From contig JAILGV010000132.1 in assembly GCA_024696355.1 (NCBI GenBank), forward strand, positions 1-64,000: DNA of 64,000 nt, in the 5' to 3' direction. This document shows positions 1 to 64,000 of this stretch, in pieces (within the stretch, counting starts at the first letter, position 1; every line of letters starts with the position of its first letter). The position numbers were made by a program, and so were the translations under genes. The stretch is from Solobacterium sp. (lineage in GTDB: Bacteria > Bacillota_I > Bacilli_A > Erysipelotrichales > Erysipelotrichaceae). Below the pieces are notes generated by a model. It searched no databases. It was not told where the DNA came from and saw nothing but the letters and a program-made list of their open reading frames with translations.

Positions 1-135
1 TACGCAACATTACGTAACAAAAAACACAGTATTTCCGATATGGAACAGATGTCAATGCAATGACACTGCATCCGGTCTGACTGTCACAGATAAATCTCAG
101 GGAGTTTCACAAGAAGGATCCGTCTTTCACCGCAT
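1..135. other. Non-coding edge of the window, nothing recognised
   Basis: No open frame with a ribosome binding site, RNA gene or clear repeat is visible between the window edge and the ridA terminator. It may hold the promoter or tail of a gene outside the window. Confidence 0.4.
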
Positions 136-167
136 AAAAAAACCGGATCATTCAGAGATGATCCGGT
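136..167 (-). terminator. Terminator of the tryptophanase-ridA unit
   Basis: A 10 bp perfect stem (142-151 with 158-167, 6-base loop) is followed on the minus strand by a run of seven U residues. It lies 18 bases beyond the ridA stop codon and so ends that transcript. Confidence 0.9.
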
Positions 168-184
168 CCTGAAGATAAATTCTG

Positions 185-559
185 TTATCTGGCTGCTACG
201 ACTTCAATTTCAACAAGAGCACCTTTGGGAAGTGCCGCGACCTGGAAAGCCGCGCGTGCCGGATACGGCTCACGGAAGTATTCTGCATAGACTGCATTCA
301 TTGCCCCGAAATCAGCGATATCCGCCAGCAGTACAGTTGACTTCAGAACGTTGTCGAAAGTCAGTCCCGCTGCTTCAAGTGCCGCCTTTACATTTTCGAG
401 ACTCTGTCTTGTCTGAGCGCTGATTCCTTCGGGGAAGGCACCGGTCTTCGGATCAGCAGGAAGCTGACCGGAGACATATACCACACCGTTGCATTCAACG
501 GCGGTGCTGTAAGGTCCCACTGCCGCAGGAGCATTCTGAGGAACTATTGCCTTTTTCAT
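185..559 (-). CDS. ridA: RidA family 2-iminobutanoate/2-iminopropanoate deaminase
   Basis: This is a full-length (124 aa) member of the YjgF/YER057c/UK114 (RidA) family. It shows the family's N-terminal AVGPYS segment, the VYVSGQLP segment and the [21 protein letters not shown]-terminal block holding the conserved Arg and Glu of the active site. RidA proteins hydrolyse the enamine/imine products of PLP enzymes, such as 2-aminoacrylate, to keto acids and ammonia in the cytoplasm. The gene starts three bases after the tryptophanase-family lyase, whose reaction releases 2-aminoacrylate, so the two are surely co-transcribed. A job in clearing that intermediate is inferred. An AGGAC motif lies just before the ATG. 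Confidence 0.93.
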
Positions 560-562
560 TGT

Positions 563-2224
563 TCAGTCCTGATCGCAGAGCTCTTCCTTTGACGGAGCAT
601 ACGGTTCAAGCCATGCATGGAAGTGGCGCATCGGCAGTGTACGGCCGAATGTAATTTTCAGGTTGGGAATTGTGTCACGGTCCTTACGGAGCTGTGCTGC
701 TGCAGCAATAATGTAGTCCATATGCTGCTTGGAGTACTGGCTGCGGTTGATTGCAAGACGTACAACGTTGCATACTTCAGCCTGCTGTTCAGGAGTCTTA
801 AGGTCATATTCCATGGAGAAGTCACCCAGCTCGGAGCAGCGGATGCCGTAACGATGGATCATTTCCAGAGACAGTGCCTGTCCGGCAAAGCTCTCATGAC
901 CTCTCTTGTAATCGAAGAACTTGTCTACATCGATATAAACACCGTGGCCGCCGGCAGGAAGAACTACCGGTACGCCTGCAGCATGCAGACCCTGTGCAAG
1001 ATATTCGCACTGAGTTACACGCTCATGCTGATATTCGAAACGCTGTTCCTCATACATGCCCTGTGCCAGAGCCATGATGTCATGGCCGGACATTGCACCG
1101 TAGGAATCGTTTCCGTAAGCGGAAATCTGACGAACCTTGAGCAGGTGTCCGATATCAGTCTTGACTGTTCCGTCTTCATTGAATTCAGAGAACTTCTTCC
1201 AGAAGTAGCCCTTGTCACGGAATGCAAGCAGACCGCCCATGTTGGCATGACCGTTCTTCTTCAGGGAAGCGGAAACTACATCGAAGTATGAGAACATCTC
1301 TTTTGCAATTTCAGCGATGGACTTGTCAGCATAGCCTTCTTCATTCATCTTGATGAAGTAGCAGTTTTCTGCCCAGCGTGCACCATCCATTACGTACGGA
1401 ACTTCATACTTATGGGCAAGTGCGGATACCTCACGGATATTGGCCATGGATACCGGCTGACCGCATACGGAGTTGTTGGTGACTGTTGTATAAATCATCG
1501 GAACATTATCAATACCGACTGCATCGATCAGCTGCTTCAGCTTGTCAATGTCCATGTTGCCCTTGAACGGATTCTTTTCATACTTTCCGCCTTCAGGTAC
1601 TTCGAACAGGATTTCCTTATGGAACAGGTTGCGCGGAACGGAACCCATCTGCTTGATGTTTCCTTCCGTGGTGTCGAAGTGAGCATTGGAAGGAATTGTG
1701 AATACCTTGCCCGGATAACGCTTTGCAAGCAGCGGCTTGATTACGTCAAACAGTAAGGACTCGGCACAGCGGCCCTGCGGCAGGATAAAGGTATTCGGAC
1801 GCTCCAGCTGATATGAACCGCCATTGAAGAATCCGCCTTCGCAGTTAACAAGATAAACGTCTTCCATCATCTTTTCGACATTTTCCTTGTCTACACCGTT
1901 GCGCAGATAATTAATCAGACGCTTCTGGTCATCGCCGCGCTCAAATACGTCGCGGAAGGCATCCAGCAGGATGTAGTAACCTTTGTTACGGCCATAGGAT
2001 TCGTCTCCGAGGAACATAGCGGACCATTGTGCGTCAGTCATTGCTGTTGTACCGGAATCGGAAAGGCAGTCAATGTACAGCAGGCCTGCCGGGAAAGCGA
2101 ACTCATTGTAATGAGTAGCTTCCAGAGCACGCTGACGCTGTTCAGCAGTTACTGTCGGCAGCATTCTGGTAACAAATGTGCATGACTTCGGTGCTTCTAC
2201 ATTCAACTTAAATTCTTCACTCAT
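563..2224 (-). CDS. tnaA: Tryptophanase-family PLP beta-eliminating lyase (enlarged form)
   Basis: The 553 aa protein aligns by eye to tryptophanase and tyrosine phenol-lyase along its whole length: the DSGTTAM N-terminal motif, LPQGRCAE cofactor-loop segment, GQPVSMAN, the VMDGARWAEN block, the Schiff-base lysine region SASLKKNG (about residue 320) and GIRCSELGDF near the substrate carboxylate. The SELGDF segment looks more like tryptophanase (VEIGSF) than tyrosine phenol-lyase, but substrate is not certain. It is about 80 aa longer than the usual 460-475 aa, mainly from an insert at roughly residues 88-140. The reaction would be an L-amino acid to indole or another leaving group plus pyruvate and ammonia. 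An AGGAGG-type site precedes the ATG by nine bases. RidA follows in the same transcript. Confidence 0.85.
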   Translation of the reverse strand: MSEEFKLNVEAPKSCTFVTRMLPTVTAEQRQRALEATHYNEFAFPAGLLYIDCLSDSGTTAMTDAQWSAMFLGDESYGRNKGYYILLDAFRDVFERGDDQKRLINYLRNGVDKENVEKMMEDVYLVNCEGGFFNGGSYQLERPNTFILPQGRCAESLLFDVIKPLLAKRYPGKVFTIPSNAHFDTTEGNIKQMGSVPRNLFHKEILFEVPEGGKYEKNPFKGNMDIDKLKQLIDAVGIDNVPMIYTTVTNNSVCGQPVSMANIREVSALAHKYEVPYVMDGARWAENCYFIKMNEEGYADKSIAEIAKEMFSYFDVVSASLKKNGHANMGGLLAFRDKGYFWKKFSEFNEDGTVKTDIGHLLKVRQISAYGNDSYGAMSGHDIMALAQGMYEEQRFEYQHERVTQCEYLAQGLHAAGVPVVLPAGGHGVYIDVDKFFDYKRGHESFAGQALSLEMIHRYGIRCSELGDFSMEYDLKTPEQQAEVCNVVRLAINRSQYSKQHMDYIIAAAAQLRKDRDTIPNLKITFGRTLPMRHFHAWLEPYAPSKEELCDQD

Positions 2225-2259
2225 GATTTTTTACCTCCATTTTTTGTGAATTCTCAGAA

Positions 2260-2309
2260 CCTGATCAACTAAAAAAGATCAGATCAGGCCAGGTTAAACC
2301 GTTCCTGAT
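2260..2309 (-). promoter_or_regulatory. Alternative hairpins in the tnaA leader (possible attenuator)
   Basis: In the tnaA leader, arm 1 (ATCAGG, 2309-2304) can pair with arm 2 (CCTGATCTGATC, 2288-2277), which is followed at once by six U residues. Arm 2 can instead pair over 6-7 bp with arm 3 (GATCAGG, 2266-2260). The two folds exclude each other, which is the layout of a terminator/antiterminator switch. The terminator stem is short (5-6 bp plus a 3 bp inner stem), so the switch is a proposal. Confidence 0.45.
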
Positions 2310-2344
2310 TACTTCAGAAACTGGAGATTGTATACCCCGGTCAT
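2309..2344 (-). CDS. Possible 11-residue leader peptide of tnaA
   Basis: A short frame, MTGVYNLQFLK then TAA, lies in the tnaA leader behind a GAGGGAG motif that is about 11 bases upstream of the ATG. Its stop codon overlaps the first arm of the alternative hairpins, so a ribosome held at the stop would block terminator formation. The layout recalls tnaC of enterobacteria, but the peptide has no tryptophan and does not resemble TnaC. The GGAGAT of the binding site can also pair with ATCTCC at 2328-2323. Coding status is unproven. Confidence 0.25.
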   Translation of the reverse strand: MTGVYNLQFLK

Positions 2345-2401
2345 CGATGATCGATCTCCCTCATCTTTCCGCGACTGGCGGCCAGTATCAATTTCACCCA
2401 T

Positions 2402-2430
2402 ATTATAGATAACCTTCAGGCATTTGTCTT
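2402..2430 (-). promoter_or_regulatory. Sigma-A promoter of tnaA-ridA
   Basis: On the minus strand a perfect TATAAT (-10, 2407-2402) lies 17 bases downstream of AAGACA (-35, 2430-2425). Transcription would start near 2395 and give a leader of about 170 nt before tnaA. Confidence 0.7.
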
Positions 2431-2450
2431 ATTCAACTTATCTATAACTG

Positions 2451-2464
2451 TGTAAGTGCTTACA
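2451..2464. promoter_or_regulatory. cre-like site upstream of the tnaA promoter
   Basis: TGTAAGTGCTTACA is a near-perfect palindrome matching the CcpA cre consensus TGWAANCGNTNWCA at all positions but the central C. It is centred about 62 bases upstream of the predicted start of transcription, a position where CcpA can act as activator as well as repressor. It suggests carbon-catabolite control of the amino-acid lyase. Confidence 0.5.
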
Positions 2465-2479
2465 TTTATATGTCCCGAT

Positions 2480-3061
2480 TCAGAAGATCATTTCATACAT
2501 AATGCTCTCATGCATGCCGATATCTTCTTCATAAACCGGATAAATACCCCTGTTGTCGAATCCTATCGTCTCGTACAGATGGATTGCGTTGTCGTTTCCG
2601 ATCACTGTATCAAAACGTACAGCCCTGGCACCTGCTTCCCGCTCGAGCCTGATCGCTTCCGTGATAATCGACCGTGCCACGCCGCGACCCTGGCAGGCAT
2701 TGAGCACCCGCAGACAATGCCAGTATGCTGTATCCTCATCCTTCAGTTCCGCATTCCATTTCACATCACGAAAAGCCGGATTGTACTCATGGTTGGAGAT
2801 CATGCCGCCCATAATGTATCCGTCAGACGTATGAAACTCTTCAGGAAGATTCTCACCCAGAGCAATAAACACTTTATGATGTCTTACTGCATCCTCAATC
2901 ATCTGCGCCGAAGGATAAATACCCTTTGAGCCGTTCGGAAGGCATTTCATTCCCTCTGCAACCTCACCAGCTGCCTGACGGAAGAACTTCTGAAGCGGGA
3001 CCAGATCCGCCGCTTCCGCACATCTTACCTTAACCGGTGCTTTTCTTTTTATATCAGTCAT
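2480..3061 (-). CDS. GNAT family N-acetyltransferase
   Basis: A 193 aa protein with a GNAT fold pattern. Acceptor-side strands fill the first half. The acetyl-CoA pyrophosphate loop is visible around residues 118-125 as the QGRGVARSI segment (Q/R-x-x-G-x-G/A), followed by the helix IITEAIRLERE, then DNAIHLYETIGFDNRG, the usual C-terminal NxxAxxLYexxGF signature. It transfers an acetyl group from acetyl-CoA to an amine; the acceptor cannot be told. AAGGAG lies eight bases before the ATG. It is the last gene downstream of the carrier and M20 peptidases, which hints at a role in N-acetyl amino-acid metabolism, but an unrelated role is equally possible. Confidence 0.8.
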   Translation of the reverse strand: MTDIKRKAPVKVRCAEAADLVPLQKFFRQAAGEVAEGMKCLPNGSKGIYPSAQMIEDAVRHHKVFIALGENLPEEFHTSDGYIMGGMISNHEYNPAFRDVKWNAELKDEDTAYWHCLRVLNACQGRGVARSIITEAIRLEREAGARAVRFDTVIGNDNAIHLYETIGFDNRGIYPVYEEDIGMHESIMYEMIF

Positions 3062-3083
3062 TTTACCCTGCTCCTTATGAAAT

Positions 3084-3114
3084 GCCGGACACGGATTATA
3101 TTCCCGTGCCCGGC
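3084..3114 (-). terminator. Strong hairpin between carrier and acetyltransferase genes
   Basis: An 11 bp GC-rich stem (one G-U pair on the minus strand) with a 9-base loop lies between the carrier stop codon and the acetyltransferase start. The 3' tail is AUUUC rather than a true U tract, so it may be a weak terminator or an mRNA-stabilising hairpin for the upstream gene. Confidence 0.5.
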
Positions 3115-3150
3115 ATGCCGTATTTATATTTGATTCGCCCGGAATGCCGA

Positions 3151-4335
3151 TTACAGCATGTTGATTACGATACCGGCCATTGTAACAGAAAGAATAGTTA
3201 CAACGGTAATTCCGCCGACAACATACGGGATCGACAGTGTATCTTCGATATAAGCCTTTTCATCGGGATTTTCACCGACTGCTTCTGCAACTTCACGGCA
3301 GATAACAACATTGGACGGGAATCCGAGGAACTGCTCAACACCGACACCCATAGCCAGATCCTTGTCACCAACCAGTTTCCATGTCGGCAGCAGGTAGCTG
3401 ACAATAAAGATACCGACAACAGCTGCAGCGAACAGAACGACTGTCTGGAATGCCATATGCAGCAGATCAGTTACTGATACAGTTGCAAGTGACGGGATAA
3501 TGGATCCGAATACAGCGATCATCATGAAACCGTAGGAATTGGAGCGCTGCAGCAGTTTCGGAGGGATGAATCCGCCGATACCGGAGATGCAGCCGAGAAT
3601 CAGAGCCCAGATTGCATAGTTAATCGGAGTGACAGAGCCTAACAGTCTGCCCAGGAATCCGCCGAGAGCACAGATTGCGAGCTGAACATTTGCGGAATAC
3701 AGTGCAGGATGTGTTTCATAGAATGCCTTCTTGGAGGAATCCGATGTACCTGTCTGCTTTGCCTTCATAGCTGCCTTTGCAGCTGCAGGATCCTGACGAT
3801 AGGAAGCAATCAGCTTTTTGGCATATTTGACACCCATCATGGAAGCGATCGGTGCACCTACGAACTTCTGTACGGAGTAGATAACTGCGCAGAGTGCAGC
3901 GGCAGTTGTCAGTCCTCTTTCCATTGCAGCATCTGTCATCAGCTTTGTAGCCATTGCAGCACCGTTGATAACCGGCATACCGACCAGAACAGCATCTTTT
4001 CCGACAATCGGCATGACACAAATCATAGCCAGGCAGGATGCCAGCATGCAGATTGCAGCAAGAGCAACTGTTTTCCATTCACGGATCAGCTGCTTGTAGT
4101 TAATGGTTGTTCCCATGTTGAACAGAACCATACCGATAGCGATATTGCCAAGCTGAGTCAGACCGGCCTGTGCAATAATGTCCGGAGGGAATACTCCTGT
4201 CAGGAACATAATCAGGAAAACCAGCATGGTGACCATCATACCGGAGAGGACGCCCTTTGTCAGTACGCCCACGAGATCGCCGATTGCGAACACGAGGACT
4301 ACCAGCATGAAATAGAAATAAATTGATGTAAACAT
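3151..4335 (-). CDS. GltS-like integral membrane carrier, substrate unknown
   Basis: A 394 aa polytopic protein with roughly ten to eleven hydrophobic segments and a charged cytoplasmic loop near residues 185-215. Its layout resembles sodium/glutamate symporters of the GltS type: paired hydrophobic halves, each with a glycine/alanine-rich membrane motif (VINGAAMATKLMTDAA in the first; a matching LGFPSNVVICREVAEA in the second), which look like the re-entrant loops of that superfamily. The match is by pattern only and the family name is tentative. It sits between an M20 peptidase (21 bases upstream) and the acetyltransferase, so its cargo may be an amino acid, a dipeptide or an N-acyl amino acid handled by them. 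GGGAGA precedes the ATG. Confidence 0.55.
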   Translation of the reverse strand: MFTSIYFYFMLVVLVFAIGDLVGVLTKGVLSGMMVTMLVFLIMFLTGVFPPDIIAQAGLTQLGNIAIGMVLFNMGTTINYKQLIREWKTVALAAICMLASCLAMICVMPIVGKDAVLVGMPVINGAAMATKLMTDAAMERGLTTAAALCAVIYSVQKFVGAPIASMMGVKYAKKLIASYRQDPAAAKAAMKAKQTGTSDSSKKAFYETHPALYSANVQLAICALGGFLGRLLGSVTPINYAIWALILGCISGIGGFIPPKLLQRSNSYGFMMIAVFGSIIPSLATVSVTDLLHMAFQTVVLFAAAVVGIFIVSYLLPTWKLVGDKDLAMGVGVEQFLGFPSNVVICREVAEAVGENPDEKAYIEDTLSIPYVVGGITVVTILSVTMAGIVINML

Positions 4336-4356
4336 CTTTATTCTCCCTTTCTTTTT

Positions 4357-5550
4357 TTATTCTTTAACCCCGTAAAAATCATCTTTCAGTTCATACAGTG
4401 CACAGGCTGCAAGATATGTCCGTTCATAGAACGATTCCACATTTGCATACTCCCGTTCTGTATGATTTCCTTCACCGCGGGGTCCCATAGCACATACAGT
4501 CGGAATGCCGATACTGACTGTTGCACCGCTGTCGGAAACACCGCCTACCATGAATGAACCCATATCACCCAGTCCGCAGTCTATGGAAGTCCTGCGGATA
4601 TGCTCAAACAGAGCATTGACTCCGTCGGTATTTTCCATGGAATCCATCAGCATCTTTATATTCACTTCTGCTGTTGTATCCGGAACAGTGCAGTGTTCCG
4701 CTGCATCATGAATGATTTTCAGAATCTCGTCGCGGATTGCAACGCTCGGGAAACGGATACCCATACGGAATGAGCAGGTGTCGGGAATGGTATTTTCACC
4801 GATACCGCCGCTGACCAGGCCGCAGTTGATCAAAAGACCTCTTTCGATATCTGTATGAGATTCGATTTCAATCATTTTGTGTGCGGCTTCAATAACAGCC
4901 GAGCGGCCTTTCTCCGGAGCGATGCCGGAATGTGCCGCCACGCCATGGACCACAACCTCGACGATGCCGCCGCCCTTACGGCCGACAACAAGTTTGTTAT
5001 GCGGATAACCTGTTTCAAAATTGAATGCGGCCAGTGCTCCGGCTGCTTCTTTTTTGATTACATCCGCTGCGTTGGAATACATATGCAGGTTTTCTTCATC
5101 ACCCACATAGATGAACTTGACCGGACGTTCCTTCCAGCCGACATGCTTAAGTGCCTTGACAGCGTAGATGCCCATGACCAGACCGGGTTTCATATCCAGA
5201 CAGCCCGGGCCGTGTGCATTGCCTTCTTCGTCGACCCTGAACGGATTGGCGGCAACAGCACCTTCCTTGAATACCGTATCCATGTGACCGACGATCACAA
5301 ACGGTTTCTTGTCTTCGTTGCCTTCATAATTCCATTCACCGATCAGAACGTTTCCGGCATTTTCCATCTCAACAAAACGTGTCCTGATTCCTGCCGCTTC
5401 CATCCAGTCCTGCAGAATGTAGCCGACACGGTTGACACCTTCGATCTGGCGGGAACCGCTTTCAGTGTTTACGATATGTTCCCATAGTCCCAGCATCTCA
5501 GAACGGTTTGCGTCGATGTATGCCTTGATCTCACTGTAAACTTCCTTCAT
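4357..5550 (-). CDS. M20 family metallopeptidase (first copy)
   Basis: A 397 aa zinc-dependent M20 peptidase/deacylase. The metal and catalytic motifs are in order: GHMDTVF (about residue 85, His ligand and Asp), CLDMKPG (bridging Asp), GDEEN (about 148, general base Glu and ligand) and the C-terminal GNHTERE His ligand. The lid domain lies at about 185-300. M20 enzymes cleave dipeptides, N-acyl amino acids or C-terminal glutamate; the substrate cannot be read from sequence. It shares the ending GNHTEREYA or FNHTEREYA and overall layout with the next upstream gene, so the pair is paralogous. GGAGG lies before the ATG. It is followed closely by the GltS-like carrier, with which it forms a unit. 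Confidence 0.88.
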   Translation of the reverse strand: MKEVYSEIKAYIDANRSEMLGLWEHIVNTESGSRQIEGVNRVGYILQDWMEAAGIRTRFVEMENAGNVLIGEWNYEGNEDKKPFVIVGHMDTVFKEGAVAANPFRVDEEGNAHGPGCLDMKPGLVMGIYAVKALKHVGWKERPVKFIYVGDEENLHMYSNAADVIKKEAAGALAAFNFETGYPHNKLVVGRKGGGIVEVVVHGVAAHSGIAPEKGRSAVIEAAHKMIEIESHTDIERGLLINCGLVSGGIGENTIPDTCSFRMGIRFPSVAIRDEILKIIHDAAEHCTVPDTTAEVNIKMLMDSMENTDGVNALFEHIRRTSIDCGLGDMGSFMVGGVSDSGATVSIGIPTVCAMGPRGEGNHTEREYANVESFYERTYLAACALYELKDDFYGVKE

Positions 5551-5683
5551 CTACAGCCTCCTTTATCTGAAGCGATGCCCGAACGCCGCAGGGTGTAAAT
5601 CCTGCAGCAGGGAGAGTGGGACGGACATGCGCTTAGTACCGGATTCAAATGATTTTTAATATCATCTGAGTTCATTTTTGCAT
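5551..5683 (-). other. Leader of the first M20 gene, no known riboswitch
   Basis: Between the upstream terminator and the M20 start lies a leader of about 130 bases. It holds an 8 bp hairpin (arms GCTGCAGG and CCTGCGGC, about 5588-5613). I do not recognise a riboswitch class or a good promoter in it. Confidence 0.3.
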
Positions 5684-5726
5684 AAAAAAGGCAGTGTGAA
5701 TAATTACCGTTATCTATAACACTGCC
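5684..5726 (-). terminator. Terminator of the LysR-M20 unit
   Basis: Arms GGCAGTGT (5726-5719) and ACACTGCC (5697-5690) enclose a loop that carries its own small stem, followed on the minus strand by six U residues. It separates the two M20 genes into different transcripts. Confidence 0.85.
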
Positions 5727-5751
5727 ATAACTTTTTTTATATTCTGATTTT

Positions 5752-6918
5752 TTATTGTTCAAATTCTTTTGCCCTGCAGACAACATTTGCCAGCAGTTCG
5801 GTTCTGCTGAACAGCGTCTGAGGCAGAGCATACTCTCTTTCGGTATGATTGAATTCGCCGCAGACACCCATGGAACAAATTACCGGTACTCCTGCCATTC
5901 CGATATGAGAAGCGTCGGATCCGCCGCCGAGTTCCTTCTGTCCCATTGTTCCGAAACCGCAGTCTTCCGAAACCTGCGATACAAAGGAAGCCAGTCTGAC
6001 AACTTCGGCGGTTTTCTCAAACGGCGGCATATATTCATCAAAGCTCATTTCCGAACTGCATCCGCCGATGACTGTTTCTTCCGTAATATGACCCATTTCC
6101 TTCATGACTCTTTCGCGTTCGCTCAGTTTCTGATAACGGATGTCCACAGTGAGGAAGCAGCTTCCGGGAACACTGTTGATTACCGTGCCTCCCTGAATCA
6201 TATTGCTTGAGACCGTCGTTCCGCTTGAAAGATCGGTCAGAGCCTGAATCTTCGGGATTTTATAGGCAAGCTCGGCAATCGCATTCCGGCCGGCTGTAAA
6301 TGCATTTCCCGAATGAGACGCAACACCGTTTGTCGTAATCCTGGCAAATGCCGCACCTTTGCGGGCAACACAGATATCATTGCTGATCAGGCCTGTTTCC
6401 ATATTAAAGGCACACAGACAGCCTTTGGAAAAGTCACGAATCGTCTGTCCGGCAAGACCGCCGCGGTGACCGATTTCTTCATCACCGGCAAATAAAATCT
6501 TTACAGGACGCTCATTCCATCCCATCGCCTGCAGACATCTGATCACCTGAATCGTAATTGCAATGCCGCCCTTCATATCCAGTGAACCAAGGCCGCGGAC
6601 ATGCCCTTCCTCATCATAGCGGAAAGGCAGATCTGCCTTCAGGTCAACCGTATCGTAGTGACCGGAGAACAGAACCGGCTTGCCGGGTCTTTCCTTTCCC
6701 CAGATGCCGGTCAGAGTCGGCGAATTATTCGGACATGATTCCACAACCTCAGTTTCAAAGCCCAGTTCATCGAAGATTTCCTTCAGCTTTGCACATAATA
6801 CTTCGCCTTCATTCCGTCTGGAAACATGACTCGGTGTATTGACAAGTGTTTTCCAGCATTCCGTCATTTCCTCGCAGTGTGCTTCAACCCATTCATGAAT
6901 CTGCTTCTTTGCTTCCAT
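5752..6918 (-). CDS. M20 family metallopeptidase (second copy)
   Basis: A 388 aa M20 peptidase/deacylase with GHYDTVD (about residue 85), SLDMKGG, GDEEIGH (about 144) and FNHTERE as the ordered metal and catalytic motifs, and a dimerisation/lid domain between about 180 and 290. It is paralogous to the neighbouring gene at 4357-5550 but clearly diverged. It begins 12 bases after the LysR-type regulator on the same strand, with AAGGAG nine bases before the ATG, so the two form one transcript ended by the hairpin at 5684-5726. Likely substrates are peptides or N-acylated amino acids; nothing in the sequence decides which. Confidence 0.88.
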   Translation of the reverse strand: MEAKKQIHEWVEAHCEEMTECWKTLVNTPSHVSRRNEGEVLCAKLKEIFDELGFETEVVESCPNNSPTLTGIWGKERPGKPVLFSGHYDTVDLKADLPFRYDEEGHVRGLGSLDMKGGIAITIQVIRCLQAMGWNERPVKILFAGDEEIGHRGGLAGQTIRDFSKGCLCAFNMETGLISNDICVARKGAAFARITTNGVASHSGNAFTAGRNAIAELAYKIPKIQALTDLSSGTTVSSNMIQGGTVINSVPGSCFLTVDIRYQKLSERERVMKEMGHITEETVIGGCSSEMSFDEYMPPFEKTAEVVRLASFVSQVSEDCGFGTMGQKELGGGSDASHIGMAGVPVICSMGVCGEFNHTEREYALPQTLFSRTELLANVVCRAKEFEQ

Positions 6919-6930
6919 CTTCCGTTCTCC

Positions 6931-7854
6931 TTATTCTTTCATCAGATTGCTGCATTTTTCTTCAATCAGATTGATAAAATCCTGCGCGCACGGCGTGTGC
7001 ACGATCTTCTTCTGCTCAACCCATCCGACATGAATCCGGACCTGACAATTTCGTATCGGAATCGTTCTGATTCCGTAAGCTTCAAAATCTTCCGACGACA
7101 GCCCAACCCCGAAACGGAACGCGTCTGTATTCCGCAGAATCGAAATAATTGCCGCTGTATCATTAACATGAAGTACTCTCTTAAAACTGTTTAATTTAAT
7201 TCCGTCGATATCAAGGAAGAATGTCAGATTGGAAAAATAATCATCCTGAAAACGGATAAACGGATAATCAAGCATCTCACGGATTTCAATTTCTTTTCGG
7301 TTGTAAAGCGGATGCGCCGGCCCAAGATTGACATACCACGTATCAAAGCCCAGTTCATGAAATTCAAGCTTCTTTGTCCGCAGCGTGTAGGTTACCTCTT
7401 TATGCTGGGCATGGTTGAACATCATAAAACCGATTTCGGAAATCCCGTTTTCAATATTCTCCATCAGCTGCATTGTTCTGCATTCTCTGAGATTGATAAG
7501 CACATAAGGATCCGAATGCGTATTGTAATACTCTGCAGCCCAGTTCCCCATGGAAATGATCGGATAAGATGATACTGTAACAAGGCCGGGCATTTCACTC
7601 TCATTCTGCCCGATCCGGTAAATCAGTTCTGTCCTTTCCAGAATGGCTTTGGCGTAATGATACAGCTTGCGTCCTTCCTCGGTCAGTTCCACACCTGTTT
7701 TGGAGCGGACAAAAACCTGAACATTAAGTTCTTCTTCCAGATTAGCTATTGCCTTGGAAAGACTAGGCTGTGTCAGAAACAGTTTTTCAGCTGCTCTGTT
7801 GAGACTTCCGGTATCCGCTATCATAACAAAGTATTCTAACTGCTGAAGCTGCAT
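6931..7854 (-). CDS. LysR family transcriptional regulator
   Basis: A 307 aa regulator with an N-terminal winged helix-turn-helix (residues 1-60: LEYFVMIADTGSLNRAAEKL, then LFLTQPSLSKAIANLEEEL), a linker helix and a C-terminal periplasmic-binding-protein-like effector domain (about 90-300). It is the first gene of a unit with an M20 peptidase, so it probably senses a metabolite of that pathway and may control the neighbouring carrier and peptidase genes. GGGAGG lies 13 bases before the ATG. An 8 bp inverted repeat overlapping its own -10 box suggests autoregulation. Confidence 0.9.
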   Translation of the reverse strand: MQLQQLEYFVMIADTGSLNRAAEKLFLTQPSLSKAIANLEEELNVQVFVRSKTGVELTEEGRKLYHYAKAILERTELIYRIGQNESEMPGLVTVSSYPIISMGNWAAEYYNTHSDPYVLINLRECRTMQLMENIENGISEIGFMMFNHAQHKEVTYTLRTKKLEFHELGFDTWYVNLGPAHPLYNRKEIEIREMLDYPFIRFQDDYFSNLTFFLDIDGIKLNSFKRVLHVNDTAAIISILRNTDAFRFGVGLSSEDFEAYGIRTIPIRNCQVRIHVGWVEQKKIVHTPCAQDFINLIEEKCSNLMKE

Positions 7855-7896
7855 TTACCCGTCACCTCCCGGATTATCCTCATAGACAAATCATAT

Positions 7897-7931
7897 ATGA
7901 ATTACACTACATCATTTTCATTATAATTCAT
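7897..7931. promoter_or_regulatory. Inverted repeat over the LysR promoter
   Basis: Arms ATGAATTA (7897-7904) and TAATTCAT (7924-7931) are 19 bases apart. The right arm overlaps the TATAAT -10 box of the LysR gene on the minus strand (7920-7925). A third copy of ATGAATTACA occurs near 8009. The arrangement fits an autoregulatory operator. Confidence 0.5.
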
Positions 7932-8052
7932 GAACTAGAAGTGAGATTATTCCCCTTTTTTATCCCTCAGATATAGATAAAAGTTATAGCAAACAGCATA
8001 ACACAGATGAATTACAAAATGATTCAGATTGATTTTTCTTTTCTGTCCAAAC

Positions 8053-8077
8053 AAAAAACCCGGCGCTAACCGGGTTT
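8053..8077 (-). terminator. Terminator of the nucleoside-uptake operon
   Basis: A 7 bp GC-rich stem (AACCCGG with CCGGGTT, 6-base loop) followed on the minus strand by a run of U residues, six bases after the nucleoside hydrolase stop. Confidence 0.92.
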
Positions 8078-8082
8078 CAGGC

Positions 8083-9003
8083 TCATACGTAGCGCTTGTC
8101 CAGCAGGTCAAGAGCTTCCAGAAATACACTGATGAAAGCTTCTCTGTCGGTATTCAGAAGAACAGTTTTAGGATGTTCCGCAGGTGACGTGCAGACGGTC
8201 ATGCCGCGCGTATACTCCCCGTCCAGCTCGATATCGACATCCATTTCCTCCGCTTCAAACAGCTCGGGTTTCAGCAGATATACAACCGGCGTGATATCGA
8301 AGACTGCTGTTCTGTCCCATCCTCTGTTGACAGCATACAGCCCGTAAAACTGCATCAGATCATAGCAGAGCTTTGATACTTTACCGCCGTTTTTAAACTC
8401 TTCCGCTTCCTTCAGAAGGATACTGCCTGCATAACAGACTTCAAGACCTGCCATAATAATCCGGACACCGGAATCAAAAACGATTTTTGCAGCTTCAGGA
8501 TCATGGTAAATATTGAACTCAGATTTCTTCTGAATATTGCCGCCGTAAACCGAACCGCCCATCAGTGCAATACAATCGATTTTTCTGCGGAGTTCCGGCC
8601 ATGTCTTAAGAAAAAGCGCAATATTTGTCAGAGGTGCAAGAGCAACAATTGTTACTTTGTCATTTTCGGAAACTGCCTGCTTCATAAATTCAAGGGCATG
8701 CAGTTTCTGTGGTTCTGAAACAGGATCCGGCAGTACCGGACCGTCCATTCCCGACTCACCGTGTGCAATCGGCTGAGGTTCCGGCCTGCGGATCAGAGGT
8801 GCATCATATCCTTTGTATACCGGAATATCAATTCCCAGCCAGTCTTCAACTTTGAGTATGTTTGCCGTAACTTTATCAAGAGTCTGGTTGCCCGCAACTG
8901 TTGTGATCCCGAGAATCTCAAATTCTTCATTATGTGCAAGGGCCAGAAGTATGGCCATGATATCATCATGGCCAGGATCACAATCAATAATAATTTTACG
9001 CAT
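8083..9003 (-). CDS. Inosine-uridine preferring nucleoside hydrolase family protein
   Basis: A 306 aa enzyme of the calcium-dependent nucleoside hydrolase family. The N-terminal DCDPGHDD signature (Asp cluster that binds calcium and ribose) starts at residue 7. LAPLTNIA and the LMGGSVYGGN block follow, and EFNIYHDPEAA supplies the ribose-binding Asn and Asp. The second-shell DITPVVYLL matches the late DPxAV-type motif in changed form. It splits N-ribosyl bonds of purine or pyrimidine nucleosides to base and ribose in the cytoplasm. The upstream permease stop overlaps the start (GTGATG). I prefer the ATG at 9003 over the GTG at 9006. It is the last gene of the uptake operon and supplies its catabolic step. 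Confidence 0.9.
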   Translation of the reverse strand: MRKIIIDCDPGHDDIMAILLALAHNEEFEILGITTVAGNQTLDKVTANILKVEDWLGIDIPVYKGYDAPLIRRPEPQPIAHGESGMDGPVLPDPVSEPQKLHALEFMKQAVSENDKVTIVALAPLTNIALFLKTWPELRRKIDCIALMGGSVYGGNIQKKSEFNIYHDPEAAKIVFDSGVRIIMAGLEVCYAGSILLKEAEEFKNGGKVSKLCYDLMQFYGLYAVNRGWDRTAVFDITPVVYLLKPELFEAEEMDVDIELDGEYTRGMTVCTSPAEHPKTVLLNTDREAFISVFLEALDLLDKRYV

Positions 9004-9929
9004 CACTGCTCTTCAACTTTACCGCTCTTGATACGGTAATAGTTAATCACAGAGGCAATTGTCACAAAGCAGAATACGGCAAAATACGGGATCGCACTTA
9101 CCAGGTCCACCGGGAATACCGTTGAGGAGCTGAAGATAATGGATACTGCACGGAATGCCGCAAATATTACAGCAGAAAGAAGCAGTACGCCATAGTTTCC
9201 GCTGGCAATTCCGTTGGCTGCGATGCCCATCCAGCCCTGACCGGCGACCATGCTCTTGGAGAAGATGCGCAGGTAATTCAGTGACAGGTACATGCCGCCC
9301 AGTGCAGCGAACAAACCGGAAAGTACAAGTGAGAAAACCTGAAGTCTTTCAACATTGATACCTGCTGTTCTGGCTGCATTTGCATTCAGGCCGCATGCTC
9401 TCATTCTCATGCCGAGCGGTGTCTTGTAAATCAGAATGAAGAGAAGGATAAGAACAATCCAGCAGACATACGTCAGGATGTAATGTCCCGACAGAAGCTG
9501 TCCCAGAATCGGAATATCCTTAATTACCGGAATATTCAGCACGCCCAGTGTCGGTGTCGGAAGAGATGCACTTGTTCCCTTCTCACCGGCCAGCTGATAA
9601 AGTACGAAGATCGCAAGTGAATCAGCAAACGTGTTAAGCGCAATACCGATCAGAATCGGGCTCGCACCGAGACGCATGGAGAACAGCGCAATCAGAAGAG
9701 CCGTGCAGATTCCCACAACCAGACCGATCAGCATACCTGCCCAGGCATTCTGCGTCAGATAACTTCCGAGAATCCCCGCCAGTGCGCCGAATGTCATGAT
9801 TGATTCAATCGCGATGTTGACGATGCCTGTGCTCGCAGCAATAAACGAAGCTATGGCCGCGAACAGAATCGGAGTCGCAAGACGAACGACAGTTACCAGG
9901 AAACTTAATGAAAATAAACTACTTTGCAT
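9003..9929 (-). CDS. nupQ: Nucleoside ABC transporter permease, NupQ type
   Basis: A 308 aa polytopic membrane protein of the BPD_transp_2/RbsC-like fold with about eight to nine hydrophobic segments. The ASTGIVNIAIESIMTFGAL segment near residue 33 is the family's glycine/acid motif, and GLNANAARTAGIN (about 177-189) is the cytoplasmic coupling-helix loop. It forms the membrane channel with the partner permease just upstream, whose 3' end it overlaps by 11 bases. Together with the ATPase and BMP lipoprotein it makes a complete importer of the NupNOPQ/BmpA class, known to carry nucleosides. Confidence 0.88.
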   Translation of the reverse strand: MQSSLFSLSFLVTVVRLATPILFAAIASFIAASTGIVNIAIESIMTFGALAGILGSYLTQNAWAGMLIGLVVGICTALLIALFSMRLGASPILIGIALNTFADSLAIFVLYQLAGEKGTSASLPTPTLGVLNIPVIKDIPILGQLLSGHYILTYVCWIVLILLFILIYKTPLGMRMRACGLNANAARTAGINVERLQVFSLVLSGLFAALGGMYLSLNYLRIFSKSMVAGQGWMGIAANGIASGNYGVLLLSAVIFAAFRAVSIIFSSSTVFPVDLVSAIPYFAVFCFVTIASVINYYRIKSGKVEEQ

Positions 9930-11016
9930 CTTTTTCCAAGCCCTCCTTTAACAGCTTCTTTTCTCTGAATCCTCTTAAGAAGTACTGGGAAGAGATCAGA
10001 AGAATGACGATACCTTCAACGATAGCTACGATCTCTGAAGGAACAGCTCTGTCGACGAAGTACAGAATACTTGTTCCCTGTTCAAGATATTTAATCAAAA
10101 ATGCTGCAACTACAATACCGATCGGATTGTTGCGCCCGAGCATTGACAGAAGCATACCGGAGAAACCGATGCCTACAAGTGACTGCTCCGGAAGATAGAA
10201 TGATGTCTGTGTCAGCAGCTGGCAGGATGCACCCATTCCGCAGAGAATGCCTGCGATTACAGCTGTTACGATTGAAAGCTTGAATGCGCTGATACCGGAA
10301 TATTCTGCAAACTTCGGATTTGTTCCGGCAAGTCTGATCTGATAGCCGAGACGGGATTTGAACATAATCAGATACATTACGATTGTGGTAATGATCAGCA
10401 GGATCAGACACGGAGAAATTCTGAGCGGCTCAAAAATATATCCGATTTTGGCTGTTTTGAAATAATCTCTTGATCCGATTGTTGAAGTGGTTGTCGTAAG
10501 CAGGAACTTACGGATGATGAACATTGCAACACCCGAATAAATCGAATTCAGCATCAGTGAGACAACCATTTCGTTTGTTCCGAATTTGGCCTTCAGGAAG
10601 GAAGGTATGATCATCAGAATTCCGCCGGTGACTATAGCAGCAAGGAAGCACAGAATCGGGTGCAGAACACCGCTTGTTGTCAGCTGATTGCATGCCACTG
10701 CCGCAATGGAAACACCTGAAATGATGAATATTCCTTCGCCGCCGAGGTTGAATGCGCCGGATTTGAACAGAACACCGGCAGCCAGACCGGAGAATGCATA
10801 AGGGATAAAGCTTTCAATAACTGATCCGATATATCTTCTCTTGGTAAGCGGTCCGGTAAGAATGGTAACGATTGCCCTCACAGGGTTATCCGAGATCATG
10901 AAGAGGATCACAAGGGTTATTGCAAGAGCGATCAGAATGGAGATGACCATCTTGACAACTTCAAACACCTTCGGGTTTGTGATCGAAAGATTGATCTTCT
11001 GTTTTTTCTCAGTCAT
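9919..11016 (-). CDS. nupP: Nucleoside ABC transporter permease, NupP type
   Basis: A 365 aa membrane protein, the second permease of the importer. A hydrophobic stretch after a charged N-terminus (about 20-45) is followed by the FKSGAFNLGGEGIFIISG motif near 85 and the cytoplasmic loop AGTNPKFAEYSGIS (about 230-245). Around nine to ten membrane segments are visible. The start overlaps the end of the ATPase gene by eight bases and its own end overlaps the NupQ-type gene, so translation of the three is likely coupled. Confidence 0.88.
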   Translation of the reverse strand: MTEKKQKINLSITNPKVFEVVKMVISILIALAITLVILFMISDNPVRAIVTILTGPLTKRRYIGSVIESFIPYAFSGLAAGVLFKSGAFNLGGEGIFIISGVSIAAVACNQLTTSGVLHPILCFLAAIVTGGILMIIPSFLKAKFGTNEMVVSLMLNSIYSGVAMFIIRKFLLTTTTSTIGSRDYFKTAKIGYIFEPLRISPCLILLIITTIVMYLIMFKSRLGYQIRLAGTNPKFAEYSGISAFKLSIVTAVIAGILCGMGASCQLLTQTSFYLPEQSLVGIGFSGMLLSMLGRNNPIGIVVAAFLIKYLEQGTSILYFVDRAVPSEIVAIVEGIVILLISSQYFLRGFREKKLLKEGLEKDAK

Positions 11017-12571
11017 TTAATGCACCTCCGATTTCCTCAGGCGTCTGATGGCTGGCGCCAAGCATGAACATGCCGAGTTCCTGATCCGTAACGTTTCTGG
11101 CATTCTTGAAGTAACCGGCAATCTGTCCGTCAAACATGACAATGATTCTGTCTGACAGGTCCATAACTTCATTCAGATCGGCGGAGACAAGGAGAATGCC
11201 GACGCCGGAATTGCGCAGCTCAATTAGTTTATGATGAACAAATTCAGCGCTTCCGATATCGATGCCGTGCGTAGGCTGTTCGGCAATCATGAATTTCGGG
11301 CGGGTGTTGTATTCTCTGGCAACTACGACCTTCTGAATATTACCGCCGGACAGTGAATCAACTGATGTTTTATTGCTTTCCGTCTTTACGGCAAACGTAT
11401 CAATCAGTTCATTGGAAATTCTGTCGATTGCCCTGTTGTCCATGAAGAGCTTTGTATTGATATCATCTCTTGTATAGTATGTTGAAATCATGTTGTCACT
11501 GATCGGCAGAGGACCGGCAATACCGTCACCCATACGGTCTTCCGGGATGTATGCCATACCGAGATCCCTGCGTCCTTTGATATTCATTCCTGATGTATCA
11601 GTGTCGCAGATCATGATCTTTCCTTCATACTTTGTCTTTTCAAGACCGGTAATGCATCTGACAAGATCCAGCTGTCCGTTTCCTTCTACACCTGCAATGC
11701 CGAGGATTTCACCCTTCTTGACAGCAAGAGACACATGATCCAGCACGGGTTTGCCGTTGCGTTCCAGACAGAGATCCTCAATGACGGCAGCCTTTTCGTT
11801 ATGGAAGTCCTCATGAGTTTTATATCTGTCGATATCGCTTTCCAGGTCACGTCCGATAATCAGGTTGGTCAGCTGCTCCATTGTCAGCTCATCATTCCGG
11901 TAAGTACCTTTGCTGACGCCGTTTCTGATAACAGAAATACGGTCGGAGATCTGCTTGACTTCTTCCAGCTTATGGGAAATAAAGAGAATTGTATGTCCCT
12001 GTTTTTTGAATGAGCGAAGCTGTTCAAAAAGCTTCTCGGTTTCCTGCGGAGTCAGAACTGACGTCGGTTCATCAAGAATAATGAGTTCTGCATCACGGTA
12101 AAGAGTTTTCAGAATTTCAACCTTCTGCTTTTTCGCAACAGACAGTGCAGATACTTTTTCGGTTACATCAAGTTCAAAATTGTATCTGTCAGAAACTTCC
12201 TGTGTTTTTCTGACAGCTTCCCTGCGGTCAAGGAAAATACCATTTTTAGGTTCATCACCCAGAATGATATTATCAACGACACTGAATGACGGAATCAGCA
12301 TAAAGTGCTGATGCACCATTCCGATACCTGCCTTGATCGCATCAAGTGAACTTGCAAAATGGACCTCTTCCCCCTTATAGGTGATTGTTCCGCTTGAAGG
12401 CGATTCTATACCGAAAATCATTTTCATCAGCGTTGATTTTCCGGCACCGTTTTCACCTACAATGGAATGAATCTCACCTTTTTCGAATTCCATGTTAATG
12501 TCACGATTGGCTACCGTACCGTTAGGATAGACTTTCGTGACCTTATCCAGTTTTAAGATGGTCTCTCCCAT
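11009..12571 (-). CDS. nupO: Nucleoside ABC transporter ATP-binding protein, NupO type (double ABC)
   Basis: A 520 aa protein with two fused nucleotide-binding domains, as in sugar and nucleoside importers of the RbsA/NupO class. The first has Walker A GENGAGKST (about residue 37), signature SVAKKQK (degenerate) and Walker B LIILDEPTS. The second has a degenerate Walker A (GVEGNGQLD, about 292), a good LSGGNIQK signature and Walker B FMIAEQPTHG. Loss of the lysine in the second Walker A is usual in this class. It powers nucleoside uptake. The gap of 85 bases after bmpA carries a strong hairpin. Confidence 0.9.
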   Translation of the reverse strand: MGETILKLDKVTKVYPNGTVANRDINMEFEKGEIHSIVGENGAGKSTLMKMIFGIESPSSGTITYKGEEVHFASSLDAIKAGIGMVHQHFMLIPSFSVVDNIILGDEPKNGIFLDRREAVRKTQEVSDRYNFELDVTEKVSALSVAKKQKVEILKTLYRDAELIILDEPTSVLTPQETEKLFEQLRSFKKQGHTILFISHKLEEVKQISDRISVIRNGVSKGTYRNDELTMEQLTNLIIGRDLESDIDRYKTHEDFHNEKAAVIEDLCLERNGKPVLDHVSLAVKKGEILGIAGVEGNGQLDLVRCITGLEKTKYEGKIMICDTDTSGMNIKGRRDLGMAYIPEDRMGDGIAGPLPISDNMISTYYTRDDINTKLFMDNRAIDRISNELIDTFAVKTESNKTSVDSLSGGNIQKVVVAREYNTRPKFMIAEQPTHGIDIGSAEFVHHKLIELRNSGVGILLVSADLNEVMDLSDRIIVMFDGQIAGYFKNARNVTDQELGMFMLGASHQTPEEIGGALND

Positions 12572-12599
12572 AGTGATCTCCCTTTCATTTATAAAAATA

Positions 12600-12634
12600 G
12601 AGTTATGCTCTATTAAAACAATAGAGCATAACTC
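12600..12634 (-). terminator. 15 bp hairpin between bmpA and the ABC genes
   Basis: A perfect 15 bp stem with a 5-base loop (12600-12614 with 12620-12634) is followed on the minus strand by CUAUUUUUAU. It lies inside the operon, so it is probably a partial terminator or a 3'-end stabiliser that gives more binding lipoprotein than transporter. Confidence 0.75.
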
Positions 12635-12656
12635 ATTAAAACTTACTCAGGTTAAA

Positions 12657-13808
12657 TTAGTTAACTCTGTTTGCGTTCAGAATAGGAGGCCATTCAGCAT
12701 CGTAGTCCTTCATTTCGAGTGTATCTACGACATCGACTTCTCCTGCAGTAACCTTTGCAAGAATATCAGCTACCTGAGCTCTTACTTCTTCAGGGCAGTT
12801 AGCGAGATAGTAATCATTCTCGGCAAGACCTACACCGTTGAGGGAAATACCCCAGGCTTCAGCTGTTCCCATCTTCTGATCGAATGTTCCGTCAACAACC
12901 ATCTGGCATACAGCCTTGAATGCAACGTTTGTATTCTTGAGAGCAGATGTGAGGATTGTGTTAGCCCATTCAGGATTTGTATCTTTGAACTGCAGATACT
13001 GGTCCTGGTCAACGCCGATGCACCATACATCGTCATGACCTGCGCATGCTTCGATAACGCCGTTTCCGAGACCGCCGGCAACCTGCCAGATAACGTCAGC
13101 GCCCTTGGAGATCATCTGTTCGGTAACTTCCTTACCCTTTGCTGTATCTGAGAAGGAACCCGGATAGGATACACAGTACTTGACATCGTTTTCAGTAAGA
13201 ACCTGAACATAACCGCCGATGAACTGGTTCATAGCCTGGTTGTCCATACCGACAACGACACCGACAGTTCCTGTCTTTGTCATAGCAGCAGAAAGCGCAC
13301 CTACAACATATCCGAGGTCGTCAAGAGCCCAGTTAACCGCATAGAGGTTGGAAGGAACTCCGCCCTCGGGAAGTGCGGAATAGTCAAAGTTGTAGAACTT
13401 CTGATCAGGATACTTTTCAGCAGCCTTGTAAAGGAAGCCTTCGTAAGTGTTGTTTCCGGAAACAACAAGATCATATTCGCCGTCTTCGCAGACATTGTCA
13501 AACCAGTTCATCCAGTTGGATTCTTCAGCAGCTCCGTCAGGGTCACATTCGAAAAGTTCAACTGTGATGTTATTGTCTTCGTCATTCACTTCTTTTGCGG
13601 CAGTAGCCAGTGTGTCGAAATAGGACTGGTCACCTGTGTGGGGAAGCAGTACGGCAATCTTTGTAACCTTAGCTTCTTCTCCTGCGGATTCAGCAGCCGC
13701 TTCTGCGGGTTTTGCTGATTCGGTGGTTGCTGCAGCTCCTGAAGATCCGCAGGCAGCCATGGAAAGAGCAAGTCCGGCGACTAACATGTAATTTAATGCC
13801 TTTTTCAT
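12657..13808 (-). CDS. bmpA: BMP family nucleoside-binding lipoprotein
   Basis: A 383 aa solute-binding protein of the basic membrane protein (BmpA/PnrA/Med) family. A short signal peptide ends in a lipobox-like LSMAAC with the acceptor Cys at residue 20, followed by a low-complexity Ala/Glu-rich linker (about 21-46) and a two-lobed periplasmic-binding fold (KIAVLLPHTGDQSYFDT; GADVIWQVAGGLGNGVI; WCIGVDQDQ). Known members bind purine nucleosides outside the membrane and deliver them to the ABC importer. GAGGAG precedes the ATG, which overlaps the ADP-ribosylglycohydrolase stop in the ATGA arrangement. Confidence 0.92.
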   Translation of the reverse strand: MKKALNYMLVAGLALSMAACGSSGAAATTESAKPAEAAAESAGEEAKVTKIAVLLPHTGDQSYFDTLATAAKEVNDEDNNITVELFECDPDGAAEESNWMNWFDNVCEDGEYDLVVSGNNTYEGFLYKAAEKYPDQKFYNFDYSALPEGGVPSNLYAVNWALDDLGYVVGALSAAMTKTGTVGVVVGMDNQAMNQFIGGYVQVLTENDVKYCVSYPGSFSDTAKGKEVTEQMISKGADVIWQVAGGLGNGVIEACAGHDDVWCIGVDQDQYLQFKDTNPEWANTILTSALKNTNVAFKAVCQMVVDGTFDQKMGTAEAWGISLNGVGLAENDYYLANCPEEVRAQVADILAKVTAGEVDVVDTLEMKDYDAEWPPILNANRVN

Positions 13809-15808
13809 TTAATCTCTCCTCCTGAGTTATATTTAAAACTGCTGATCAGTTTTAAACCATAATTGTTTGCCTCACCGTCAGTGACGGCAAAGCCAACCAA
13901 ATCATGCAGTGAATCACGGATATCACATTCCAGATCCCTGCCTTCTGTAAACAAATGAATTTTATCATTGATGTATTTTACTTTCAATGAAGTTTTTGAA
14001 TTCAGTCTGAAATCGTTTTCGAATTTATTTACGGTCTGAAAATTTACATTCACGCGTACCACTTCAATGAAATTTTCTTTCAGTATTACTGCATTATAGT
14101 GCTGAAATCCTGTCATATTGAAGATCAGGGATACTGTCCCGCACTTATCCGGCATAAATTCCCATACGATTTCCTCATAGCGTGAACCGAGGACTCCGGT
14201 ACTGATCATTCCGCTTCCTCTGCAGGTCAGAGCGCCGTTTTCGATATTCCAGCTGCCGGAATGCTTGACGAACCCCCTGATATTATGCATGCAGTCCCCT
14301 TCATAACGCGGACCGTATTCATCAGCCGGATAGTCAGCGAAACTGTATTCCGCATCCGGATGATGTTCACAGCGGAAATCATGGATGACAAACGATGATT
14401 CACTTCTGATGCCGCAGAGGTTGACGGTCATATTGATTTTTGAAGGAATCCGGAAAGAAAGAACCGTCCGTTCCTTTACATCCTCAGGCATGCCTTCATA
14501 TTCATTTCCCTCACAGTCACGCACATAGATCCGGATCTTCTGGGATTCCGGACTGCTGACTTCAAAAAACAGCGTGTCACCGGGCATGACCGTTGGTGAA
14601 AATTCCGGATCGTACCTGGCATCATAAATCTGATCAGCCAGATAATATGTATATCTGTATACGTCACTTCCCTGCACACGGAGGGCATCATCCTCAACCG
14701 TGCACACTGCCCCGCGGAATCCCTTTGTTCCGTACGGAAGATGAAAACAGGGAATCTCCGGAGGTTCATATCCTGCCAGTTTCATGGCAATATCCGCAAA
14801 CATCTTTGCTGTATCGGAAACAGAAGCGATATTGAGGCAGCCGATACATGATGAAGCATTGATCATATCATTGACCGGAAGGATCCATGAACTGCTGATT
14901 CCCTGAAGACCAACAAGTGCCCCCATGATTGATCCGACATTTCCGCAGGTACAGTCGGTATCCCATCCGCACCGGTTGAGCATCGTCAGTGTCTTCGTGA
15001 AATCACCGCGTCCGTAGCACATTGCCATGATCATTATGGCTGTATTCGGAATGATATGGCACACACCGGGATACCTGTCATAGCCGTATGTGTTCCTGAT
15101 ATATTCAAAGCAGGCATTCTGATCATCGGGATTCTCATGATAGAACCTGATGATATCCCTGCATACCCGTGCATATTCCATGTCCGGATCAAGACATTCC
15201 AGTGCCCTGTCAAGTACGGTATAAATATCTGTTTCGGTATATGCACTGCTTATGGCAGCCGCAACAAAAATGCCGCCCTGGATGCCGTTGCCGTCATGCG
15301 TAACCGAAGAAGCCATTTCCGCCAGCCCTGCCGCACGTGCCGTATCATATCCGGATACATATCCCCAGCAGTCGCTGAATATCTGACCGCCGATCTGTTC
15401 GGCCATGGTGTGTCCGTTGGTCAGGGCACTGCCTGACGCAGGTGCCCTGATTCCGTTTTTCAGATTTTCATATGCCGTGTGTTCTGTCGAGACACCGACG
15501 CCGCCCCACCAGAAGAAACCGTGATATTCGGGGATGTAGTTCAGAAATGCATTTCCGATATCCTCAGCGGTAATTTCTGTTTTGTCCAGCAGTGCACGTA
15601 CGAAAAACAACGGTCCGTTTATATCATCATCAGCCGCAAAAATATCATAATCAACAAGGTATCCTTCCCTGTCGCCGTATGTACTGACAATCTGTTCATG
15701 ACTCCAGTTTTCCACCGGTGCCCCGAGTCTTACGCCGATGATTTTGCCCAGCCATGCGGCATATGTTTTCATCAGGTAGTGTTCATACGTCTGCGGCGTC
15801 AGTTTCAT
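13805..15808 (-). CDS. ADP-ribosylglycohydrolase family protein with C-terminal extension
   Basis: The 667 aa protein has an N-terminal ADP-ribosylglycohydrolase (DraG/ARH-type, all-helical, dimagnesium) domain over about residues 10-345. The family motifs are present: LGKIIGVRLGAPVE, AADDDINGP (Asp 60-62, metal site) and GWDTDCTCGNVGSIMGALVG (about 280-298, metal site). The remaining 320 or so residues are beta-rich and may be a carbohydrate- or ligand-binding sandwich; I do not recognise the fold. There is no signal peptide, so it works in the cytoplasm. Enzymes of this family remove ADP-ribose or ribose-like groups from N- or O-glycosides. It overlaps both neighbours by a few bases, within the operon for nucleoside uptake, suggesting that its substrate enters by that importer. 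Confidence 0.87.
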   Translation of the reverse strand: MKLTPQTYEHYLMKTYAAWLGKIIGVRLGAPVENWSHEQIVSTYGDREGYLVDYDIFAADDDINGPLFFVRALLDKTEITAEDIGNAFLNYIPEYHGFFWWGGVGVSTEHTAYENLKNGIRAPASGSALTNGHTMAEQIGGQIFSDCWGYVSGYDTARAAGLAEMASSVTHDGNGIQGGIFVAAAISSAYTETDIYTVLDRALECLDPDMEYARVCRDIIRFYHENPDDQNACFEYIRNTYGYDRYPGVCHIIPNTAIMIMAMCYGRGDFTKTLTMLNRCGWDTDCTCGNVGSIMGALVGLQGISSSWILPVNDMINASSCIGCLNIASVSDTAKMFADIAMKLAGYEPPEIPCFHLPYGTKGFRGAVCTVEDDALRVQGSDVYRYTYYLADQIYDARYDPEFSPTVMPGDTLFFEVSSPESQKIRIYVRDCEGNEYEGMPEDVKERTVLSFRIPSKINMTVNLCGIRSESSFVIHDFRCEHHPDAEYSFADYPADEYGPRYEGDCMHNIRGFVKHSGSWNIENGALTCRGSGMISTGVLGSRYEEIVWEFMPDKCGTVSLIFNMTGFQHYNAVILKENFIEVVRVNVNFQTVNKFENDFRLNSKTSLKVKYINDKIHLFTEGRDLECDIRDSLHDLVGFAVTDGEANNYGLKLISSFKYNSGGEIK

Positions 15809-16614
15809 TAAAGATTCTCCCTGAAGAATTTTATTGTCTGATCAGTCAGTTCCTGTGAAAACTCCGGTCTTTCATCCCATGCACCGAATCCGTGATCAGC
15901 GTCGTCAACGAGCACAAGTTCCTTTTTCTTTGCATTTTCAAGCAGCTTCTCAATCTGGAATGCTGTATCCAGGGGGACAGTTTTGTCATTGGTGCCGTGC
16001 ACAATGACAGCACAGCCCTGATACTTTGCCAGTCCCTCCGTCGGCGACATAGACTCCATATTATCCAGCAGCATGCTGTTCATTTTCACCCAGGTGTCAT
16101 CAAAGATATTGTGGAAGCTAATAAATCCGTTTTCTTCGGCTTCCTTCCTCATATCTTCAAGAGGCACACCGAGGAATCTTTCCTGGTTGTTGAACCCTTC
16201 ATAGCAGGCACCTGCCCAGATCCCGATGCATTTTACTTCCGGATGCTCATTAATATACAGGCACGTCAGTCTGCCGCCCATGCTGTAGCCGATCATGCCG
16301 ATTCTGTCATTAATCTGAAAGTGAGTCTTCATATATTCAACACAGCTGTCTATATCATCGAGACAGTTTTCCAGCGTATATGAGAAAAAATCTTCCTCCG
16401 ATACATCACATCCCGGGAATCCCATCATAATACTGCTGAAGCCGTTCTGACTTAATGCCTCGGCAACTTTCAGGAACCTGCCGTCTTCCGTCCGGTTGGC
16501 TTTGAAACCGTGCGCAAAAATAATCAGTCCGCACGGATTCATGCAGCAGTCGACAACCGTAACAGGTATTTCCGTATTTCTTTTGGAGCGAATTGTAATT
16601 TCCTTTGCTAACAT
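15808..16614 (-). CDS. Alpha/beta hydrolase (dienelactone hydrolase/esterase-like)
   Basis: A 268 aa alpha/beta hydrolase. The oxyanion strand FAHGFKAN is near residue 33, the nucleophile elbow GYSMGG is near 109, the acid lies in HGTNDKTVP (about 213) and the catalytic His in DADHGFG (about 240), so the triad is complete. It resembles serine aminopeptidase S33 or YitV/YqkD-like esterases; the substrate is not known. It is the first gene of the nucleoside operon. I take the ATG at 16614 with AAGGA six bases before it instead of the TTG two codons upstream. A deacylating step on an acylated nucleoside or ADP-ribose ester is speculation. Confidence 0.85.
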   Translation of the reverse strand: MLAKEITIRSKRNTEIPVTVVDCCMNPCGLIIFAHGFKANRTEDGRFLKVAEALSQNGFSSIMMGFPGCDVSEEDFFSYTLENCLDDIDSCVEYMKTHFQINDRIGMIGYSMGGRLTCLYINEHPEVKCIGIWAGACYEGFNNQERFLGVPLEDMRKEAEENGFISFHNIFDDTWVKMNSMLLDNMESMSPTEGLAKYQGCAVIVHGTNDKTVPLDTAFQIEKLLENAKKKELVLVDDADHGFGAWDERPEFSQELTDQTIKFFRENL

Positions 16615-16638
16615 TGACAATCCTTCTTTCTGAAACTA

Positions 16639-16644
16639 ATTATA
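16639..16644 (-). promoter_or_regulatory. -10 box of the nucleoside-uptake operon
   Basis: A perfect TATAAT on the minus strand about 25 bases before the alpha/beta hydrolase start. No convincing -35 box. It lies back to back with the add promoter in a 75-base divergent region. Confidence 0.55.
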
Positions 16645-16652
16645 AGTGATTT

Positions 16653-16661
16653 TGTGATAAT
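16653..16661 (+). promoter_or_regulatory. Extended -10 promoter of add
   Basis: TGTGATAAT fits the extended TGNTATAAT pattern with one change and leads to a 5' leader of roughly 28 bases with AAGGAGG. It overlaps the upstream side of the divergent operon promoter, so one regulator could control both. Confidence 0.45.
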
Positions 16662-16695
16662 CTAAATATACATAAAATTCAAGGAGGCAGAATTT

Positions 16696-17721
16696 GTGAC
16701 TAATTATCATTTCCCGAAAATTGACCTTCACCTTCATCTTGACGGCTCTTTCCGCACTGAAACGCTGTACCGCCTTGCCCGGGAAAGAGGAATCACCCTT
16801 CCCGGCGGAACGCTGGAGGGATACAGAAAATTTCTGTATGACTGCTCCGGCGCCGAAAGTGTAAATGAATATCTTAAGATGTTTGACGGACCCACACAGG
16901 TTCTTCAGGATGCAGATTCTCTTTCCGTGATCACCGAGGAACTGATCTGCGATCTTGCAGGATACGGTGTCAGATATGCCGAAATCCGCTTTGCACCCCA
17001 GCTTCATACTGCCGGACAGCTCAGCCAGTCCGACGCTGTGGAGGCTGTTCTGAAAGGACGCGCATCAGGACTGAAAAAGAATCCCGGCATTCATGTGAAC
17101 CTGATTACCTGCATGATGTGCGTCGGACCCGAAACTGCAAACTGGGACGCAAATATGGAAACTGTTGAAGTCTGCCGCAGATATTTCAGCGATGACGGCG
17201 TTGTTGCGCTTGATCTTGCCGGAGCCGAGGGAATTGTCCCGCTTGCCAATTTTGCGCCGCTGTTTGAAAAAGCACGCGAATACGGGCTGAATCTGACATG
17301 TCATGCCGGCGATTCGCAGGACTGGCGTACCGTACGCGATGCCATCGGTTTCGGAGTCTCACGCATCGGGCACGGTCATCATATATACGAAAATCCCGAA
17401 CTTGTCAGAAAGGCTGCAGAAAAAGGAATATTCCTGGAAATATGCCCTACCAGCAACGTCCAGTGCCGGACCAGGGAAAGCTATGCCATGCATCCCGCCA
17501 AAAATCTTCTGCAGATGGGCATTCCGGTAACCATCAATACCGACAATATGGCAATGGCAAGGGTAACGCTTGACGATGAATATGATCACTGCCTGAACGA
17601 GATGGGATTCACAATGAATGATCTGATCTGCATGAATATCAATTCAGCCAATGCCGCATTTATGAAGGATGACTTAAGAAAGCAGATTATCGCTGAACTT
17701 CAGTCATATCTTAAAGACTGA
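16696..17721 (+). CDS. add: Adenosine deaminase
   Basis: A 341 aa zinc-dependent deaminase converting adenosine to inosine. The metal ligands DLHLHLDGS (His12, His14), the catalytic region with TCHAGDS (about residue 200), GVSRIGHGHH (about 217-226) and INTDNMAM (about 280, metal-binding Asp) are in place. TCHAGDS replaces the more usual THAGE, so a close relative such as adenine deaminase-like activity cannot be excluded, though length and order fit Add. The start is GTG, eight bases after AAGGAGG. It is divergent from the nucleoside import operon, and inosine is a classic substrate for the nucleoside hydrolase there. Confidence 0.9.
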   Translation: MTNYHFPKIDLHLHLDGSFRTETLYRLARERGITLPGGTLEGYRKFLYDCSGAESVNEYLKMFDGPTQVLQDADSLSVITEELICDLAGYGVRYAEIRFAPQLHTAGQLSQSDAVEAVLKGRASGLKKNPGIHVNLITCMMCVGPETANWDANMETVEVCRRYFSDDGVVALDLAGAEGIVPLANFAPLFEKAREYGLNLTCHAGDSQDWRTVRDAIGFGVSRIGHGHHIYENPELVRKAAEKGIFLEICPTSNVQCRTRESYAMHPAKNLLQMGIPVTINTDNMAMARVTLDDEYDHCLNEMGFTMNDLICMNINSANAAFMKDDLRKQIIAELQSYLKD

Positions 17722-17740
17722 AAACCGAGCGATAAAAAAG

Positions 17741-17770
17741 AAATACCGGAGACTATTCTCCGGTATTTTC
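17741..17770. terminator. Bidirectional terminator of add and rbfA
   Basis: A 12 bp stem (17741-17752 with 17757-17768, loop CTAT) with A/T runs on both sides. It overlaps the rbfA stop codon and serves the convergent add and rbfA transcripts. Confidence 0.9.
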
Positions 17771-18139
17771 ATCGTCTTTATTCTCCTCAGTGCCTTCGGA
17801 AGCGTGAATCTGTTCAATAATATCGTCAATATGGCGGCCGTATTCATATGCCTTGTCCATTTTGAAGATCAGATCCGGACAGCGCCTGACATCCAGACGC
17901 TGCGCGAGCTGGGACCTGATAAATCCCTTTCCCTTTTCCAGTGCCTTCAGCCCTGCAGTATGGGATCCTTTTCCCATAAACGTTACATAAATCGTTGCAT
18001 AGCTGTGGTCATTGGAAACACGTACATCCGTTATTGTAGCGAGTGATACGTTCGGATCCTTCATATCAAACTGGATGATTTCCGTTACGTTCTTGCGGAT
18101 AATTCCCTCGAGACGCTTCTGTTTAATGCTGGATCCCAT
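17753..18139 (-). CDS. rbfA: Ribosome-binding factor A
   Basis: A 128 aa type-II KH protein needed for maturation of the 30S subunit and processing of the 5' end of 16S rRNA. The family start (KRLEGIIRKNVTEII) and the KH core with the conserved VSNDHSYATIYVTF strand and RRCPDLIFKMD segment are clear. AGGAGG lies eight bases before the ATG, inside the end of infB. It is the last gene of rimP-nusA-ylxR-infB-rbfA. truB, often next, is absent here. Confidence 0.95.
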   Translation of the reverse strand: MGSSIKQKRLEGIIRKNVTEIIQFDMKDPNVSLATITDVRVSNDHSYATIYVTFMGKGSHTAGLKALEKGKGFIRSQLAQRLDVRRCPDLIFKMDKAYEYGRHIDDIIEQIHASEGTEENKDDENTGE

Positions 18140-18142
18140 AGA

Positions 18143-20011
18143 TCAGACCTCCTGCCTGACTTCCTGTTCCTGGAATGCCTCAAGCCTGTCTCCGATCTTG
18201 ATGTCATTGTAGTTTTCAATCGTAATGCCGCACTCATATCCCTGCGAGACTTCCTTGACATCATCCTTGAATCTTCTCAGTGACCCAAGCTTGCCTTCAT
18301 ATACAACAATACCGTCACGGATCAGCCTGATGCCGCAGTGCGCGATCAGCTTGCCTGATGTCACCATGCATCCGCCGATTGTTCCGATTCTGGAAACTTT
18401 ATATGTTTCACGGATTTCTGCTTCACCGACAATCACTTCGGTATATACCGGCGCAAGCATGCCCTTCATGGCATTTTCCATTTCCTCGGTTGCTTTGTAA
18501 ATGATATTGTGCAGGCGGATTGATACACCGTTTTCTTCGGCTTTCTTTCTGATGTTTGCATCAGGTCTGACATTGAAACCGATGATCATGGCCTTGGATG
18601 CATTTGCAAGCATAATATCGTTGTCATTGATTGCACCGGCAGTGCTGTGAATGACATTGATCTTGACGCCTTTGACATCAAGTTTCTCCAGTGATGACTT
18701 CACTGCTTCGGCAGAACCCTGCACGTCAGCCTTGATGATAATAGGAATTTCCTGAATCTCACCGGCTTCAATTTCCTTGGAGAGATCCTCCAGGGAAACA
18801 GCAGCTGTTTTTCTTCTGGAAGCTTCGATTTTTCTTCTGTTTCTGCGGTCGGCAACGGCACGCGCTTCCTTTTCGCTGTCAAATGCCTTGAACACGTCGC
18901 CTGCTTCAGGGACATCATTCAGACCGATAATTTCACACGGTCTGGCAGGTCCTGCCTTTTTCAGTTCCCTGCCGTCTTCATCGGTCATCTTTCTGACCTT
19001 GCCGAAACAGGTTCCCACAACAACGGGATCTCCCTGCTTCAGTGTGCCGTTCTGAATCAGAAGCGTCGCAACAGGACCTCTGCCCTTGTCAAGCTTTGCT
19101 TCAATTACGGTACCTGTAGCCAGGCGGTTGGGATTTGCCTTTAATTCCTTTACGTCTGCGACTGTTACGATCGTTTCAAGAAGGTCTTCGACGCCTGTGC
19201 CCTTCTTTGCGGAAATCGGAACAAAGATCGTGTCTCCGCCCCATTCCTCAGGCATAATTCCGAGTTCGCTCATTTCATTCATGACACGGTCCGGATTTGC
19301 GTCGGGTCTGTCCATTTTGTTTACCGCTACGATCATCGGAACGTTGGCGGCTTTGGCGTGGTCAACCGCCTCCCTTGTCTGCGGCATGACACCGTCATCT
19401 GCAGCTACTACGATAACTGCAATATCGGTAACCGAAGCACCTCTGGCACGCATAGCCGTGAAAGCTTCATGTCCCGGTGTATCAAGGAAGGAAATCTTGC
19501 GGCCCTTGATTGATACCTGATATGCACCGATGGCCTGGGTAATGCCGCCTGCTTCGCCGGCAGCGACCTTGGTTCTTCTGATTGTATCAAGCAGCGTTGT
19601 TTTGCCGTGGTCAACATGTCCCATGATAGTGACGATCGGCGGACGCTCCACCAGCTGTGAAGGATCATCAGCCACATCGTCTTCCAGGGAATCTTCATCT
19701 TTCGGCTTTACCTTTTTCGGTTCAATATCATACTCAAGACACACTGTCTCAACTAAATCATCATCGAGCTCGCTGTTAATCGTAACAGCTTTGCCCTGCA
19801 TGAAGAGTACCTTGATAATATCACTGGAATTTCTTCCGCATTTTTTGGCAAGCTGGCCTACGGTAATTCCGTCACTGTATTCAATTTCATGAATATCAGG
19901 CGTCTTTTTGAAAGACGGAGTAAACTGCTGCCTGTTGTTATTGAAATTCTTCCGGCCGGAACTGCGCGGCTTCTTTCCGGAACCCGGTTTATTGTTATTC
20001 TTTTTCTGCAT
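18143..20011 (-). CDS. infB: Translation initiation factor IF-2
   Basis: A 622 aa IF-2 in its short bacterial form, with a brief basic N-terminus (about 1-45), one IF2N helix module ([17 protein letters not shown]), the GTPase domain with GHVDHGKT (about residue 132), DTPGHEAF and NKMDRP, then beta-barrel domains II and IV that hold initiator tRNA. IF-2 delivers fMet-tRNA to the 30S subunit and promotes subunit joining. AAAGGAGG lies seven bases before the ATG. The gene order keeps the usual nusA-infB operon, but no ylxQ (L7Ae-like) gene is present in the 85 bases before it. Confidence 0.97.
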
Positions 20012-20095
20012 TCATTGACCTCCTTTACTTGCAGGAGAACTTCTCTCCTTTGCAGACTGTTTTTTAAGACATCGCCTCTTTTCTTTATTATTCGA

Positions 20096-20353
20096 TCATG
20101 AAAGAATCTGATTCAGTTCATCCCAGAATTCATCGGGGATTTTTACTTCAAGCGCTCTGGACAGAGCACCGGTTTTTCTGGCTCTGGCAGCCGCTTCCGG
20201 ATCTTTCTTCAGATAAGCACCTCTGCCGTTTGCTCTGCCGGTGAGATCAGCTTTTACCTCTCCCTCCGGTGTGCGCACGATCCGCAGAAGTTCCTTTTTC
20301 GGAAGCTGTTCGCCGGTAGCGACACATTTTCTCATCGGGATCTTTTTCGGCAT
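20096..20353 (-). CDS. rnpM: YlxR/RnpM family RNA-binding protein
   Basis: An 85 aa protein of the YlxR family, with the diagnostic MRKCVATGEQLPKKELLRIVR start (Cys and Gly conserved) and GRANGRGAYLKKD basic block. Its homologue in Bacillus subtilis (RnpM) binds and modulates the RNase P RNA. It begins seven bases after the nusA stop within the nusA-infB operon, its usual place. Confidence 0.93.
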   Translation of the reverse strand: MPKKIPMRKCVATGEQLPKKELLRIVRTPEGEVKADLTGRANGRGAYLKKDPEAAARARKTGALSRALEVKIPDEFWDELNQILS

Positions 20354-20359
20354 GGATGA

Positions 20360-22216
20360 TCAGTCCTCGTCGTAGTAATCTTCATATTCATCATAGTCGA
20401 TATCGTACTGGGCTTCTTCCTCTTCCCCCTGCTGTCTTTCGCTTTCCTCGAGTTCCCCCTCAGTATATACAGGCTTGATATCAACACTGATGTTCTTGGC
20501 AAGCTGCTGTTCCAGAACCTTGTTTCTGACCTTGAAGGTGTCTTCATCCTTCTTTTTCTTCTTTCTGGAAGGTGTCTGCTGTTTCGGCTTTGATGTATCC
20601 GCAAGCTTTTCGAATACGGAAACATATGTGTTCTGGCTTGCGATTTCCTCGAGGTCAACCTTCTTTCTTGCCGGTTTGGGCTGTTCCGTCTTAACCGGTG
20701 CAGGTTCTTCCTCCTGCTGTACTTCCTCAGGCTCCTCGTCAGGTTCTTCAGCCGGTTCTTCTTCAGGTTCTTCAGCCGGTTCTTCTTCAGGTTCTTCGGG
20801 CATCTCTGCTTCAGGTTCCTCAGCGATTTCAGCAGCTGCTTCAATCTCTTCTTCCGGAGCTTCCTCAGCTGCTGCAGCTGCAGGTTCCTCCTTCTCCTGT
20901 TCAGGTTCGTTGGCAATATCAAAGCGGATCTTGTCGGACATAATCTCCTGCATTTCTTCAGGAATCACATCCTCTGAAGCAATAGCGGCAGCGACAGCTT
21001 CGCTTGCTCTTCTGCGGGCTTCAAGCAGTCCGCTGGCAGCTTTTCTGTTCTCTTCCTCTTCGCGTGCCTTTGCTTCAAGACGCTCAGCTTCTCTTCTTTC
21101 ACGCTCAGCCTTCTGGATCGCTCTTCTTTCCTCGGCTTCCCTGACAAGCGCATCATAATCCTTGCCCATTTCAGCAAGTTCGCTCTTTGTTTTGATGTCA
21201 ATCTTTCTGTTTGTCAGCTTGACGGCCAGACGGGCATTCTTGCCGCGTTTTCCGATTGCAAGAGAAAGCTGGTCCTCATCGACAATCACAAACAGACTCT
21301 TGTCGTCGTCGCCGGGAAGCACTGCGTCCACTTCCGCGGGAGCGAATGCATTCTTCACAAGCATCGTAATATCATCATTCCACTGGAAAATATCAATCTT
21401 TTCCCCGTGGAGCTCTTCAATAATTTCCTGAACACGTCCGCCGCGCTGACCGATGCAGGCACCGATCGGATCAACTTCCGGATTGTAGCTGACAACCGCC
21501 ATCTTGGTACGTTCGCCGGCTTCACGGGCAATTGCCTTGATTTCAACAACACCGTTGGAAATCTCCGGAACTTCCTTTTCAAACAGACGCTTTACAAGCA
21601 TCGGATCGGCACGGGAAACGAGTACCTGTGATCCTTTGGTATCCTTGTTGACTTCTGTAATGACAACGCGGATTCTCTGTCCCTCGGTAAGTCTTTCACC
21701 CGGAATCTGCGCGGACTTGGGCATCAGCGCAGTGGTTTTGCCGAGATTGATCAGAGCAAACTTGTCCTTGACCGACTCAACAACACCGATCACCATTTCA
21801 TACAGCTGATCGATATACGCATCATATACAGCCACTTTTTCAGCTTCTCTGATTTTCTGCCTCATTACATTGCGGGCCAGTGTGGCAGCCGCTCTGGACA
21901 TGGTGGTGATTTCAACCTGTCTTCTGACAACGTCGTTCAGGCATGCATCTCTCTTCCACTTTCTGGCTTCTTCCAGGTCCATTTCAAGCTCGTCGTCCTC
22001 AACGTTTTCGACAACGTTGTAAAGCTGATAGATATCAATCGTCTGTTTCTTCTCATTGATCTCTGCCTCAACATTGATATCGGAAAGTTCTGCATCCTTT
22101 TTATACGCTTTGGCCATTGCTTCCTTGAGGGCTTCAATTACTACTTCCTCGGGAATTCTGCGCTCGTCTTCAATGGCGTTCAGCGCTTTAATCATCTCTT
22201 TGTACTTCAGCTCCAT
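20360..22216 (-). CDS. nusA: Transcription factor NusA with long acidic C-terminal extension
   Basis: The first 350 or so residues are standard NusA: an RNA-polymerase-binding N-terminal domain, an S1 domain (VVESVKDKFALINLGKTTA, about 140-210) and two KH domains (DPIGACIGQRGGRVQEI and LSLAIGKRGKNARLAVKL). It controls pausing, termination and antitermination. The protein is 618 aa, some 230 more than usual for Bacillota: a basic/acidic helical stretch (about 350-415) leads to a Glu/Pro/Ala-rich tail (about 430-530) built partly of EEPAEEPE repeats, then a Lys-rich patch and an acidic end. AAAGGAG is about 15 bases before the ATG. The tail is absent from classical NusA and its role is unknown. 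Confidence 0.95.
   Translation of the reverse strand: MELKYKEMIKALNAIEDERRIPEEVVIEALKEAMAKAYKKDAELSDINVEAEINEKKQTIDIYQLYNVVENVEDDELEMDLEEARKWKRDACLNDVVRRQVEITTMSRAAATLARNVMRQKIREAEKVAVYDAYIDQLYEMVIGVVESVKDKFALINLGKTTALMPKSAQIPGERLTEGQRIRVVITEVNKDTKGSQVLVSRADPMLVKRLFEKEVPEISNGVVEIKAIAREAGERTKMAVVSYNPEVDPIGACIGQRGGRVQEIIEELHGEKIDIFQWNDDITMLVKNAFAPAEVDAVLPGDDDKSLFVIVDEDQLSLAIGKRGKNARLAVKLTNRKIDIKTKSELAEMGKDYDALVREAEERRAIQKAERERREAERLEAKAREEEENRKAASGLLEARRRASEAVAAAIASEDVIPEEMQEIMSDKIRFDIANEPEQEKEEPAAAAAEEAPEEEIEAAAEIAEEPEAEMPEEPEEEPAEEPEEEPAEEPDEEPEEVQQEEEPAPVKTEQPKPARKKVDLEEIASQNTYVSVFEKLADTSKPKQQTPSRKKKKKDEDTFKVRNKVLEQQLAKNISVDIKPVYTEGELEESERQQGEEEEAQYDIDYDEYEDYYDED
20741..20798 (-). repeat. 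24-base tandem repeat in the nusA tail
   Basis: Two exact 24-base copies (20741-20764 and 20765-20788) and part of a third code for the eight-residue EEPAEEPE repeat of the NusA tail. Repeats of this kind can change in copy number by slippage. Confidence 0.85.
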
Positions 22217-22236
22217 GATAATTACTATTTTCTCCT

Positions 22237-22701
22237 TTAAAATTTCACTGCGAGTCTGGCAAATGTTATTTCATCACTGCTGATCTCAGCAGTTCTTACA
22301 GCTGCTTTGTCACGGTATTCAATTCTGATGATACCGTCTTCAAATGATAATACCGTTCCTGTGATCTCCTGCATCTTCCGGTAAGGATGTGCGAGTCTGA
22401 CCAGAACATATGGCTGATCCATCTTCTTCAGTTCATTGATATCCCTGATCTCGCGCTCCGCTCCCGGCGAACATACGTCAAGTACATATGCGTCTCTGAT
22501 CACATCAGATTCATCCAGCGCCTCCGACAGTTTTTCACTTACCGAAGCACATGTGTCGAGATCCATCGATCCGTCTTCCTTCATGATGGATACTTCCAGT
22601 GTTTTTTCCTTTCCGCCTGTCCATCTGATTTCGTACAGCAGTACGCCGCACTCATCCAGCACAGTCTGAATCAGTTCTTTCAAACGTCCGGTATTTTCCA
22701 T
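22237..22701 (-). CDS. rimP: Ribosome maturation factor RimP
   Basis: A 154 aa RimP with the N-terminal domain (LLYEIRWTGGKEKTLEVSI; the acidic DVCSPGAERE segment, equivalent to the usual VSSPGLDRPL) and a C-terminal SH3-like domain (VLVRLAHPYRKMQEITGTVLSFED). It assists assembly of the 30S subunit. A longer frame runs to 22848, but the ATG at 22701 has TGGAGG five bases before it and gives the normal RimP length. It opens the nusA-infB operon, its usual place. Confidence 0.93.
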   Translation of the reverse strand: MENTGRLKELIQTVLDECGVLLYEIRWTGGKEKTLEVSIMKEDGSMDLDTCASVSEKLSEALDESDVIRDAYVLDVCSPGAEREIRDINELKKMDQPYVLVRLAHPYRKMQEITGTVLSFEDGIIRIEYRDKAAVRTAEISSDEITFARLAVKF

Positions 22702-22721
22702 AATCCTCCAAAACAAGATAT

Positions 22722-22744
22722 AAGGAGTGCTTTCCGCACTCCTT
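22722..22744 (-). terminator. Hairpin between polC and rimP
   Basis: A 9 bp stem with loop GGAAA on the minus strand, followed by AUAUCUUGUUUU. It ends polC transcripts imperfectly, or lies in the 5' leader of rimP mRNA if the promoter just upstream of it is used. Confidence 0.6.
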
Positions 22745-22755
22745 GTTTCGGTAAT

Positions 22756-22784
22756 AATATAGCAACTAAATATTGCACATGCAA
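22756..22784 (-). promoter_or_regulatory. Promoter of the rimP-nusA-infB operon
   Basis: TTGCAT (-35, 22784-22779) and TATATT (-10, 22761-22756) are separated by 17 bases on the minus strand. Transcription would begin near 22749, so the hairpin at 22722-22744 would be at the very 5' end of the mRNA. Confidence 0.6.
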
Positions 22785-22802
22785 GTGAATTTTGAAAATT
22801 TT

Positions 22803-25800
22803 TCAGAACAGAGACATCTGATTTCTTTCCTGCAGACCGTGCAGGCATCCGAGTGACTTCAGCTTCCTGAGCAGCGTATCGGAAAGCAGTGTCCGCTTCA
22901 GGATATCCTCCTCCGAAAGGAACTCAGCTCTGTTTCTTGCCTCCTCAACACTTCTGGCAACGTTTGCACCGAGGCCGTCGATTACTATGAACGGCGGAAT
23001 AATGCATCTGCTGTCATCCGGGTCAACAGTGAACTCGGTTCCCTTTGATTTGTAGAGATCGACATTGCCGATCCTGAAACCCCTGGCATACAGTTCCTCA
23101 CATACTTCCAGAGTATCAAACAGAGCTTTTTCCTTGTTCGACACAGGATTGAGGGAGAACCTGTTCTGCATGCGTCCCTGGATATCCGCCATTCTGTCCC
23201 TGACCGCTTCGATTCCCTTCGACATCGTTTCAATTTCATAGGCGTCACAGCGGAGAGTGAAGAACTGGATATAGAAATGCAGCGGCTCATGGACTTTGTA
23301 CCAGGCAATCCTGACAGCCATCATGACATAAGCCACGGCATGCGCCTTCGGGAACATGTACTTGATCTTCTTGCAGGAATCAATATACCATTCGGGCACG
23401 TTGTGTTCGATCATATTCTTTTCAAACTTCTCGTCGACACCCTTGCCCTTGCGGACCTTTTCCATGATATGGAAGGCATCAATCGGCTCAAGCCCCTTCT
23501 GCATCAGATATGTCATGATATCGTCACGGCATCCGATGACTTCATCGATCGGATGTCCCTGCCTGATCAGGTCCTGTGCGTTGCCCGCCCATACGTCTGT
23601 TCCGTGGGAAAGGCCGGAAATAATCACGAGATCCGAGAATTTCCGAGGTCTTGTTTCCTCAAGCACGCCGCGTGTCGTTTTCGTTCCGAATTCAGGAAGG
23701 CCGAGCGCACCGGTTTCCTTTTTGTAGATTCTGGGATCTGCGTGCAGTGCGTCATCACTGTAAAACAGCGAAAGTGTTTCCGGGTCGTTCATGGGAATGT
23801 CAAGCGGCTTGACGTCCGCAATATTCTGCATCAGCCTCATGGCCGTCGGATCGACATGACCGAGAATATCAAACTTCAGAACATTGTCATGAATGTCATG
23901 AAAGTCGTAATGCGTTGTTTTCCATTCACTTTCCGGATCATTGGCCGGATACTGCACCGGCGTAAAGTCTTCGGCTGTGTAATTCTCCGGAATGATGATA
24001 ATTCCGCCCGGATGCTGGCCGGTGGTTCTCTTGACATTCTGGCATCCGTTTGCCAGATAATCCTTCATTGTCCGGCGCATGTTTGTGATATTCATTTTTT
24101 CACAGTATCCCGAAACATAGCCGTAGGCCGTCTTCTCGGCAACCGTTCCGATTGTTCCGGCACGGAAGGCATGCGTCTCTCCGAAGACCTCCTTGATAAA
24201 GGCATGCGCCCTTGCCTGATATTCATTGGAGAAATTCAGGTCAATATCAGGTGTTTTGTCAGCGTTGAAGCCGAGGAACGTCTGGAACGGGATATTGTGC
24301 CCGTTGCCGCGCATGACAGTCCCGCAGTGCGGGCAGACTTTGTCAGGCAGGTCAAATCCTCCGGCGCATTCTCCGTCCGGCAGGAATTCACTGTAGTGAC
24401 AGTGCGGGCAAAGATAGTGGGGAGGCAGCGGATTGACCTCGGTAATTCCCGACATGGTTGCGGTGAATGAAGAACCGACGGAACCACGCGATCCTACGAC
24501 ATAGCCGTCACTGTTGCTCTTTTTTACCAGCAGATGGGCGATATAGTAATGCACTCCGAAACCGTTTCTGATGATATTGTCCAGCTCATCGGAAAGACGT
24601 GTACTGACGATTTCGGGAACTTTCCCCTCAAACTCGTACATTTCCCTTTCCGTCCTGTGACAGATTTCACGCAGCTTGTCGTCGGAACCTTCAATGCTCG
24701 GCGGGAATGTTCCTGCCGGCACCGGCCTGATTTCATCAAGCATGTCAAAAATCTTATGCGGGTTTTCTATAACAATCTCATGCACAAGACTGTCATCATT
24801 CAGATAATCAAATTCATCCGTCATCTCCTGTGTCAGGCGGATATGCTGATCCGGATTCTTTGTCCGCATGCGGAGCTGCTCATCCCGGATATACAGCGGA
24901 TGTGCGACACCGCCGACACCCTGTGACATGATATAGACATCACGGAAGATCTTCTGATCTTTTCTGCAGTAGTGCGCGTCACTGTCCGCAACAACCGGTT
25001 TGCCGAGTTTTCGGGCACAGGCAATAATCCGTTTCTGGACTTCCCTGACTCTGTCCATGGACGGAATGGAGCCTGTCACGACGCTTGTGGAATAGTTTCC
25101 CGGAGGCTGCAGTTCCACAAAGTCATACCATTTCATGGCTTCTTCCAGTCTTTCATCATCCCCGTTGCAGCCGAGTTCCCATACTTCATTGTTCAGACAG
25201 GACGTTCCCACCAGGATATTGGAACGGTCAAGGTCAACCGAACTTCTGCGGATCCGCGGTTCGGCTGCGGCGCCGGCACCGTCTTTTCCGCTTGATTTTC
25301 CCATCACCGCCAGCGTCTTTGTGCTGGATTCCGTAACCAGTTCATACAGCCGCTTCAGGCCGTCATGATTTCTGCACAGCACAATGATGTGACTGCGCCT
25401 TACTTTTTTATACGCATCCTCATCCTGTATTTTGTCCTGAAGGTCCCGGACGGTTTTTGCCCCGGCTTTTCTTGCGTCCTTCAGAAGACACATAAACACG
25501 GAAGAAAGAACATCCGCATCATAGTCTGCGCGGTGTGCAACTTCCTCATCATACTGGATCCGGTAGTAATTCGAAATGTTTCCCAGTCTGTAGAAATGTC
25601 TTTCCTTCAGAATGGCACGCGCCATGTCGAGTGTATCAATGACGGGGTTTTTCAATGGCTTTCTGCCGATTCTGCGAAGTTCCTCATTCATAAAGTAGTA
25701 GTCAAACGTCGCATTGTGTGCCACCAGGATATCATCCCCGATCCATTCAAGGATTTCATCGGCAGCCTCGGCAAATGTTCTGGCATTTTTCACCATATCA

Positions 25801-27149
25801 TTGGTGATGTTTGTCTTGCGGGTGATATATGCCGGAATCGGAATCGGCGGTTTAATAAATATCTGTTTTCTGTCAGTGACAGTACTGTTTTTAACGCGTA
25901 CCGCACCGAATTCAATAATGGAATCATATTTGCATGACAGACCCGTTGTCTCAAGGTCAAAGGACACATACGTTCCTTCCAGAAGATCGGTATCGACAGG
26001 ATTTCTGACAATCGTCAGATGATCGTCAACCATGTTCATCTCACAGCCGAGACCCACCTTGAAACTTCTGTCCGTCCCCTTTTTCAGAGACTGCGCCGTA
26101 TTATATGCCTTTACAAAGGACTGAACATCACAGTGATCCGTAATGCAGATGCCGTCATGGCCGAGATTGAATGCATACTTAACCATTTCGGCCCCTTCGC
26201 ACACGCCGTCCATTTCCGACATGTTCGTATGGGCATGAAGCTCTACGCGTTTTTCTTTTGCTGTATCTACATCCTTTACTGGATCAAGAAGTTCGAGAGC
26301 CGTTGCCGATACCACAAGGTCCTTGGAGTAATTATCAAAAATTACGCTGCCGAATACTTTTACCCGCTGACCCGGCTTCACTGCATCAAGTTCTTCACGT
26401 TCGAAATAGCGGCCTTCAAAGCACTTGACTGCCATTGCATCCGTTCCGTCAAAAACTGACAGAGACTTGATCAGTTTCTGCGTTGACTTTACCACGACTT
26501 CATCGCATGCAAATACCTGGCCTTCAAACTGAATATTTTCCGTCGGATCGCTGATATCCTTCAGACTGATCACGGGATAATCATCCTTTTTCTGCTTGTG
26601 GAACTTCCGTTCCTTCTTTTCGGGCTGCCTGTTCTGTTCGTGTGCCGGGCGCTCAACTTTCGCATCCTCCACCCGGGGAGAGGCAATCTCCATTACACCG
26701 GCAGACAGTTCAAGATTCTGATAACCGATGCGGGCAAGATACTTTCCGGTATCCGCAAGAAGTCGGGAAGCTCTTCCGGCATCATCGGCGTTCATAAACC
26801 TGAATTCAAGACGGTTCGAGGCAGCATCCAGATGAAGCGAAGCAGAACGCAGAAAAGCCTGTCCGCTGTCCTCCTCATAAAGATCCTCCAGGAATTTCAG
26901 CAGTTCAGGTTCCCTGATTCTGATCTGATCGGCAGTAATAAAAGGAATCACACTGCTCGGCAGAAGTGACTGCATGGCATCCGTAAATGCATGATAGTCC
27001 TGGTACGAGAGTATGTTGGGGACATGCAGACCGACTTCAACACGGTTCGCGCTTTTGAAGAGTCTCACAAATGTGAGCTCTGCATCCTGCAGACCTTCGA
27101 TATTGTCAAATACGGAGCCGGACGGCAGTTCCTTCAGATATACTTTCAT
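22803..27149 (-). CDS. polC: DNA polymerase III subunit alpha, PolC type
   Basis: A 1448 aa replicative polymerase with built-in proofreading. In order: N-terminal domains, OB fold (about 195-290), PHP domain beginning with VELHAHTNMSEMDG (about 303), an inserted DnaQ-like 3'-5' exonuclease (VSFDLETTGL at about 397), a zinc-binding CPHC...CPHCG motif near 913, the palm with the catalytic Asp pair in PDIDLNFS (about 970), then fingers, beta-binding and helix-hairpin-helix parts. PolC marks the Bacillota and Mollicutes. A longer frame runs to 27221, but the ATG at 27149 has GAGG at the right distance and begins MKVYLKELPSG, a typical length. Confidence 0.97.
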   Translation of the reverse strand: MKVYLKELPSGSVFDNIEGLQDAELTFVRLFKSANRVEVGLHVPNILSYQDYHAFTDAMQSLLPSSVIPFITADQIRIREPELLKFLEDLYEEDSGQAFLRSASLHLDAASNRLEFRFMNADDAGRASRLLADTGKYLARIGYQNLELSAGVMEIASPRVEDAKVERPAHEQNRQPEKKERKFHKQKKDDYPVISLKDISDPTENIQFEGQVFACDEVVVKSTQKLIKSLSVFDGTDAMAVKCFEGRYFEREELDAVKPGQRVKVFGSVIFDNYSKDLVVSATALELLDPVKDVDTAKEKRVELHAHTNMSEMDGVCEGAEMVKYAFNLGHDGICITDHCDVQSFVKAYNTAQSLKKGTDRSFKVGLGCEMNMVDDHLTIVRNPVDTDLLEGTYVSFDLETTGLSCKYDSIIEFGAVRVKNSTVTDRKQIFIKPPIPIPAYITRKTNITNDMVKNARTFAEAADEILEWIGDDILVAHNATFDYYFMNEELRRIGRKPLKNPVIDTLDMARAILKERHFYRLGNISNYYRIQYDEEVAHRADYDADVLSSVFMCLLKDARKAGAKTVRDLQDKIQDEDAYKKVRRSHIIVLCRNHDGLKRLYELVTESSTKTLAVMGKSSGKDGAGAAAEPRIRRSSVDLDRSNILVGTSCLNNEVWELGCNGDDERLEEAMKWYDFVELQPPGNYSTSVVTGSIPSMDRVREVQKRIIACARKLGKPVVADSDAHYCRKDQKIFRDVYIMSQGVGGVAHPLYIRDEQLRMRTKNPDQHIRLTQEMTDEFDYLNDDSLVHEIVIENPHKIFDMLDEIRPVPAGTFPPSIEGSDDKLREICHRTEREMYEFEGKVPEIVSTRLSDELDNIIRNGFGVHYYIAHLLVKKSNSDGYVVGSRGSVGSSFTATMSGITEVNPLPPHYLCPHCHYSEFLPDGECAGGFDLPDKVCPHCGTVMRGNGHNIPFQTFLGFNADKTPDIDLNFSNEYQARAHAFIKEVFGETHAFRAGTIGTVAEKTAYGYVSGYCEKMNITNMRRTMKDYLANGCQNVKRTTGQHPGGIIIIPENYTAEDFTPVQYPANDPESEWKTTHYDFHDIHDNVLKFDILGHVDPTAMRLMQNIADVKPLDIPMNDPETLSLFYSDDALHADPRIYKKETGALGLPEFGTKTTRGVLEETRPRKFSDLVIISGLSHGTDVWAGNAQDLIRQGHPIDEVIGCRDDIMTYLMQKGLEPIDAFHIMEKVRKGKGVDEKFEKNMIEHNVPEWYIDSCKKIKYMFPKAHAVAYVMMAVRIAWYKVHEPLHFYIQFFTLRCDAYEIETMSKGIEAVRDRMADIQGRMQNRFSLNPVSNKEKALFDTLEVCEELYARGFRIGNVDLYKSKGTEFTVDPDDSRCIIPPFIVIDGLGANVARSVEEARNRAEFLSEEDILKRTLLSDTLLRKLKSLGCLHGLQERNQMSLF

Positions 27150-27171
27150 TTCGTTCCTCGATTCAGTATAG

Positions 27172-27180
27172 ATTCTATCA
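27172..27180 (-). promoter_or_regulatory. Extended -10 promoter of polC
   Basis: TGATAGAAT on the minus strand fits the extended -10 form TGNTATAAT with one change. It is 22 bases before the polC ATG, leaving room for the GAGG site. Confidence 0.5.
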
Positions 27181-27187
27181 CAAGTGA

Positions 27188-27201
27188 CAGCACATGTGCT
27201 G
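27188..27201. promoter_or_regulatory. Perfect palindrome just upstream of the polC -10 box
   Basis: CAGCACATGTGCTG is a perfect 14-base palindrome placed where the -35 box of polC would be. It looks like a dimer-protein operator; I do not recognise the regulator. Confidence 0.4.
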
Positions 27202-27249
27202 ACTTCAGCGGCTGCTGTCATTCCGCTGCACTTTAACCCTTGAAAGCAA

Positions 27250-27271
27250 ACGATACGGTTTCCCGTATCGT
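27250..27271 (-). terminator. Terminator of the recG-rnc-galK-herA unit
   Basis: A 9 bp stem (27250-27258 with 27263-27271) with a 4-base loop followed by UUGCUUU on the minus strand, eight bases after the HerA-like ATPase stop codon. Confidence 0.7.
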
Positions 27272-27278
27272 CTGTGCA

Positions 27279-28811
27279 TTATTTCAGGAAATTCTTCAGG
27301 AACTTTCTGGCCTGCCTGATTCCGATGTTAATCGCTTCATTTTCAAGCCTGTTCTGTGCTTTTCTGGCAAGCTTGTCAGCCCACTGTGCCTTTTCCCTTT
27401 CTTTTCTTTCCGCCTCTTTGGCAGCCTGCGCTTCCATCTTGGCAGCGAGTTTTGCTTCTTCTTTTGCCTTGCGCTCCTCTTCTTTGGCGATTCTCTTCTT
27501 TTCTTCCTCCGCCAGCCGTGCCTCTTCCTCCTGACGGCTTATGTCGTCCATCGCTTCATATGCACTTTCAGGATCAAACGTCTTTTCATACTTTCCGTAG
27601 ATATTGTCATATTTGATGCAGTTCTCCACGGCACTTTCATCAGCGATATTCATGCTGGACTTCGGCGGAAGAATTTTGGTCTTCTCTACAATCGTCGGCG
27701 CACCGTCTTCATCAAGCACCGAAACAAGAGCCTGTCCGGTCTTCATATTTGTAATAACTTCGGCGGTGTCAAATGCCGGATTCTCACGGAAGGACTGGGC
27801 AGCCAGCTTTGTAGCCTTGATTTCCGCAGGTGTATAAGCACGCAGACTGTGCTGGATTCTGTTGGAAAGCTGTCCGAGAACGGAATTCGGGATATCATTC
27901 GGAGTCTGCGTAATGAAGAAGACGCCGACTCCCTTGGAACGGATCAGTTTAACCGTCTGTTCAATTTTCTCAAGCAGCTGCTTTGAAGCACCGTCAAACA
28001 GCAGATGAGCCTCATCAAAGAAGAATACGATCTTGGGCTGTGAAAGATCTCCCACTTCAGGCATCCTGTTGTAGAGTTCATTCAGCATCCAGTAGAGGAA
28101 TGTGGCATACAGAGTCGGATGCTTGAACAATTCGGCACATTCAATAATATTCATAATGCCTGTTCCGCCTTCTCTTGCCAGCCAGTCATCGATATTAAGT
28201 GACGGCATTCCGAAGAACTGACCGGCGCCTTCTGTTTCAAGCGTCAGAAGCTTCCTCTGAATTGCGCCGATGCTCTGCTTGGTGACATTTCCGTACTTAA
28301 CGGTATATTCCTTTGAATGCTCACCGACATAGGCAGCCATTGCCTGAAGGTCTTTCAGATCGATGATATCAAGTTCCATGTCTTCGGCAACTCTGAAAAT
28401 AATATTTAATGCACCAAGCTGCGCCTCTGTCAGATCCATGATCCTGCTCAGCAGCATGGGGCCCATTTCCTGCATTCTGACACGGATCGGGTGCCCTTTC
28501 TTGCCGTAGACGTCATAGAAATGAACAGGATACTTCCGAACAAAGAAATCAGTGATTCCCATGGAATCCAGGCGGCCCTGTATGCCTTCCTGGCTTCCCT
28601 CAATAATCATGCCGCTGAGGTCTCCCTTGACGTCGGCAATGACTGTAGGCACTCCGATTTCAGCAAGAGATTCCGCGATGACCTTCAGTGTGACAGTTTT
28701 ACCTGTTCCGCTGGCGCCGGCAATCAGACCGTGCCTGTTCATCTGACGGGGGATCAGATATATTTCCTTTTCATCTGCCTTGCCGAGAAGAATCTTTCCG
28801 TCCTTAATCAT
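27279..28811 (-). CDS. HerA-like helicase/ATPase (DUF853, YjgR type)
   Basis: A 510 aa RecA-fold ATPase. Walker A GASGTGKTVT is near residue 33 and Walker B KIVFFFDEAHLLFD near 268; PNSVLGQLSNRIQHSLRAYTP is a family hallmark. The last 80 or so residues form a charged, Ala/Lys/Glu-rich helix, probably a coiled coil. Members of COG0433/DUF853 are related to the HerA/FtsK translocases, but their function is unproven. GGAGG lies eight bases before the ATG. It follows the galactokinase by 15 bases as the last gene of the unit. Confidence 0.85.
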   Translation of the reverse strand: MIKDGKILLGKADEKEIYLIPRQMNRHGLIAGASGTGKTVTLKVIAESLAEIGVPTVIADVKGDLSGMIIEGSQEGIQGRLDSMGITDFFVRKYPVHFYDVYGKKGHPIRVRMQEMGPMLLSRIMDLTEAQLGALNIIFRVAEDMELDIIDLKDLQAMAAYVGEHSKEYTVKYGNVTKQSIGAIQRKLLTLETEGAGQFFGMPSLNIDDWLAREGGTGIMNIIECAELFKHPTLYATFLYWMLNELYNRMPEVGDLSQPKIVFFFDEAHLLFDGASKQLLEKIEQTVKLIRSKGVGVFFITQTPNDIPNSVLGQLSNRIQHSLRAYTPAEIKATKLAAQSFRENPAFDTAEVITNMKTGQALVSVLDEDGAPTIVEKTKILPPKSSMNIADESAVENCIKYDNIYGKYEKTFDPESAYEAMDDISRQEEEARLAEEEKKRIAKEEERKAKEEAKLAAKMEAQAAKEAERKEREKAQWADKLARKAQNRLENEAINIGIRQARKFLKNFLK

Positions 28812-28826
28812 TTACGCATCCTCCAT

Positions 28827-30101
28827 TTATCCGATCAGGTAACCGCCGGCACTCCGTATACGCAGCACATAGCAGCTTCCGCTTCCAAACACATCTTCCA
28901 TTTTCCCTACATATGCTTCAGCAAGATCCGCAGGAACAAACGCCTGAATCGTACCTGCAAATCCGCCGCCGTGAACACGCCATGCGCCGCGCCCGGCAAG
29001 CAGTTCCTCACTGATGGCCAGACCGACAGCCAGTGACTGATGACTGGAATCTGCAGGAGGATATACATTCTGCAGATACATATATGAACTGTTTCCGGAT
29101 TCCGTAACTTTCTGAAGGAATCCCTTCATATCATTGTCCTCAAGACACTTCACTTCATCTTTAACCCGTTCTGTTTCCTTAAGGAAGTGATATGCCCTCA
29201 TAAAGGCACGGTCGGGACATGCCCTGCGCACTTCCGCAGCATGATCCATCAGATCATCAATTGTAATCTGCGAAAGCACTTCCTTGTTGAAGAACCGTGC
29301 AACCTGAAGCATTTCCGAAGGAATCAGCGAGTATTCATCACTGAGATCCGCATGCGACTGTCGGCAGTCGGTGAGAATCAGATCATATCCGCTTGCATCA
29401 AAATCAAACGGAACCTTCCGGACTTCGGGATTTTCCTTATCCGCAAAATCAATCGTAATGAAGCCGCCGACCGAGCAGGCCATCTGGTCCATCAGACCGC
29501 TTGCCTTGCCGAAATATACATTCTCCGCGTACTGTCCGACCTGCGCCTGAAGCACGGGTGACACCTGTCCGCCGTTATAGAAAACATTCAGAATTTCAGC
29601 AATCAGAATTTCAAAGGCAGCGGAGGAGGACATGCCGCTTCCGGGCAGAACATCACTCTCAGCGTAGCACTTGAAGCCCCCTGCCTTCAGCCCCTTTCTG
29701 ATATATCCGCCGGCAATGCCGCGGATCAGGGATTCTGTCGTATTCTTCTCTGCCGCCTGAATCGATATATCTGATATATCCACCGGTCTGACATGGAAGC
29801 TGTCTGACTCATAAGTGATGAAGCTGTCGTCTGTTTTTACGGCTACAGCTGCGACGTCAAGATCAATGGAAGCCGCAAGAACACGGCCGAGCTGATGATC
29901 GGTATGATTTCCACCGACTTCAGTTCTGCCGGGAGCGCTGAACAGATTCGCTTCCGCATCGCCGAACAGCTCCGACGCACGGTCAAGAATTCTCTGATAT
30001 CTGATCTTCTGTTCTTCATAACGGGCAGCCCCGTACAGCATGAGCATCTGCTCCCGGAATCCGTCTGCTGCAACGGCTTTTTTCAATTCACTGATTCTCA
30101 T
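28827..30101 (-). CDS. galK: Galactokinase-type GHMP kinase
   Basis: A 424 aa GHMP kinase that fits galactokinase best. The N-terminal galactokinase signature appears as PGRTEVGGNHTDHQLGRVL (about residues 55-75), motif 2 (ATP loop) as LPGSGMSSSAA (about 150), and motif 3 as RVHGGGFAGTIQAFVP near 380. It phosphorylates galactose, or a related sugar, at C1 with ATP. It is somewhat longer than the usual 385-395 aa. The start overlaps the rnc stop in an ATGA arrangement, so it is translated with RNase III; no galT or galE is near. The lone position in a housekeeping cluster is odd. Confidence 0.87.
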   Translation of the reverse strand: MRISELKKAVAADGFREQMLMLYGAARYEEQKIRYQRILDRASELFGDAEANLFSAPGRTEVGGNHTDHQLGRVLAASIDLDVAAVAVKTDDSFITYESDSFHVRPVDISDISIQAAEKNTTESLIRGIAGGYIRKGLKAGGFKCYAESDVLPGSGMSSSAAFEILIAEILNVFYNGGQVSPVLQAQVGQYAENVYFGKASGLMDQMACSVGGFITIDFADKENPEVRKVPFDFDASGYDLILTDCRQSHADLSDEYSLIPSEMLQVARFFNKEVLSQITIDDLMDHAAEVRRACPDRAFMRAYHFLKETERVKDEVKCLEDNDMKGFLQKVTESGNSSYMYLQNVYPPADSSHQSLAVGLAISEELLAGRGAWRVHGGGFAGTIQAFVPADLAEAYVGKMEDVFGSGSCYVLRIRSAGGYLIG

Positions 30102-30781
30102 ATACTCACCATCTTTTCAAATGCATTTTTCGCTGCATTCTGCTCCGCCTGTTTTTTTGACGATCCGGTGCCTGTCCCCATAATCAGTCCGTCGACTATG
30201 ACATTCATCGTAAATGTGGGAGCGTTGCTAGGTCCGGTTTCCTCAACCAGTTCGTAATACAGGGAACTGCGGTTGTCAGTCTGTACATATTCCTGCAGCT
30301 TTGTCTTGTAATCCTTGAATACTTTTACTTCACCCGGATGTCTGATCTCCGGCAGGAATACCTCGTTCAGAATATTGTCAACTGCCGGCATTCCCTGATC
30401 GAGATAAAGCGCACCGAGAAGAGCCTCGAACATATCCGCCAGAATCGCGTCTTTTTCTCTTCCTCCGGTTTTTTCCTCTCCGCTTCCCAGATACAGGAAC
30501 CTGTTCAGCTTCAGCTGCCTGGCATACATTGCCAGTGCTTTTTCACATACAAGCTGTGCCCTGAGCCTTGTCATCTGCCCTTCGGACAGCTCCGGCGTCA
30601 ATGGGAATATATGCTCACTGCTCCAGAGCTGCAGCACGGCATCGCCCATAAATTCAAGCCGTTCATTATGGTGAATGCCTTTGTGTTCGTTGGCATAGCT
30701 GGTATGTATAAACGCCTGCCGTATCAGTTTTTCGTCATTTACTGCAATTCCTCTTTCATGCAGCCATTCGATTATATTCAA
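30098..30781 (-). CDS. rnc: Ribonuclease III
   Basis: A 227 aa double-strand-specific endonuclease that processes rRNA precursors and mRNAs. The catalytic signature is NERLEFMGDAVLQL (about residues 38-51), the second acidic set is DMFEALLGALYLD (about 112-124), and a double-stranded RNA-binding domain (YKTKLQEYVQ to KKQAEQNAAKNAFEKM) fills the C-terminus. The longest frame begins with a GTG at 30790 that overlaps the AGGAG site; the TTG at 30781 is eight bases from AGGAG and is the more likely start. It follows recG directly. Confidence 0.95.
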   Translation of the reverse strand: MNIIEWLHERGIAVNDEKLIRQAFIHTSYANEHKGIHHNERLEFMGDAVLQLWSSEHIFPLTPELSEGQMTRLRAQLVCEKALAMYARQLKLNRFLYLGSGEEKTGGREKDAILADMFEALLGALYLDQGMPAVDNILNEVFLPEIRHPGEVKVFKDYKTKLQEYVQTDNRSSLYYELVEETGPSNAPTFTMNVIVDGLIMGTGTGSSKKQAEQNAAKNAFEKMVSI

Positions 30782-30792
30782 ACAAATCACTC

Positions 30793-32811
30793 CTAATCTG
30801 CGTAGTTCGCATTTCTGCGGGCAGTCTCATGAACGCTGTCCAGAATATCAACAAAATCAGGATTATCAGGATCATTCATGATTTCGGCAGCATCTTTTCT
30901 CGCCTGACTGATAATGCCGGTATCCTGTATCAGATTTCCGAGAATAAAGTCAGGAATGCCGCTCTGCCTTGTCCCAAGTATATCACCCGGACCGCGGAGC
31001 CGTAAATCTTCATAACTGATTTTGAAACCGTCGGAAGTCGCGGCAAGAACATTCAGTCTGTCCAGGGCATTTTCATCTTTGGAATCTGTCAGCAGCCAGC
31101 ATCTTCCCTGACCGCTTCCCCTCTGCACGCGGCCGCGCAGCTGATGGATCTGCGACATACCGAAACGTTCGGCATCATAAATAATCATGCCGGTCGCATT
31201 GACAACATTCATGCCGACCTCAACCACAGTCGTGGAGACAAGCACCTGAATTTCATTTTCCGCAAACTGCCTCATCACTTCCTGCTTTTCTTCGGAAGAC
31301 ATCCTTCCGTGAAGCATTCCCACCCGGAATTCCGGTTCAAACAGCTTCTTCAGATTTGCAGTCGTTTCACTGACATTACGGGCATCATATTCTTCGTTTT
31401 TATCCACCGCCGCACAGATCACATAAAGCTGACGGGAATCACGGAGAAGAGACATGACGTCATTCAGCACGCTGCGGAAACTGTTTTCAGTGATCAGCTC
31501 GGTAATCACCGGCTTTCTGCCGGGAGGCATGGTCTCAATCGTGCTGATTTCCATATCACCGTATAAAGTCGATGCCAGTGTGCGGGGAATCGGCGTCGCA
31601 GACATCAGCAGAAAATCGACACGGTCGCCCTTTCCGCGGAGTGCCCTGCGCTGTCCGACACCGAAGCGCTGCTGCTCATCGGCAACGACCAGTCCGAGGT
31701 TATGAAATTTCACGGATTCCTGAATCAGTGAATGCGTTCCGATTACAATCTGTATCTTTCCCGATGACAGATCCTCCAGAATCTGATTTTTTACCTGGGC
31801 ATTTTCACCGGAATAAAGAACCGCAGCTGATACGCCTTCATCCTTCAGCAGATTCTGAACGGCAGAAAAATGCTGGCGGGCAAGAATTTCGGTCGGTGCA
31901 AGCAATGCGCCCTGATATCCGGACAGCACGCATGCATACAGTGCCAGTGCCGCCACAAGCGTTTTTCCGCATCCGACATCCCCCTGAATCAGCCTGTACA
32001 TCAGATGTGTGCTTTCCATATCCTTGATACAGTCAGCCAGTGCCGCAATCTGGTCGGGAGTCATTTTAAAAGGCAGTGCCCTGATGACTTTCTTCAGTTT
32101 TTCATGATCAAATTTTTTCGGTTTCTTGTATGCTGTGCTTCCGCTGTCATTTTTCATGATCTCTACAGCTATGAAGAAGCGCAGGAATTCCTCGTATTTC
32201 AGTGATCTCTGGGCCTGCATGACGTCTTCCGTACTCTTCGGAAAGTGAATCTTTTCCAGACTCTCCCGTTTTTCCATCAGCCGGTATGCACGCCGGAACC
32301 TGACCGGAACCTGGTCTTTAATCTCATCACTGCATACATCGAGCACTTTCCTGATACTGTCGCGTACTGTTCTCTGGGTAATTCCCTCCCTGACGGAATA
32401 TACGGGTGTTACCGGTTCCGCCTCATCCTGATTTTTCAGATTGTATGTCACAGCCGTAACATTGTTTCTGCCCATGTAAATGCCCGTCACGGTTATTGTC
32501 TGGTTCAGTGCAAGCTGCCTTGCCCACGGCCTGTTGAAGATTGTAATGTGAAGAATTCGGTCATATGCCGCAACATCAAATTTACTGGATGAACGGTTTC
32601 TTCCGAAGCGGAACGTCCTTACTGCCGATACAACCTCTCCGCAGAATGTAACCTTCTCCTTCAGATGCCAGTGTTCCGGGCTGTCCGTGTTCATCACATC
32701 GTAACGGAACGGATAATATGACAAAACACCGTCTGTATCACAGATTCCCAGACGGGCCAGCGCCTCGATGCGTTTCGGCGTGAATCTCAGTGATTTGCTT
32801 TTCAGATCCAT
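30793..32811 (-). CDS. recG: ATP-dependent DNA helicase RecG
   Basis: A 672 aa branch-migration helicase that remodels stalled forks and Holliday junctions. The wedge/OB domain fills about residues 50-150. The helicase core shows Walker A GDVGCGKTLVA (near 280), DEQQRFG, SATPIPRTLA and the late LVSTTVVEVGMNV and QLRGRVQRG motifs. The start matches RecG homologues, yet there is no ribosome binding site and an extended -10 box ends 11 bases before the ATG, so the mRNA is probably leaderless. It opens the recG-rnc-galK-herA unit. Confidence 0.96.
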   Translation of the reverse strand: MDLKSKSLRFTPKRIEALARLGICDTDGVLSYYPFRYDVMNTDSPEHWHLKEKVTFCGEVVSAVRTFRFGRNRSSSKFDVAAYDRILHITIFNRPWARQLALNQTITVTGIYMGRNNVTAVTYNLKNQDEAEPVTPVYSVREGITQRTVRDSIRKVLDVCSDEIKDQVPVRFRRAYRLMEKRESLEKIHFPKSTEDVMQAQRSLKYEEFLRFFIAVEIMKNDSGSTAYKKPKKFDHEKLKKVIRALPFKMTPDQIAALADCIKDMESTHLMYRLIQGDVGCGKTLVAALALYACVLSGYQGALLAPTEILARQHFSAVQNLLKDEGVSAAVLYSGENAQVKNQILEDLSSGKIQIVIGTHSLIQESVKFHNLGLVVADEQQRFGVGQRRALRGKGDRVDFLLMSATPIPRTLASTLYGDMEISTIETMPPGRKPVITELITENSFRSVLNDVMSLLRDSRQLYVICAAVDKNEEYDARNVSETTANLKKLFEPEFRVGMLHGRMSSEEKQEVMRQFAENEIQVLVSTTVVEVGMNVVNATGMIIYDAERFGMSQIHQLRGRVQRGSGQGRCWLLTDSKDENALDRLNVLAATSDGFKISYEDLRLRGPGDILGTRQSGIPDFILGNLIQDTGIISQARKDAAEIMNDPDNPDFVDILDSVHETARRNANYAD

Positions 32812-32822
32812 AATTAAAATGA

Positions 32823-32831
32823 ATTATAGCA
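32823..32831 (-). promoter_or_regulatory. Extended -10 promoter of recG, very close to the start codon
   Basis: A perfect TGCTATAAT (TGN plus consensus -10) ends 11 bases before the recG ATG. Transcription would begin 4-5 bases before the start codon, too short for a ribosome binding site. Confidence 0.7.
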
Positions 32832-32833
32832 TG

Positions 32834-32858
32834 AAGAAAACCAGACTGACGTCTGGTT
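32834..32858 (-). terminator. Terminator of the asp23-fakA unit
   Basis: An 8 bp stem (AACCAGAC with GTCTGGTT, 4-base loop) followed by UUCUUC on the minus strand. It overlaps the fakA stop and sits just upstream of the recG promoter. Confidence 0.7.
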
Positions 32859-34473
32859 ATTCTACACCGATAATAAAGCTGTATACAGGCTGTCCGCCTT
32901 TTTCGACGTCAATATCGACTTCGAAGTTCTGCTCGATATAATGCTTCAGCGCAGCTGTTTCGGCATCAGTGGCATCAGCGCCCTGAATCAGCGTGATGAT
33001 TTCGCTGTCCTCATCACACATCTCCTTGATCAGCTGGCAGGCAGCTTCCAGTTTGTCCGGATTTGTAAGAACAATCTCCTTTTCACAGATACCCATGAAA
33101 TCCCCGGCATGAATTTCACGTCCGGATACCGATGTATCCTTGATGGCGTACGTTACCGAACCGCTCTTGACGCTTGCAATCGCATCCTTCATTGCCTGAG
33201 TATTGGTTTCTGTATCATCTTCCGGGTTGAACATGATGCAGGCACTCAGACCCTGCGGAACACTTGTAGTCTCAAGAACAATGACATCTTTTCCCTCAGT
33301 CAGGGCAGCAGCCTGTTTGGCAGCCATGATGATGTTCGAATTGTTCGGAAGAATGTAGATGTGCTTCGCATTGATCCTGCCGATGGCACTGACAAAGTCC
33401 TCCGTCGAAGGATTCATGGTCTGTCCGCCCGATACGACAACATCAACTTTGTAGTCCTTGAAAAGTGATGCAAGTCCGTCGCCGGCGCAGCATGTAATCA
33501 TGCCGAATTCTTTTTCTTCGGCAGGCTCTTCCTTCACTTCCTGTTTCTTTTCCTCAAGAATGGAAGGTCTGTCCTCAAGGGCAAGATTGAATATCTGCAC
33601 CTTTTCAAATTCACCGTATCTCTGACCCAGGTTCAGAATGTCACCGGGAGTCATGGTGGTAGCACGCATTTTCACGATGCCTTCGTCAACTACGACAGTA
33701 ATGTTGGAGGCAATTTTGGAAAGACTGTCACGCACCTTTGACTGATTGAATATGTTGACATATTTGTCATTCAGCTTCAGGATCAGCTCCGTGCAGTATC
33801 CGTTCTTGACTTCCTCTTTGCTTTCGTCTTCTTCACCGTCCGATTCTTTTACGGGAGAACCTTCCAGATACTTTCTGAATCCGTTGAATACCTGCAGAAG
33901 ACCGCTTCCGCCCGAGTCTACACAGTTGGCTTCCTTCAGTACCGGAAGCAGATCCGGCGTTCTGTCAAGGGAAGCTCTCGCTTCCTTGCAGAGGACATCC
34001 ATATAGTCATTCAGCGAACATTCGGGATTTTCTTCCACATACTTCGCTGCAGTTTCCGAAGATTCACGGACAACCGTCAGGATTGTTCCTTCAACCGGTC
34101 TCATAACTGCGCGGTATGCCTTTGCACTTCCCGCAGTCATGCATGCCGAGAAGTCAGCAGCACCAAGTTCCGTTTTTCCGCCGACTGCACTGTTGAAACC
34201 TCTGAAAATCTGCGAAAGAATAACGCCCGAGTTTCCTCTTGCGCCCATCAGCATGCCTCTGCTGAGTGTTTTTGTAATGACGGGCAGATCATTGCTGCCG
34301 GCATTTCTGACCTCGGATATACCGCTGGTAAATGTCAGCGACATATTCGTGCCGGTATCGCCGTCAGGTACAGGGAAGACATTCAGCGCATCGACATCCT
34401 TCCGCCTGTTGTTCAGATTTGCACATCCGCTTTCCAGCATTTCCCGGAATTCTTTTCCGCTAATCTTATCCAT
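32857..34473 (-). CDS. fakA: Fatty acid kinase subunit A (DAK2/DegV-associated protein)
   Basis: A protein of about 538 aa with an N-terminal DAK2 (dihydroxyacetone-kinase-like) ATP-binding domain (NVFPVPDGDTGTNMSLT at about 28-45; GARGNSGVILSQIF near 75) and a C-terminal FakA-specific domain with the SGGQTMNPSTEDFV motif near 365. FakA phosphorylates fatty acids carried by a FakB (DegV) protein so that external fatty acids enter phospholipid synthesis. A DegV/FakB gene is at 46059-46922. The ATG at 34473 is nine bases from GGAGG; the upstream ATG at 34479 is only three bases away. The gene pair with asp23 is the usual yloU-yloV order. Confidence 0.93.
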   Translation of the reverse strand: MDKISGKEFREMLESGCANLNNRRKDVDALNVFPVPDGDTGTNMSLTFTSGISEVRNAGSNDLPVITKTLSRGMLMGARGNSGVILSQIFRGFNSAVGGKTELGAADFSACMTAGSAKAYRAVMRPVEGTILTVVRESSETAAKYVEENPECSLNDYMDVLCKEARASLDRTPDLLPVLKEANCVDSGGSGLLQVFNGFRKYLEGSPVKESDGEEDESKEEVKNGYCTELILKLNDKYVNIFNQSKVRDSLSKIASNITVVVDEGIVKMRATTMTPGDILNLGQRYGEFEKVQIFNLALEDRPSILEEKKQEVKEEPAEEKEFGMITCCAGDGLASLFKDYKVDVVVSGGQTMNPSTEDFVSAIGRINAKHIYILPNNSNIIMAAKQAAALTEGKDVIVLETTSVPQGLSACIMFNPEDDTETNTQAMKDAIASVKSGSVTYAIKDTSVSGREIHAGDFMGICEKEIVLTNPDKLEAACQLIKEMCDEDSEIITLIQGADATDAETAALKHYIEQNFEVDIDVEKGGQPVYSFIIGVE

Positions 34474-34488
34474 ACTCATAAGCCTCCG

Positions 34489-34848
34489 TTATTCAATGAC
34501 CTGTACACCCTGTACAAATACATTGACAGCAGAAATCTCTTCACTCAGTGATTTTTCAAGTACATATTTGACTTTCTTCTGAGCTTCCTGCACAACCTCG
34601 GAAATCTTTACCCCGAAGCTGACAATAATATACAGATCGATTTCCAGACCTTCTCCGGTTTTCTTGACCACTACACCCCTGGAATAATTCTCCTTGTCAA
34701 GAAGTTCCAGGAAACCGTCACGCACAACCTTTTTGCTTGCCATACCTACTACACCGTAGCATTCCGTAATAATGCCTCCTGCCAGTGCAGACACTGCTTC
34801 TTCCGAAACACTGATCGTTCCGAAATTTGTTTTTCTTTCTACAGTCAT
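34489..34848 (-). CDS. Asp23/Gls24 family protein (YloU/AmaP-type)
   Basis: A 119 aa protein of the Asp23/Gls24 family, with the GTISVSEEAVSALAGGIITECYGVVGMA beginning in its typical form (strand, helix, GVVGMA) and the LEIDLYIIVSFGVKISEVVQ core. Family members are small cytoplasmic or membrane-associated proteins linked with envelope stress; the one beside fakA is nearly universal in Bacillota but its role is unclear. The longest frame starts at 34893; the ATG at 34848 has AAAGGAG at a good distance and a promoter ahead of it. Confidence 0.92.
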   Translation of the reverse strand: MTVERKTNFGTISVSEEAVSALAGGIITECYGVVGMASKKVVRDGFLELLDKENYSRGVVVKKTGEGLEIDLYIIVSFGVKISEVVQEAQKKVKYVLEKSLSEEISAVNVFVQGVQVIE

Positions 34849-34873
34849 GGATCTTACTCCTTTACGAAAAAAT

Positions 34874-34879
34874 ATTATA
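34874..34879 (-). promoter_or_regulatory. -10 box of asp23-fakA
   Basis: A perfect TATAAT on the minus strand 25 bases before the asp23 ATG, with TTGTTT 18 bases upstream as a weak -35. It makes asp23-fakA a separate transcript from divIB. Confidence 0.55.
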
Positions 34880-34908
34880 TGCAAAACGTGCACTTAAAAC
34901 AACATAAG

Positions 34909-36126
34909 CTATCCCGCCTGCGGATCAGCTTCTGAAGTATACCCGCCGCGTTTTTCTTCTTCAGGCTCTTCCCCGGCAGGCTCCTCAGGCTCCTCGGGTT
35001 CCTGATCGTCTTCATGATTGCCGGAGATTGCCTCCATATCTTCTTCAGCGATAATGTCGCCTTCCTCATACTGTGCAGATACATCCTCCTGCGGCTCCTC
35101 GGGAATAATAAGAACACCGGTATCATAATAGCCGAGGATATAGTGATCCAGAAAATCCGGATCAACAACATCTCTTCCGTATACATCAATCGGAATCAGA
35201 ATTTTATTGCCCTCTTTATCCAGATAATATCCTGCTGCATCTTTATAATAATGCTTGACGGCTCTGTCTCCCCATTTATTGGTAATGTAATTGCCGTGTT
35301 CATCCGTCCAGTATTCCTTTTCGACCTTGACTTCATCCCACGGGCATACCCGGTTGCTGTAAACACCGTTTTCATATCCGTAGATACAGTAATTCTTGTT
35401 TTCTCTCTTGACAGATATATCTGTATAGTTGTTCAGCAGGTACAGACTGTAAAAGCTGCCGAAGAAAATACCGCCGTCGCGCATTTCAACTTCCACAACC
35501 TCGTCGTCATAGCTCATCGCATACTGACTGATCTGGGCTATATCATCTATCACATCATTGGTCAGTTCGCCCAGTGCTTTGGTCAGCAGATGCGTCTGCT
35601 GTTCCTCATTGAATCCTGTAATATAGGGAATCCTTCCCAGTAGCGGCATGTAGTCGCTTGTCAGACTGCATTCTGTACCGTCAGCCAGAAGGATCACCGG
35701 CTCATCACCGTCATACCGGTATCCCACCGGCTTTTTTTCCTTTACGCTGATGGAAACGATATTATTTCTGAGCATATGCACAGATGCATCGTCAACCATC
35801 GGATCAGCCTTTACTTTTTCGGCTGCCCCTGCAGGAAAAGTCAGGTAATATACTGATCTTGTGCTGATCCCGGAGAGATTCTGAATATAGCCTGTGTCAA
35901 GGTAATTGTTTCCGGTAATACTGACAGCCTTCACTTTTGATGTCGGCATAATCAGATAGCACAGCATGATCAGAAAAAGAGAAATCAGAACAGAAACGGC
36001 AAAAAGAACCGTACGTGATCTGTCAAAGTCGTCATTGTCTTTTTTTGCAGCTCTGAGCTCGAAAAGACTGTCGACTCCGTCCGGTACTTTTTCAAAATCT
36101 TCAATTGTGCGTTCTTTTAATGCCAA
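34909..36126 (-). CDS. divIB: Cell division protein DivIB/FtsQ with acidic tail
   Basis: A 405 aa bitopic division protein. A charged cytoplasmic N-terminus (about 1-38) is followed by one membrane helix (about 40-63), a POTRA domain (VKAVSITGNNYLDTGYIQ onward, about 67-140) and the extracytoplasmic beta domain. It belongs to the DivIB-DivIC-FtsL complex that governs septal wall synthesis. The last 60 residues are rich in Glu, Pro and Asp (EPEEPEEPAGEEPEEE), so the extracellular end carries a strong negative charge. The start is a TTG seven bases from GGAGA; it overlaps murB by ten bases, fitting coupled translation in murG-murB-divIB. Confidence 0.85.
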   Translation of the reverse strand: MALKERTIEDFEKVPDGVDSLFELRAAKKDNDDFDRSRTVLFAVSVLISLFLIMLCYLIMPTSKVKAVSITGNNYLDTGYIQNLSGISTRSVYYLTFPAGAAEKVKADPMVDDASVHMLRNNIVSISVKEKKPVGYRYDGDEPVILLADGTECSLTSDYMPLLGRIPYITGFNEEQQTHLLTKALGELTNDVIDDIAQISQYAMSYDDEVVEVEMRDGGIFFGSFYSLYLLNNYTDISVKRENKNYCIYGYENGVYSNRVCPWDEVKVEKEYWTDEHGNYITNKWGDRAVKHYYKDAAGYYLDKEGNKILIPIDVYGRDVVDPDFLDHYILGYYDTGVLIIPEEPQEDVSAQYEEGDIIAEEDMEAISGNHEDDQEPEEPEEPAGEEPEEEKRGGYTSEADPQAG

Positions 36127-37013
36127 TTGAAAGTCTCCACTTCTAAATGCAGTTCAATTCCGAATTTTTCCCTGACCTGTTCCTGTATTTCATGTACAAG
36201 TTCAAGAAAGTCTGCAGCCGTTGCATCACCGGCATTGATAATAAAGTTCACATGTTTTTCCGATACCTGTGCACCGCCGACCTTCTTTCCGCGGTAGCCG
36301 ATTTCCTCGATCAGCTTCCATGCCGGCACAGATTCCGGATTTCTGAAGACACTGCCTGCGCTCGGTTTATCCAGCGGCTGGGAAGCCATGCGGCGCTCCC
36401 TTCTGCTGTCCATCAGTGCCCTGATTTCCTCGACATCCTTATCGATCATATTCAGCTTGACAGCAACCACAATCCAGTCAGGGTGCTTCTGGAAGATACT
36501 TGTCCTGTAGGAGAATTCACAGTCGGCAGCACTCATCCATTCAAAAACGCCGTTTCTGTAAACAAACACACTGTCCAGCACATCACTCATGCTGCTTTTA
36601 TAGGCACCGGCATTCATAAATGTGCATCCGCCTACTGTTCCGGGAATGCCGCTGGCAAATTCCAGCCCGCTTTTGCCGTGCTTCATTGCTTCATAGGACA
36701 GGGATATAATGGAACATCCCGCCTGGGCAACAATCTGGTTATTTACAAAATAGAAGTCATTGAATTCATCGAGCCGGATGATGACACCGTGAAAATCATC
36801 ATCGGAACATAAAAGGTTGGAGCCTTTTCCGATAATCTTATACGGGTATCCGTACTGTGTGATCAGCTTCACCAGGCTGTCCAGCGATACTGTATTCTGA
36901 GGGAAAACCGTATAATCGGCGTTTCCTCCGATCCTAAGTGTCGTCATTTTGGAAAGCGGAAGATTACACTCCACTTTGCCAAACTGTGATAATTCATTCA
37001 GAAATTCATTCAT
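36117..37013 (-). CDS. murB: UDP-N-acetylenolpyruvoylglucosamine reductase
   Basis: A 298 aa FAD enzyme reducing UDP-GlcNAc-enolpyruvate to UDP-MurNAc in peptidoglycan synthesis. FAD-binding PCMH domain motifs are KIIGKGSNLLCSDDDFHGV (about 58-76) and GIPGTVGGCTFMNAGAY (about 120-136). KPSAGSVFRNP (about 215) carries the proton-donor Ser of the type II form, which lacks the extra loop of the E. coli enzyme. It overlaps murG by four bases and divIB by ten, making a tight cell-wall/division unit. Confidence 0.95.
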   Translation of the reverse strand: MNEFLNELSQFGKVECNLPLSKMTTLRIGGNADYTVFPQNTVSLDSLVKLITQYGYPYKIIGKGSNLLCSDDDFHGVIIRLDEFNDFYFVNNQIVAQAGCSIISLSYEAMKHGKSGLEFASGIPGTVGGCTFMNAGAYKSSMSDVLDSVFVYRNGVFEWMSAADCEFSYRTSIFQKHPDWIVVAVKLNMIDKDVEEIRALMDSRRERRMASQPLDKPSAGSVFRNPESVPAWKLIEEIGYRGKKVGGAQVSEKHVNFIINAGDATAADFLELVHEIQEQVREKFGIELHLEVETFNWH

Positions 37014-38083
37014 TTTGAAACCAGCTCCTCAATCCAGTCTATCATACGGTCAGCAGCGTCCGGCGTTGACATTTTCAGCGCATTGCCGGACAGCTCAGCC
37101 CGTTTTTCTTTATTCTTCATCAAAGTATTCACCTGCCCTGCCAGAACTTCCGCCGTCAGATCTTTTTCTTCGATCATGACTGCAGCATTATTGCGGACAA
37201 GTTCCAAAGCATTATATACCTGATGATTGTTCGGCACAAACGGACTTGGTATCAGTATTGAGGCAGCACCTGTTGCAGCAATTTCACAGAGTGTCGTAGC
37301 TCCTGCCCTGCACACGGAAAGATCGGCCGCTTTCAGCATTGCCATGCCGTCAACATATTCGTGAATATGAACATGAGGATTGCCGGTTTTGAAGGTATAG
37401 CTGTTTGCTTTGCCCGAAGCAATCAGAACTTCAAAATCAGGATCAAAAAGACTGCAGGCTTCATCAATTACCTTTGATACAGTTGCCGAGCCGAGAGAAC
37501 CCATCATGAATACCGCAAACGGCGTTCCCTGTCTGATGCCGTACGCTTCACAGGCCGCAGGATCAATCGTCCTGTTCGCCGCTGCTGAGGCCTGGGGATT
37601 TCCGTACAGTCTTGTCTTTTCTGCAGGAAACTGTTCCAGACAGCTCTGATAGACACCTTCCACGGCATCAGCGTATTTTGCCAGCATAACATTTGCCTTG
37701 CCCGCAAAACTGTTCTGCTCGCTTATCATCGTCGGTATATGAAGCCTGTGTGCCGCCATAATCAGCGGTACACTGATATAATTGCCGAATCCCACGCATA
37801 TGTCGGGTTTCTCTTCTTTCAGAAGGGAAATGCAGCGGGCTTCCGCTTTCAGCAGTGAGACAGCAGATCTGACTTTTGCTTTGATCCCGCCGTTCATTCC
37901 GGTCATCGCCATTCCGATAAACCGGTATCCCTTTTCGGGTATCATTTCCGCTTCCATTCGGTTCGACGAACCGAAAAAGAGAATCCTGCATTCCGGATGC
38001 CGTTCCTTCAGTCTTTCAGCCAGTGCCAGAGCAGGATAAATATGTCCGCCTGTTCCCCCTGTCGCAATCACAATCTTTTTCAT
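37010..38083 (-). CDS. murG: UDP-GlcNAc:undecaprenyl-PP-MurNAc-pentapeptide GlcNAc transferase (MurG)
   Basis: A 357 aa GT28 glycosyltransferase that makes lipid II at the inner face of the membrane. The N-domain glycine loop GGTGGHIYPALALA is at residues 8-21, the C-domain loop reads MGSLGS (about 193, usually GGSxGA) and the UDP-GlcNAc site RAGATTLCEIAATGA lies at about 260 with NHQVYNA following. The ATG has no ribosome binding site; a -10 box (TGATAAAAT) ends nine bases before it, so the message is probably leaderless. It starts the murG-murB-divIB unit, a partial dcw cluster without mraY, murD or ftsW. Confidence 0.94.
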   Translation of the reverse strand: MKKIVIATGGTGGHIYPALALAERLKERHPECRILFFGSSNRMEAEMIPEKGYRFIGMAMTGMNGGIKAKVRSAVSLLKAEARCISLLKEEKPDICVGFGNYISVPLIMAAHRLHIPTMISEQNSFAGKANVMLAKYADAVEGVYQSCLEQFPAEKTRLYGNPQASAAANRTIDPAACEAYGIRQGTPFAVFMMGSLGSATVSKVIDEACSLFDPDFEVLIASGKANSYTFKTGNPHVHIHEYVDGMAMLKAADLSVCRAGATTLCEIAATGAASILIPSPFVPNNHQVYNALELVRNNAAVMIEEKDLTAEVLAGQVNTLMKNKEKRAELSGNALKMSTPDAADRMIDWIEELVSK

Positions 38084-38092
38084 AGTGTAAAA

Positions 38093-38101
38093 ATTTTATC
38101 A
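38093..38101 (-). promoter_or_regulatory. Extended -10 promoter of murG, nine bases from the ATG
   Basis: TGATAAAAT on the minus strand fits the extended -10 form. With only nine bases to the ATG, the mRNA would begin one to three bases before the start codon. Confidence 0.6.
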
Positions 38102-38152
38102 TAAAACACAGCCTGTTTATCAGTTAGGATTCATTATCAATGAATTTTCAAA

Positions 38153-38158
38153 TATAAT
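38153..38158 (+). promoter_or_regulatory. -10 box seven bases before the GH43-like lipoprotein start
   Basis: A perfect TATAAT, with TTCATT 17 bases upstream as a weak -35, ends seven bases before the GTG start. No ribosome binding site is present, so a leaderless message starting at the GTG is likely. Confidence 0.6.
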
Positions 38159-38165
38159 TACACAT

Positions 38166-39389
38166 GTGAAATCACTGAATACTTTGAAAATTACGGCTGC
38201 GGCTGCAGCTGCAGCTCTTCTGTGCGGATGCGGAAACACATTCATCAAACCGTCCGGACAGGAAGAACCGCCTGCTGTGCATGATGAAACATATACATAT
38301 CTTGTCAGGAAACTTGATACTTTTCTGACTGACGGTTATGTGCTTCCCGAAACAGACGGCCATCAGAGAACCGTTGAATGGTCCGTTGCCGAAGGAGATG
38401 CTTCAATCAGCGGCGGCGTCATTTCCAAAACGGAAGCGGCCGGAGAATATGAGCAGATTGTCCTCAATGCATGCATTGACGGGAATAACTATGAAATCCC
38501 GAAGCTCCTGCTGGATCCCTACGCAGGATATGTCATCACATATTTCACTCCCGAGGGTGAAGACGGTGAAAAACTGAAACTTGCCTATACATTCGACAGT
38601 TTGTACTGGTATAAGCTCAATGAGGATCAGCCGGTACTTTCAGCGTCGCTCGGCACAAAGAGACTGCGCGATCCGTCTGCGGTGCGAAAGAAGGACGGAT
38701 CATTTGCCCTGCTTGCAACACAGGGATATGACAATGATTCCATCTATGTTTTTGACACTGAAGATTTCATCACATACGAAAATGAAAGGCTGCTGAAAGT
38801 AAATGCATCCTCATCCGAACTGAAGATGAGTGAATCCGCAGCGTGGGCACCGGAAGCTTTCTACAATCCGGCCGAAGACAATTACGTTATTTACTGGTCG
38901 AGCGTTCCCGACGGCGGAATGTACTACAATACCTCTTCCGATCTGCAAAGCATCTCGTATCCGAAAGTTCTGTTCGACACAGGCTATGAGGTGATTGACG
39001 GAACCATCATAAAAACTGACGGCGAATATGTGCTGATCGGCAAGGATGAAAGACAGCCGATGGAGGAATACTCCCAGATCTTCCGTGCCACTTCGTCCGT
39101 CAGCGACTGGCGCAGCTTCGATACCTTTGAAAATCCGGTATATGACAGACACCAGGTCGAAGGCCCGATGGTAATGAGAAGCCTGTATGAAGACTACTGG
39201 TTTATTTATGTCGATGACTATACGAGAGGCCAGTACCACGGCATCTTCACCAAAGATCTCGTCAACGGTGAGTTCCTTTATATGTGGGAGGGTGACCTGC
39301 TGATTCCCATGGAGCATCCCGCACATTCCTATGCCCTGCCGGTAACCTGGAAGGAACTTGAAAGACTGATCAATGCATACGGTTCCTGA
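38166..39389 (+). CDS. GH43-like glycoside hydrolase lipoprotein
   Basis: A 407 aa surface lipoprotein. A signal peptide with an Ala-rich core ends in lipobox LCGC (Cys22). Residues about 45-120 resemble an atrophied bacterial Ig-like domain. The rest is a five-bladed-propeller pattern of the GH43/GH117 type: KRLRDPSAVRK (about 168, candidate base Asp), AAWAPEAFY (about 225) and QVEGPMVMR (about 330, candidate acid Glu). It probably cleaves arabinose-, xylose- or galactose-containing side chains outside the cell; the substrate is not known. Translation begins at GTG 38166, because the overlapping ATG is followed directly by a stop. No neighbours support a sugar-use operon. Confidence 0.75.
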   Translation: MKSLNTLKITAAAAAAALLCGCGNTFIKPSGQEEPPAVHDETYTYLVRKLDTFLTDGYVLPETDGHQRTVEWSVAEGDASISGGVISKTEAAGEYEQIVLNACIDGNNYEIPKLLLDPYAGYVITYFTPEGEDGEKLKLAYTFDSLYWYKLNEDQPVLSASLGTKRLRDPSAVRKKDGSFALLATQGYDNDSIYVFDTEDFITYENERLLKVNASSSELKMSESAAWAPEAFYNPAEDNYVIYWSSVPDGGMYYNTSSDLQSISYPKVLFDTGYEVIDGTIIKTDGEYVLIGKDERQPMEEYSQIFRATSSVSDWRSFDTFENPVYDRHQVEGPMVMRSLYEDYWFIYVDDYTRGQYHGIFTKDLVNGEFLYMWEGDLLIPMEHPAHSYALPVTWKELERLINAYGS

Positions 39390-39446
39390 TGAAATTGCGT
39401 GATATTATGTGATTTTTTACATGCATCTATGCATTATTTTCAAACA

Positions 39447-39455
39447 TGGTATAAT
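39447..39455 (+). promoter_or_regulatory. Extended -10 promoter of the 58-residue protein gene
   Basis: A perfect TGGTATAAT (extended -10) lies 33 bases before the ATG at 39489; AAAGGA sits between them. No clear -35 box. Confidence 0.75.
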
Positions 39456-39488
39456 GAGATTAACCATCAATGAAAGGATAATATTTTT

Positions 39489-39665
39489 ATGAGAAGCGTC
39501 GATTCGACCGCCATTTATATGGTGGATTATGAAACCGATTCTTCCGTGGTTCGTGAGTATATGACGAACAATGAATTCCGTAATTTATTAAAAGCCGAGC
39601 GAAACGGTTTCATCAAAATCATGAATCATGTGCAGATCATCGGATCAACTTCAAGGAAGGCTTAA
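39489..39665 (+). CDS. 58-residue protein of unknown function
   Basis: A small frame with its own strong promoter, an AAAGGA site and a dedicated terminator, so it is very likely expressed. The 58 aa product begins MRSVDSTAIYMVDYETDSSV and has a mix of acidic N-terminal and basic C-terminal residues (LLKAERNGFIKIMNH). It has no signal peptide, membrane segment or cysteine, and I recognise no family. It reads as a small soluble cytoplasmic protein. It lies alone between the GH43-like gene and the convergent ysxC gene. Confidence 0.75.
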   Translation: MRSVDSTAIYMVDYETDSSVVREYMTNNEFRNLLKAERNGFIKIMNHVQIIGSTSRKA

Positions 39666-39679
39666 ACCTTCTTTTTTTT
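39656..39679 (+). terminator. Terminator of the 58-residue protein gene
   Basis: A short stem GAAGG/CCTTC with a 6-base loop is followed by eight T residues. It overlaps the stop codon of the small gene. Confidence 0.7.
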
Positions 39680-39690
39680 CGGAATTATAA

Positions 39691-39716
39691 AAGGAACAGG
39701 CTTATGCCTGTTCCTT
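39691..39716. terminator. Bidirectional terminator at the end of ysxC
   Basis: An 11 bp perfect stem with loop TTAT. The stop codon of ysxC lies in the loop, so its last codons form one arm; T-rich stretches flank both sides. It can end both the ysxC transcript and any read-through from the small gene. Confidence 0.85.
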
Positions 39717-40298
39717 CTTTTCATAAATATTCCTGATTTTTTCCCATAAGATTTCAATGCCGTCCCTGTTTACGCAGGATACGGGCACTGCACTCTGCCG
39801 GGATATGTTCAGTGTTCTGCAGATGATGTCAATCTGGGCGTTCTGACGCATACGGCTCAGCTTGTCGCATTTGGTGCATGCCGCAATCACCGGAAGATGA
39901 GCATTTCTGGCATAATCTACCATGTGCATGTCATCCTCATTCGGCACCCTTCTGATATCAAGAACGATCAGAAGTGCTTTCAGCTGTCTGCGGTTTCTGA
40001 AATACGGATCAATCAGCCTGGCAAAGCGGACCGTACTGTCCGTACCGCCCTTCGCATATCCGTATCCCGGAGCATCTGCGAATACTACTTCATCATCAAC
40101 GCTGAAGAAATTCAGAAGCTGCGTCTTTCCGGGTGTTTTCCCCGCATATGCCGCATTTTTCCTGTTGACAAGAGCATTGATCAGACTGCTCTTGCCGGCA
40201 TTGGACCTGCCTGCAAATATAATTTCAGGCAGCTCGGACTGCGGCCACTGCGATGCATTGGCACTCGTTGCCAGAAGCGTGACCTGATAGTATTTCAT
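39702..40298 (-). CDS. engB: Ribosome biogenesis GTPase YsxC/EngB
   Basis: A 198 aa essential-type GTPase that acts in late 50S subunit assembly. G1 is GRSNAGKSSLINAL (about residues 30-43), G3 is DAPGYGYAKGG (about 75-85), and G4 is TKCDKLSR (about 143). The length and order fit EngB. Its start overlaps the lon stop by one base; the lon-ysxC order is widespread in Bacillota. Confidence 0.96.
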   Translation of the reverse strand: MKYYQVTLLATSANASQWPQSELPEIIFAGRSNAGKSSLINALVNRKNAAYAGKTPGKTQLLNFFSVDDEVVFADAPGYGYAKGGTDSTVRFARLIDPYFRNRRQLKALLIVLDIRRVPNEDDMHMVDYARNAHLPVIAACTKCDKLSRMRQNAQIDIICRTLNISRQSAVPVSCVNRDGIEILWEKIRNIYEKKEQA

Positions 40299-42613
40299 CA
40301 GCGCACCAGTGCTTCCTTAAGCACCTGTGACATATTCTCGACCGGAACAAACTTCACATTGTCCCTTACCGCCTGAGGCACATCATCCAGATCTCGGATA
40401 TTCGCCTTCGGCATCAGAATCTTTGTGATGCCCGCTCTGTTTGCGGCAAGAGATTTCTCACGCAGTCCGCCGATCGGCAGGACATTTCCGCGCAGCGTCA
40501 CTTCTCCGGTCATGGCCAGATCCGAATATACCGGCGTATTGCTCAGTGCCGACACAAGAGCAGTCGTCATTGTAACACCGGCTGAAGGTCCGTCCTTCGG
40601 TACGGCGCCTTCCGGCACATGGATATGAATATCATGGGTGGAGAAGAATTCCGGATCGATGCCGAACTCCTCGGCATGCGCCTTGACATAGTCAAGAGCG
40701 ATCTCCGCAGATTCTTTCATAACATCGCCGAGCTTTCCTGTCATCACAAGCATGCCCTTTCCTTTAAAGCTGTTGACTTCGATGGAAAGAACATCACCTC
40801 CGAATGATGTATAAGCCAGTCCCGTTACAACACCGACCTGATTTTCCTTTTCCCTGACACCGTATTCAAAGATAATCTTTCCGAGCCATGTCTTGATCAG
40901 CTTCTCGGTTACCGTAACACTCTTCTTTTCATCGTTCAGGATTGCCAGAACCGTCTTTCTGCAGAGGCTTCCGATCAGTCTTTCAAGCTGTCTGACGCCG
41001 GCTTCGCGCGTATAATGACGGATCATGAAGAGAATCTCTTTTTCCCTGAGCTTGAACTGTGAAGGCTTCAGACCGTTCAGCTCCAGCTGCTTGGGAATCA
41101 GGTGTTCCTTTGCGATGTGAACCTTGTCAACTTCCGTATAGGAAGGAAGCTCAATGATCTCAAGTCTGTCCTGCAGCGGCGCCGGAATATTATCCAGATA
41201 GTTTGCCGTAGCGATGAACATGACTTTCGAAAGATCATACGGTTCTTCAAGATAATGGTCCGAGAAGAACTGGTTCTGCTCGGGATCAAGCACTTCCAGC
41301 AGTGCATCGCTGGGGTCGCCTTTGTAATCCATGCCCATCTTGTCGATTTCATCGATCAGGAAGAGCGGATTGATGACGCCGGCCTTCTTCATGCCCTGAA
41401 TGACTCTTCCGGGCAGAGAACCCAGGTATGTTCTTCTGTGTCCTCTGATCTCAGCCTCATCCCTGACTCCGCCCAGGCTCATCTTTACAAACTTTCTGTC
41501 CAGTGAACGGGCGATCGATTTGGCAAGAGATGTTTTTCCCACTCCCGGAGGACCTACAAGGCAGATAATCGGTGCATTCAGATTTCCGGTCATCTGCTTG
41601 ACAGCGAGATACTCCATGATTCTGTCCTTGACTTTTGTCAGACCGTAATGATCTTCATCAAGAATGCTCTTAACTTCTTTCAGATTCTCGTTGTCTTTTG
41701 TTTCCTGCCACCAGGGAACTTTCAGAAGCCAGTCAAGATATGAACGCTCAACTGAAGCCTCTCCGCTTCCCGGCGGAAGCATTTCATACCTCTGCAGTTC
41801 CTCGCGTGCCTTTTCCTTGACATGTTCGGGATACGGATTCTTTTCAATCATTTCCCGCATCTGCTGGGTATCATCGGTAATGTTGGAAACATCACCCAGT
41901 TCCTCTTTGATTGCCTTCAGTTTCTCCCTGAGGAAGTATTCCTTCTGGGAATCATCAATATGTTCCTTGACCTTCTGATTGATTGTGCTTTCAATCTGGG
42001 AATACTGCTGCTGCTTTTCAAGCTCGGCAATAATCATAACCATACGGTCATTGATATTGTATGTTTCCAGAAGCTTCTGCTTAACTGCTGTGTCAAGCGG
42101 GAAAAACTGTGCAAACTGATCGGTAAGCGTTGAAGCGGAAACTCCTCTTGAGAGCTGGCTGACAACGTCCGCAGGGAAAGAACTTGTAACGGAATTCGCC
42201 TTTTCAAATTCGGAGATAATCCTCTTGACAAGAGCCATTTCCTCTACGGAATTACCGTGCACATCCTCTCCGGGTTCCACTTCAGCAAGCATAATGTCAC
42301 TGCTGTCAAAAATTTTAGAAAGATGCGCACGCTTCATGCCGGTGAAAGTCACCCTCATGAAGCCTTCCTTTCTGCGCACGATCTTTACCTTGCTCAGCGT
42401 ACCGGTCCGGTATAGATCTTTTTCGCCCGGGTTATCCACCATGATGTCATTCTGGCAGACGATCCATACCATGCTGTCATACAGTGAAGAAGCTTCGTTG
42501 ACAGCATTGATTGATTTCTGTCTGCCGACTTCAATCATGACATCCTGTCCGGGAAATACAACGATGCCGCGTGTGCAGATCACAGGAACTTTAATCGTAA
42601 TATCGTTTTTCAA
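40298..42613 (-). CDS. lon: ATP-dependent protease Lon (LonA)
   Basis: A 771 aa AAA+ serine protease degrading misfolded and regulatory proteins. The N-terminal LON substrate domain covers about 1-200, a coiled coil follows, the AAA+ module has GPPGVGKTSLAK (about residue 353) and LIDEIDKMG, and the C-terminal protease domain has KDGPSAGVTM (catalytic Ser near 677) with its partner Lys in the LREKSLAANRAG segment. The start is a TTG six bases after GGGAGG. It follows the trigger factor gene after a terminator; ysxC overlaps its end. Confidence 0.97.
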   Translation of the reverse strand: MKNDITIKVPVICTRGIVVFPGQDVMIEVGRQKSINAVNEASSLYDSMVWIVCQNDIMVDNPGEKDLYRTGTLSKVKIVRRKEGFMRVTFTGMKRAHLSKIFDSSDIMLAEVEPGEDVHGNSVEEMALVKRIISEFEKANSVTSSFPADVVSQLSRGVSASTLTDQFAQFFPLDTAVKQKLLETYNINDRMVMIIAELEKQQQYSQIESTINQKVKEHIDDSQKEYFLREKLKAIKEELGDVSNITDDTQQMREMIEKNPYPEHVKEKAREELQRYEMLPPGSGEASVERSYLDWLLKVPWWQETKDNENLKEVKSILDEDHYGLTKVKDRIMEYLAVKQMTGNLNAPIICLVGPPGVGKTSLAKSIARSLDRKFVKMSLGGVRDEAEIRGHRRTYLGSLPGRVIQGMKKAGVINPLFLIDEIDKMGMDYKGDPSDALLEVLDPEQNQFFSDHYLEEPYDLSKVMFIATANYLDNIPAPLQDRLEIIELPSYTEVDKVHIAKEHLIPKQLELNGLKPSQFKLREKEILFMIRHYTREAGVRQLERLIGSLCRKTVLAILNDEKKSVTVTEKLIKTWLGKIIFEYGVREKENQVGVVTGLAYTSFGGDVLSIEVNSFKGKGMLVMTGKLGDVMKESAEIALDYVKAHAEEFGIDPEFFSTHDIHIHVPEGAVPKDGPSAGVTMTTALVSALSNTPVYSDLAMTGEVTLRGNVLPIGGLREKSLAANRAGITKILMPKANIRDLDDVPQAVRDNVKFVPVENMSQVLKEALVR

Positions 42614-42650
42614 ACTGCACCTCCCTGATCATAACGATCATTCCATCGGA

Positions 42651-42679
42651 TAAAATAAGACGCCCGGCGTCTTATTTTA
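42651..42679 (-). terminator. Terminator of tig
   Basis: A 13 bp stem (42651-42663 with 42667-42679, 3-base loop) ending in UUAUUUUA on the minus strand. It separates tig from lon. Confidence 0.85.
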
Positions 42680-42690
42680 TAGTATTGTTT

Positions 42691-43965
42691 TTAAGCTTTT
42701 GCTGCGTTGTCCTTGACGAACTTGTAGGCAAGCTGGTTGACGACATCAGCCTTCAGCATTTCCGGATCAACAAGAGCCTTGACTCTTTCTACATCCATGT
42801 CATACTGCTGGGCAATATTTTCATATTCTTTGTTGATGTCTTCTTCACCTGCAACAAGGTTTTCCGCTTTGGCAACTGCTTCAAGAACCAGTCTGAGCTT
42901 GACGCTCTTTTCAGCATTCTCCCTGTAGGACTCTCTGAGATCTTCAATCTTCTGTCCCATCATGGAAAGATACTGATCAAGCTTCATGCCGTACTGACTG
43001 ATCTGGCTTGACATCTGATTGATCATTCCCTCAACTTCGTCTTTGATCATGACTTCGGGAATATCAACTTCTGCATTTGCAGCGAGTCTGTCGAACAGTT
43101 CACTGTCAGCCTTGGATTCCGCAGCATTCTTTTTGTTTCCTTCCAGTCTTTCTCTGACCAGCTTTTTCAGGTCATCAACAGTCTCAACGCCGGGAGCGTT
43201 GACATCCTGAGCAAAATCATCGTCAAGTTCAGGAAGAACCTTTGTCTTAACTTCGTTAACTTTTACTTTGAAGACAACTTCAGCACCTGCAAGGTCTGCC
43301 GAATGATAATCTTCGGGGAATTTCAGATTCAGATCCTTTTCATCTCCGGCTTTTACACCGACCAGCTGCTCTTCGAAGCCCGGAATGAAGCTTCCGCTGC
43401 CGAGAACCAGATCATATTTCTCTGCTGTGCCGCCGTCAAATGCAACACCGTCTTTTAATCCCTGATAGTCAATGTTGACTGTATCTCCGTTTTCAGCCTC
43501 ACCGTCTTTGACTTCCATATCTGAATATGTTTCGCGCATACGGTTGAGTTCAGCATTCAGTTCATCTTCTGTTACTTCGATGCTGTCCATGCTGTAGGGA
43601 AGTCCTTTATACTCGCCAAGTTTTGCCTCGGGTTTTACCGGGAATTCAAATACAACCACTGCTTTTTCATCGTCAACTGATTTGATATCGAGGGAAGGAC
43701 GGTCAATCGGTGTAACACCGCACTCAGCCATGCCTTTCTGCAGCCAGTCATTTGCATTGTCTTCAATTGCCTGAATCTGACGTTCCTGTACAGGAACCTT
43801 CTTTTCCAGAAGCTTCTTAGGAACCGCACCTTTGCGGAATCCGTCAATCTGCACCTTTTTTGCAAGTTTGTTAAATGACTTTTCAACTGCCTTTTTCCAT
43901 TCATCACCTTCAACAGTGACGACTAATTCTCCAACTGATTTTTCTTTCAATGTCCATTCTGACAT
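42691..43965 (-). CDS. tig: Trigger factor (peptidyl-prolyl isomerase chaperone)
   Basis: A 424 aa ribosome-bound chaperone. The N-terminal ribosome-binding domain includes the loop GFRKGAVPKKLL (about residues 42-53, GFRxGKxP type), the FKBP-type isomerase domain spans about 155-245 (NGDTVNIDYQGLKDGVAFDGG), and the helical chaperone domain follows. It shields nascent chains at the ribosome exit. AAAGGAGC lies about 11 bases before the ATG. Its promoter is overlapped by two CIRCE-like operators, so HrcA heat-shock control is predicted. Confidence 0.96.
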   Translation of the reverse strand: MSEWTLKEKSVGELVVTVEGDEWKKAVEKSFNKLAKKVQIDGFRKGAVPKKLLEKKVPVQERQIQAIEDNANDWLQKGMAECGVTPIDRPSLDIKSVDDEKAVVVFEFPVKPEAKLGEYKGLPYSMDSIEVTEDELNAELNRMRETYSDMEVKDGEAENGDTVNIDYQGLKDGVAFDGGTAEKYDLVLGSGSFIPGFEEQLVGVKAGDEKDLNLKFPEDYHSADLAGAEVVFKVKVNEVKTKVLPELDDDFAQDVNAPGVETVDDLKKLVRERLEGNKKNAAESKADSELFDRLAANAEVDIPEVMIKDEVEGMINQMSSQISQYGMKLDQYLSMMGQKIEDLRESYRENAEKSVKLRLVLEAVAKAENLVAGEEDINKEYENIAQQYDMDVERVKALVDPEMLKADVVNQLAYKFVKDNAAKA

Positions 43966-44032
43966 AATAAATGAATGCTCCTTTCAATGAATTCCCGTTA
44001 AGTATAACAAAGTTCAATTAAATCGGCTATAA

Positions 44033-44048
44033 AAACTCATTTGAGTTT
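44033..44048. repeat. 16-base palindrome in the tig leader
   Basis: AAACTCA and TGAGTTT are separated by two bases in the 120-base tig leader, about 68 bases before the start codon. It could be an operator half or a small mRNA hairpin; nothing decides between them. Confidence 0.35.
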
Positions 44049-44064
44049 GCGGCAAAGTGCAGCT

Positions 44065-44091
44065 TTAGCACTCTCAGCCACAGCCTGCTAA
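44065..44091. promoter_or_regulatory. CIRCE-like operator 1 (HrcA) of tig
   Basis: TTAGCACTC, nine bases, then GCCTGCTAA. The left arm is the perfect CIRCE half; the right arm matches GAGTGCTAA at seven of nine positions. It covers the predicted transcription start (about 44086). Confidence 0.7.
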
Positions 44092-44092
44092 T

Positions 44093-44121
44093 ATATTAAC
44101 CGTTCGTTTTAGCACTGTCAA
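44093..44121 (-). promoter_or_regulatory. Sigma-A promoter of tig
   Basis: Perfect TTGACA (44121-44116), a 17-base spacer and TAATAT (44098-44093) on the minus strand. The -35 lies inside CIRCE-like operator 2 and the start point inside operator 1. Confidence 0.8.
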
Positions 44122-44135
44122 CTATTAAGTGCTAA
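44109..44135. promoter_or_regulatory. CIRCE-like operator 2 (HrcA) of tig
   Basis: TTAGCACTG, nine bases, AAGTGCTAA: eight of nine matches to the CIRCE consensus in each arm. The palindrome extends to perfect 11-base arms (44106-44116 and 44128-44138). It overlaps the -35 box. Confidence 0.75.
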
Positions 44136-44145
44136 AACCGGTGCG

Positions 44146-44850
44146 TCATGACAGTTTTTTGATTTTAGCGGCAGTTTCGCTGCGCCTGTTTTCCACTTCT
44201 TTCATGGTTTCCTGATCATCCATCATGCTGCAGATTTCTTTTGCCTTCTGATATGCAATGATTTCCGCCTCTTCCTTTTCATAGCTGAGCGGAAGATACA
44301 TATATGCATCGCTGATCAGCAGGGTTTTCGCCATTTCCAGAAGCGCGGGATTGGATCCCAGCCAGTTTTCCAGATAACTGCATGCATACAGAAATCCTTC
44401 GCTTCTGGCCACAGGCGTCACGGAGTCACCGCTGAAGGAATACTCCACACCTTGCTTCACATACACAAATTCGTCCTGGATTTCCTGCTCGGCAAGCGCG
44501 TTGATGATAAAAGCAGCTGCTTCGGGCAGCGGGTCCTTTGACAGCCAGTCCCTGATTTCATCAGTGCATGCTCTCAGATTGCGGTCGCAAAGCTTCTCTG
44601 CGGCCGTCAGCTGCGACTGCGGCCTTCCCTTCAGCTTCCTCAGAAGTGCATCCAGGCTTTCTTCGGTATTTTCTCTTTTTTCCGCTTTTCTGAACTGTAT
44701 TTCTTTTTTCATCGCAAACAGTCTCTGTTCTGCATCAGCCGGAATATACGGCATGGACAGTTCTTTTCTGATCAGATAGTCTGCTTCATCCAGTTCATTA
44801 TTCTTCAGCGCACGGCTGATCTCTTCCAGTACATCATCATAATAACTCAT
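44146..44850 (-). CDS. Helical repeat-like protein of unknown function
   Basis: A 234 aa soluble protein, almost wholly helical and highly charged, with no signal peptide or membrane segment. Its start (DDVLEEISRALKNNELDEADYLIRKELSMPYIP) and closing helices look like TPR-type helical repeats; it may belong to the DUF3196 group, but I am not sure. The middle part (about 120-190) is less charged and could bind a partner. CGGAG precedes the ATG. It is transcribed toward tig, with the tRNA-Arg gene upstream on the same strand. Confidence 0.6.
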   Translation of the reverse strand: MSYYDDVLEEISRALKNNELDEADYLIRKELSMPYIPADAEQRLFAMKKEIQFRKAEKRENTEESLDALLRKLKGRPQSQLTAAEKLCDRNLRACTDEIRDWLSKDPLPEAAAFIINALAEQEIQDEFVYVKQGVEYSFSGDSVTPVARSEGFLYACSYLENWLGSNPALLEMAKTLLISDAYMYLPLSYEKEEAEIIAYQKAKEICSMMDDQETMKEVENRRSETAAKIKKLS

Positions 44851-44865
44851 AGGTGTCTCCGAATA

Positions 44866-44887
44866 TAAAAATGCCGCATATGCGGCA
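44866..44887 (-). terminator. Terminator of the tRNA-Arg gene
   Basis: TGCCGCATATGCGGCA (44872-44887) is a perfect palindrome followed on the minus strand by UUUUUAU, five bases after the encoded CCA of the tRNA. The next gene starts just beyond and may be reached by read-through. Confidence 0.8.
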
Positions 44888-44891
44888 GTTA

Positions 44892-44968
44892 TGGCGTCCC
44901 CGGCGCGACTCGAACGCGCGACAACACGCTTAGAAGGCGTGTGCTCTATCCAGCTGAGCTACGGGGAC
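44892..44968 (-). tRNA. tRNA-Arg (anticodon UCU)
   Basis: A complete 77-base cloverleaf read from the minus strand. The acceptor pairs GTCCCCG with CGGGGAC, the D arm contains AGCTCAGCTGGATAGAGC, the anticodon loop is CTTCTAA with anticodon TCT, and the T arm holds GTTCGAGTC. The 3' CCA is encoded. It reads AGA/AGG arginine codons. Confidence 0.97.
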
Positions 44969-45015
44969 ACAGCATTAAAGACTATAACAAAACCGCACTG
45001 AGATTTCAATACAAT

Positions 45016-45492
45016 TTATTCCGTATAGTTCACTCTTTCGGCATATACTTCACTGCCGTCAAGTTCAAGAACCATATAGCACGGCGGTGTTGCGTCACGG
45101 CAGTGCCAGATGCTTCCGGGATTCAGAAGCCTGACGCCCCTTACTGTTTTATCGGTATAGACATGCGTATGGCCGAAACACACAATATCACAGTCTGCTT
45201 CCTTTGCCCTCTGTACAAGTCCGGCTGTGCTTCCCATAAACAGTTCATGGTGTCCGTGCGTCAGAAGAATATGATGGCTGCCGATTGTCAGCCGCAGTCT
45301 CATCGGCAGTTCCGGATCGTAGTCCTGATTTCCCCTGACACATGCAAATCCCTTCAGCATCTGCTTCGGCAGTTCACTGTCTCCCAGATGAAAGAAATAA
45401 TCCGCGTCCTGACAGCGTTCCGTGATTTTCTCCAGGGGTCGGACAAAGCCGTGATTATCGGAAACAACGATGATTTTTATCTTTCTGTCCAT
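45016..45492 (-). CDS. YfcE/MJ0936-type metallophosphoesterase
   Basis: A 158 aa calcineurin-like phosphoesterase. The metal-binding motifs follow in order: VVSDNHG (residues about 9-15), HLGDSE (about 36), VRGNQD (about 52), LTHGHHE (about 75) and CFGHTHV (about 105). Relatives cleave phosphodiesters in vitro; the natural substrate is unknown. There is no ribosome binding site; a perfect TATAAT ends nine bases before the ATG, pointing to a leaderless mRNA. It stands alone and divergent from the small membrane protein gene. Confidence 0.92.
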   Translation of the reverse strand: MDRKIKIIVVSDNHGFVRPLEKITERCQDADYFFHLGDSELPKQMLKGFACVRGNQDYDPELPMRLRLTIGSHHILLTHGHHELFMGSTAGLVQRAKEADCDIVCFGHTHVYTDKTVRGVRLLNPGSIWHCRDATPPCYMVLELDGSEVYAERVNYTE

Positions 45493-45501
45493 ACCGTTAT
45501 T

Positions 45502-45507
45502 ATTATA
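45502..45507 (-). promoter_or_regulatory. -10 box nine bases before the phosphoesterase gene
   Basis: A perfect TATAAT on the minus strand ends nine bases before the ATG; the predicted mRNA begins two to three bases before the start codon. Confidence 0.6.
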
Positions 45508-45548
45508 TTCAAATTATGATTCTCATGGAAAAAAGATCACTTAATGTG

Positions 45549-45554
45549 TACAAT
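45549..45554 (+). promoter_or_regulatory. -10 box of the small membrane protein gene
   Basis: TACAAT, 21 bases before the ATG at 45576; AAAGGA lies between. It makes this gene divergent from the phosphoesterase gene. Confidence 0.4.
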
Positions 45555-45575
45555 ATGGTTAAAGGACATACACTT

Positions 45576-45968
45576 ATGAATTTTAATTTATATCCGTACA
45601 ATTTATGGATTCTCTATGCAGCACTTGTTCTGCTGGTGATAAATCTGATTCTTCTTTTAAAGCATGCACTGCCGCTTCTGAGTGCATTGAAAGGAATCAG
45701 GCCTGATCTCGATCATATTCAGAATAATGTCGGAAGCGCATCAGCGAAAGCATCCGCCTTCGGCACCAAAGCCGCAAAGGATCTCAAGAAAATCACCGAT
45801 CTGATTCCGGTGATCCTCCTGGCGCTTGCAATCAAGAAAGACTATGACCAGGCTGAAGGCTCCGGAATCAGGCAGATCGAAAGATCAGCCGTCAATGTAT
45901 ACAGGAAGCGCAGCGATGAGAAAAAGATGGTCAATAAGATCGCGCAGGCTGTATCCGCCAAAAAATAA
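45576..45968 (+). CDS. Small single-span membrane protein of unknown function
   Basis: A 130 aa protein beginning MNFNLYPYNLWILYAALVLL. One membrane helix (about residues 9-30) is followed by LLSALKGIRPDLDHIQNNVG, a helix of the type seen in membrane-anchored coiled-coil proteins, a second weak hydrophobic stretch (LIPVILLALAIKKDY, about 77-91) and a basic C-terminal tail. I recognise no family. A longer frame starts at 45516, but the ATG at 45576 has AAAGGA at nine bases. A clear terminator follows, so it is a one-gene unit. Confidence 0.65.
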   Translation: MNFNLYPYNLWILYAALVLLVINLILLLKHALPLLSALKGIRPDLDHIQNNVGSASAKASAFGTKAAKDLKKITDLIPVILLALAIKKDYDQAEGSGIRQIERSAVNVYRKRSDEKKMVNKIAQAVSAKK

Positions 45969-46004
45969 CCCGCCGGAGCCGACAGTGCATGGTCTGCAGC
46001 ACTG

Positions 46005-46024
46005 CCCGCATCAGCGGGTTTTTT
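46005..46024 (+). terminator. Terminator of the small membrane protein gene
   Basis: CCCGC/GCGGG stem with loop ATCA, followed by six T residues, 36 bases after the stop codon. Confidence 0.85.
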
Positions 46025-46058
46025 CTTTATGCCGCCGTTCTCTGTTCCGGCAGGATGT

Positions 46059-46922
46059 TCAGCGCTCCCTGCCGAGAAAGAACAATCCCAGCATGCCCGG
46101 ACCGACATGTGCCCCCGAAAAAGGCTCATGCGGACAGACGATAACATTGGATTCGGGAGTAATTTCAAGAATCAGGCTCTTCAGCTTTTCGGCATCTTCA
46201 GGGCAGTCACCGTGGGAAATATATATATTCTGTGAAGGAAGATCCATTCTTTTTTCACGGTACATTTCCGCAAGATGCTGAATTGACTTTTTTCTGCCGT
46301 GGCATTTTGCACATGAAACGATGTGCCCTGTACTGTCTCCGTACAGAATCGGCTTGATATTCAGTGCCGTGCCGATCATGGCTGTTGCACCGCTGACGCG
46401 TCCCGTCCGCTTCAGGAAATTCAGATCATCAACGGTAAAGTACTGACAGCAGTGCGGCACCATATCATCCAGCTGCTTGGCCGCTTCCCTGACAGGAATG
46501 TTTTCCCTGCTGAGCTGTGCCGCTTTTACAGCGAGCATGCCGCTGCCGAAACCGCATCCCTGAGAATCAACAATATGTACAAAGCGTTCCGGATATTCCT
46601 CCGTGAGCTGCTGTGATGCAAGCACTGCCGCATTATATGTCCCGCTGATGCCGGCACTCATCGCTATATAAACAACGTCCGTGCCTTCCTTTAAAAGCGG
46701 TTCAAATGCCGCAGTGAACAGCGCGGTATTCAGAAGGCTTGTCTTTATGTCAGCCCCTTTTCTGAGCCTGTCGTAATAAGCGTGCGTATCAAAGCTTTCG
46801 ATATCTCCGTTGTAAACAACCGGATGTCCGTCAGCCGTGATTTCACACGGCAGAAGCCTGATTCCATCCAGGAGAGATGACGGCAGATTGGCTGTACCGT
46901 CCGCGAAAACCGCAAATGTCAT
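46059..46922 (-). CDS. DegV family fatty-acid-binding protein (FakB type)
   Basis: A 287 aa DegV protein. The first domain binds the fatty acid head group: ADGTANLPSSLL (about 8-19), then DIKTSLLNTALFTAAFEPLL, where the TSxxN-like pattern is typical, and the AMSAGISGTYNAA block (about 87-99) that contacts the ligand. The second domain contains NFLKRTGRVSGATAMIGTALNIKPIL. FakB proteins hold a fatty acid for phosphorylation by FakA; a fakA gene is 12 kb away in this window. Ligand preference (saturated or unsaturated) cannot be told. GGAGG lies before the ATG. Confidence 0.92.
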   Translation of the reverse strand: MTFAVFADGTANLPSSLLDGIRLLPCEITADGHPVVYNGDIESFDTHAYYDRLRKGADIKTSLLNTALFTAAFEPLLKEGTDVVYIAMSAGISGTYNAAVLASQQLTEEYPERFVHIVDSQGCGFGSGMLAVKAAQLSRENIPVREAAKQLDDMVPHCCQYFTVDDLNFLKRTGRVSGATAMIGTALNIKPILYGDSTGHIVSCAKCHGRKKSIQHLAEMYREKRMDLPSQNIYISHGDCPEDAEKLKSLILEITPESNVIVCPHEPFSGAHVGPGMLGLFFLGRER

Positions 46923-46981
46923 GTCTGTACCTCCATAAATCTGTTTTTATACTGCATATTAAGCACATATGCAGAAATGAA

Positions 46982-47025
46982 AAGTGAATTTCCCTGCCGT
47001 ATGATGCGGAACCGGAAATTCACTT
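46982..47025 (-). terminator. Terminator of the carboxypeptidase gene
   Basis: A 12 bp stem (46982-46993 with 47014-47025) with a 20-base loop, followed by UUC on the minus strand, 14 bases after the stop of the D,D-carboxypeptidase gene. Confidence 0.65.
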
Positions 47026-47039
47026 GATTAACATATCTG

Positions 47040-48074
47040 TCAGTTGTATCTGGTGATGTATTCCGCAAATGTTATTCCCATGCCGTGAATTGTTTCGGCA
47101 AGTGTCAGGCCTACGTAGCGGTAATGCCAGTTCTGCCCTTTAATGCCTGTAACCGGCTCGTCGGAAACATTCCATGTCTGCAGATAACCATACTTCCAGG
47201 CATTGGATTCAAGCCATTGTGCCTGTCTGGTCTTTTCAAACGATTCATCCATAATGCCGCTGATGCCGAAATCAACCGCAAGTCCCAGCTGGTGCTCACT
47301 GTGTCCCGGCATGGGTTCATAGAATCTGGCATTGTCGCCGAAGCTCACAACCGCATCTTCATACCGTTCAGCCTGATCATCGAAGGAAATATAGCCGTCA
47401 CTGATCACCAGCCCGGCACATGCCCTGGAAGATTCCAGCCCTCTGCTGATATCCGTGCAGAGGTTGTAAAGCGAATTGGCTGCCGTTTCCGTAAGCTGAA
47501 TGCGTTTCCCGTCCTTTGAGGCGATCTTTTCGGGATCCACTGTCTTCAGAACCGGTCTGCGCGTACTCACCGTATGCGCCGCATCCAGGAATACATCCGT
47601 TTCACCGGCAAACATAACCAGTTCGGAATTCTGCATATAATCCCCGCTGCTGATATAAGCATCAACGTCATCAAAGCTGTAGTTTCCGTCAATGAGATAT
47701 GTCATCAGCGTGTCCACATCCATGTAGGGCAGCGTCTCCTCTACCATTCTGACAATCATTGCCGGAGTCTTCTGCCACTGCTGTTCAGACAGCTTTTTGT
47801 ATTCAGCCGCATGATATATATTGAATCCCGGAGAGTCAATATATGCCACAAACATATTCGGCGGGATGGAATATTCAATGATATATGCGATTTCCTCATC
47901 ATTCAGGTATTTTTTGATCAGTTCCCTGCTGTTTTCATCACGGAACGGATATCTGGCCAGAGAATCGTAATTAAGATTCATGTATCCGAGGCATACTGCA
48001 GTAAACAGAACAATAAAAGCCACAAATACCGCCGTCCATTTTTTTCTGCTTGTTTCAGGTAGAAGGTTATCCAT
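47040..48074 (-). CDS. VanY-type D-alanyl-D-alanine carboxypeptidase
   Basis: A 344 aa membrane-anchored peptidase M15B. One membrane helix (about residues 14-33) serves as anchor, a family-unspecific domain follows (about 35-180), and the catalytic zinc domain contains SEHQLGLAVDFGIS (about 273-286; His and Asp ligands) and QNWHYRYVG (about 323; catalytic Glu is replaced in the usual position by the local WHYR context). It trims D-Ala from peptidoglycan stems. The longest frame begins at 48170 within uvrC; the ATG at 48074 starts MDNLLPETSRKKW, with no ribosome binding site but with an extended -10 box ending seven bases upstream, so a leaderless message is likely. Confidence 0.82.
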   Translation of the reverse strand: MDNLLPETSRKKWTAVFVAFIVLFTAVCLGYMNLNYDSLARYPFRDENSRELIKKYLNDEEIAYIIEYSIPPNMFVAYIDSPGFNIYHAAEYKKLSEQQWQKTPAMIVRMVEETLPYMDVDTLMTYLIDGNYSFDDVDAYISSGDYMQNSELVMFAGETDVFLDAAHTVSTRRPVLKTVDPEKIASKDGKRIQLTETAANSLYNLCTDISRGLESSRACAGLVISDGYISFDDQAERYEDAVVSFGDNARFYEPMPGHSEHQLGLAVDFGISGIMDESFEKTRQAQWLESNAWKYGYLQTWNVSDEPVTGIKGQNWHYRYVGLTLAETIHGMGITFAEYITRYN

Positions 48075-48081
48075 ATGATTT

Positions 48082-48090
48082 ATTATATCA
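48082..48090 (-). promoter_or_regulatory. Extended -10 promoter of the carboxypeptidase gene
   Basis: A perfect TGATATAAT on the minus strand, overlapping the uvrC stop region and ending seven bases before the ATG. The message would begin at or next to the ATG. Confidence 0.7.
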
Positions 48091-49866
48091 TTCCCCGCTG
48101 TGAAGTGTTTCATATACTTTATGTGCTGTTTCTTTCGGCACATACTGTGCAATTTCCTCTTCCGATGCATTCTTCAGATTCGTGAAGCTGCCGAATTTTT
48201 TAAGCAGGAGCTTCTTTCTTTTCGGCCCGATCCCCTCGATTTCATCAAGAATCGACCTGGTCTGTGCTTTGGAACGGAGCTTTCTGTGATAGCTCACGGC
48301 CACCCTGTGCACTTCATCCTGCATTCTGGTAAGCAGGAAAAAGAGATTCGAATCCTTCGGGATGTCAAATGTGCGCCCGTCGGTATCCATCAGGGCACTG
48401 GTATTGTGATGATCATCCTTAACCAGACCCATGATTTTGATTCTGCTGCTCAGGCCGAGCGAGTCAAGGATTTCCTTTGCGGCCTGGATCTGAATTTCGC
48501 CGCCGTCAACGAGGATTCCGTCGGGCATATGTCCGTTTTCACTCAGCAGACGGAAATATCTCCGGTATACAACTTCCTTCATGCTGTCAACATCAGAGTT
48601 TCCGGTATGAAGTTTATAAAGCCGGTAATCCTTCCTCGAGGGAACACCGTCATCGTAGACAACACACCCGGCAACCGTAAATGTTCCGGAAATATGGGAG
48701 TTATCAAAAAGCTCCACCCTCCGCATCGGTGTCCCGGCAAGATCCGAGAGCTTTTGGACTGCTTCCCTTGTCAGTTCATCCTGATGCTCGACTACCGAGA
48801 ATTTCAGATCAAGCTGACGACGCGCATTCTCGATGCACATATCGATCAGCTTCTTTTTCTGTCCTTTCTGCGGCCTGAATACTGATATCTTCAGGATATC
48901 TTCAATTTCTTTTACGGTTTCATCGTCAACCTCAATCGGCATAACCAGTTCCCTTGCCGACGGATGACTTTCATAATACTGCACGACAAAAGAAATAAAC
49001 TCATCCTGCGCATCTCCGTAAAGCGGCATCAGCTTCCATTCCTTTGAAAGAACCGTACCCCTTCTGACAAGAAAACCGGTAACTGCAAGATAGCCTTTGT
49101 CACTGTACCAGGCAAAAACGTCATAGCTGATGCGGCTGTCTTTTTCTATGATCTGTTTGTCATTTGCCACGGAATTCACGCTTGCCAGCAGGTTTTTATA
49201 TTCATTTGCCTTTTCAAATTCCAGATTTTCGGCAGCCTCCATCATTTTCGATGTCAGCTCATCAGTGATCTCCGCCGTATCGCCGTTCATAAATCTGGTG
49301 ACTTTGCCGGCCATTTTTTCATATACAGCCGGATCAATATCATACTCGCACGGTCCGAGGCACTGTCCCAGATGATAATACAGACAGACCTTATCAGGCA
49401 TTTTCATACAGCGCCTGAACGGATAAATATTCTGCAGAAGCTTCTGCGTGCTTCTGGCTGCCGAGGCATCGGGGAACGGACCGAAATAACGGGCCCTGCG
49501 GTCCTTCTTCATGTCCCTTGCCACGGAAAGCCTCGGGTAATCTTCATTCGTCAGTTTGATATACGGATAAGTGCTGTCATCCATAAACTGGATATTATAT
49601 TTCGGTCTGTATTTTTTTATAAGGTTGATTTCAAGCACAAGAGCTTCCTTCTCGCTCTTTGTCACAATAAAATCAAAGTCTTCAATATTGGAGACCATTT
49701 TGGTCGTTTTAAAATCATGTGCACCGGTAAAATACTGATTCACACGGTTATGCAGATTTTTTGCCTTGCCGACATAGATGATTTCGCCGTTTTTATCTTT
49801 CATCTGATAACTGCCGGGATCATCCGGAAGATTGGCAAGCTTTGCCTTGATATACTCTCTGTCCAT
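48088..49866 (-). CDS. uvrC: Excinuclease ABC subunit C
   Basis: A 592 aa nucleotide-excision repair nuclease. The GIY-YIG domain (YQMKDKNGEIIYVGKAKNL, about 19-38) makes the 3' incision, an UVR motif (about 197-232) binds UvrB, the RNase H-like domain (VELFDNSHISGT, DGILVDGG) makes the 5' incision and a C-terminal helix-hairpin-helix pair (LDEIEGIGPKRKKLLLKKFG) binds DNA. It begins one base after the mutS2 stop on the same strand, so cvpA-mutS2-uvrC is probably one transcript. Confidence 0.97.
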   Translation of the reverse strand: MDREYIKAKLANLPDDPGSYQMKDKNGEIIYVGKAKNLHNRVNQYFTGAHDFKTTKMVSNIEDFDFIVTKSEKEALVLEINLIKKYRPKYNIQFMDDSTYPYIKLTNEDYPRLSVARDMKKDRRARYFGPFPDASAARSTQKLLQNIYPFRRCMKMPDKVCLYYHLGQCLGPCEYDIDPAVYEKMAGKVTRFMNGDTAEITDELTSKMMEAAENLEFEKANEYKNLLASVNSVANDKQIIEKDSRISYDVFAWYSDKGYLAVTGFLVRRGTVLSKEWKLMPLYGDAQDEFISFVVQYYESHPSARELVMPIEVDDETVKEIEDILKISVFRPQKGQKKKLIDMCIENARRQLDLKFSVVEHQDELTREAVQKLSDLAGTPMRRVELFDNSHISGTFTVAGCVVYDDGVPSRKDYRLYKLHTGNSDVDSMKEVVYRRYFRLLSENGHMPDGILVDGGEIQIQAAKEILDSLGLSSRIKIMGLVKDDHHNTSALMDTDGRTFDIPKDSNLFFLLTRMQDEVHRVAVSYHRKLRSKAQTRSILDEIEGIGPKRKKLLLKKFGSFTNLKNASEEEIAQYVPKETAHKVYETLHSGE

Positions 49867-49867
49867 C

Positions 49868-52201
49868 TCAGTCTTTCATTTTGACCACAGTTGCACCGGA
49901 ACCGCCTTCCTGAGGCATGCCCAGTCTGTATTCTTCAACATCATTCATTTTCTTCAGTTTATCATGAACCGCTTTTCTGAGCGCTCCGGAGCCGTCGCCG
50001 TGAATGATCCTGAAGGACTTCAGGCCGTAAATTCTAGCCTGATCCATATATGAGGCCATTTCATCCATAGCCTCATCCACATGCATGCCGATCAGGTTGC
50101 ATTCGGCAGACAGCGAAGATGTCAGCGGAGACGCAGACATATTCACCATAGTCACGGGCTTCTCTTTGGGAAGCACCTTCAGGCTCGGTCTGATCGCCGA
50201 TGCACTGACTTTCATTTCCCTTCCGTTAAGCAGAATGATAATGTCCTTCCGCCTGATTTCGGCAATCCTGGCAGCTGCACCGCTGCTTCTCAGCTCAACC
50301 GTATCTCCGACTCTGTAGGCACCCTTCTGCTTCAGTACGGGCGTGTCCGCCGGTTCCTTTTTCTCTTCACCCTTCCGGTTCAGTTTCTGACGCTGTTCAA
50401 GAACCTCATGATATCTTGCTGTTTCCGCCATTTCCCGCATCTTTCTGAGAATTTCATCAGCCTGCTCTCTGGCATCATCTATATATTTGCGGGCTTCCTG
50501 TTCCGTACTGTTTTTCCATTCATCCTTTTCCCGTTCAAAATTCACCCGGTCATGATGAAGCTTCTTCTGGAATTCAGTGATTTCCTTCAGTTTTTCTTCA
50601 AGCGCTTCATTTTTGCGCTCTGTCTCATTCAGCTGTCTTTCGAGCCGTTCAATCAGCTGGTCTTCCTGTGTTTTTGCCTGGTCCTTCAGAAATCTTGCAT
50701 AGGATATGATTCCTTTGGAAAGACCGTACCGGCTCGCAACCTCCAGCGCGTTGGACTGTCCGGTAATACCCTCAATATACTTATATGTCGGTGCAAGGCT
50801 TTCCATATCAAACTGTACGGAGGCAGTCAGAATATCATCATGCCTCTTCCCGTATGCCTTCAGACGGCTGTAATGCGTTGTTGCGACGGTCATGGTCCCA
50901 CGCTGCCGCAGCTCATTCAGAATTGATATTGCAAGCGCTTCGCCTTCACGGGGATCCGTGCCCGAACCGATCTCATCAAGAAGCGCAAGTGAGTTCCCTG
51001 TTGCGTGTTCCGTAACGTCAGCGAGCTTTTCGACACTTGCACTGAATGAGGAAAGTGAGGAAACAACCGACTGATCATCGCCGATATCAGCGAATACATG
51101 ATCAAAATACGGTATGACCGCCTCATCGCATGTGACCGGCATGCCGCAGTATGTCATCAGGACAAACAGACCGATAATCTTCATGGATACTGTTTTACCG
51201 CCGGTATTCGGTCCTGTAATAAGAAGAAGCGTCTTCGGCTCACACAGATTGTAATTGTTGGGCACGACTTTTTTCGGATCGATCAGCGGGTGTCTTGCCT
51301 TTTTCAGGATCAGATTCTTCTGGGTGGTAAGGACCGCTGTCACAGCATCCCGCTGCCTGCCCCATTCCGCTTTGGCGAACAAAGCATCAAGAACAGCCGC
51401 GGTTTCCAGATTTGACAGTTCCTCCGGTGCATATTCACCGACACTTTTTGAGCAGACGGAAAGAATTCTGGCGACTTCCTTTTCTTCCTTTGCGGCCAGT
51501 TCCTGCTTGCGGTTATTGGCATTCATCAGCGCCGCAGGTTCTATATAGCTTGCCTGCCCGCTGGCACTGTCCCCGTACAAAAGACCTCCGAATGAATTCT
51601 TTTCTGCAGCCCTGACAAGAACCACTGCCCGTCCGCTGCGGTATGTCACAATCGAATCAACCACTGACGAAGCATGGGTGCTCAGAAAATGCTGAACAGC
51701 ATCTGCCACGGCTTTGTCGGCTCTGCTGAGTGATCTGCGGATTTCGGCCAGTTCACTGCTTGCGCTGTCCATCACTTCCCCGTAGTCATTGATGCAGGAA
51801 GACAGCTCACGTTCGAGTCTGTCATGAATAACAATTGAAGACACGAGGTCATGAATGCCCTCATGTTCCGTTTCAATATTCTTTTCATAACTGACGACGG
51901 AGCGCAGGCCTCTGATCAGACGCATTACATCGCAAAGGTCATTCCCGGTAAGAACTCTTCCCTTCTGTGCGTTCTGCAGGACGGTTCTCAGGTCCCTGAT
52001 TCCCCCGAAAGGCATGGGACCGTGATGAATGTCACAGGCAAGTGCCTCCTTCATCAGCTGATTGTCTCTTCTGATCACAAGCGGGTCGAAACTCGGGGCT
52101 GAAGATTCAATCAGTTCCTTTCCCATTGAAAAACTGCACAGACTGCTGATCTGTGCAATGATAACCGGCAGTTCAAGACTCTTTTCAAGATTGGCTGTCA
52201 T
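49868..52201 (-). CDS. mutS2: Endonuclease MutS2
   Basis: A 777 aa MutS-family ATPase without the mismatch-recognition domain. The core and lever helices fill about 1-310, the ATPase has GPNTGGKTVSMK (Walker A, about 325) and LLDEIGSGTDPREG (Walker B, about 405), a long coiled coil spans about 505-620, and a KOW-like segment leads to the C-terminal Smr domain with GMHVDEAMDEM and IHGDGSGALR (about 735). Recent work on such proteins ties them to rescue of collided ribosomes as well as recombination control. I place the start at the ATG at 52201, behind GAGG, with a 17-base overlap of the cvpA end. Confidence 0.95.
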   Translation of the reverse strand: MTANLEKSLELPVIIAQISSLCSFSMGKELIESSAPSFDPLVIRRDNQLMKEALACDIHHGPMPFGGIRDLRTVLQNAQKGRVLTGNDLCDVMRLIRGLRSVVSYEKNIETEHEGIHDLVSSIVIHDRLERELSSCINDYGEVMDSASSELAEIRRSLSRADKAVADAVQHFLSTHASSVVDSIVTYRSGRAVVLVRAAEKNSFGGLLYGDSASGQASYIEPAALMNANNRKQELAAKEEKEVARILSVCSKSVGEYAPEELSNLETAAVLDALFAKAEWGRQRDAVTAVLTTQKNLILKKARHPLIDPKKVVPNNYNLCEPKTLLLITGPNTGGKTVSMKIIGLFVLMTYCGMPVTCDEAVIPYFDHVFADIGDDQSVVSSLSSFSASVEKLADVTEHATGNSLALLDEIGSGTDPREGEALAISILNELRQRGTMTVATTHYSRLKAYGKRHDDILTASVQFDMESLAPTYKYIEGITGQSNALEVASRYGLSKGIISYARFLKDQAKTQEDQLIERLERQLNETERKNEALEEKLKEITEFQKKLHHDRVNFEREKDEWKNSTEQEARKYIDDAREQADEILRKMREMAETARYHEVLEQRQKLNRKGEEKKEPADTPVLKQKGAYRVGDTVELRSSGAAARIAEIRRKDIIILLNGREMKVSASAIRPSLKVLPKEKPVTMVNMSASPLTSSLSAECNLIGMHVDEAMDEMASYMDQARIYGLKSFRIIHGDGSGALRKAVHDKLKKMNDVEEYRLGMPQEGGSGATVVKMKD

Positions 52202-52862
52202 GATCCGCCTCTTTTTCTTCAATGGTCTCATATCCGTGGGAAATCAGCCACTCTCTGACGAGTTCCTGATCACGGTCATCCATACTTGAAAAATCAGTAT
52301 ATAGTTTATTGATAGATTCGGCATAGTCCAGCTGAAGACCTGCTTCCCTCAGCACCTGTGCCGAAGTCGTTCTGATAAAGCCAAGATATGTTTCATTGAC
52401 AATCTGCCTGCCGTTTTCAAAAACCGGCATATTAAGTGCATAGCAGATCACCAGGACCCACACGGTCGCTGCAGCGGCGCCGAGCGCGGCTCCAAGAAGC
52501 GTGCTTATCTCCCTGACCAGAGGAAGATCCTGCAGGCCGCTTACCAGCCGTTCTATCAGCAGAAAAATAATCCTCAGCACGGCAAACAGCAGAAGAAACC
52601 ATACCGCCTCATTCATGAAGCCGGCGAACGCATCCGCCAGAAACGTACCGTTTACAGGCGTCAGATCCTTCGGCCACAGACGGAAAAAATCATCAGCCAC
52701 ACTGCAGTAGCGCCAGCTGATCAGCGCTGAAAGCGCAGTGCCGGCAGTTGATACAATCTGCAGGAAGAAACCTTTTTTGGCTCCGAGGTACAGAAACACT
52801 ATATAAACAATAATCAGACCGATATCGATCGGTTTTATCCAGTCAGCAGGAATCACTATCAT
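52185..52862 (-). CDS. CvpA family membrane protein
   Basis: A 225 aa membrane protein of the CvpA/colicin V production family, with four hydrophobic segments in about the first 160 residues (PIDIGLIIVYIVFLYLGAKKG to LLGAALGAAAATVWVLVICY) and a soluble acidic tail (about 165-225) longer than usual. The function of CvpA is not settled. It overlaps mutS2, as in many Bacillota (cvpA-polX-mutS2; polX is missing here), and is divergent from rnhC. Confidence 0.87.
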   Translation of the reverse strand: MIVIPADWIKPIDIGLIIVYIVFLYLGAKKGFFLQIVSTAGTALSALISWRYCSVADDFFRLWPKDLTPVNGTFLADAFAGFMNEAVWFLLLFAVLRIIFLLIERLVSGLQDLPLVREISTLLGAALGAAAATVWVLVICYALNMPVFENGRQIVNETYLGFIRTTSAQVLREAGLQLDYAESINKLYTDFSSMDDRDQELVREWLISHGYETIEEKEADHDSQS

Positions 52863-52922
52863 AATCAGTTTTCTTCTTTCTGTATTATGATACAGAGACT
52901 TAAAAGATTTATCAAATCGGTT

Positions 52923-52928
52923 TAGAAT
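52923..52928 (+). promoter_or_regulatory. -10 box six bases before rnhC
   Basis: TAGAAT with TTAAAA 17 bases upstream. Six bases separate it from the rnhC ATG and no ribosome binding site is present, so the mRNA probably begins at the ATG itself. Confidence 0.6.
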
Positions 52929-52934
52929 ACTTTT

Positions 52935-53780
52935 ATGGCAAACGTAATTACATTAAAACTCCTGCCGGAACAGCGGCAGAAGCTTCTGCATACCTTTTAT
53001 GAGGAAAGATCAGACAAGATCCCTGCTTATGCAGAATTCCAGCTCAGATGCGAAAACTGCGTAATCACAAGCTATGCCAGCGGAAAAGTGGTTTTTCAGG
53101 GAAGCGACGCGGAAGTCTATGCCTCACCCTTTATGGTTCAGGACAGCGGCATGTTTCCGCAGGCCGGAAGTGATGAGGTCGGAACAGGCGACTACTTCGG
53201 TCCTGTCTGTGTCTGCGCTTCCGTTGTAAGGCCCGAAGATGCAGAATCACTCCGCCGCCTGGGCGTCAGGGATTCAAAAGCTCTCAGTGACAGCGAAATC
53301 AGAAAGACTGCACCCGAGCTGATGAAGCTCCTGGTACATTCGCTTCTGATACTTCCCCCCGCCAGATACAACCTGGTGCACGCTGACAGCAACATGAACG
53401 CCATCAAATCAAAGCTCCACAACATGGCGTATGTGCATCTCAGGGAAAAAACCGAACTGCCGTCACTGATCGTCATTGATCAGTTCACCCCCGAAGCCGG
53501 CTACTACAGATATATCGCATCCGAAAAGCAGATTGTCCGCGGAATTCATTTCGAGACCAAAGCCGAAAACAAATATCCGGCTGTAGGCGCTTCCTCCATC
53601 ATCGCCAGATACGCCTTTCTGCGCTATTGGGACGAAATGGAAAAACAGTACGGCATGACATTCGTCAAAGGTGCCTCAGCCGCGGTTGATCAGTGTGCAA
53701 GGGACTTTGTCAGCAGATACGGAAAAGAAAAACTCGGCAGTGTCGCCAAGCTTCATTACAAAAATACGGAACGAATATGA
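52935..53780 (+). CDS. rnhC: Ribonuclease HIII
   Basis: A 281 aa RNase HIII degrading RNA in RNA-DNA hybrids. The N-terminal TBP-like substrate-binding domain (about 1-75) is followed by the catalytic RNase H fold with GSDEVGTGDYFGPVCV (about 79-94; first Asp and Glu), the VRDSKALSD Asp region (about 113), ALLVIDQF-like LIVIDQFTPEA (about 178) and VGASSIIARY. It stands alone, divergent from cvpA-mutS2, the same grouping as in many Bacillota. The ATG seems leaderless. Confidence 0.95.
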   Translation: MANVITLKLLPEQRQKLLHTFYEERSDKIPAYAEFQLRCENCVITSYASGKVVFQGSDAEVYASPFMVQDSGMFPQAGSDEVGTGDYFGPVCVCASVVRPEDAESLRRLGVRDSKALSDSEIRKTAPELMKLLVHSLLILPPARYNLVHADSNMNAIKSKLHNMAYVHLREKTELPSLIVIDQFTPEAGYYRYIASEKQIVRGIHFETKAENKYPAVGASSIIARYAFLRYWDEMEKQYGMTFVKGASAAVDQCARDFVSRYGKEKLGSVAKLHYKNTERI

Positions 53781-53800
53781 GGAAACTCATATTTTGTTTT
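53774..53800 (+). terminator. Terminator of rnhC
   Basis: An 8 bp stem (AATATGAG with CTCATATT) capped by a GAAA tetraloop and followed by TTGTTTTT. It contains the rnhC stop and overlaps the end of the convergent flavoprotein gene. Confidence 0.85.
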
Positions 53801-54392
53801 TGTTCAGTTCTGCGGCCATCCTTTCCGCCTCATGCACGGCATCGGCCAGTGATCTGCAGCGGTCGTAATCAGGCAGATCCATACCGTTGGCGGCGGCACA
53901 CGCAAACTCCCTGATTCCGAAAAAAGAAGCAATTGCCTTCAGATAGGCAGTACCCTGATCCATTTCAGACCCGGTCGGCACAATTCCGCCTCTGGACGTA
54001 AAGTAGAACATCTTTTCCGCACGGCAGATCCCAATCAGACCGCTGCCTTCCGATCTGAATGTCACAGATTCCAGTGCAATATTTTCTATATAAATTTTTA
54101 GAACAGCCGGAAAGCTGAGATCCCAGAACGGTGCCGAAATCACAATCAGATCCGCTGCCGCAAACTGGCGGGCATAGTCAAAGCGCCTGTGATCAAGCTT
54201 TCCCGCCTCAAGAAGTGCCTGCCTTTCTTCAAAGAAGTCTCCTGTCAGCGGCTTCAGTCCGAGGTCAGCGATTCTGAGCTCGGTAATTTCGAACCGGCTG
54301 CTGTCCAGTGCATTAAGAAATGCGTCCGCAATCACAGCTGTACGTGATCCGGCACGGATATTCGAATTAATATAAAGCACCTGTTTTTTCAT
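53787..54392 (-). CDS. FMN-dependent NADH-azoreductase-like flavoprotein
   Basis: A 201 aa flavodoxin-fold protein of the AzoR/NQO family. The N-terminal phosphate loop is YINSNIRAGSRTAVIADAFL (about 6-25), the DLIVISAPFWDLSFPAVLKIYIE segment (about 84-106) contains the PMxNFxxPxxLK-like flavin and dimer contact, and YFTSRGG (about 130) lies at the isoalloxazine. It would reduce quinones or azo compounds with NAD(P)H. AGGAAC precedes the ATG. No neighbours suggest a pathway. Confidence 0.85.
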   Translation of the reverse strand: MKKQVLYINSNIRAGSRTAVIADAFLNALDSSRFEITELRIADLGLKPLTGDFFEERQALLEAGKLDHRRFDYARQFAAADLIVISAPFWDLSFPAVLKIYIENIALESVTFRSEGSGLIGICRAEKMFYFTSRGGIVPTGSEMDQGTAYLKAIASFFGIREFACAAANGMDLPDYDRCRSLADAVHEAERMAAELNKNKI

Positions 54393-54503
54393 ATTACAGT
54401 TCCTGATGCTCTTAACTTAGCATATCTTTTCCGGCTTTTCAAACTGCATTGATTTTATCACTCCGTGATGCGAAAATGGGTTTAGAGCAAACCGAGGTAA
54501 ACT

Positions 54504-55397
54504 ATGAAAATACTGAATTTCGGATCACTTAATCTTGACTACACTTATGAAGTCAGTCATTTTGTCAGACCCGGGGAAACACTCGCCGCCGCTGCCCGTT
54601 CCCTGAACTGCGGAGGAAAAGGCCTCAATCAGGCAATTGCACTGGCAAAAGCGGGATGCAGTGTTTATATGGCCGGAGCCGTCGGAAGCGAAGACGGCGG
54701 CATTCTGCTGAATCAGCTGAACCGTGCCGGAGTCAATACAGACAATGTCAGGCAGCTTGTTGACATTGCCACGGGAAACGCATTCATCCAGGTCGACGGA
54801 AACGGAGAAAACTGCATTGTCCTTTACGGAGGAGCCAATCAGGCTGTCGATGAGGCAATGGCGGATGAAATCCTTTCCGGCTTCATTTCCGGGGACTGGC
54901 TTATCCTGCAGAATGAAATCTCATGTCTTCCCTACATTATGGAAAAAGCACATGAAAAGAAAATGATTATTGTTCTCAATCCTTCCCCGATGAATGAAAA
55001 TGTCCTCCGCCTGCCGCTGCATTACGTAGACTATTTCCTTCTGAACAAAGATGAGGCAGAGGTTCTGTCAGATCACGCCGAAGATCCCTTTGCAGCACTG
55101 AAGGAGCGTTATCCCGATGCAAAAATCGTCATCACCAGAGGTTCTGAAGGATCAGACTACTGGAACGGAAATGAACTGATTCATCAGGGAATATTCAAAG
55201 TCGAAGCCGTAGATACAACAGGCGCAGGCGATACCTTCACGGGCTTCTTCATCTCTTCGCTTGTCAGAGGTCTCAGTGACCGTGATGCCCTCCGTACGGC
55301 TGCCAGAGCTTCGGCAATCGCTGTTTCAAGAAAAGGAGCAGGCGCTTCCGTTCCTTCTCTGGATGAAGTGCTGTCCTGCAGTCTTAAGGAAATCTGA
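54504..55397 (+). CDS. rbsK: PfkB family sugar kinase, ribokinase-like
   Basis: A 297 aa PfkB kinase that fits ribokinase best. The start GSLNLDYTYEVSHFVRPGET matches the ribokinase sugar site (N-x-D), LNCGGKGLNQAIALAKAG (about 33-50) is signature 1, and VDTTGAGDTFTGFF (about 235-248, catalytic Asp) is signature 2. Ribose released by the nucleoside hydrolase of this genome would be a sensible substrate, but the gene stands alone with a GAGG site and no transporter beside it. Other pentoses or nucleosides are possible. Confidence 0.82.
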   Translation: MKILNFGSLNLDYTYEVSHFVRPGETLAAAARSLNCGGKGLNQAIALAKAGCSVYMAGAVGSEDGGILLNQLNRAGVNTDNVRQLVDIATGNAFIQVDGNGENCIVLYGGANQAVDEAMADEILSGFISGDWLILQNEISCLPYIMEKAHEKKMIIVLNPSPMNENVLRLPLHYVDYFLLNKDEAEVLSDHAEDPFAALKERYPDAKIVITRGSEGSDYWNGNELIHQGIFKVEAVDTTGAGDTFTGFFISSLVRGLSDRDALRTAARASAIAVSRKGAGASVPSLDEVLSCSLKEI

Positions 55398-55401
55398 AAA
55401 C

Positions 55402-55448
55402 AAAAAATATCTGTTTCCGGTCTGATTCGGAAAACAGATATTTTTTTT
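55402..55448. terminator. Bidirectional terminator of rbsK and comEB
   Basis: A long A/T-flanked stem (about 17 bp with one bulge) between the two convergent genes, with A runs on one side and eight T residues on the other. Confidence 0.9.
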
Positions 55449-55454
55449 GCGGCA

Positions 55455-55949
55455 TCAGGCACCTGTATTCTCGATTTTGCTTACCTCAAGGTGGATGGTA
55501 TTGGAAATTCTCACCAGTTCAACGCCGGCGGCCTCGAGCATCATTTTTGAAGCAACATTGCCCTCCGTTCCGTTATATTTGTCAGATTCATATACAATTC
55601 TTTTGATTCCCGACTGTATGATCGCCTTGGCACATTCGTTGCACGGGAACAAAGAAACATAAATCGTGCAGCCGCGCACGGAACGCGGAGAATTCAGAAT
55701 GGCATTCAGCTCCGCATGGACAACAAATGCATACTTTGTCTGCAGCATGCCGCCTTCCCTGGACCACGGGAAAGCATCATCACTGCACCCTTTCGGCAGA
55801 CCGTTGTATCCCACCGACACCACTCTGTGATTTTCATCGACGATTGCCGCCCCCACCTGGGTGTTCGGATCTTTGGAGCGCAGCGCAGAAAGATGGGCAA
55901 GGCCCATAAAATACTCATCCCATGTCAGTACATTTTCACGTTTTCCCAT
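55455..55949 (-). CDS. comEB: dCMP deaminase (ComEB type)
   Basis: A 164 aa zinc-dependent deaminase converting dCMP to dUMP for thymidylate synthesis. The zinc site is HAELNAIL (about residues 78-85; His and proton-shuttle Glu) and PCNECAKAI (about 105-113; two Cys). The beginning (TWDEYFMGLAHLSALRSKDPNTQVGA) is typical. GGAGG lies ahead of the ATG. It ends the lspA-rluD-rhomboid-comEB unit; no competence genes are adjacent despite the historic name. Confidence 0.94.
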   Translation of the reverse strand: MGKRENVLTWDEYFMGLAHLSALRSKDPNTQVGAAIVDENHRVVSVGYNGLPKGCSDDAFPWSREGGMLQTKYAFVVHAELNAILNSPRSVRGCTIYVSLFPCNECAKAIIQSGIKRIVYESDKYNGTEGNVASKMMLEAAGVELVRISNTIHLEVSKIENTGA

Positions 55950-55951
55950 AA

Positions 55952-56758
55952 TCAGCCTCCGATGATATATTCAAGATATTGCACGCCGTAAACACGGTCC
56001 AGTTTTTTTGCCATGTTTTCAGCATATTTTCCCAGTCCAAGCTCTTTTTCGGCAGTCAGGATGCGCAGATCCGTTCCGAGGTATCTTTCATGTTCGTATA
56101 TATAACTGTTCTTTGCCCCGTACCATATGCCGAACAGGAACACAATCAGAAAGGCTGCGGCAGCATGGACACGCATTGATCTGTACATTTCAGATGAATC
56201 GAGTGCGAGCGTAAGCAGTGCCCCTGATATGAAGCCGCCGATATGAACCATATAGGCTATTCCGGGCATAAAATTGATGCAGGCATTGATCAGAACAAGC
56301 TGGATCAGGCTGGACCTCAGCGCAGGAATCTGCCAGCCGCCCAGGCGGATTACGGTAATAATATATGATGCCATCAGACCGTACAGCGCTCCGGACAAAC
56401 CGACAGCCATTGTATTTCCCTTCATCACCAGCAGGAACAGATATCCGCCGGCATTTGAGCCCAGCATCAGAAGCAGGTATTTCCATGTCCCGAATCTGTG
56501 TTCCAGGATTCTGCCGATGATCATCACTGCATAGATATTGAAAAATATATGGATGAAGCTTCCGTGCAGAAAACCCGCCGTAATCAGCCGCCAGTATTCT
56601 CCTGCCAGAATGAACGGCTTGTAAAATGCACCCAGCAGGATCAGCTTTTCACTTTCAGAACCCTTGAAAGGCAGAATAAATCCGGCCGCATACATCACGA
56701 TGCAGATAATAATCACCGTATACGTTCCGGGCATTGCCGGCAGCCTGCTTTTTTTCAT
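55952..56758 (-). CDS. Rhomboid family intramembrane serine protease
   Basis: A 268 aa polytopic protease with about six to seven membrane helices. The L1-loop/second-helix motif FLHGSFIHIFFN (about 62-74; HxxxxHxxxN), catalytic Ser in VGLSGALYG (near residue 121) and catalytic His in MVHIGGFISG (near 172) are all present. It cleaves single-span proteins in the membrane; the substrate is unknown. The C-terminal 70 residues form a soluble extension after the last helix. It overlaps rluD by four bases and is three bases from comEB. Confidence 0.92.
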   Translation of the reverse strand: MKKSRLPAMPGTYTVIIICIVMYAAGFILPFKGSESEKLILLGAFYKPFILAGEYWRLITAGFLHGSFIHIFFNIYAVMIIGRILEHRFGTWKYLLLMLGSNAGGYLFLLVMKGNTMAVGLSGALYGLMASYIITVIRLGGWQIPALRSSLIQLVLINACINFMPGIAYMVHIGGFISGALLTLALDSSEMYRSMRVHAAAAFLIVFLFGIWYGAKNSYIYEHERYLGTDLRILTAEKELGLGKYAENMAKKLDRVYGVQYLEYIIGG

Positions 56759-57663
56759 ATTCTCTCCCTGTAAATATCAAGCAGATCAGAGAAATACTTC
56801 GGAAGCGGTGCCTCAAAGCTCATCGTCTGCTGCGTCCTGGGATGCACCAGCGTCAGCCTGAAGGCATGAAGCACCTGCCCCTGCGTATCCATGTACGGGC
56901 ATTTGGAGCCGTAGCGGGGATCCCCGACGACAGGATGATTGATAAACTTCATATGCACACGGATCTGATGCGTTCTCCCGGTTTCCAGTGTGCATTCAAC
57001 AAGCGTCGCATCCCTGAAACGCTCAATGACTTTAAAGTGTGTTCTTGCCGGACGTGAGTTCTTCTCAGTGACGGCCATCCTCTGGCGGTCTCTCTGATCA
57101 CGGCCGATCGGGGCGTCAACAACGCCCTCATCATGTACGATTTTACCGGTCACAAGCGCAAGATATTCCCGGTGGCACGTTTTGTTTTCCAGCTGCCTGG
57201 ATACAGCAGTATGGGCAAAATCATTCTTGCAGGCAACGATGCATCCGGTGGTATCCTTGTCAATCCTGTGGACAATGCCCGGCCTCAGAACGCCGTTGAT
57301 GCCGGAAAGATCACGGCAGTGAAACAGCAGTGCATTGACAAGTGTTCCGCTTGTCACGCCGGGCGCAGGATGCACAACCATCCCTTTCGGCTTGTTTATC
57401 ACGATAATATCGCTGTCTTCATAAAGAATATCCAGAGGAATATCTTCTGGAAGCACGTCGGGAACTTCATCGTCAGGTATATCAATGAGGATTTCCTCAT
57501 TTTCACTGATTTTATATGAAGATCTGACCGGTTTGCCGCCGGCCTCAACTTTTCCGCAGTCGCAGAGCTGCTGGATCCGGGTTCTGCTCAGGTCGGTTCT
57601 TTCACTCAGATATTTGTCAATGCGGATTCCCGAAGCATCCGATATGATGATTTCCGCGCTCAT
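56755..57663 (-). CDS. rluD: RluD-type 23S rRNA pseudouridine synthase
   Basis: A 302 aa RluA-family pseudouridine synthase. An N-terminal S4 RNA-binding domain (RIDKYLSERTDLSRTRIQQL, about 12-31) is followed by the catalytic domain with PGIVHRIDKDTTGCIV (about 127-142; catalytic Asp) and the LVECTLETGRTHQIRVHM strand. It probably modifies the helix 69 region of 23S rRNA. The start overlaps lspA, the usual lspA-rluD pair. Confidence 0.95.
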   Translation of the reverse strand: MSAEIIISDASGIRIDKYLSERTDLSRTRIQQLCDCGKVEAGGKPVRSSYKISENEEILIDIPDDEVPDVLPEDIPLDILYEDSDIIVINKPKGMVVHPAPGVTSGTLVNALLFHCRDLSGINGVLRPGIVHRIDKDTTGCIVACKNDFAHTAVSRQLENKTCHREYLALVTGKIVHDEGVVDAPIGRDQRDRQRMAVTEKNSRPARTHFKVIERFRDATLVECTLETGRTHQIRVHMKFINHPVVGDPRYGSKCPYMDTQGQVLHAFRLTLVHPRTQQTMSFEAPLPKYFSDLLDIYRERI

Positions 57664-58175
57664 TTCTGCACAGCCTTTCTTTTTTCGTTTTCCGGAACAA
57701 TTTCAGCTTCCACCTGTTCCGGCTCATCTTCATCTTTTTCAAATATCATGCAGATCATCAGGATAATCACTCCGACAGTCAGTGCGCAGTCTGCGACATT
57801 GAATACCGGAAAATCATATCCGAAGATATAGAAATTCAGAAAGTCCCGGACATATCCCAGCATAAGTCTGTCGATCAGGTTTCCGGCAGCTCCGGCAATC
57901 ATCATGGCAAGTGCATAAGCGTGTACTTTTCTGCCCTTTTTCATGTTCGAAAGCATAAACCTGAACATTACCAGGATGGCAGCGGCCGCCACCGCGGAAA
58001 GAAACACCTGATGCCCCGCCAGCATGCTCCAGGCGGCTCCGGTATTTTTTACGTAAGTGATATAAAAGAAATTCCGGATGATTTCCACATTCACGTGCAT
58101 CTCCGGTGTATTCTGTATCCAGATTTTTGTAAGCTGATCCAGTGCGGTCAGTAAGACAATTAAAAAATATAACAT
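57660..58175 (-). CDS. lspA: Lipoprotein signal peptidase (signal peptidase II)
   Basis: A 171 aa membrane aspartic protease that removes signal peptides from prolipoproteins such as the BMP and GH43-like proteins here. It has four membrane helices, with the catalytic pair in GNLIDRLMLGYVRDF (about 104-118) and FPVFNVADCALTVGV (about 129-143). The longest frame starts at 58208, but that ATG overlaps a -10-like TATGAT; the ATG at 58175 has GAGG 13 bases ahead and begins MLYFLIVLLTALDQ, as expected. A C-terminal acidic tail is present. Confidence 0.93.
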   Translation of the reverse strand: MLYFLIVLLTALDQLTKIWIQNTPEMHVNVEIIRNFFYITYVKNTGAAWSMLAGHQVFLSAVAAAAILVMFRFMLSNMKKGRKVHAYALAMMIAGAAGNLIDRLMLGYVRDFLNFYIFGYDFPVFNVADCALTVGVIILMICMIFEKDEDEPEQVEAEIVPENEKRKAVQK

Positions 58176-58220
58176 AGCAGATCTCTGTCCTCTAAATACT
58201 TGTATCATACATTTTCCGAA

Positions 58221-58247
58221 GAAAAAAGACCATCGTCAGATGATCTT
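58221..58247 (-). terminator. Terminator of the TSCPD-domain gene
   Basis: A 9 bp stem (one G-U pair) with loop UGAC, followed by UUUUC on the minus strand, six bases after the stop. Confidence 0.85.
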
Positions 58248-58253
58248 TTATCA

Positions 58254-58514
58254 TCAGTTGGACTGTTCCAGATACAGCTTCAGTGCTTTTGCCATCTGAT
58301 CAGGGCATGACGTGGGCTTCATGCCGCACTTGATTCCGTCGAGCCTTTCGACTACGTCCTCTATCTTCATTCCTTTTACGAGACTGGCAATTCCCTTGAG
58401 ATTTCCGTTGCAGCCGCCGACCACCTGAACAGAGTCAACCTGATCACCGTCAAGCGTGAAAATCATCTGTCTGCTGCATACGCCCTTGGGCTGATATACA
58501 TATTCTTTCTTCAT
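58254..58514 (-). CDS. TSCPD domain protein (TIGR03905 type)
   Basis: An 86 aa protein matching the small stand-alone TSCPD family: YQPKGVCSRQMIFTLDGD at the start, VGGCNGNLKGIASLVKG in the middle and GIKCGMKPTSCPDQMAKAL at the end, with four conserved cysteines suited to binding a metal. In larger proteins the domain occurs at the end of ribonucleotide reductases; the free form has no known function. The ATG at 58514 follows GGAGG at a normal distance; a longer frame to 58532 is less likely. Confidence 0.88.
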   Translation of the reverse strand: MKKEYVYQPKGVCSRQMIFTLDGDQVDSVQVVGGCNGNLKGIASLVKGMKIEDVVERLDGIKCGMKPTSCPDQMAKALKLYLEQSN

Positions 58515-58558
58515 AAAATCCTCCGACGGCATTATTGTATGCCTTTAGTCAGCATTAT

Positions 58559-60004
58559 TCACTTTTTTTGCCCGGACAGCGGCAGTTCAAACCAGAATGT
58601 GCTGCCTTCGTTTATCCTGCTTGTCACTCCGAACGGCGCATGATGCATTTCAAGAACCTGACGGACAATGGAAAGCCCGATGCCGCTGGAGTTCATGCGT
58701 CTGACATGCTGCTTGTCTATCTTGTAGTATCTGTCCCAGATATCATCAAGCTTGTCTTCGGCAATCCCTTCACCGTAATCCTGCACTTCAACCCTGACAT
58801 TGTCTCCTGCTTTCAATGCGCGGACATCGATCCGTCTGCTTTCACCCGAATAATTGACTGCATTCGTCATCAGATTGTTGAAGACCTGGGCAATGCGCTT
58901 CATGTCTGCCCTGACATACAGATCTTTTTCAGCATCAAGGCTGATTTCAAATCCGTCCTGCATCCGGTAGACATCATATTTCCGCAGTTCAGCATCAATC
59001 AGAGAAACAATATTGAATTCAGATATATCAAGGCTGATTCTGTTTTCCTGCATCCGCGAAAGATCAAGCAGATCGTTCACCAGATAAGTCAGTCTTCTTG
59101 ATTCGTCAATGATTACCTGAATATTCTCGTCTGTCTTTTCGCCCGGCAGATCACGCATCATCTCACCGTAGCCCGATATCATTGTCAGCGGCGTTCTCAG
59201 ATCGTGGGAGACATTTGCAATCAGGTCTCTTTTTGCCTTGTCCGCCTTTGAAATATCCTTAGCTGCCTGTTCAAGTGTTTCATTCAGTTCTTCCGCTTCA
59301 CTGTAGCCTGCCCTGATATCACCGATCTGATAGCTTCCTTCCGGAAGCTGTCTGGCTGCTTCGTTGATTCTGGACAGCGGTCTGGCGACCGTTCTGTACA
59401 GGAAATATGTCAGAAGAATTACCGCGGCAAGGACAATCAGTGAAATATAAAGAATCTGCACCCGAAGCGTGCTCAGCGTTGCGTTGACCGGAGTCAGACC
59501 GGAATACACCATAATCACTGTTTCCGGACCGTCATCTGCCTCAAGAATTCTTGTAAAGGTAAGATTTGTCATCAGATCACGGCCGTTGTCAGCGGATTTT
59601 GATGTTCCGCCTGCCGGCCCGATTCCGGAAACGGTTTTTGACAGGTATTCATTGCCGTTGGAACGGGCAAGCTGAACCTGATCATACAGTTCCATCGGAC
59701 TCATGCGGTACAGAACACAGCCCATGTTTCCGGTTGTTATATCGGTGTTTCCTTCAAATATTCTTACACAGGTATCATTTGCCGCACTGATGTTATAGAG
59801 CACTTCCGACAGATTGGCGGTATCGTCACCGTCAATCGCTTCTTCAATCTGCCTGCTGGCATTCTTTACCGATTCAATTTTGTACTTTTCATACATCGGT
59901 TCAAGCAGCCACAGCTGAAAAACGATCAGCAGTGCGATCAGCCCTGCCGCAAACATCATCAGATATTCAGCAATTTTCCATTTAAGACTGATCTTCTTTT
60001 TCAA
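58559..60004 (-). CDS. Membrane sensor histidine kinase
   Basis: A kinase of about 481 aa. Two membrane helices (about 10-30 and 180-200) enclose an extracytoplasmic sensor domain of about 150 residues; a HAMP-type linker follows, then the dimerisation domain with the phospho-acceptor His in NVSHDLRTPLT (about 262) and an HATPase domain with N (NLMTNAVNYS), G1 (VQDYGEGIA) and G2 (SSGIGLSIVRQV) boxes. The stimulus is unknown. The frame opens with a TTG at 60016 directly beside AGGGG; the TTG at 60004 is better spaced and is preferred. It overlaps the response-regulator gene. Confidence 0.9.
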   Translation of the reverse strand: MKKKISLKWKIAEYLMMFAAGLIALLIVFQLWLLEPMYEKYKIESVKNASRQIEEAIDGDDTANLSEVLYNISAANDTCVRIFEGNTDITTGNMGCVLYRMSPMELYDQVQLARSNGNEYLSKTVSGIGPAGGTSKSADNGRDLMTNLTFTRILEADDGPETVIMVYSGLTPVNATLSTLRVQILYISLIVLAAVILLTYFLYRTVARPLSRINEAARQLPEGSYQIGDIRAGYSEAEELNETLEQAAKDISKADKAKRDLIANVSHDLRTPLTMISGYGEMMRDLPGEKTDENIQVIIDESRRLTYLVNDLLDLSRMQENRISLDISEFNIVSLIDAELRKYDVYRMQDGFEISLDAEKDLYVRADMKRIAQVFNNLMTNAVNYSGESRRIDVRALKAGDNVRVEVQDYGEGIAEDKLDDIWDRYYKIDKQHVRRMNSSGIGLSIVRQVLEMHHAPFGVTSRINEGSTFWFELPLSGQKK

Positions 60005-60665
60005 AACGGTAGCCAACCCCTCTCAATGTCACGATGTATCTGCTGTAATCTCCCAGATTTCTGCGGAGCAGCTTAATGTGCGTATCAAGTGTTCTGTCAT
60101 CACCGAAAAAATCATATCCCCATACGGTGGACAGGATTTGTTCCCGGGTCAGAGCGATGCCGGCATTCTTTACCAGATATACCAGCAGATCATATTCTTT
60201 CGGAGACAGATTAATCCGTTCACCGCCAATCGTAACAATCCTCGCACCGTAATCTATTGCCAGATCGTTGAGACGGTATGTTTCACCTGCCGATGAAGAC
60301 GGATATACCCGCTTCAGAATTGCATGAATACGCATCATCAGTTCTTTTCCTGAGAAAGGCTTCACTACATAGTCATCCACGCCAAGATCAAAGCCGTGAA
60401 CCTTGTCATATTCTTCTCCCAGAGCCGAAAGCAGAATCACAGGTATTTCCGGCCTGATTTTCTTGATCTGCCTGCATGCGGAAAAACCGTCCAGATTCGG
60501 CATCATGATATCCATAACGACAAGATCAATTCTGTCCTTCGCTACTTTGTCCACTGCCTCCAGTCCGTCCGAAGCTTCAACTGCCTCGAATCCTTCATAT
60601 ACCGCATATTTGCATATCATCTGACGGATTTTTTCTTCGTCATCCGCAATCAGTATCCGTGTCAT
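59982..60665 (-). CDS. OmpR/PhoB family response regulator
   Basis: A 227 aa regulator. The receiver domain (1-118) has the acidic pair in IADDEEK (Asp8, Asp9), the phospho-acceptor Asp in LVVMDIMMPN (about 51-53), the LLSA Ser and the VKPFSGKEL Lys (about 101). A winged-helix DNA-binding domain (LTREQILSTVWGYDFFGDDRTLDTHI) fills the end. It is the partner of the overlapping histidine kinase; GGAGA precedes the ATG. Target genes cannot be told from the window. Confidence 0.95.
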   Translation of the reverse strand: MTRILIADDEEKIRQMICKYAVYEGFEAVEASDGLEAVDKVAKDRIDLVVMDIMMPNLDGFSACRQIKKIRPEIPVILLSALGEEYDKVHGFDLGVDDYVVKPFSGKELMMRIHAILKRVYPSSSAGETYRLNDLAIDYGARIVTIGGERINLSPKEYDLLVYLVKNAGIALTREQILSTVWGYDFFGDDRTLDTHIKLLRRNLGDYSRYIVTLRGVGYRFEKEDQS

Positions 60666-60728
60666 TTCTGTCTCCTGTTTTCATTTTGAAGTGTCTGTGT
60701 GAAGAGTATGTGAACTGAACTTGAATTT

Positions 60729-61577
60729 TTACAAACTTTCTATCAGATCAGCAGCTTCACTGATCTCCGGAACTTTCAGACTTTCAACCTCACCGCTGTC
60801 GCTGGCTTCCGCCTGTTCCTGCCTCAGAGGAATTCTTGCAAGAACCCTGAGCCCGTGCTTCGCAGCGATTTCATCAATATGGCTTCTGCCGAATACATAA
60901 AGCTTTTCGCCGCATTTGCTGCATTCCACATAGCTCATGTTTTCCACAAGTCCGAGCATTTTGATGTTCATCATGTCTGCCATATTAATTGCTTTTTCAA
61001 CAACCATGCCGACAAGATCCTGAGGTGACGTAACAACGATAATGCCGTCAAGCGGCAGTGACTGGAATACTGTCAGAGGAACATCGCCTGTTCCCGGAGG
61101 CATATCCACAAACATATAGTCAACGTTGTCCCAGAACACTTCCTGATAGAACTGCTTGATAACTCCTGCGACAATCGGTCCTCTCCAGATGACCGGCTGA
61201 GAGTCATCCTCAAGCATCATATTTGTACTGACGACCTGAATGCCGCCCGCAGTAACTGCAGGATATGCAAGTTCGCCGTCTCCGTACATTTTTTCCGTAA
61301 TTCCGAACACCTTTGTCATTGACGGTCCGGTAATATCTGCATCAAGAACTGCTGTTCTGTGGCCCCTTCTCTGCATTTCACATGCAAGAAGGCTTGTGAC
61401 AAAAGACTTTCCGACACCGCCTTTACCGGAAACTACGCCGATCATTCTGCGGATCGAGGATCTCGGATGCGGTTCGATCCGAAAACTCTGAGATCCCCCG
61501 TTTCTGCTCGGGCACGCTGTCCCGCAGCTGCTGCAGTCATGATTGCAGTTTTCCGGATTCTGATTTACTTCACTCAT
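60729..61577 (-). CDS. Mrp/NBP35-type iron-sulfur carrier P-loop ATPase
   Basis: A 282 aa ATPase of the Mrp/ApbC/Nbp35 group, which carries [4Fe-4S] clusters to target proteins. A Cys-rich N-terminus (NCNHDCSSCGTACPS, four Cys in about residues 9-23) looks like the Nbp35 ferredoxin-like cluster site. The deviant Walker A GVVSGKGGVGKSF begins near 48, MFVDMPPGTGD is the switch region, and the VECSKCGEKLY pair (CxxC, near 215) bridges the dimer. The ATG at 61577 follows GGAG; a longer frame from 61634 is less likely. Divergent from purA. Confidence 0.9.
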   Translation of the reverse strand: MSEVNQNPENCNHDCSSCGTACPSRNGGSQSFRIEPHPRSSIRRMIGVVSGKGGVGKSFVTSLLACEMQRRGHRTAVLDADITGPSMTKVFGITEKMYGDGELAYPAVTAGGIQVVSTNMMLEDDSQPVIWRGPIVAGVIKQFYQEVFWDNVDYMFVDMPPGTGDVPLTVFQSLPLDGIIVVTSPQDLVGMVVEKAINMADMMNIKMLGLVENMSYVECSKCGEKLYVFGRSHIDEIAAKHGLRVLARIPLRQEQAEASDSGEVESLKVPEISEAADLIESL

Positions 61578-61605
61578 TTTTATTTGATCTCCTTCATTCC
61601 GGTTT

Positions 61606-61614
61606 ATTTTATCA
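61606..61614 (-). promoter_or_regulatory. Extended -10 promoter of the Mrp gene
   Basis: TGATAAAAT on the minus strand, 28 bases before the ATG, leaving room for AAGGAG. Confidence 0.5.
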
Positions 61615-61655
61615 TCTATATTATGTGACTGCATAAAATTTGAATTATGTCATGA

Positions 61656-63023
<1,368 letters not shown>

Positions 63024-63061
63024 CAGAAAAAAGATGAACAGACAGTTCATCTTTTTTTCTG
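63024..63061. terminator. Bidirectional terminator between purA and purB
   Basis: A stem of 13 or more bp with loop AGACA (63040-63044), flanked by A and T runs on both strands, directly after the purA stop. Confidence 0.9.
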
Positions 63062-63086
63062 ACAATCCCTTATACTGTAAATCTTC

Positions 63087-64000
63087 TTATTTTTCGATCA
63101 GACCGATGCGCCGGTAAATCTCATCTACATTTCTGGTATGGTACATCGGATCAAAACAGTCGTCGATTTCTTCCTGTGTCAGTGTATTCCTGACCTCGGG
63201 CTCAGCCTCCATCAGTTCCTTGAAATTCAGATTGTTTTCCCATGCCGTGATTGCCTGGGGCTGAACGGTATCATATGCTTTTTCCCTGCTCCAGCCTTTT
63301 TCCACAAGCTTCAGCATAAATCTCTGTGAGAAGATTACACCGTTTGTCAGCCAGATGTTTTTCAGCATCCGTTCGGGGAAGACCGTGAGATTCTTAAGAA
63401 TTCTTCCGAATCTGTTCAGCATATAGTCGAGAAGCTCGGTGGCATCAGGTGAAATGATGCGCTCGGCGGAGGAATGGGAAATATCCCTTTCATGCCACAG
63501 CGGAATATCTTCATACGCCGTAAGCATATAACCGCGCAGAACCCTGGCGCATCCGCAGATATTCTCCGAGCCGATCGGATTCCGCTTATGGGGCATAGCC
63601 GAGGACCCTTTCTGTCCCTTGTTGAAATGCTCTTCTGCCTCACGCACTTCGGTTCTCTGCAGATGCCTGATTTCGACGGCCATCTGTTCCAGTGTCGAGC
63701 CGATCAGCGCAAGTGTCGCAAAGTAATGTGCATATCTGTCTCTCTGCAGCACCTGCGTGGAAACAGCTGCGGAATGAATTCCAAGATGTTCGCAGACATA
63801 ATCCTGCACAAACGGAGGAATATTTGCAAAGGTGCCGACAGCACCGGAAATCTTTCCGGCTTCAACGTCCTTCGCAGCGAGTTCAAAGCGTTCCTGATTG
63901 CGCTTCATCTCCTCGTACCAGAGTGCAAACTTCATGCCGAACGTAGTAATCTCGGCATGCACTCCGTGTGTTCTTCCGATCATGACCGTATTTTTGTACT
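63087..64000 (-). CDS. purB: Adenylosuccinate lyase, cut by the window edge
   Basis: The C-terminal 304 or so residues of PurB; the reading frame stays open through the window edge, and the ATG at 63983 is internal ([12 protein letters not shown]). The [16 protein letters not shown] strand and fumarase/aspartase superfamily signature [17 protein letters not shown] (catalytic Ser loop) are present. PurB splits adenylosuccinate to AMP and SAICAR to AICAR. It is convergent with purA. Confidence 0.95.

Follow-up and report, generated by a model that had tools for sequence, protein, structure and literature searches.

Does the heat-shock repressor HrcA control the trigger factor gene, tig, in this Solobacterium? 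HrcA and its CIRCE operator define the classical class I heat-shock regulon, known from groESL and hrcA-grpE-dnaK of Bacillus subtilis. In the window (the whole 64,000-nucleotide stretch of DNA that was analysed), the original prediction placed two CIRCE-like operators over the promoter of tig. The features of the locus are as follows:

44146..44850, minus strand: upstream gene, an open reading frame with a weak DUF3196 match (PF11428, E 4e-6, just below the Pfam cut-off)
44109..44135, minus strand: predicted upstream CIRCE operator (operator 2 of the original prediction), overlapping the −35 box of promoter P1; two mismatches to TTAGCACTC-N9-GAGTGCTAA
44116..44121, minus strand: −35 box of P1, TTGACA, within the upstream operator (promoter scan, 10/12 matches)
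44093..44098, minus strand: −10 box of P1, TAATAT, 17 nt after the −35 box (promoter scan)
44065..44091, minus strand: predicted downstream CIRCE operator (operator 1 of the original prediction); two mismatches to TTAGCACTC-N9-GAGTGCTAA
44001..44009, minus strand: P2, extended −10 promoter TGTTATACT, CIRCE-free, ~35 bp before tig
42691..43965, minus strand: tig, trigger factor, 424 aa (TIGR00115, 410 bits; cut-off 180)
42650..42680, minus strand: terminator-like inverted repeat ATAAAATAAGACGC...GCGTCTTATTTTAT between tig and lon, with a conserved stem sequence
40298..42613, minus strand: lon, ATP-dependent protease, directly downstream of tig (TIGR00763, 924 bits)

The tig product is complete, with Trigger_N (PF05697), FKBP_C PPIase (PF00254) and Trigger_C (PF05698) domains. 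The upstream gene lies on the same strand and its stop falls 10 bp before the upstream operator, and there is no divergent gene; tig would thus be the only gene directly served by the operators, and control of another gene can be set aside.

The details given for the two operators in the original prediction were all found in the sequence. The upstream operator, TTAGCACTG-TCAACTATT-AAGTGCTAA, matches CIRCE at eight of nine positions in each arm, has a nine-base spacer and overlaps a perfect TTGACA; the downstream operator, TTAGCACTC-TCAGCCACA-GCCTGCTAA, has a perfect left arm (9/9), seven of nine matches in the right arm and again a nine-base spacer, and it covers the inferred start point of P1. 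Each departs from the consensus at two of 18 arm positions, mostly inner ones, and the spacing is exact. In the congeners the left arm of the downstream operator is nearly always TTAGCAGGC, so that both tig operators are, on alignment, systematically weaker than the consensus at inner arm positions; the upstream operator departs from it in the right arm because the −35 box is held there. Given these two mismatches per operator, affinity for HrcA may be below that of the perfect site at groESL. In work on the Mollicutes, CIRCE elements with up to two mutations were taken as functional (PMC5138195).

The two operators bracket the core promoter. They lie 44 bp apart in this genome, the TTGACA sits inside the upstream one, and the −10 box ends 1 nt before the downstream one begins. 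P1 is thus, by the match of its boxes, a sigma-A promoter bracketed by two predicted operators. This arrangement is retained in the genus, which we sampled as the 49 species having enough sequence upstream of tig, with identity figures taken from 30 non-redundant species. Among the latter, TTGACA is present in 28, the distance from −35 to −10 is 17 nt in 27 of these 28 (16 nt in the other), and the downstream operator begins 0–3 nt past the −10 box.

The operators themselves are conserved in a manner that looks like selection on protein-binding sites around a promoter. CIRCE is found before tig in 47 of 49 congeners, 35 of which have a double and 12 a single operator, and the spacing of the double operators is 44 bp (27 species), 46 bp (5) or 43 bp (3). 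Across the 30 non-redundant congeners, arm identity is 97% for each operator, whereas it falls to 57% in the upstream spacer outside TTGA and 46% in its flank, and to 43% in both the spacer and the flank of the downstream operator. The original prediction had pointed to the tig upstream regions of relatives as the place to look for conserved arms, and that is where they appear. Neither of the two findings that it named as counting against it, a genome without hrcA or unconserved arms before tig, was made here. In two congeners (L123 and L180) both operators have been lost, which indicates that HrcA control of tig is dispensable.

Could such palindromes arise by chance? Two mismatches in each operator might make this plausible, but in the 64-kb window these are the only sites with three or fewer mismatches, against 0.01 expected from dinucleotide-preserving shuffles, and the reversed CIRCE pattern has zero matches in the same tig upstream regions. 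With conservation in 47/49 congeners, chance is vanishingly unlikely and we reject it. We consider it highly likely that both inverted repeats are genuine operators of HrcA.

The rest of the genome (assembly of 2.63 Mb, 83% complete) holds the partners that such control would need. There is one full-length hrcA (TIGR00331, 318 bits) and there are 11 CIRCE sites with three or fewer mismatches, against none for the reversed control pattern; ten of the 11 lie at chaperone or protease genes (hrcA counted in), eight of these outside tig. Apart from tig, the sites are distributed as follows:

groESL: one CIRCE, a perfect match
hrcA: two CIRCE, 44 bp apart (L010/L012); the order hrcA-grpE-dnaK is deduced from just the beginning of the following gene
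htpG: two CIRCE, 48 bp apart (L003/L006)
single hsp20 gene: CIRCE site
hsp20 gene pair: CIRCE site
ftsH: CIRCE site
contig end: the eleventh CIRCE, next to a promoter nearly identical to that of the hsp20 pair

The sites at groESL and hrcA(-grpE-dnaK), together with hrcA itself, are those that the original prediction proposed to look for. Its description of CIRCE as an element of groE and dnaK operons fits these two loci; the regulon seen here is broader, extending to htpG, the hsp20 genes and ftsH. At the hrcA and htpG promoters a double CIRCE brackets a TTGACA promoter as at tig, with spacings of 44 and 48 bp. Two near-identical CIRCE promoter regions, L007 (G000, end of C61) and L011 (end of C188), appear to be a duplicated hsp20 locus at an assembly break.

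We also considered CtsR as a co-regulator. A CtsR profile model has no match in the genome, a weak negative in that the model matched only one of 14 known control genomes and missed B. subtilis; CtsR-box-like sites number one, against five for a control pattern. On this evidence CtsR is apparently absent, and we tentatively rejected it as a co-regulator.

Taken together, operators, promoter and regulon make trigger factor a very probable member of the heat-shock regulon of HrcA, both in this bacterium and in nearly all of its genus. HrcA is probably not in sole charge of tig. A TGNTATAMT motif stands at the position of P2, at a similar distance from the start codon, in 49/49 congeners, where shuffles expect 1.2%, and a P2-type box also precedes tig in many genera lacking CIRCE there, often as the only recognisable promoter. 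P2 therefore looks like the old housekeeping promoter of tig, and it should keep the gene on at normal temperature. Since this CIRCE-free promoter lies nearer to tig in every congener, HrcA control is probably an extra heat-shock layer. The original claim that tig is placed under HrcA is thus strongly supported for P1, by hrcA, the genome's CIRCE regulon and the conserved arms, and does not extend to P2.

The original prediction did not take in the second gene of the locus. The lon gene adjoins tig downstream in every genus-level and family-level row examined; here the two are on the same strand, and a promoter scan of the gap found none. Between them is the terminator-like hairpin, which is unique in the genome and is present with its T-rich arm in 50/50 genus rows (exact 7-bp arms AAGACGC..GCGTCTT in 43/50), so that any read-through into lon would be partial. 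Through the tig promoter, lon may be a co-target of HrcA.

To place the genus in its family, we surveyed 48 other genera of Erysipelotrichaceae, one species per genus. CIRCE precedes tig in 12 of these 48, in a patchy distribution and in two architectures. It is present in all three of the nearest named relatives (two Solobacterium MAGs and one Erysipelotrichaceae MAG), in double form in two of them, and Longibaculum muris has a single CIRCE before tig. In a second clade, of nine genera (84% support), there is a single tig promoter at about −70 with CIRCE over its −35 box; HrcA would there act on the sole visible tig promoter. Genus G054 carries a double CIRCE promoter between tig and lon. A single origin of tig-CIRCE was weighed against the tig tree, on which the state needs at least six changes, with gain and loss indistinguishable and many deep forks poorly supported; the trait also occurs in Longibaculum. 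Because hrcA is found in 53/57 family genomes and CIRCE sites in 52/57, most genera without tig-CIRCE retain the HrcA/CIRCE system. Outside the family, no CIRCE was found near tig at 73 loci (Bacillus, Paenibacillus, Staphylococcus, Listeria, Lactobacillaceae, Clostridia and others), which rules out tig-CIRCE as a general trait of the Firmicutes.

Several other readings of the operators must be weighed. That they serve mainly the heat control of lon, with tig carried along as the first gene of the transcript, is the strongest of these, although we think it unlikely. It draws on the position of lon directly after tig across the family, on the G054 promoter and on the mycoplasmas and their relatives: in Mycoplasma pneumoniae, lon is an established HrcA target, transcribed both together with tig and from a CIRCE promoter of its own, just before lon, that HrcA controls (PMC7737663, PMC12494982), and CIRCE is likewise found at lon in M. 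gallisepticum (PMC4245973) and Spiroplasma (PMC5138195). However, the hairpin in all 50 genus rows should limit read-through from tig, and in almost all lineages CIRCE stands before tig rather than before lon. The point at which HrcA acts on the tig-lon locus seems to differ between lineages.

The remaining readings leave the inverted repeats with little or no role as operators. A CIRCE-free P2 could swamp HrcA regulation of tig, and its presence in every congener, along with the loss of the operators in two of 49 species, would fit a situation in which HrcA binds but almost all of the tig mRNA comes from P2, whatever the temperature. We judge this improbable: the arms, spacing and P1 boxes have been selectively kept amid scrambled spacers and flanks, which argues that both P1 and its control contribute to fitness, and the second clade has CIRCE over the −35 box of its only visible tig promoter. 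The repeats might also work at the RNA level, forming a 5′ hairpin that changes the stability of tig mRNA, given that the downstream operator would be part of the P1 transcript's 5′ leader and that a partly transcribed CIRCE has a precedent in cyanobacteria, where the groES start site lies inside CIRCE (PMC2662882). This is very improbable, as the upstream operator overlies the −35 box and would not be transcribed from P1, and the consistent TTAGCAGGC left arm downstream makes for a weaker hairpin yet leaves the outer bases of the operator in place. An Rfam search over the tig region gave no significant match.

We therefore favor, with considerable confidence, the explanation that P1 is a double-operator, HrcA-repressed heat-shock promoter beside a basal P2. 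By analogy with B. subtilis, GroEL/ES would keep HrcA active at normal temperature, and HrcA would shut P1 with two dimers about four helical turns from each other, one over the −35 box and the other over the start point. P2 would meanwhile make basal tig mRNA, with some read-through into lon, a step for which the mycoplasma systems are also a model. When misfolded protein occupies GroEL, HrcA would lose activity and P1 would open; trigger factor and part of Lon would then rise together with GroESL, DnaK, HtpG, Hsp20 and FtsH. More tentatively, at a little under even chances, HrcA may be the one master proteostasis repressor of the genus, CtsR apparently being absent, and may govern tig, groESL, dnaK, htpG, hsp20, lon and ftsH through a single GroEL-titrated signal, with the two promoters of tig providing a constitutive base and a heat boost and with tig recruited more than once in the family.

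How does this compare with known systems? The operator sequence, the 9-9-9 layout, the overlap with a sigma-A promoter, the predicted hrcA autoregulation and groESL as a target are as in B. subtilis; the predicted regulon here also takes in tig(-lon), htpG, hsp20 genes and ftsH. Two CIRCE elements at one promoter are known from the hrcA operon of Lactobacillus plantarum (PMC3842655) and from dnaK and clpB of Spiroplasma melliferum (PMC5138195), but here they occur at tig, on either side of the core promoter at a fixed spacing of 43–46 bp, and a second promoter, free of CIRCE, follows downstream. With M. pneumoniae (MPN331-MPN332) this locus shares the order tig then lon and control by HrcA/CIRCE, which is predicted here, co-transcription being known there; in that species the CIRCE promoter lies between the two genes and controls lon, whereas here it lies before tig. 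In the open-access literature searched, we found no report of tig as an HrcA target or of a tig-CIRCE. What appears new is thus tig as a predicted member of the HrcA regulon, HrcA/CIRCE, the double CIRCE and the lon target of the Mollicutes being already known. A conserved heat-shock promoter on tig that is coupled to GroEL would, if true, tie folding at the ribosome to the DnaK/GroE/Lon network; for the control of lon by HrcA in mycoplasmas, it would offer a likely background. Cultivable relatives exist in Solobacterium and Longibaculum, in which control of tig can be tested.

The survey yielded some further observations. In two genomes rated 98–99% complete (G016 and G055) no tig, hrcA or CIRCE was found, nor even a candidate on initial inspection, by true loss, misplacement or search artefact. 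Six genera (G001, G003, G014, G022, G028 and G039) have second, more divergent trigger-factor-like genes alongside the main tig. The stem of the tig-lon hairpin, AATAAGACGC..GCGTCTTATTTT, is nearly fixed while its loop varies, and a terminator with conserved letters is unusual; a stem of the form AAG[AG]CGC..GCGTCTT occurs in 34/49 other family rows. Outside the family, mostly in Bacillaceae and Paenibacillaceae, a conserved stem that is similar but not the same, AAGGCACG..CGTGCCTT, follows tig at 37 of the 73 loci.
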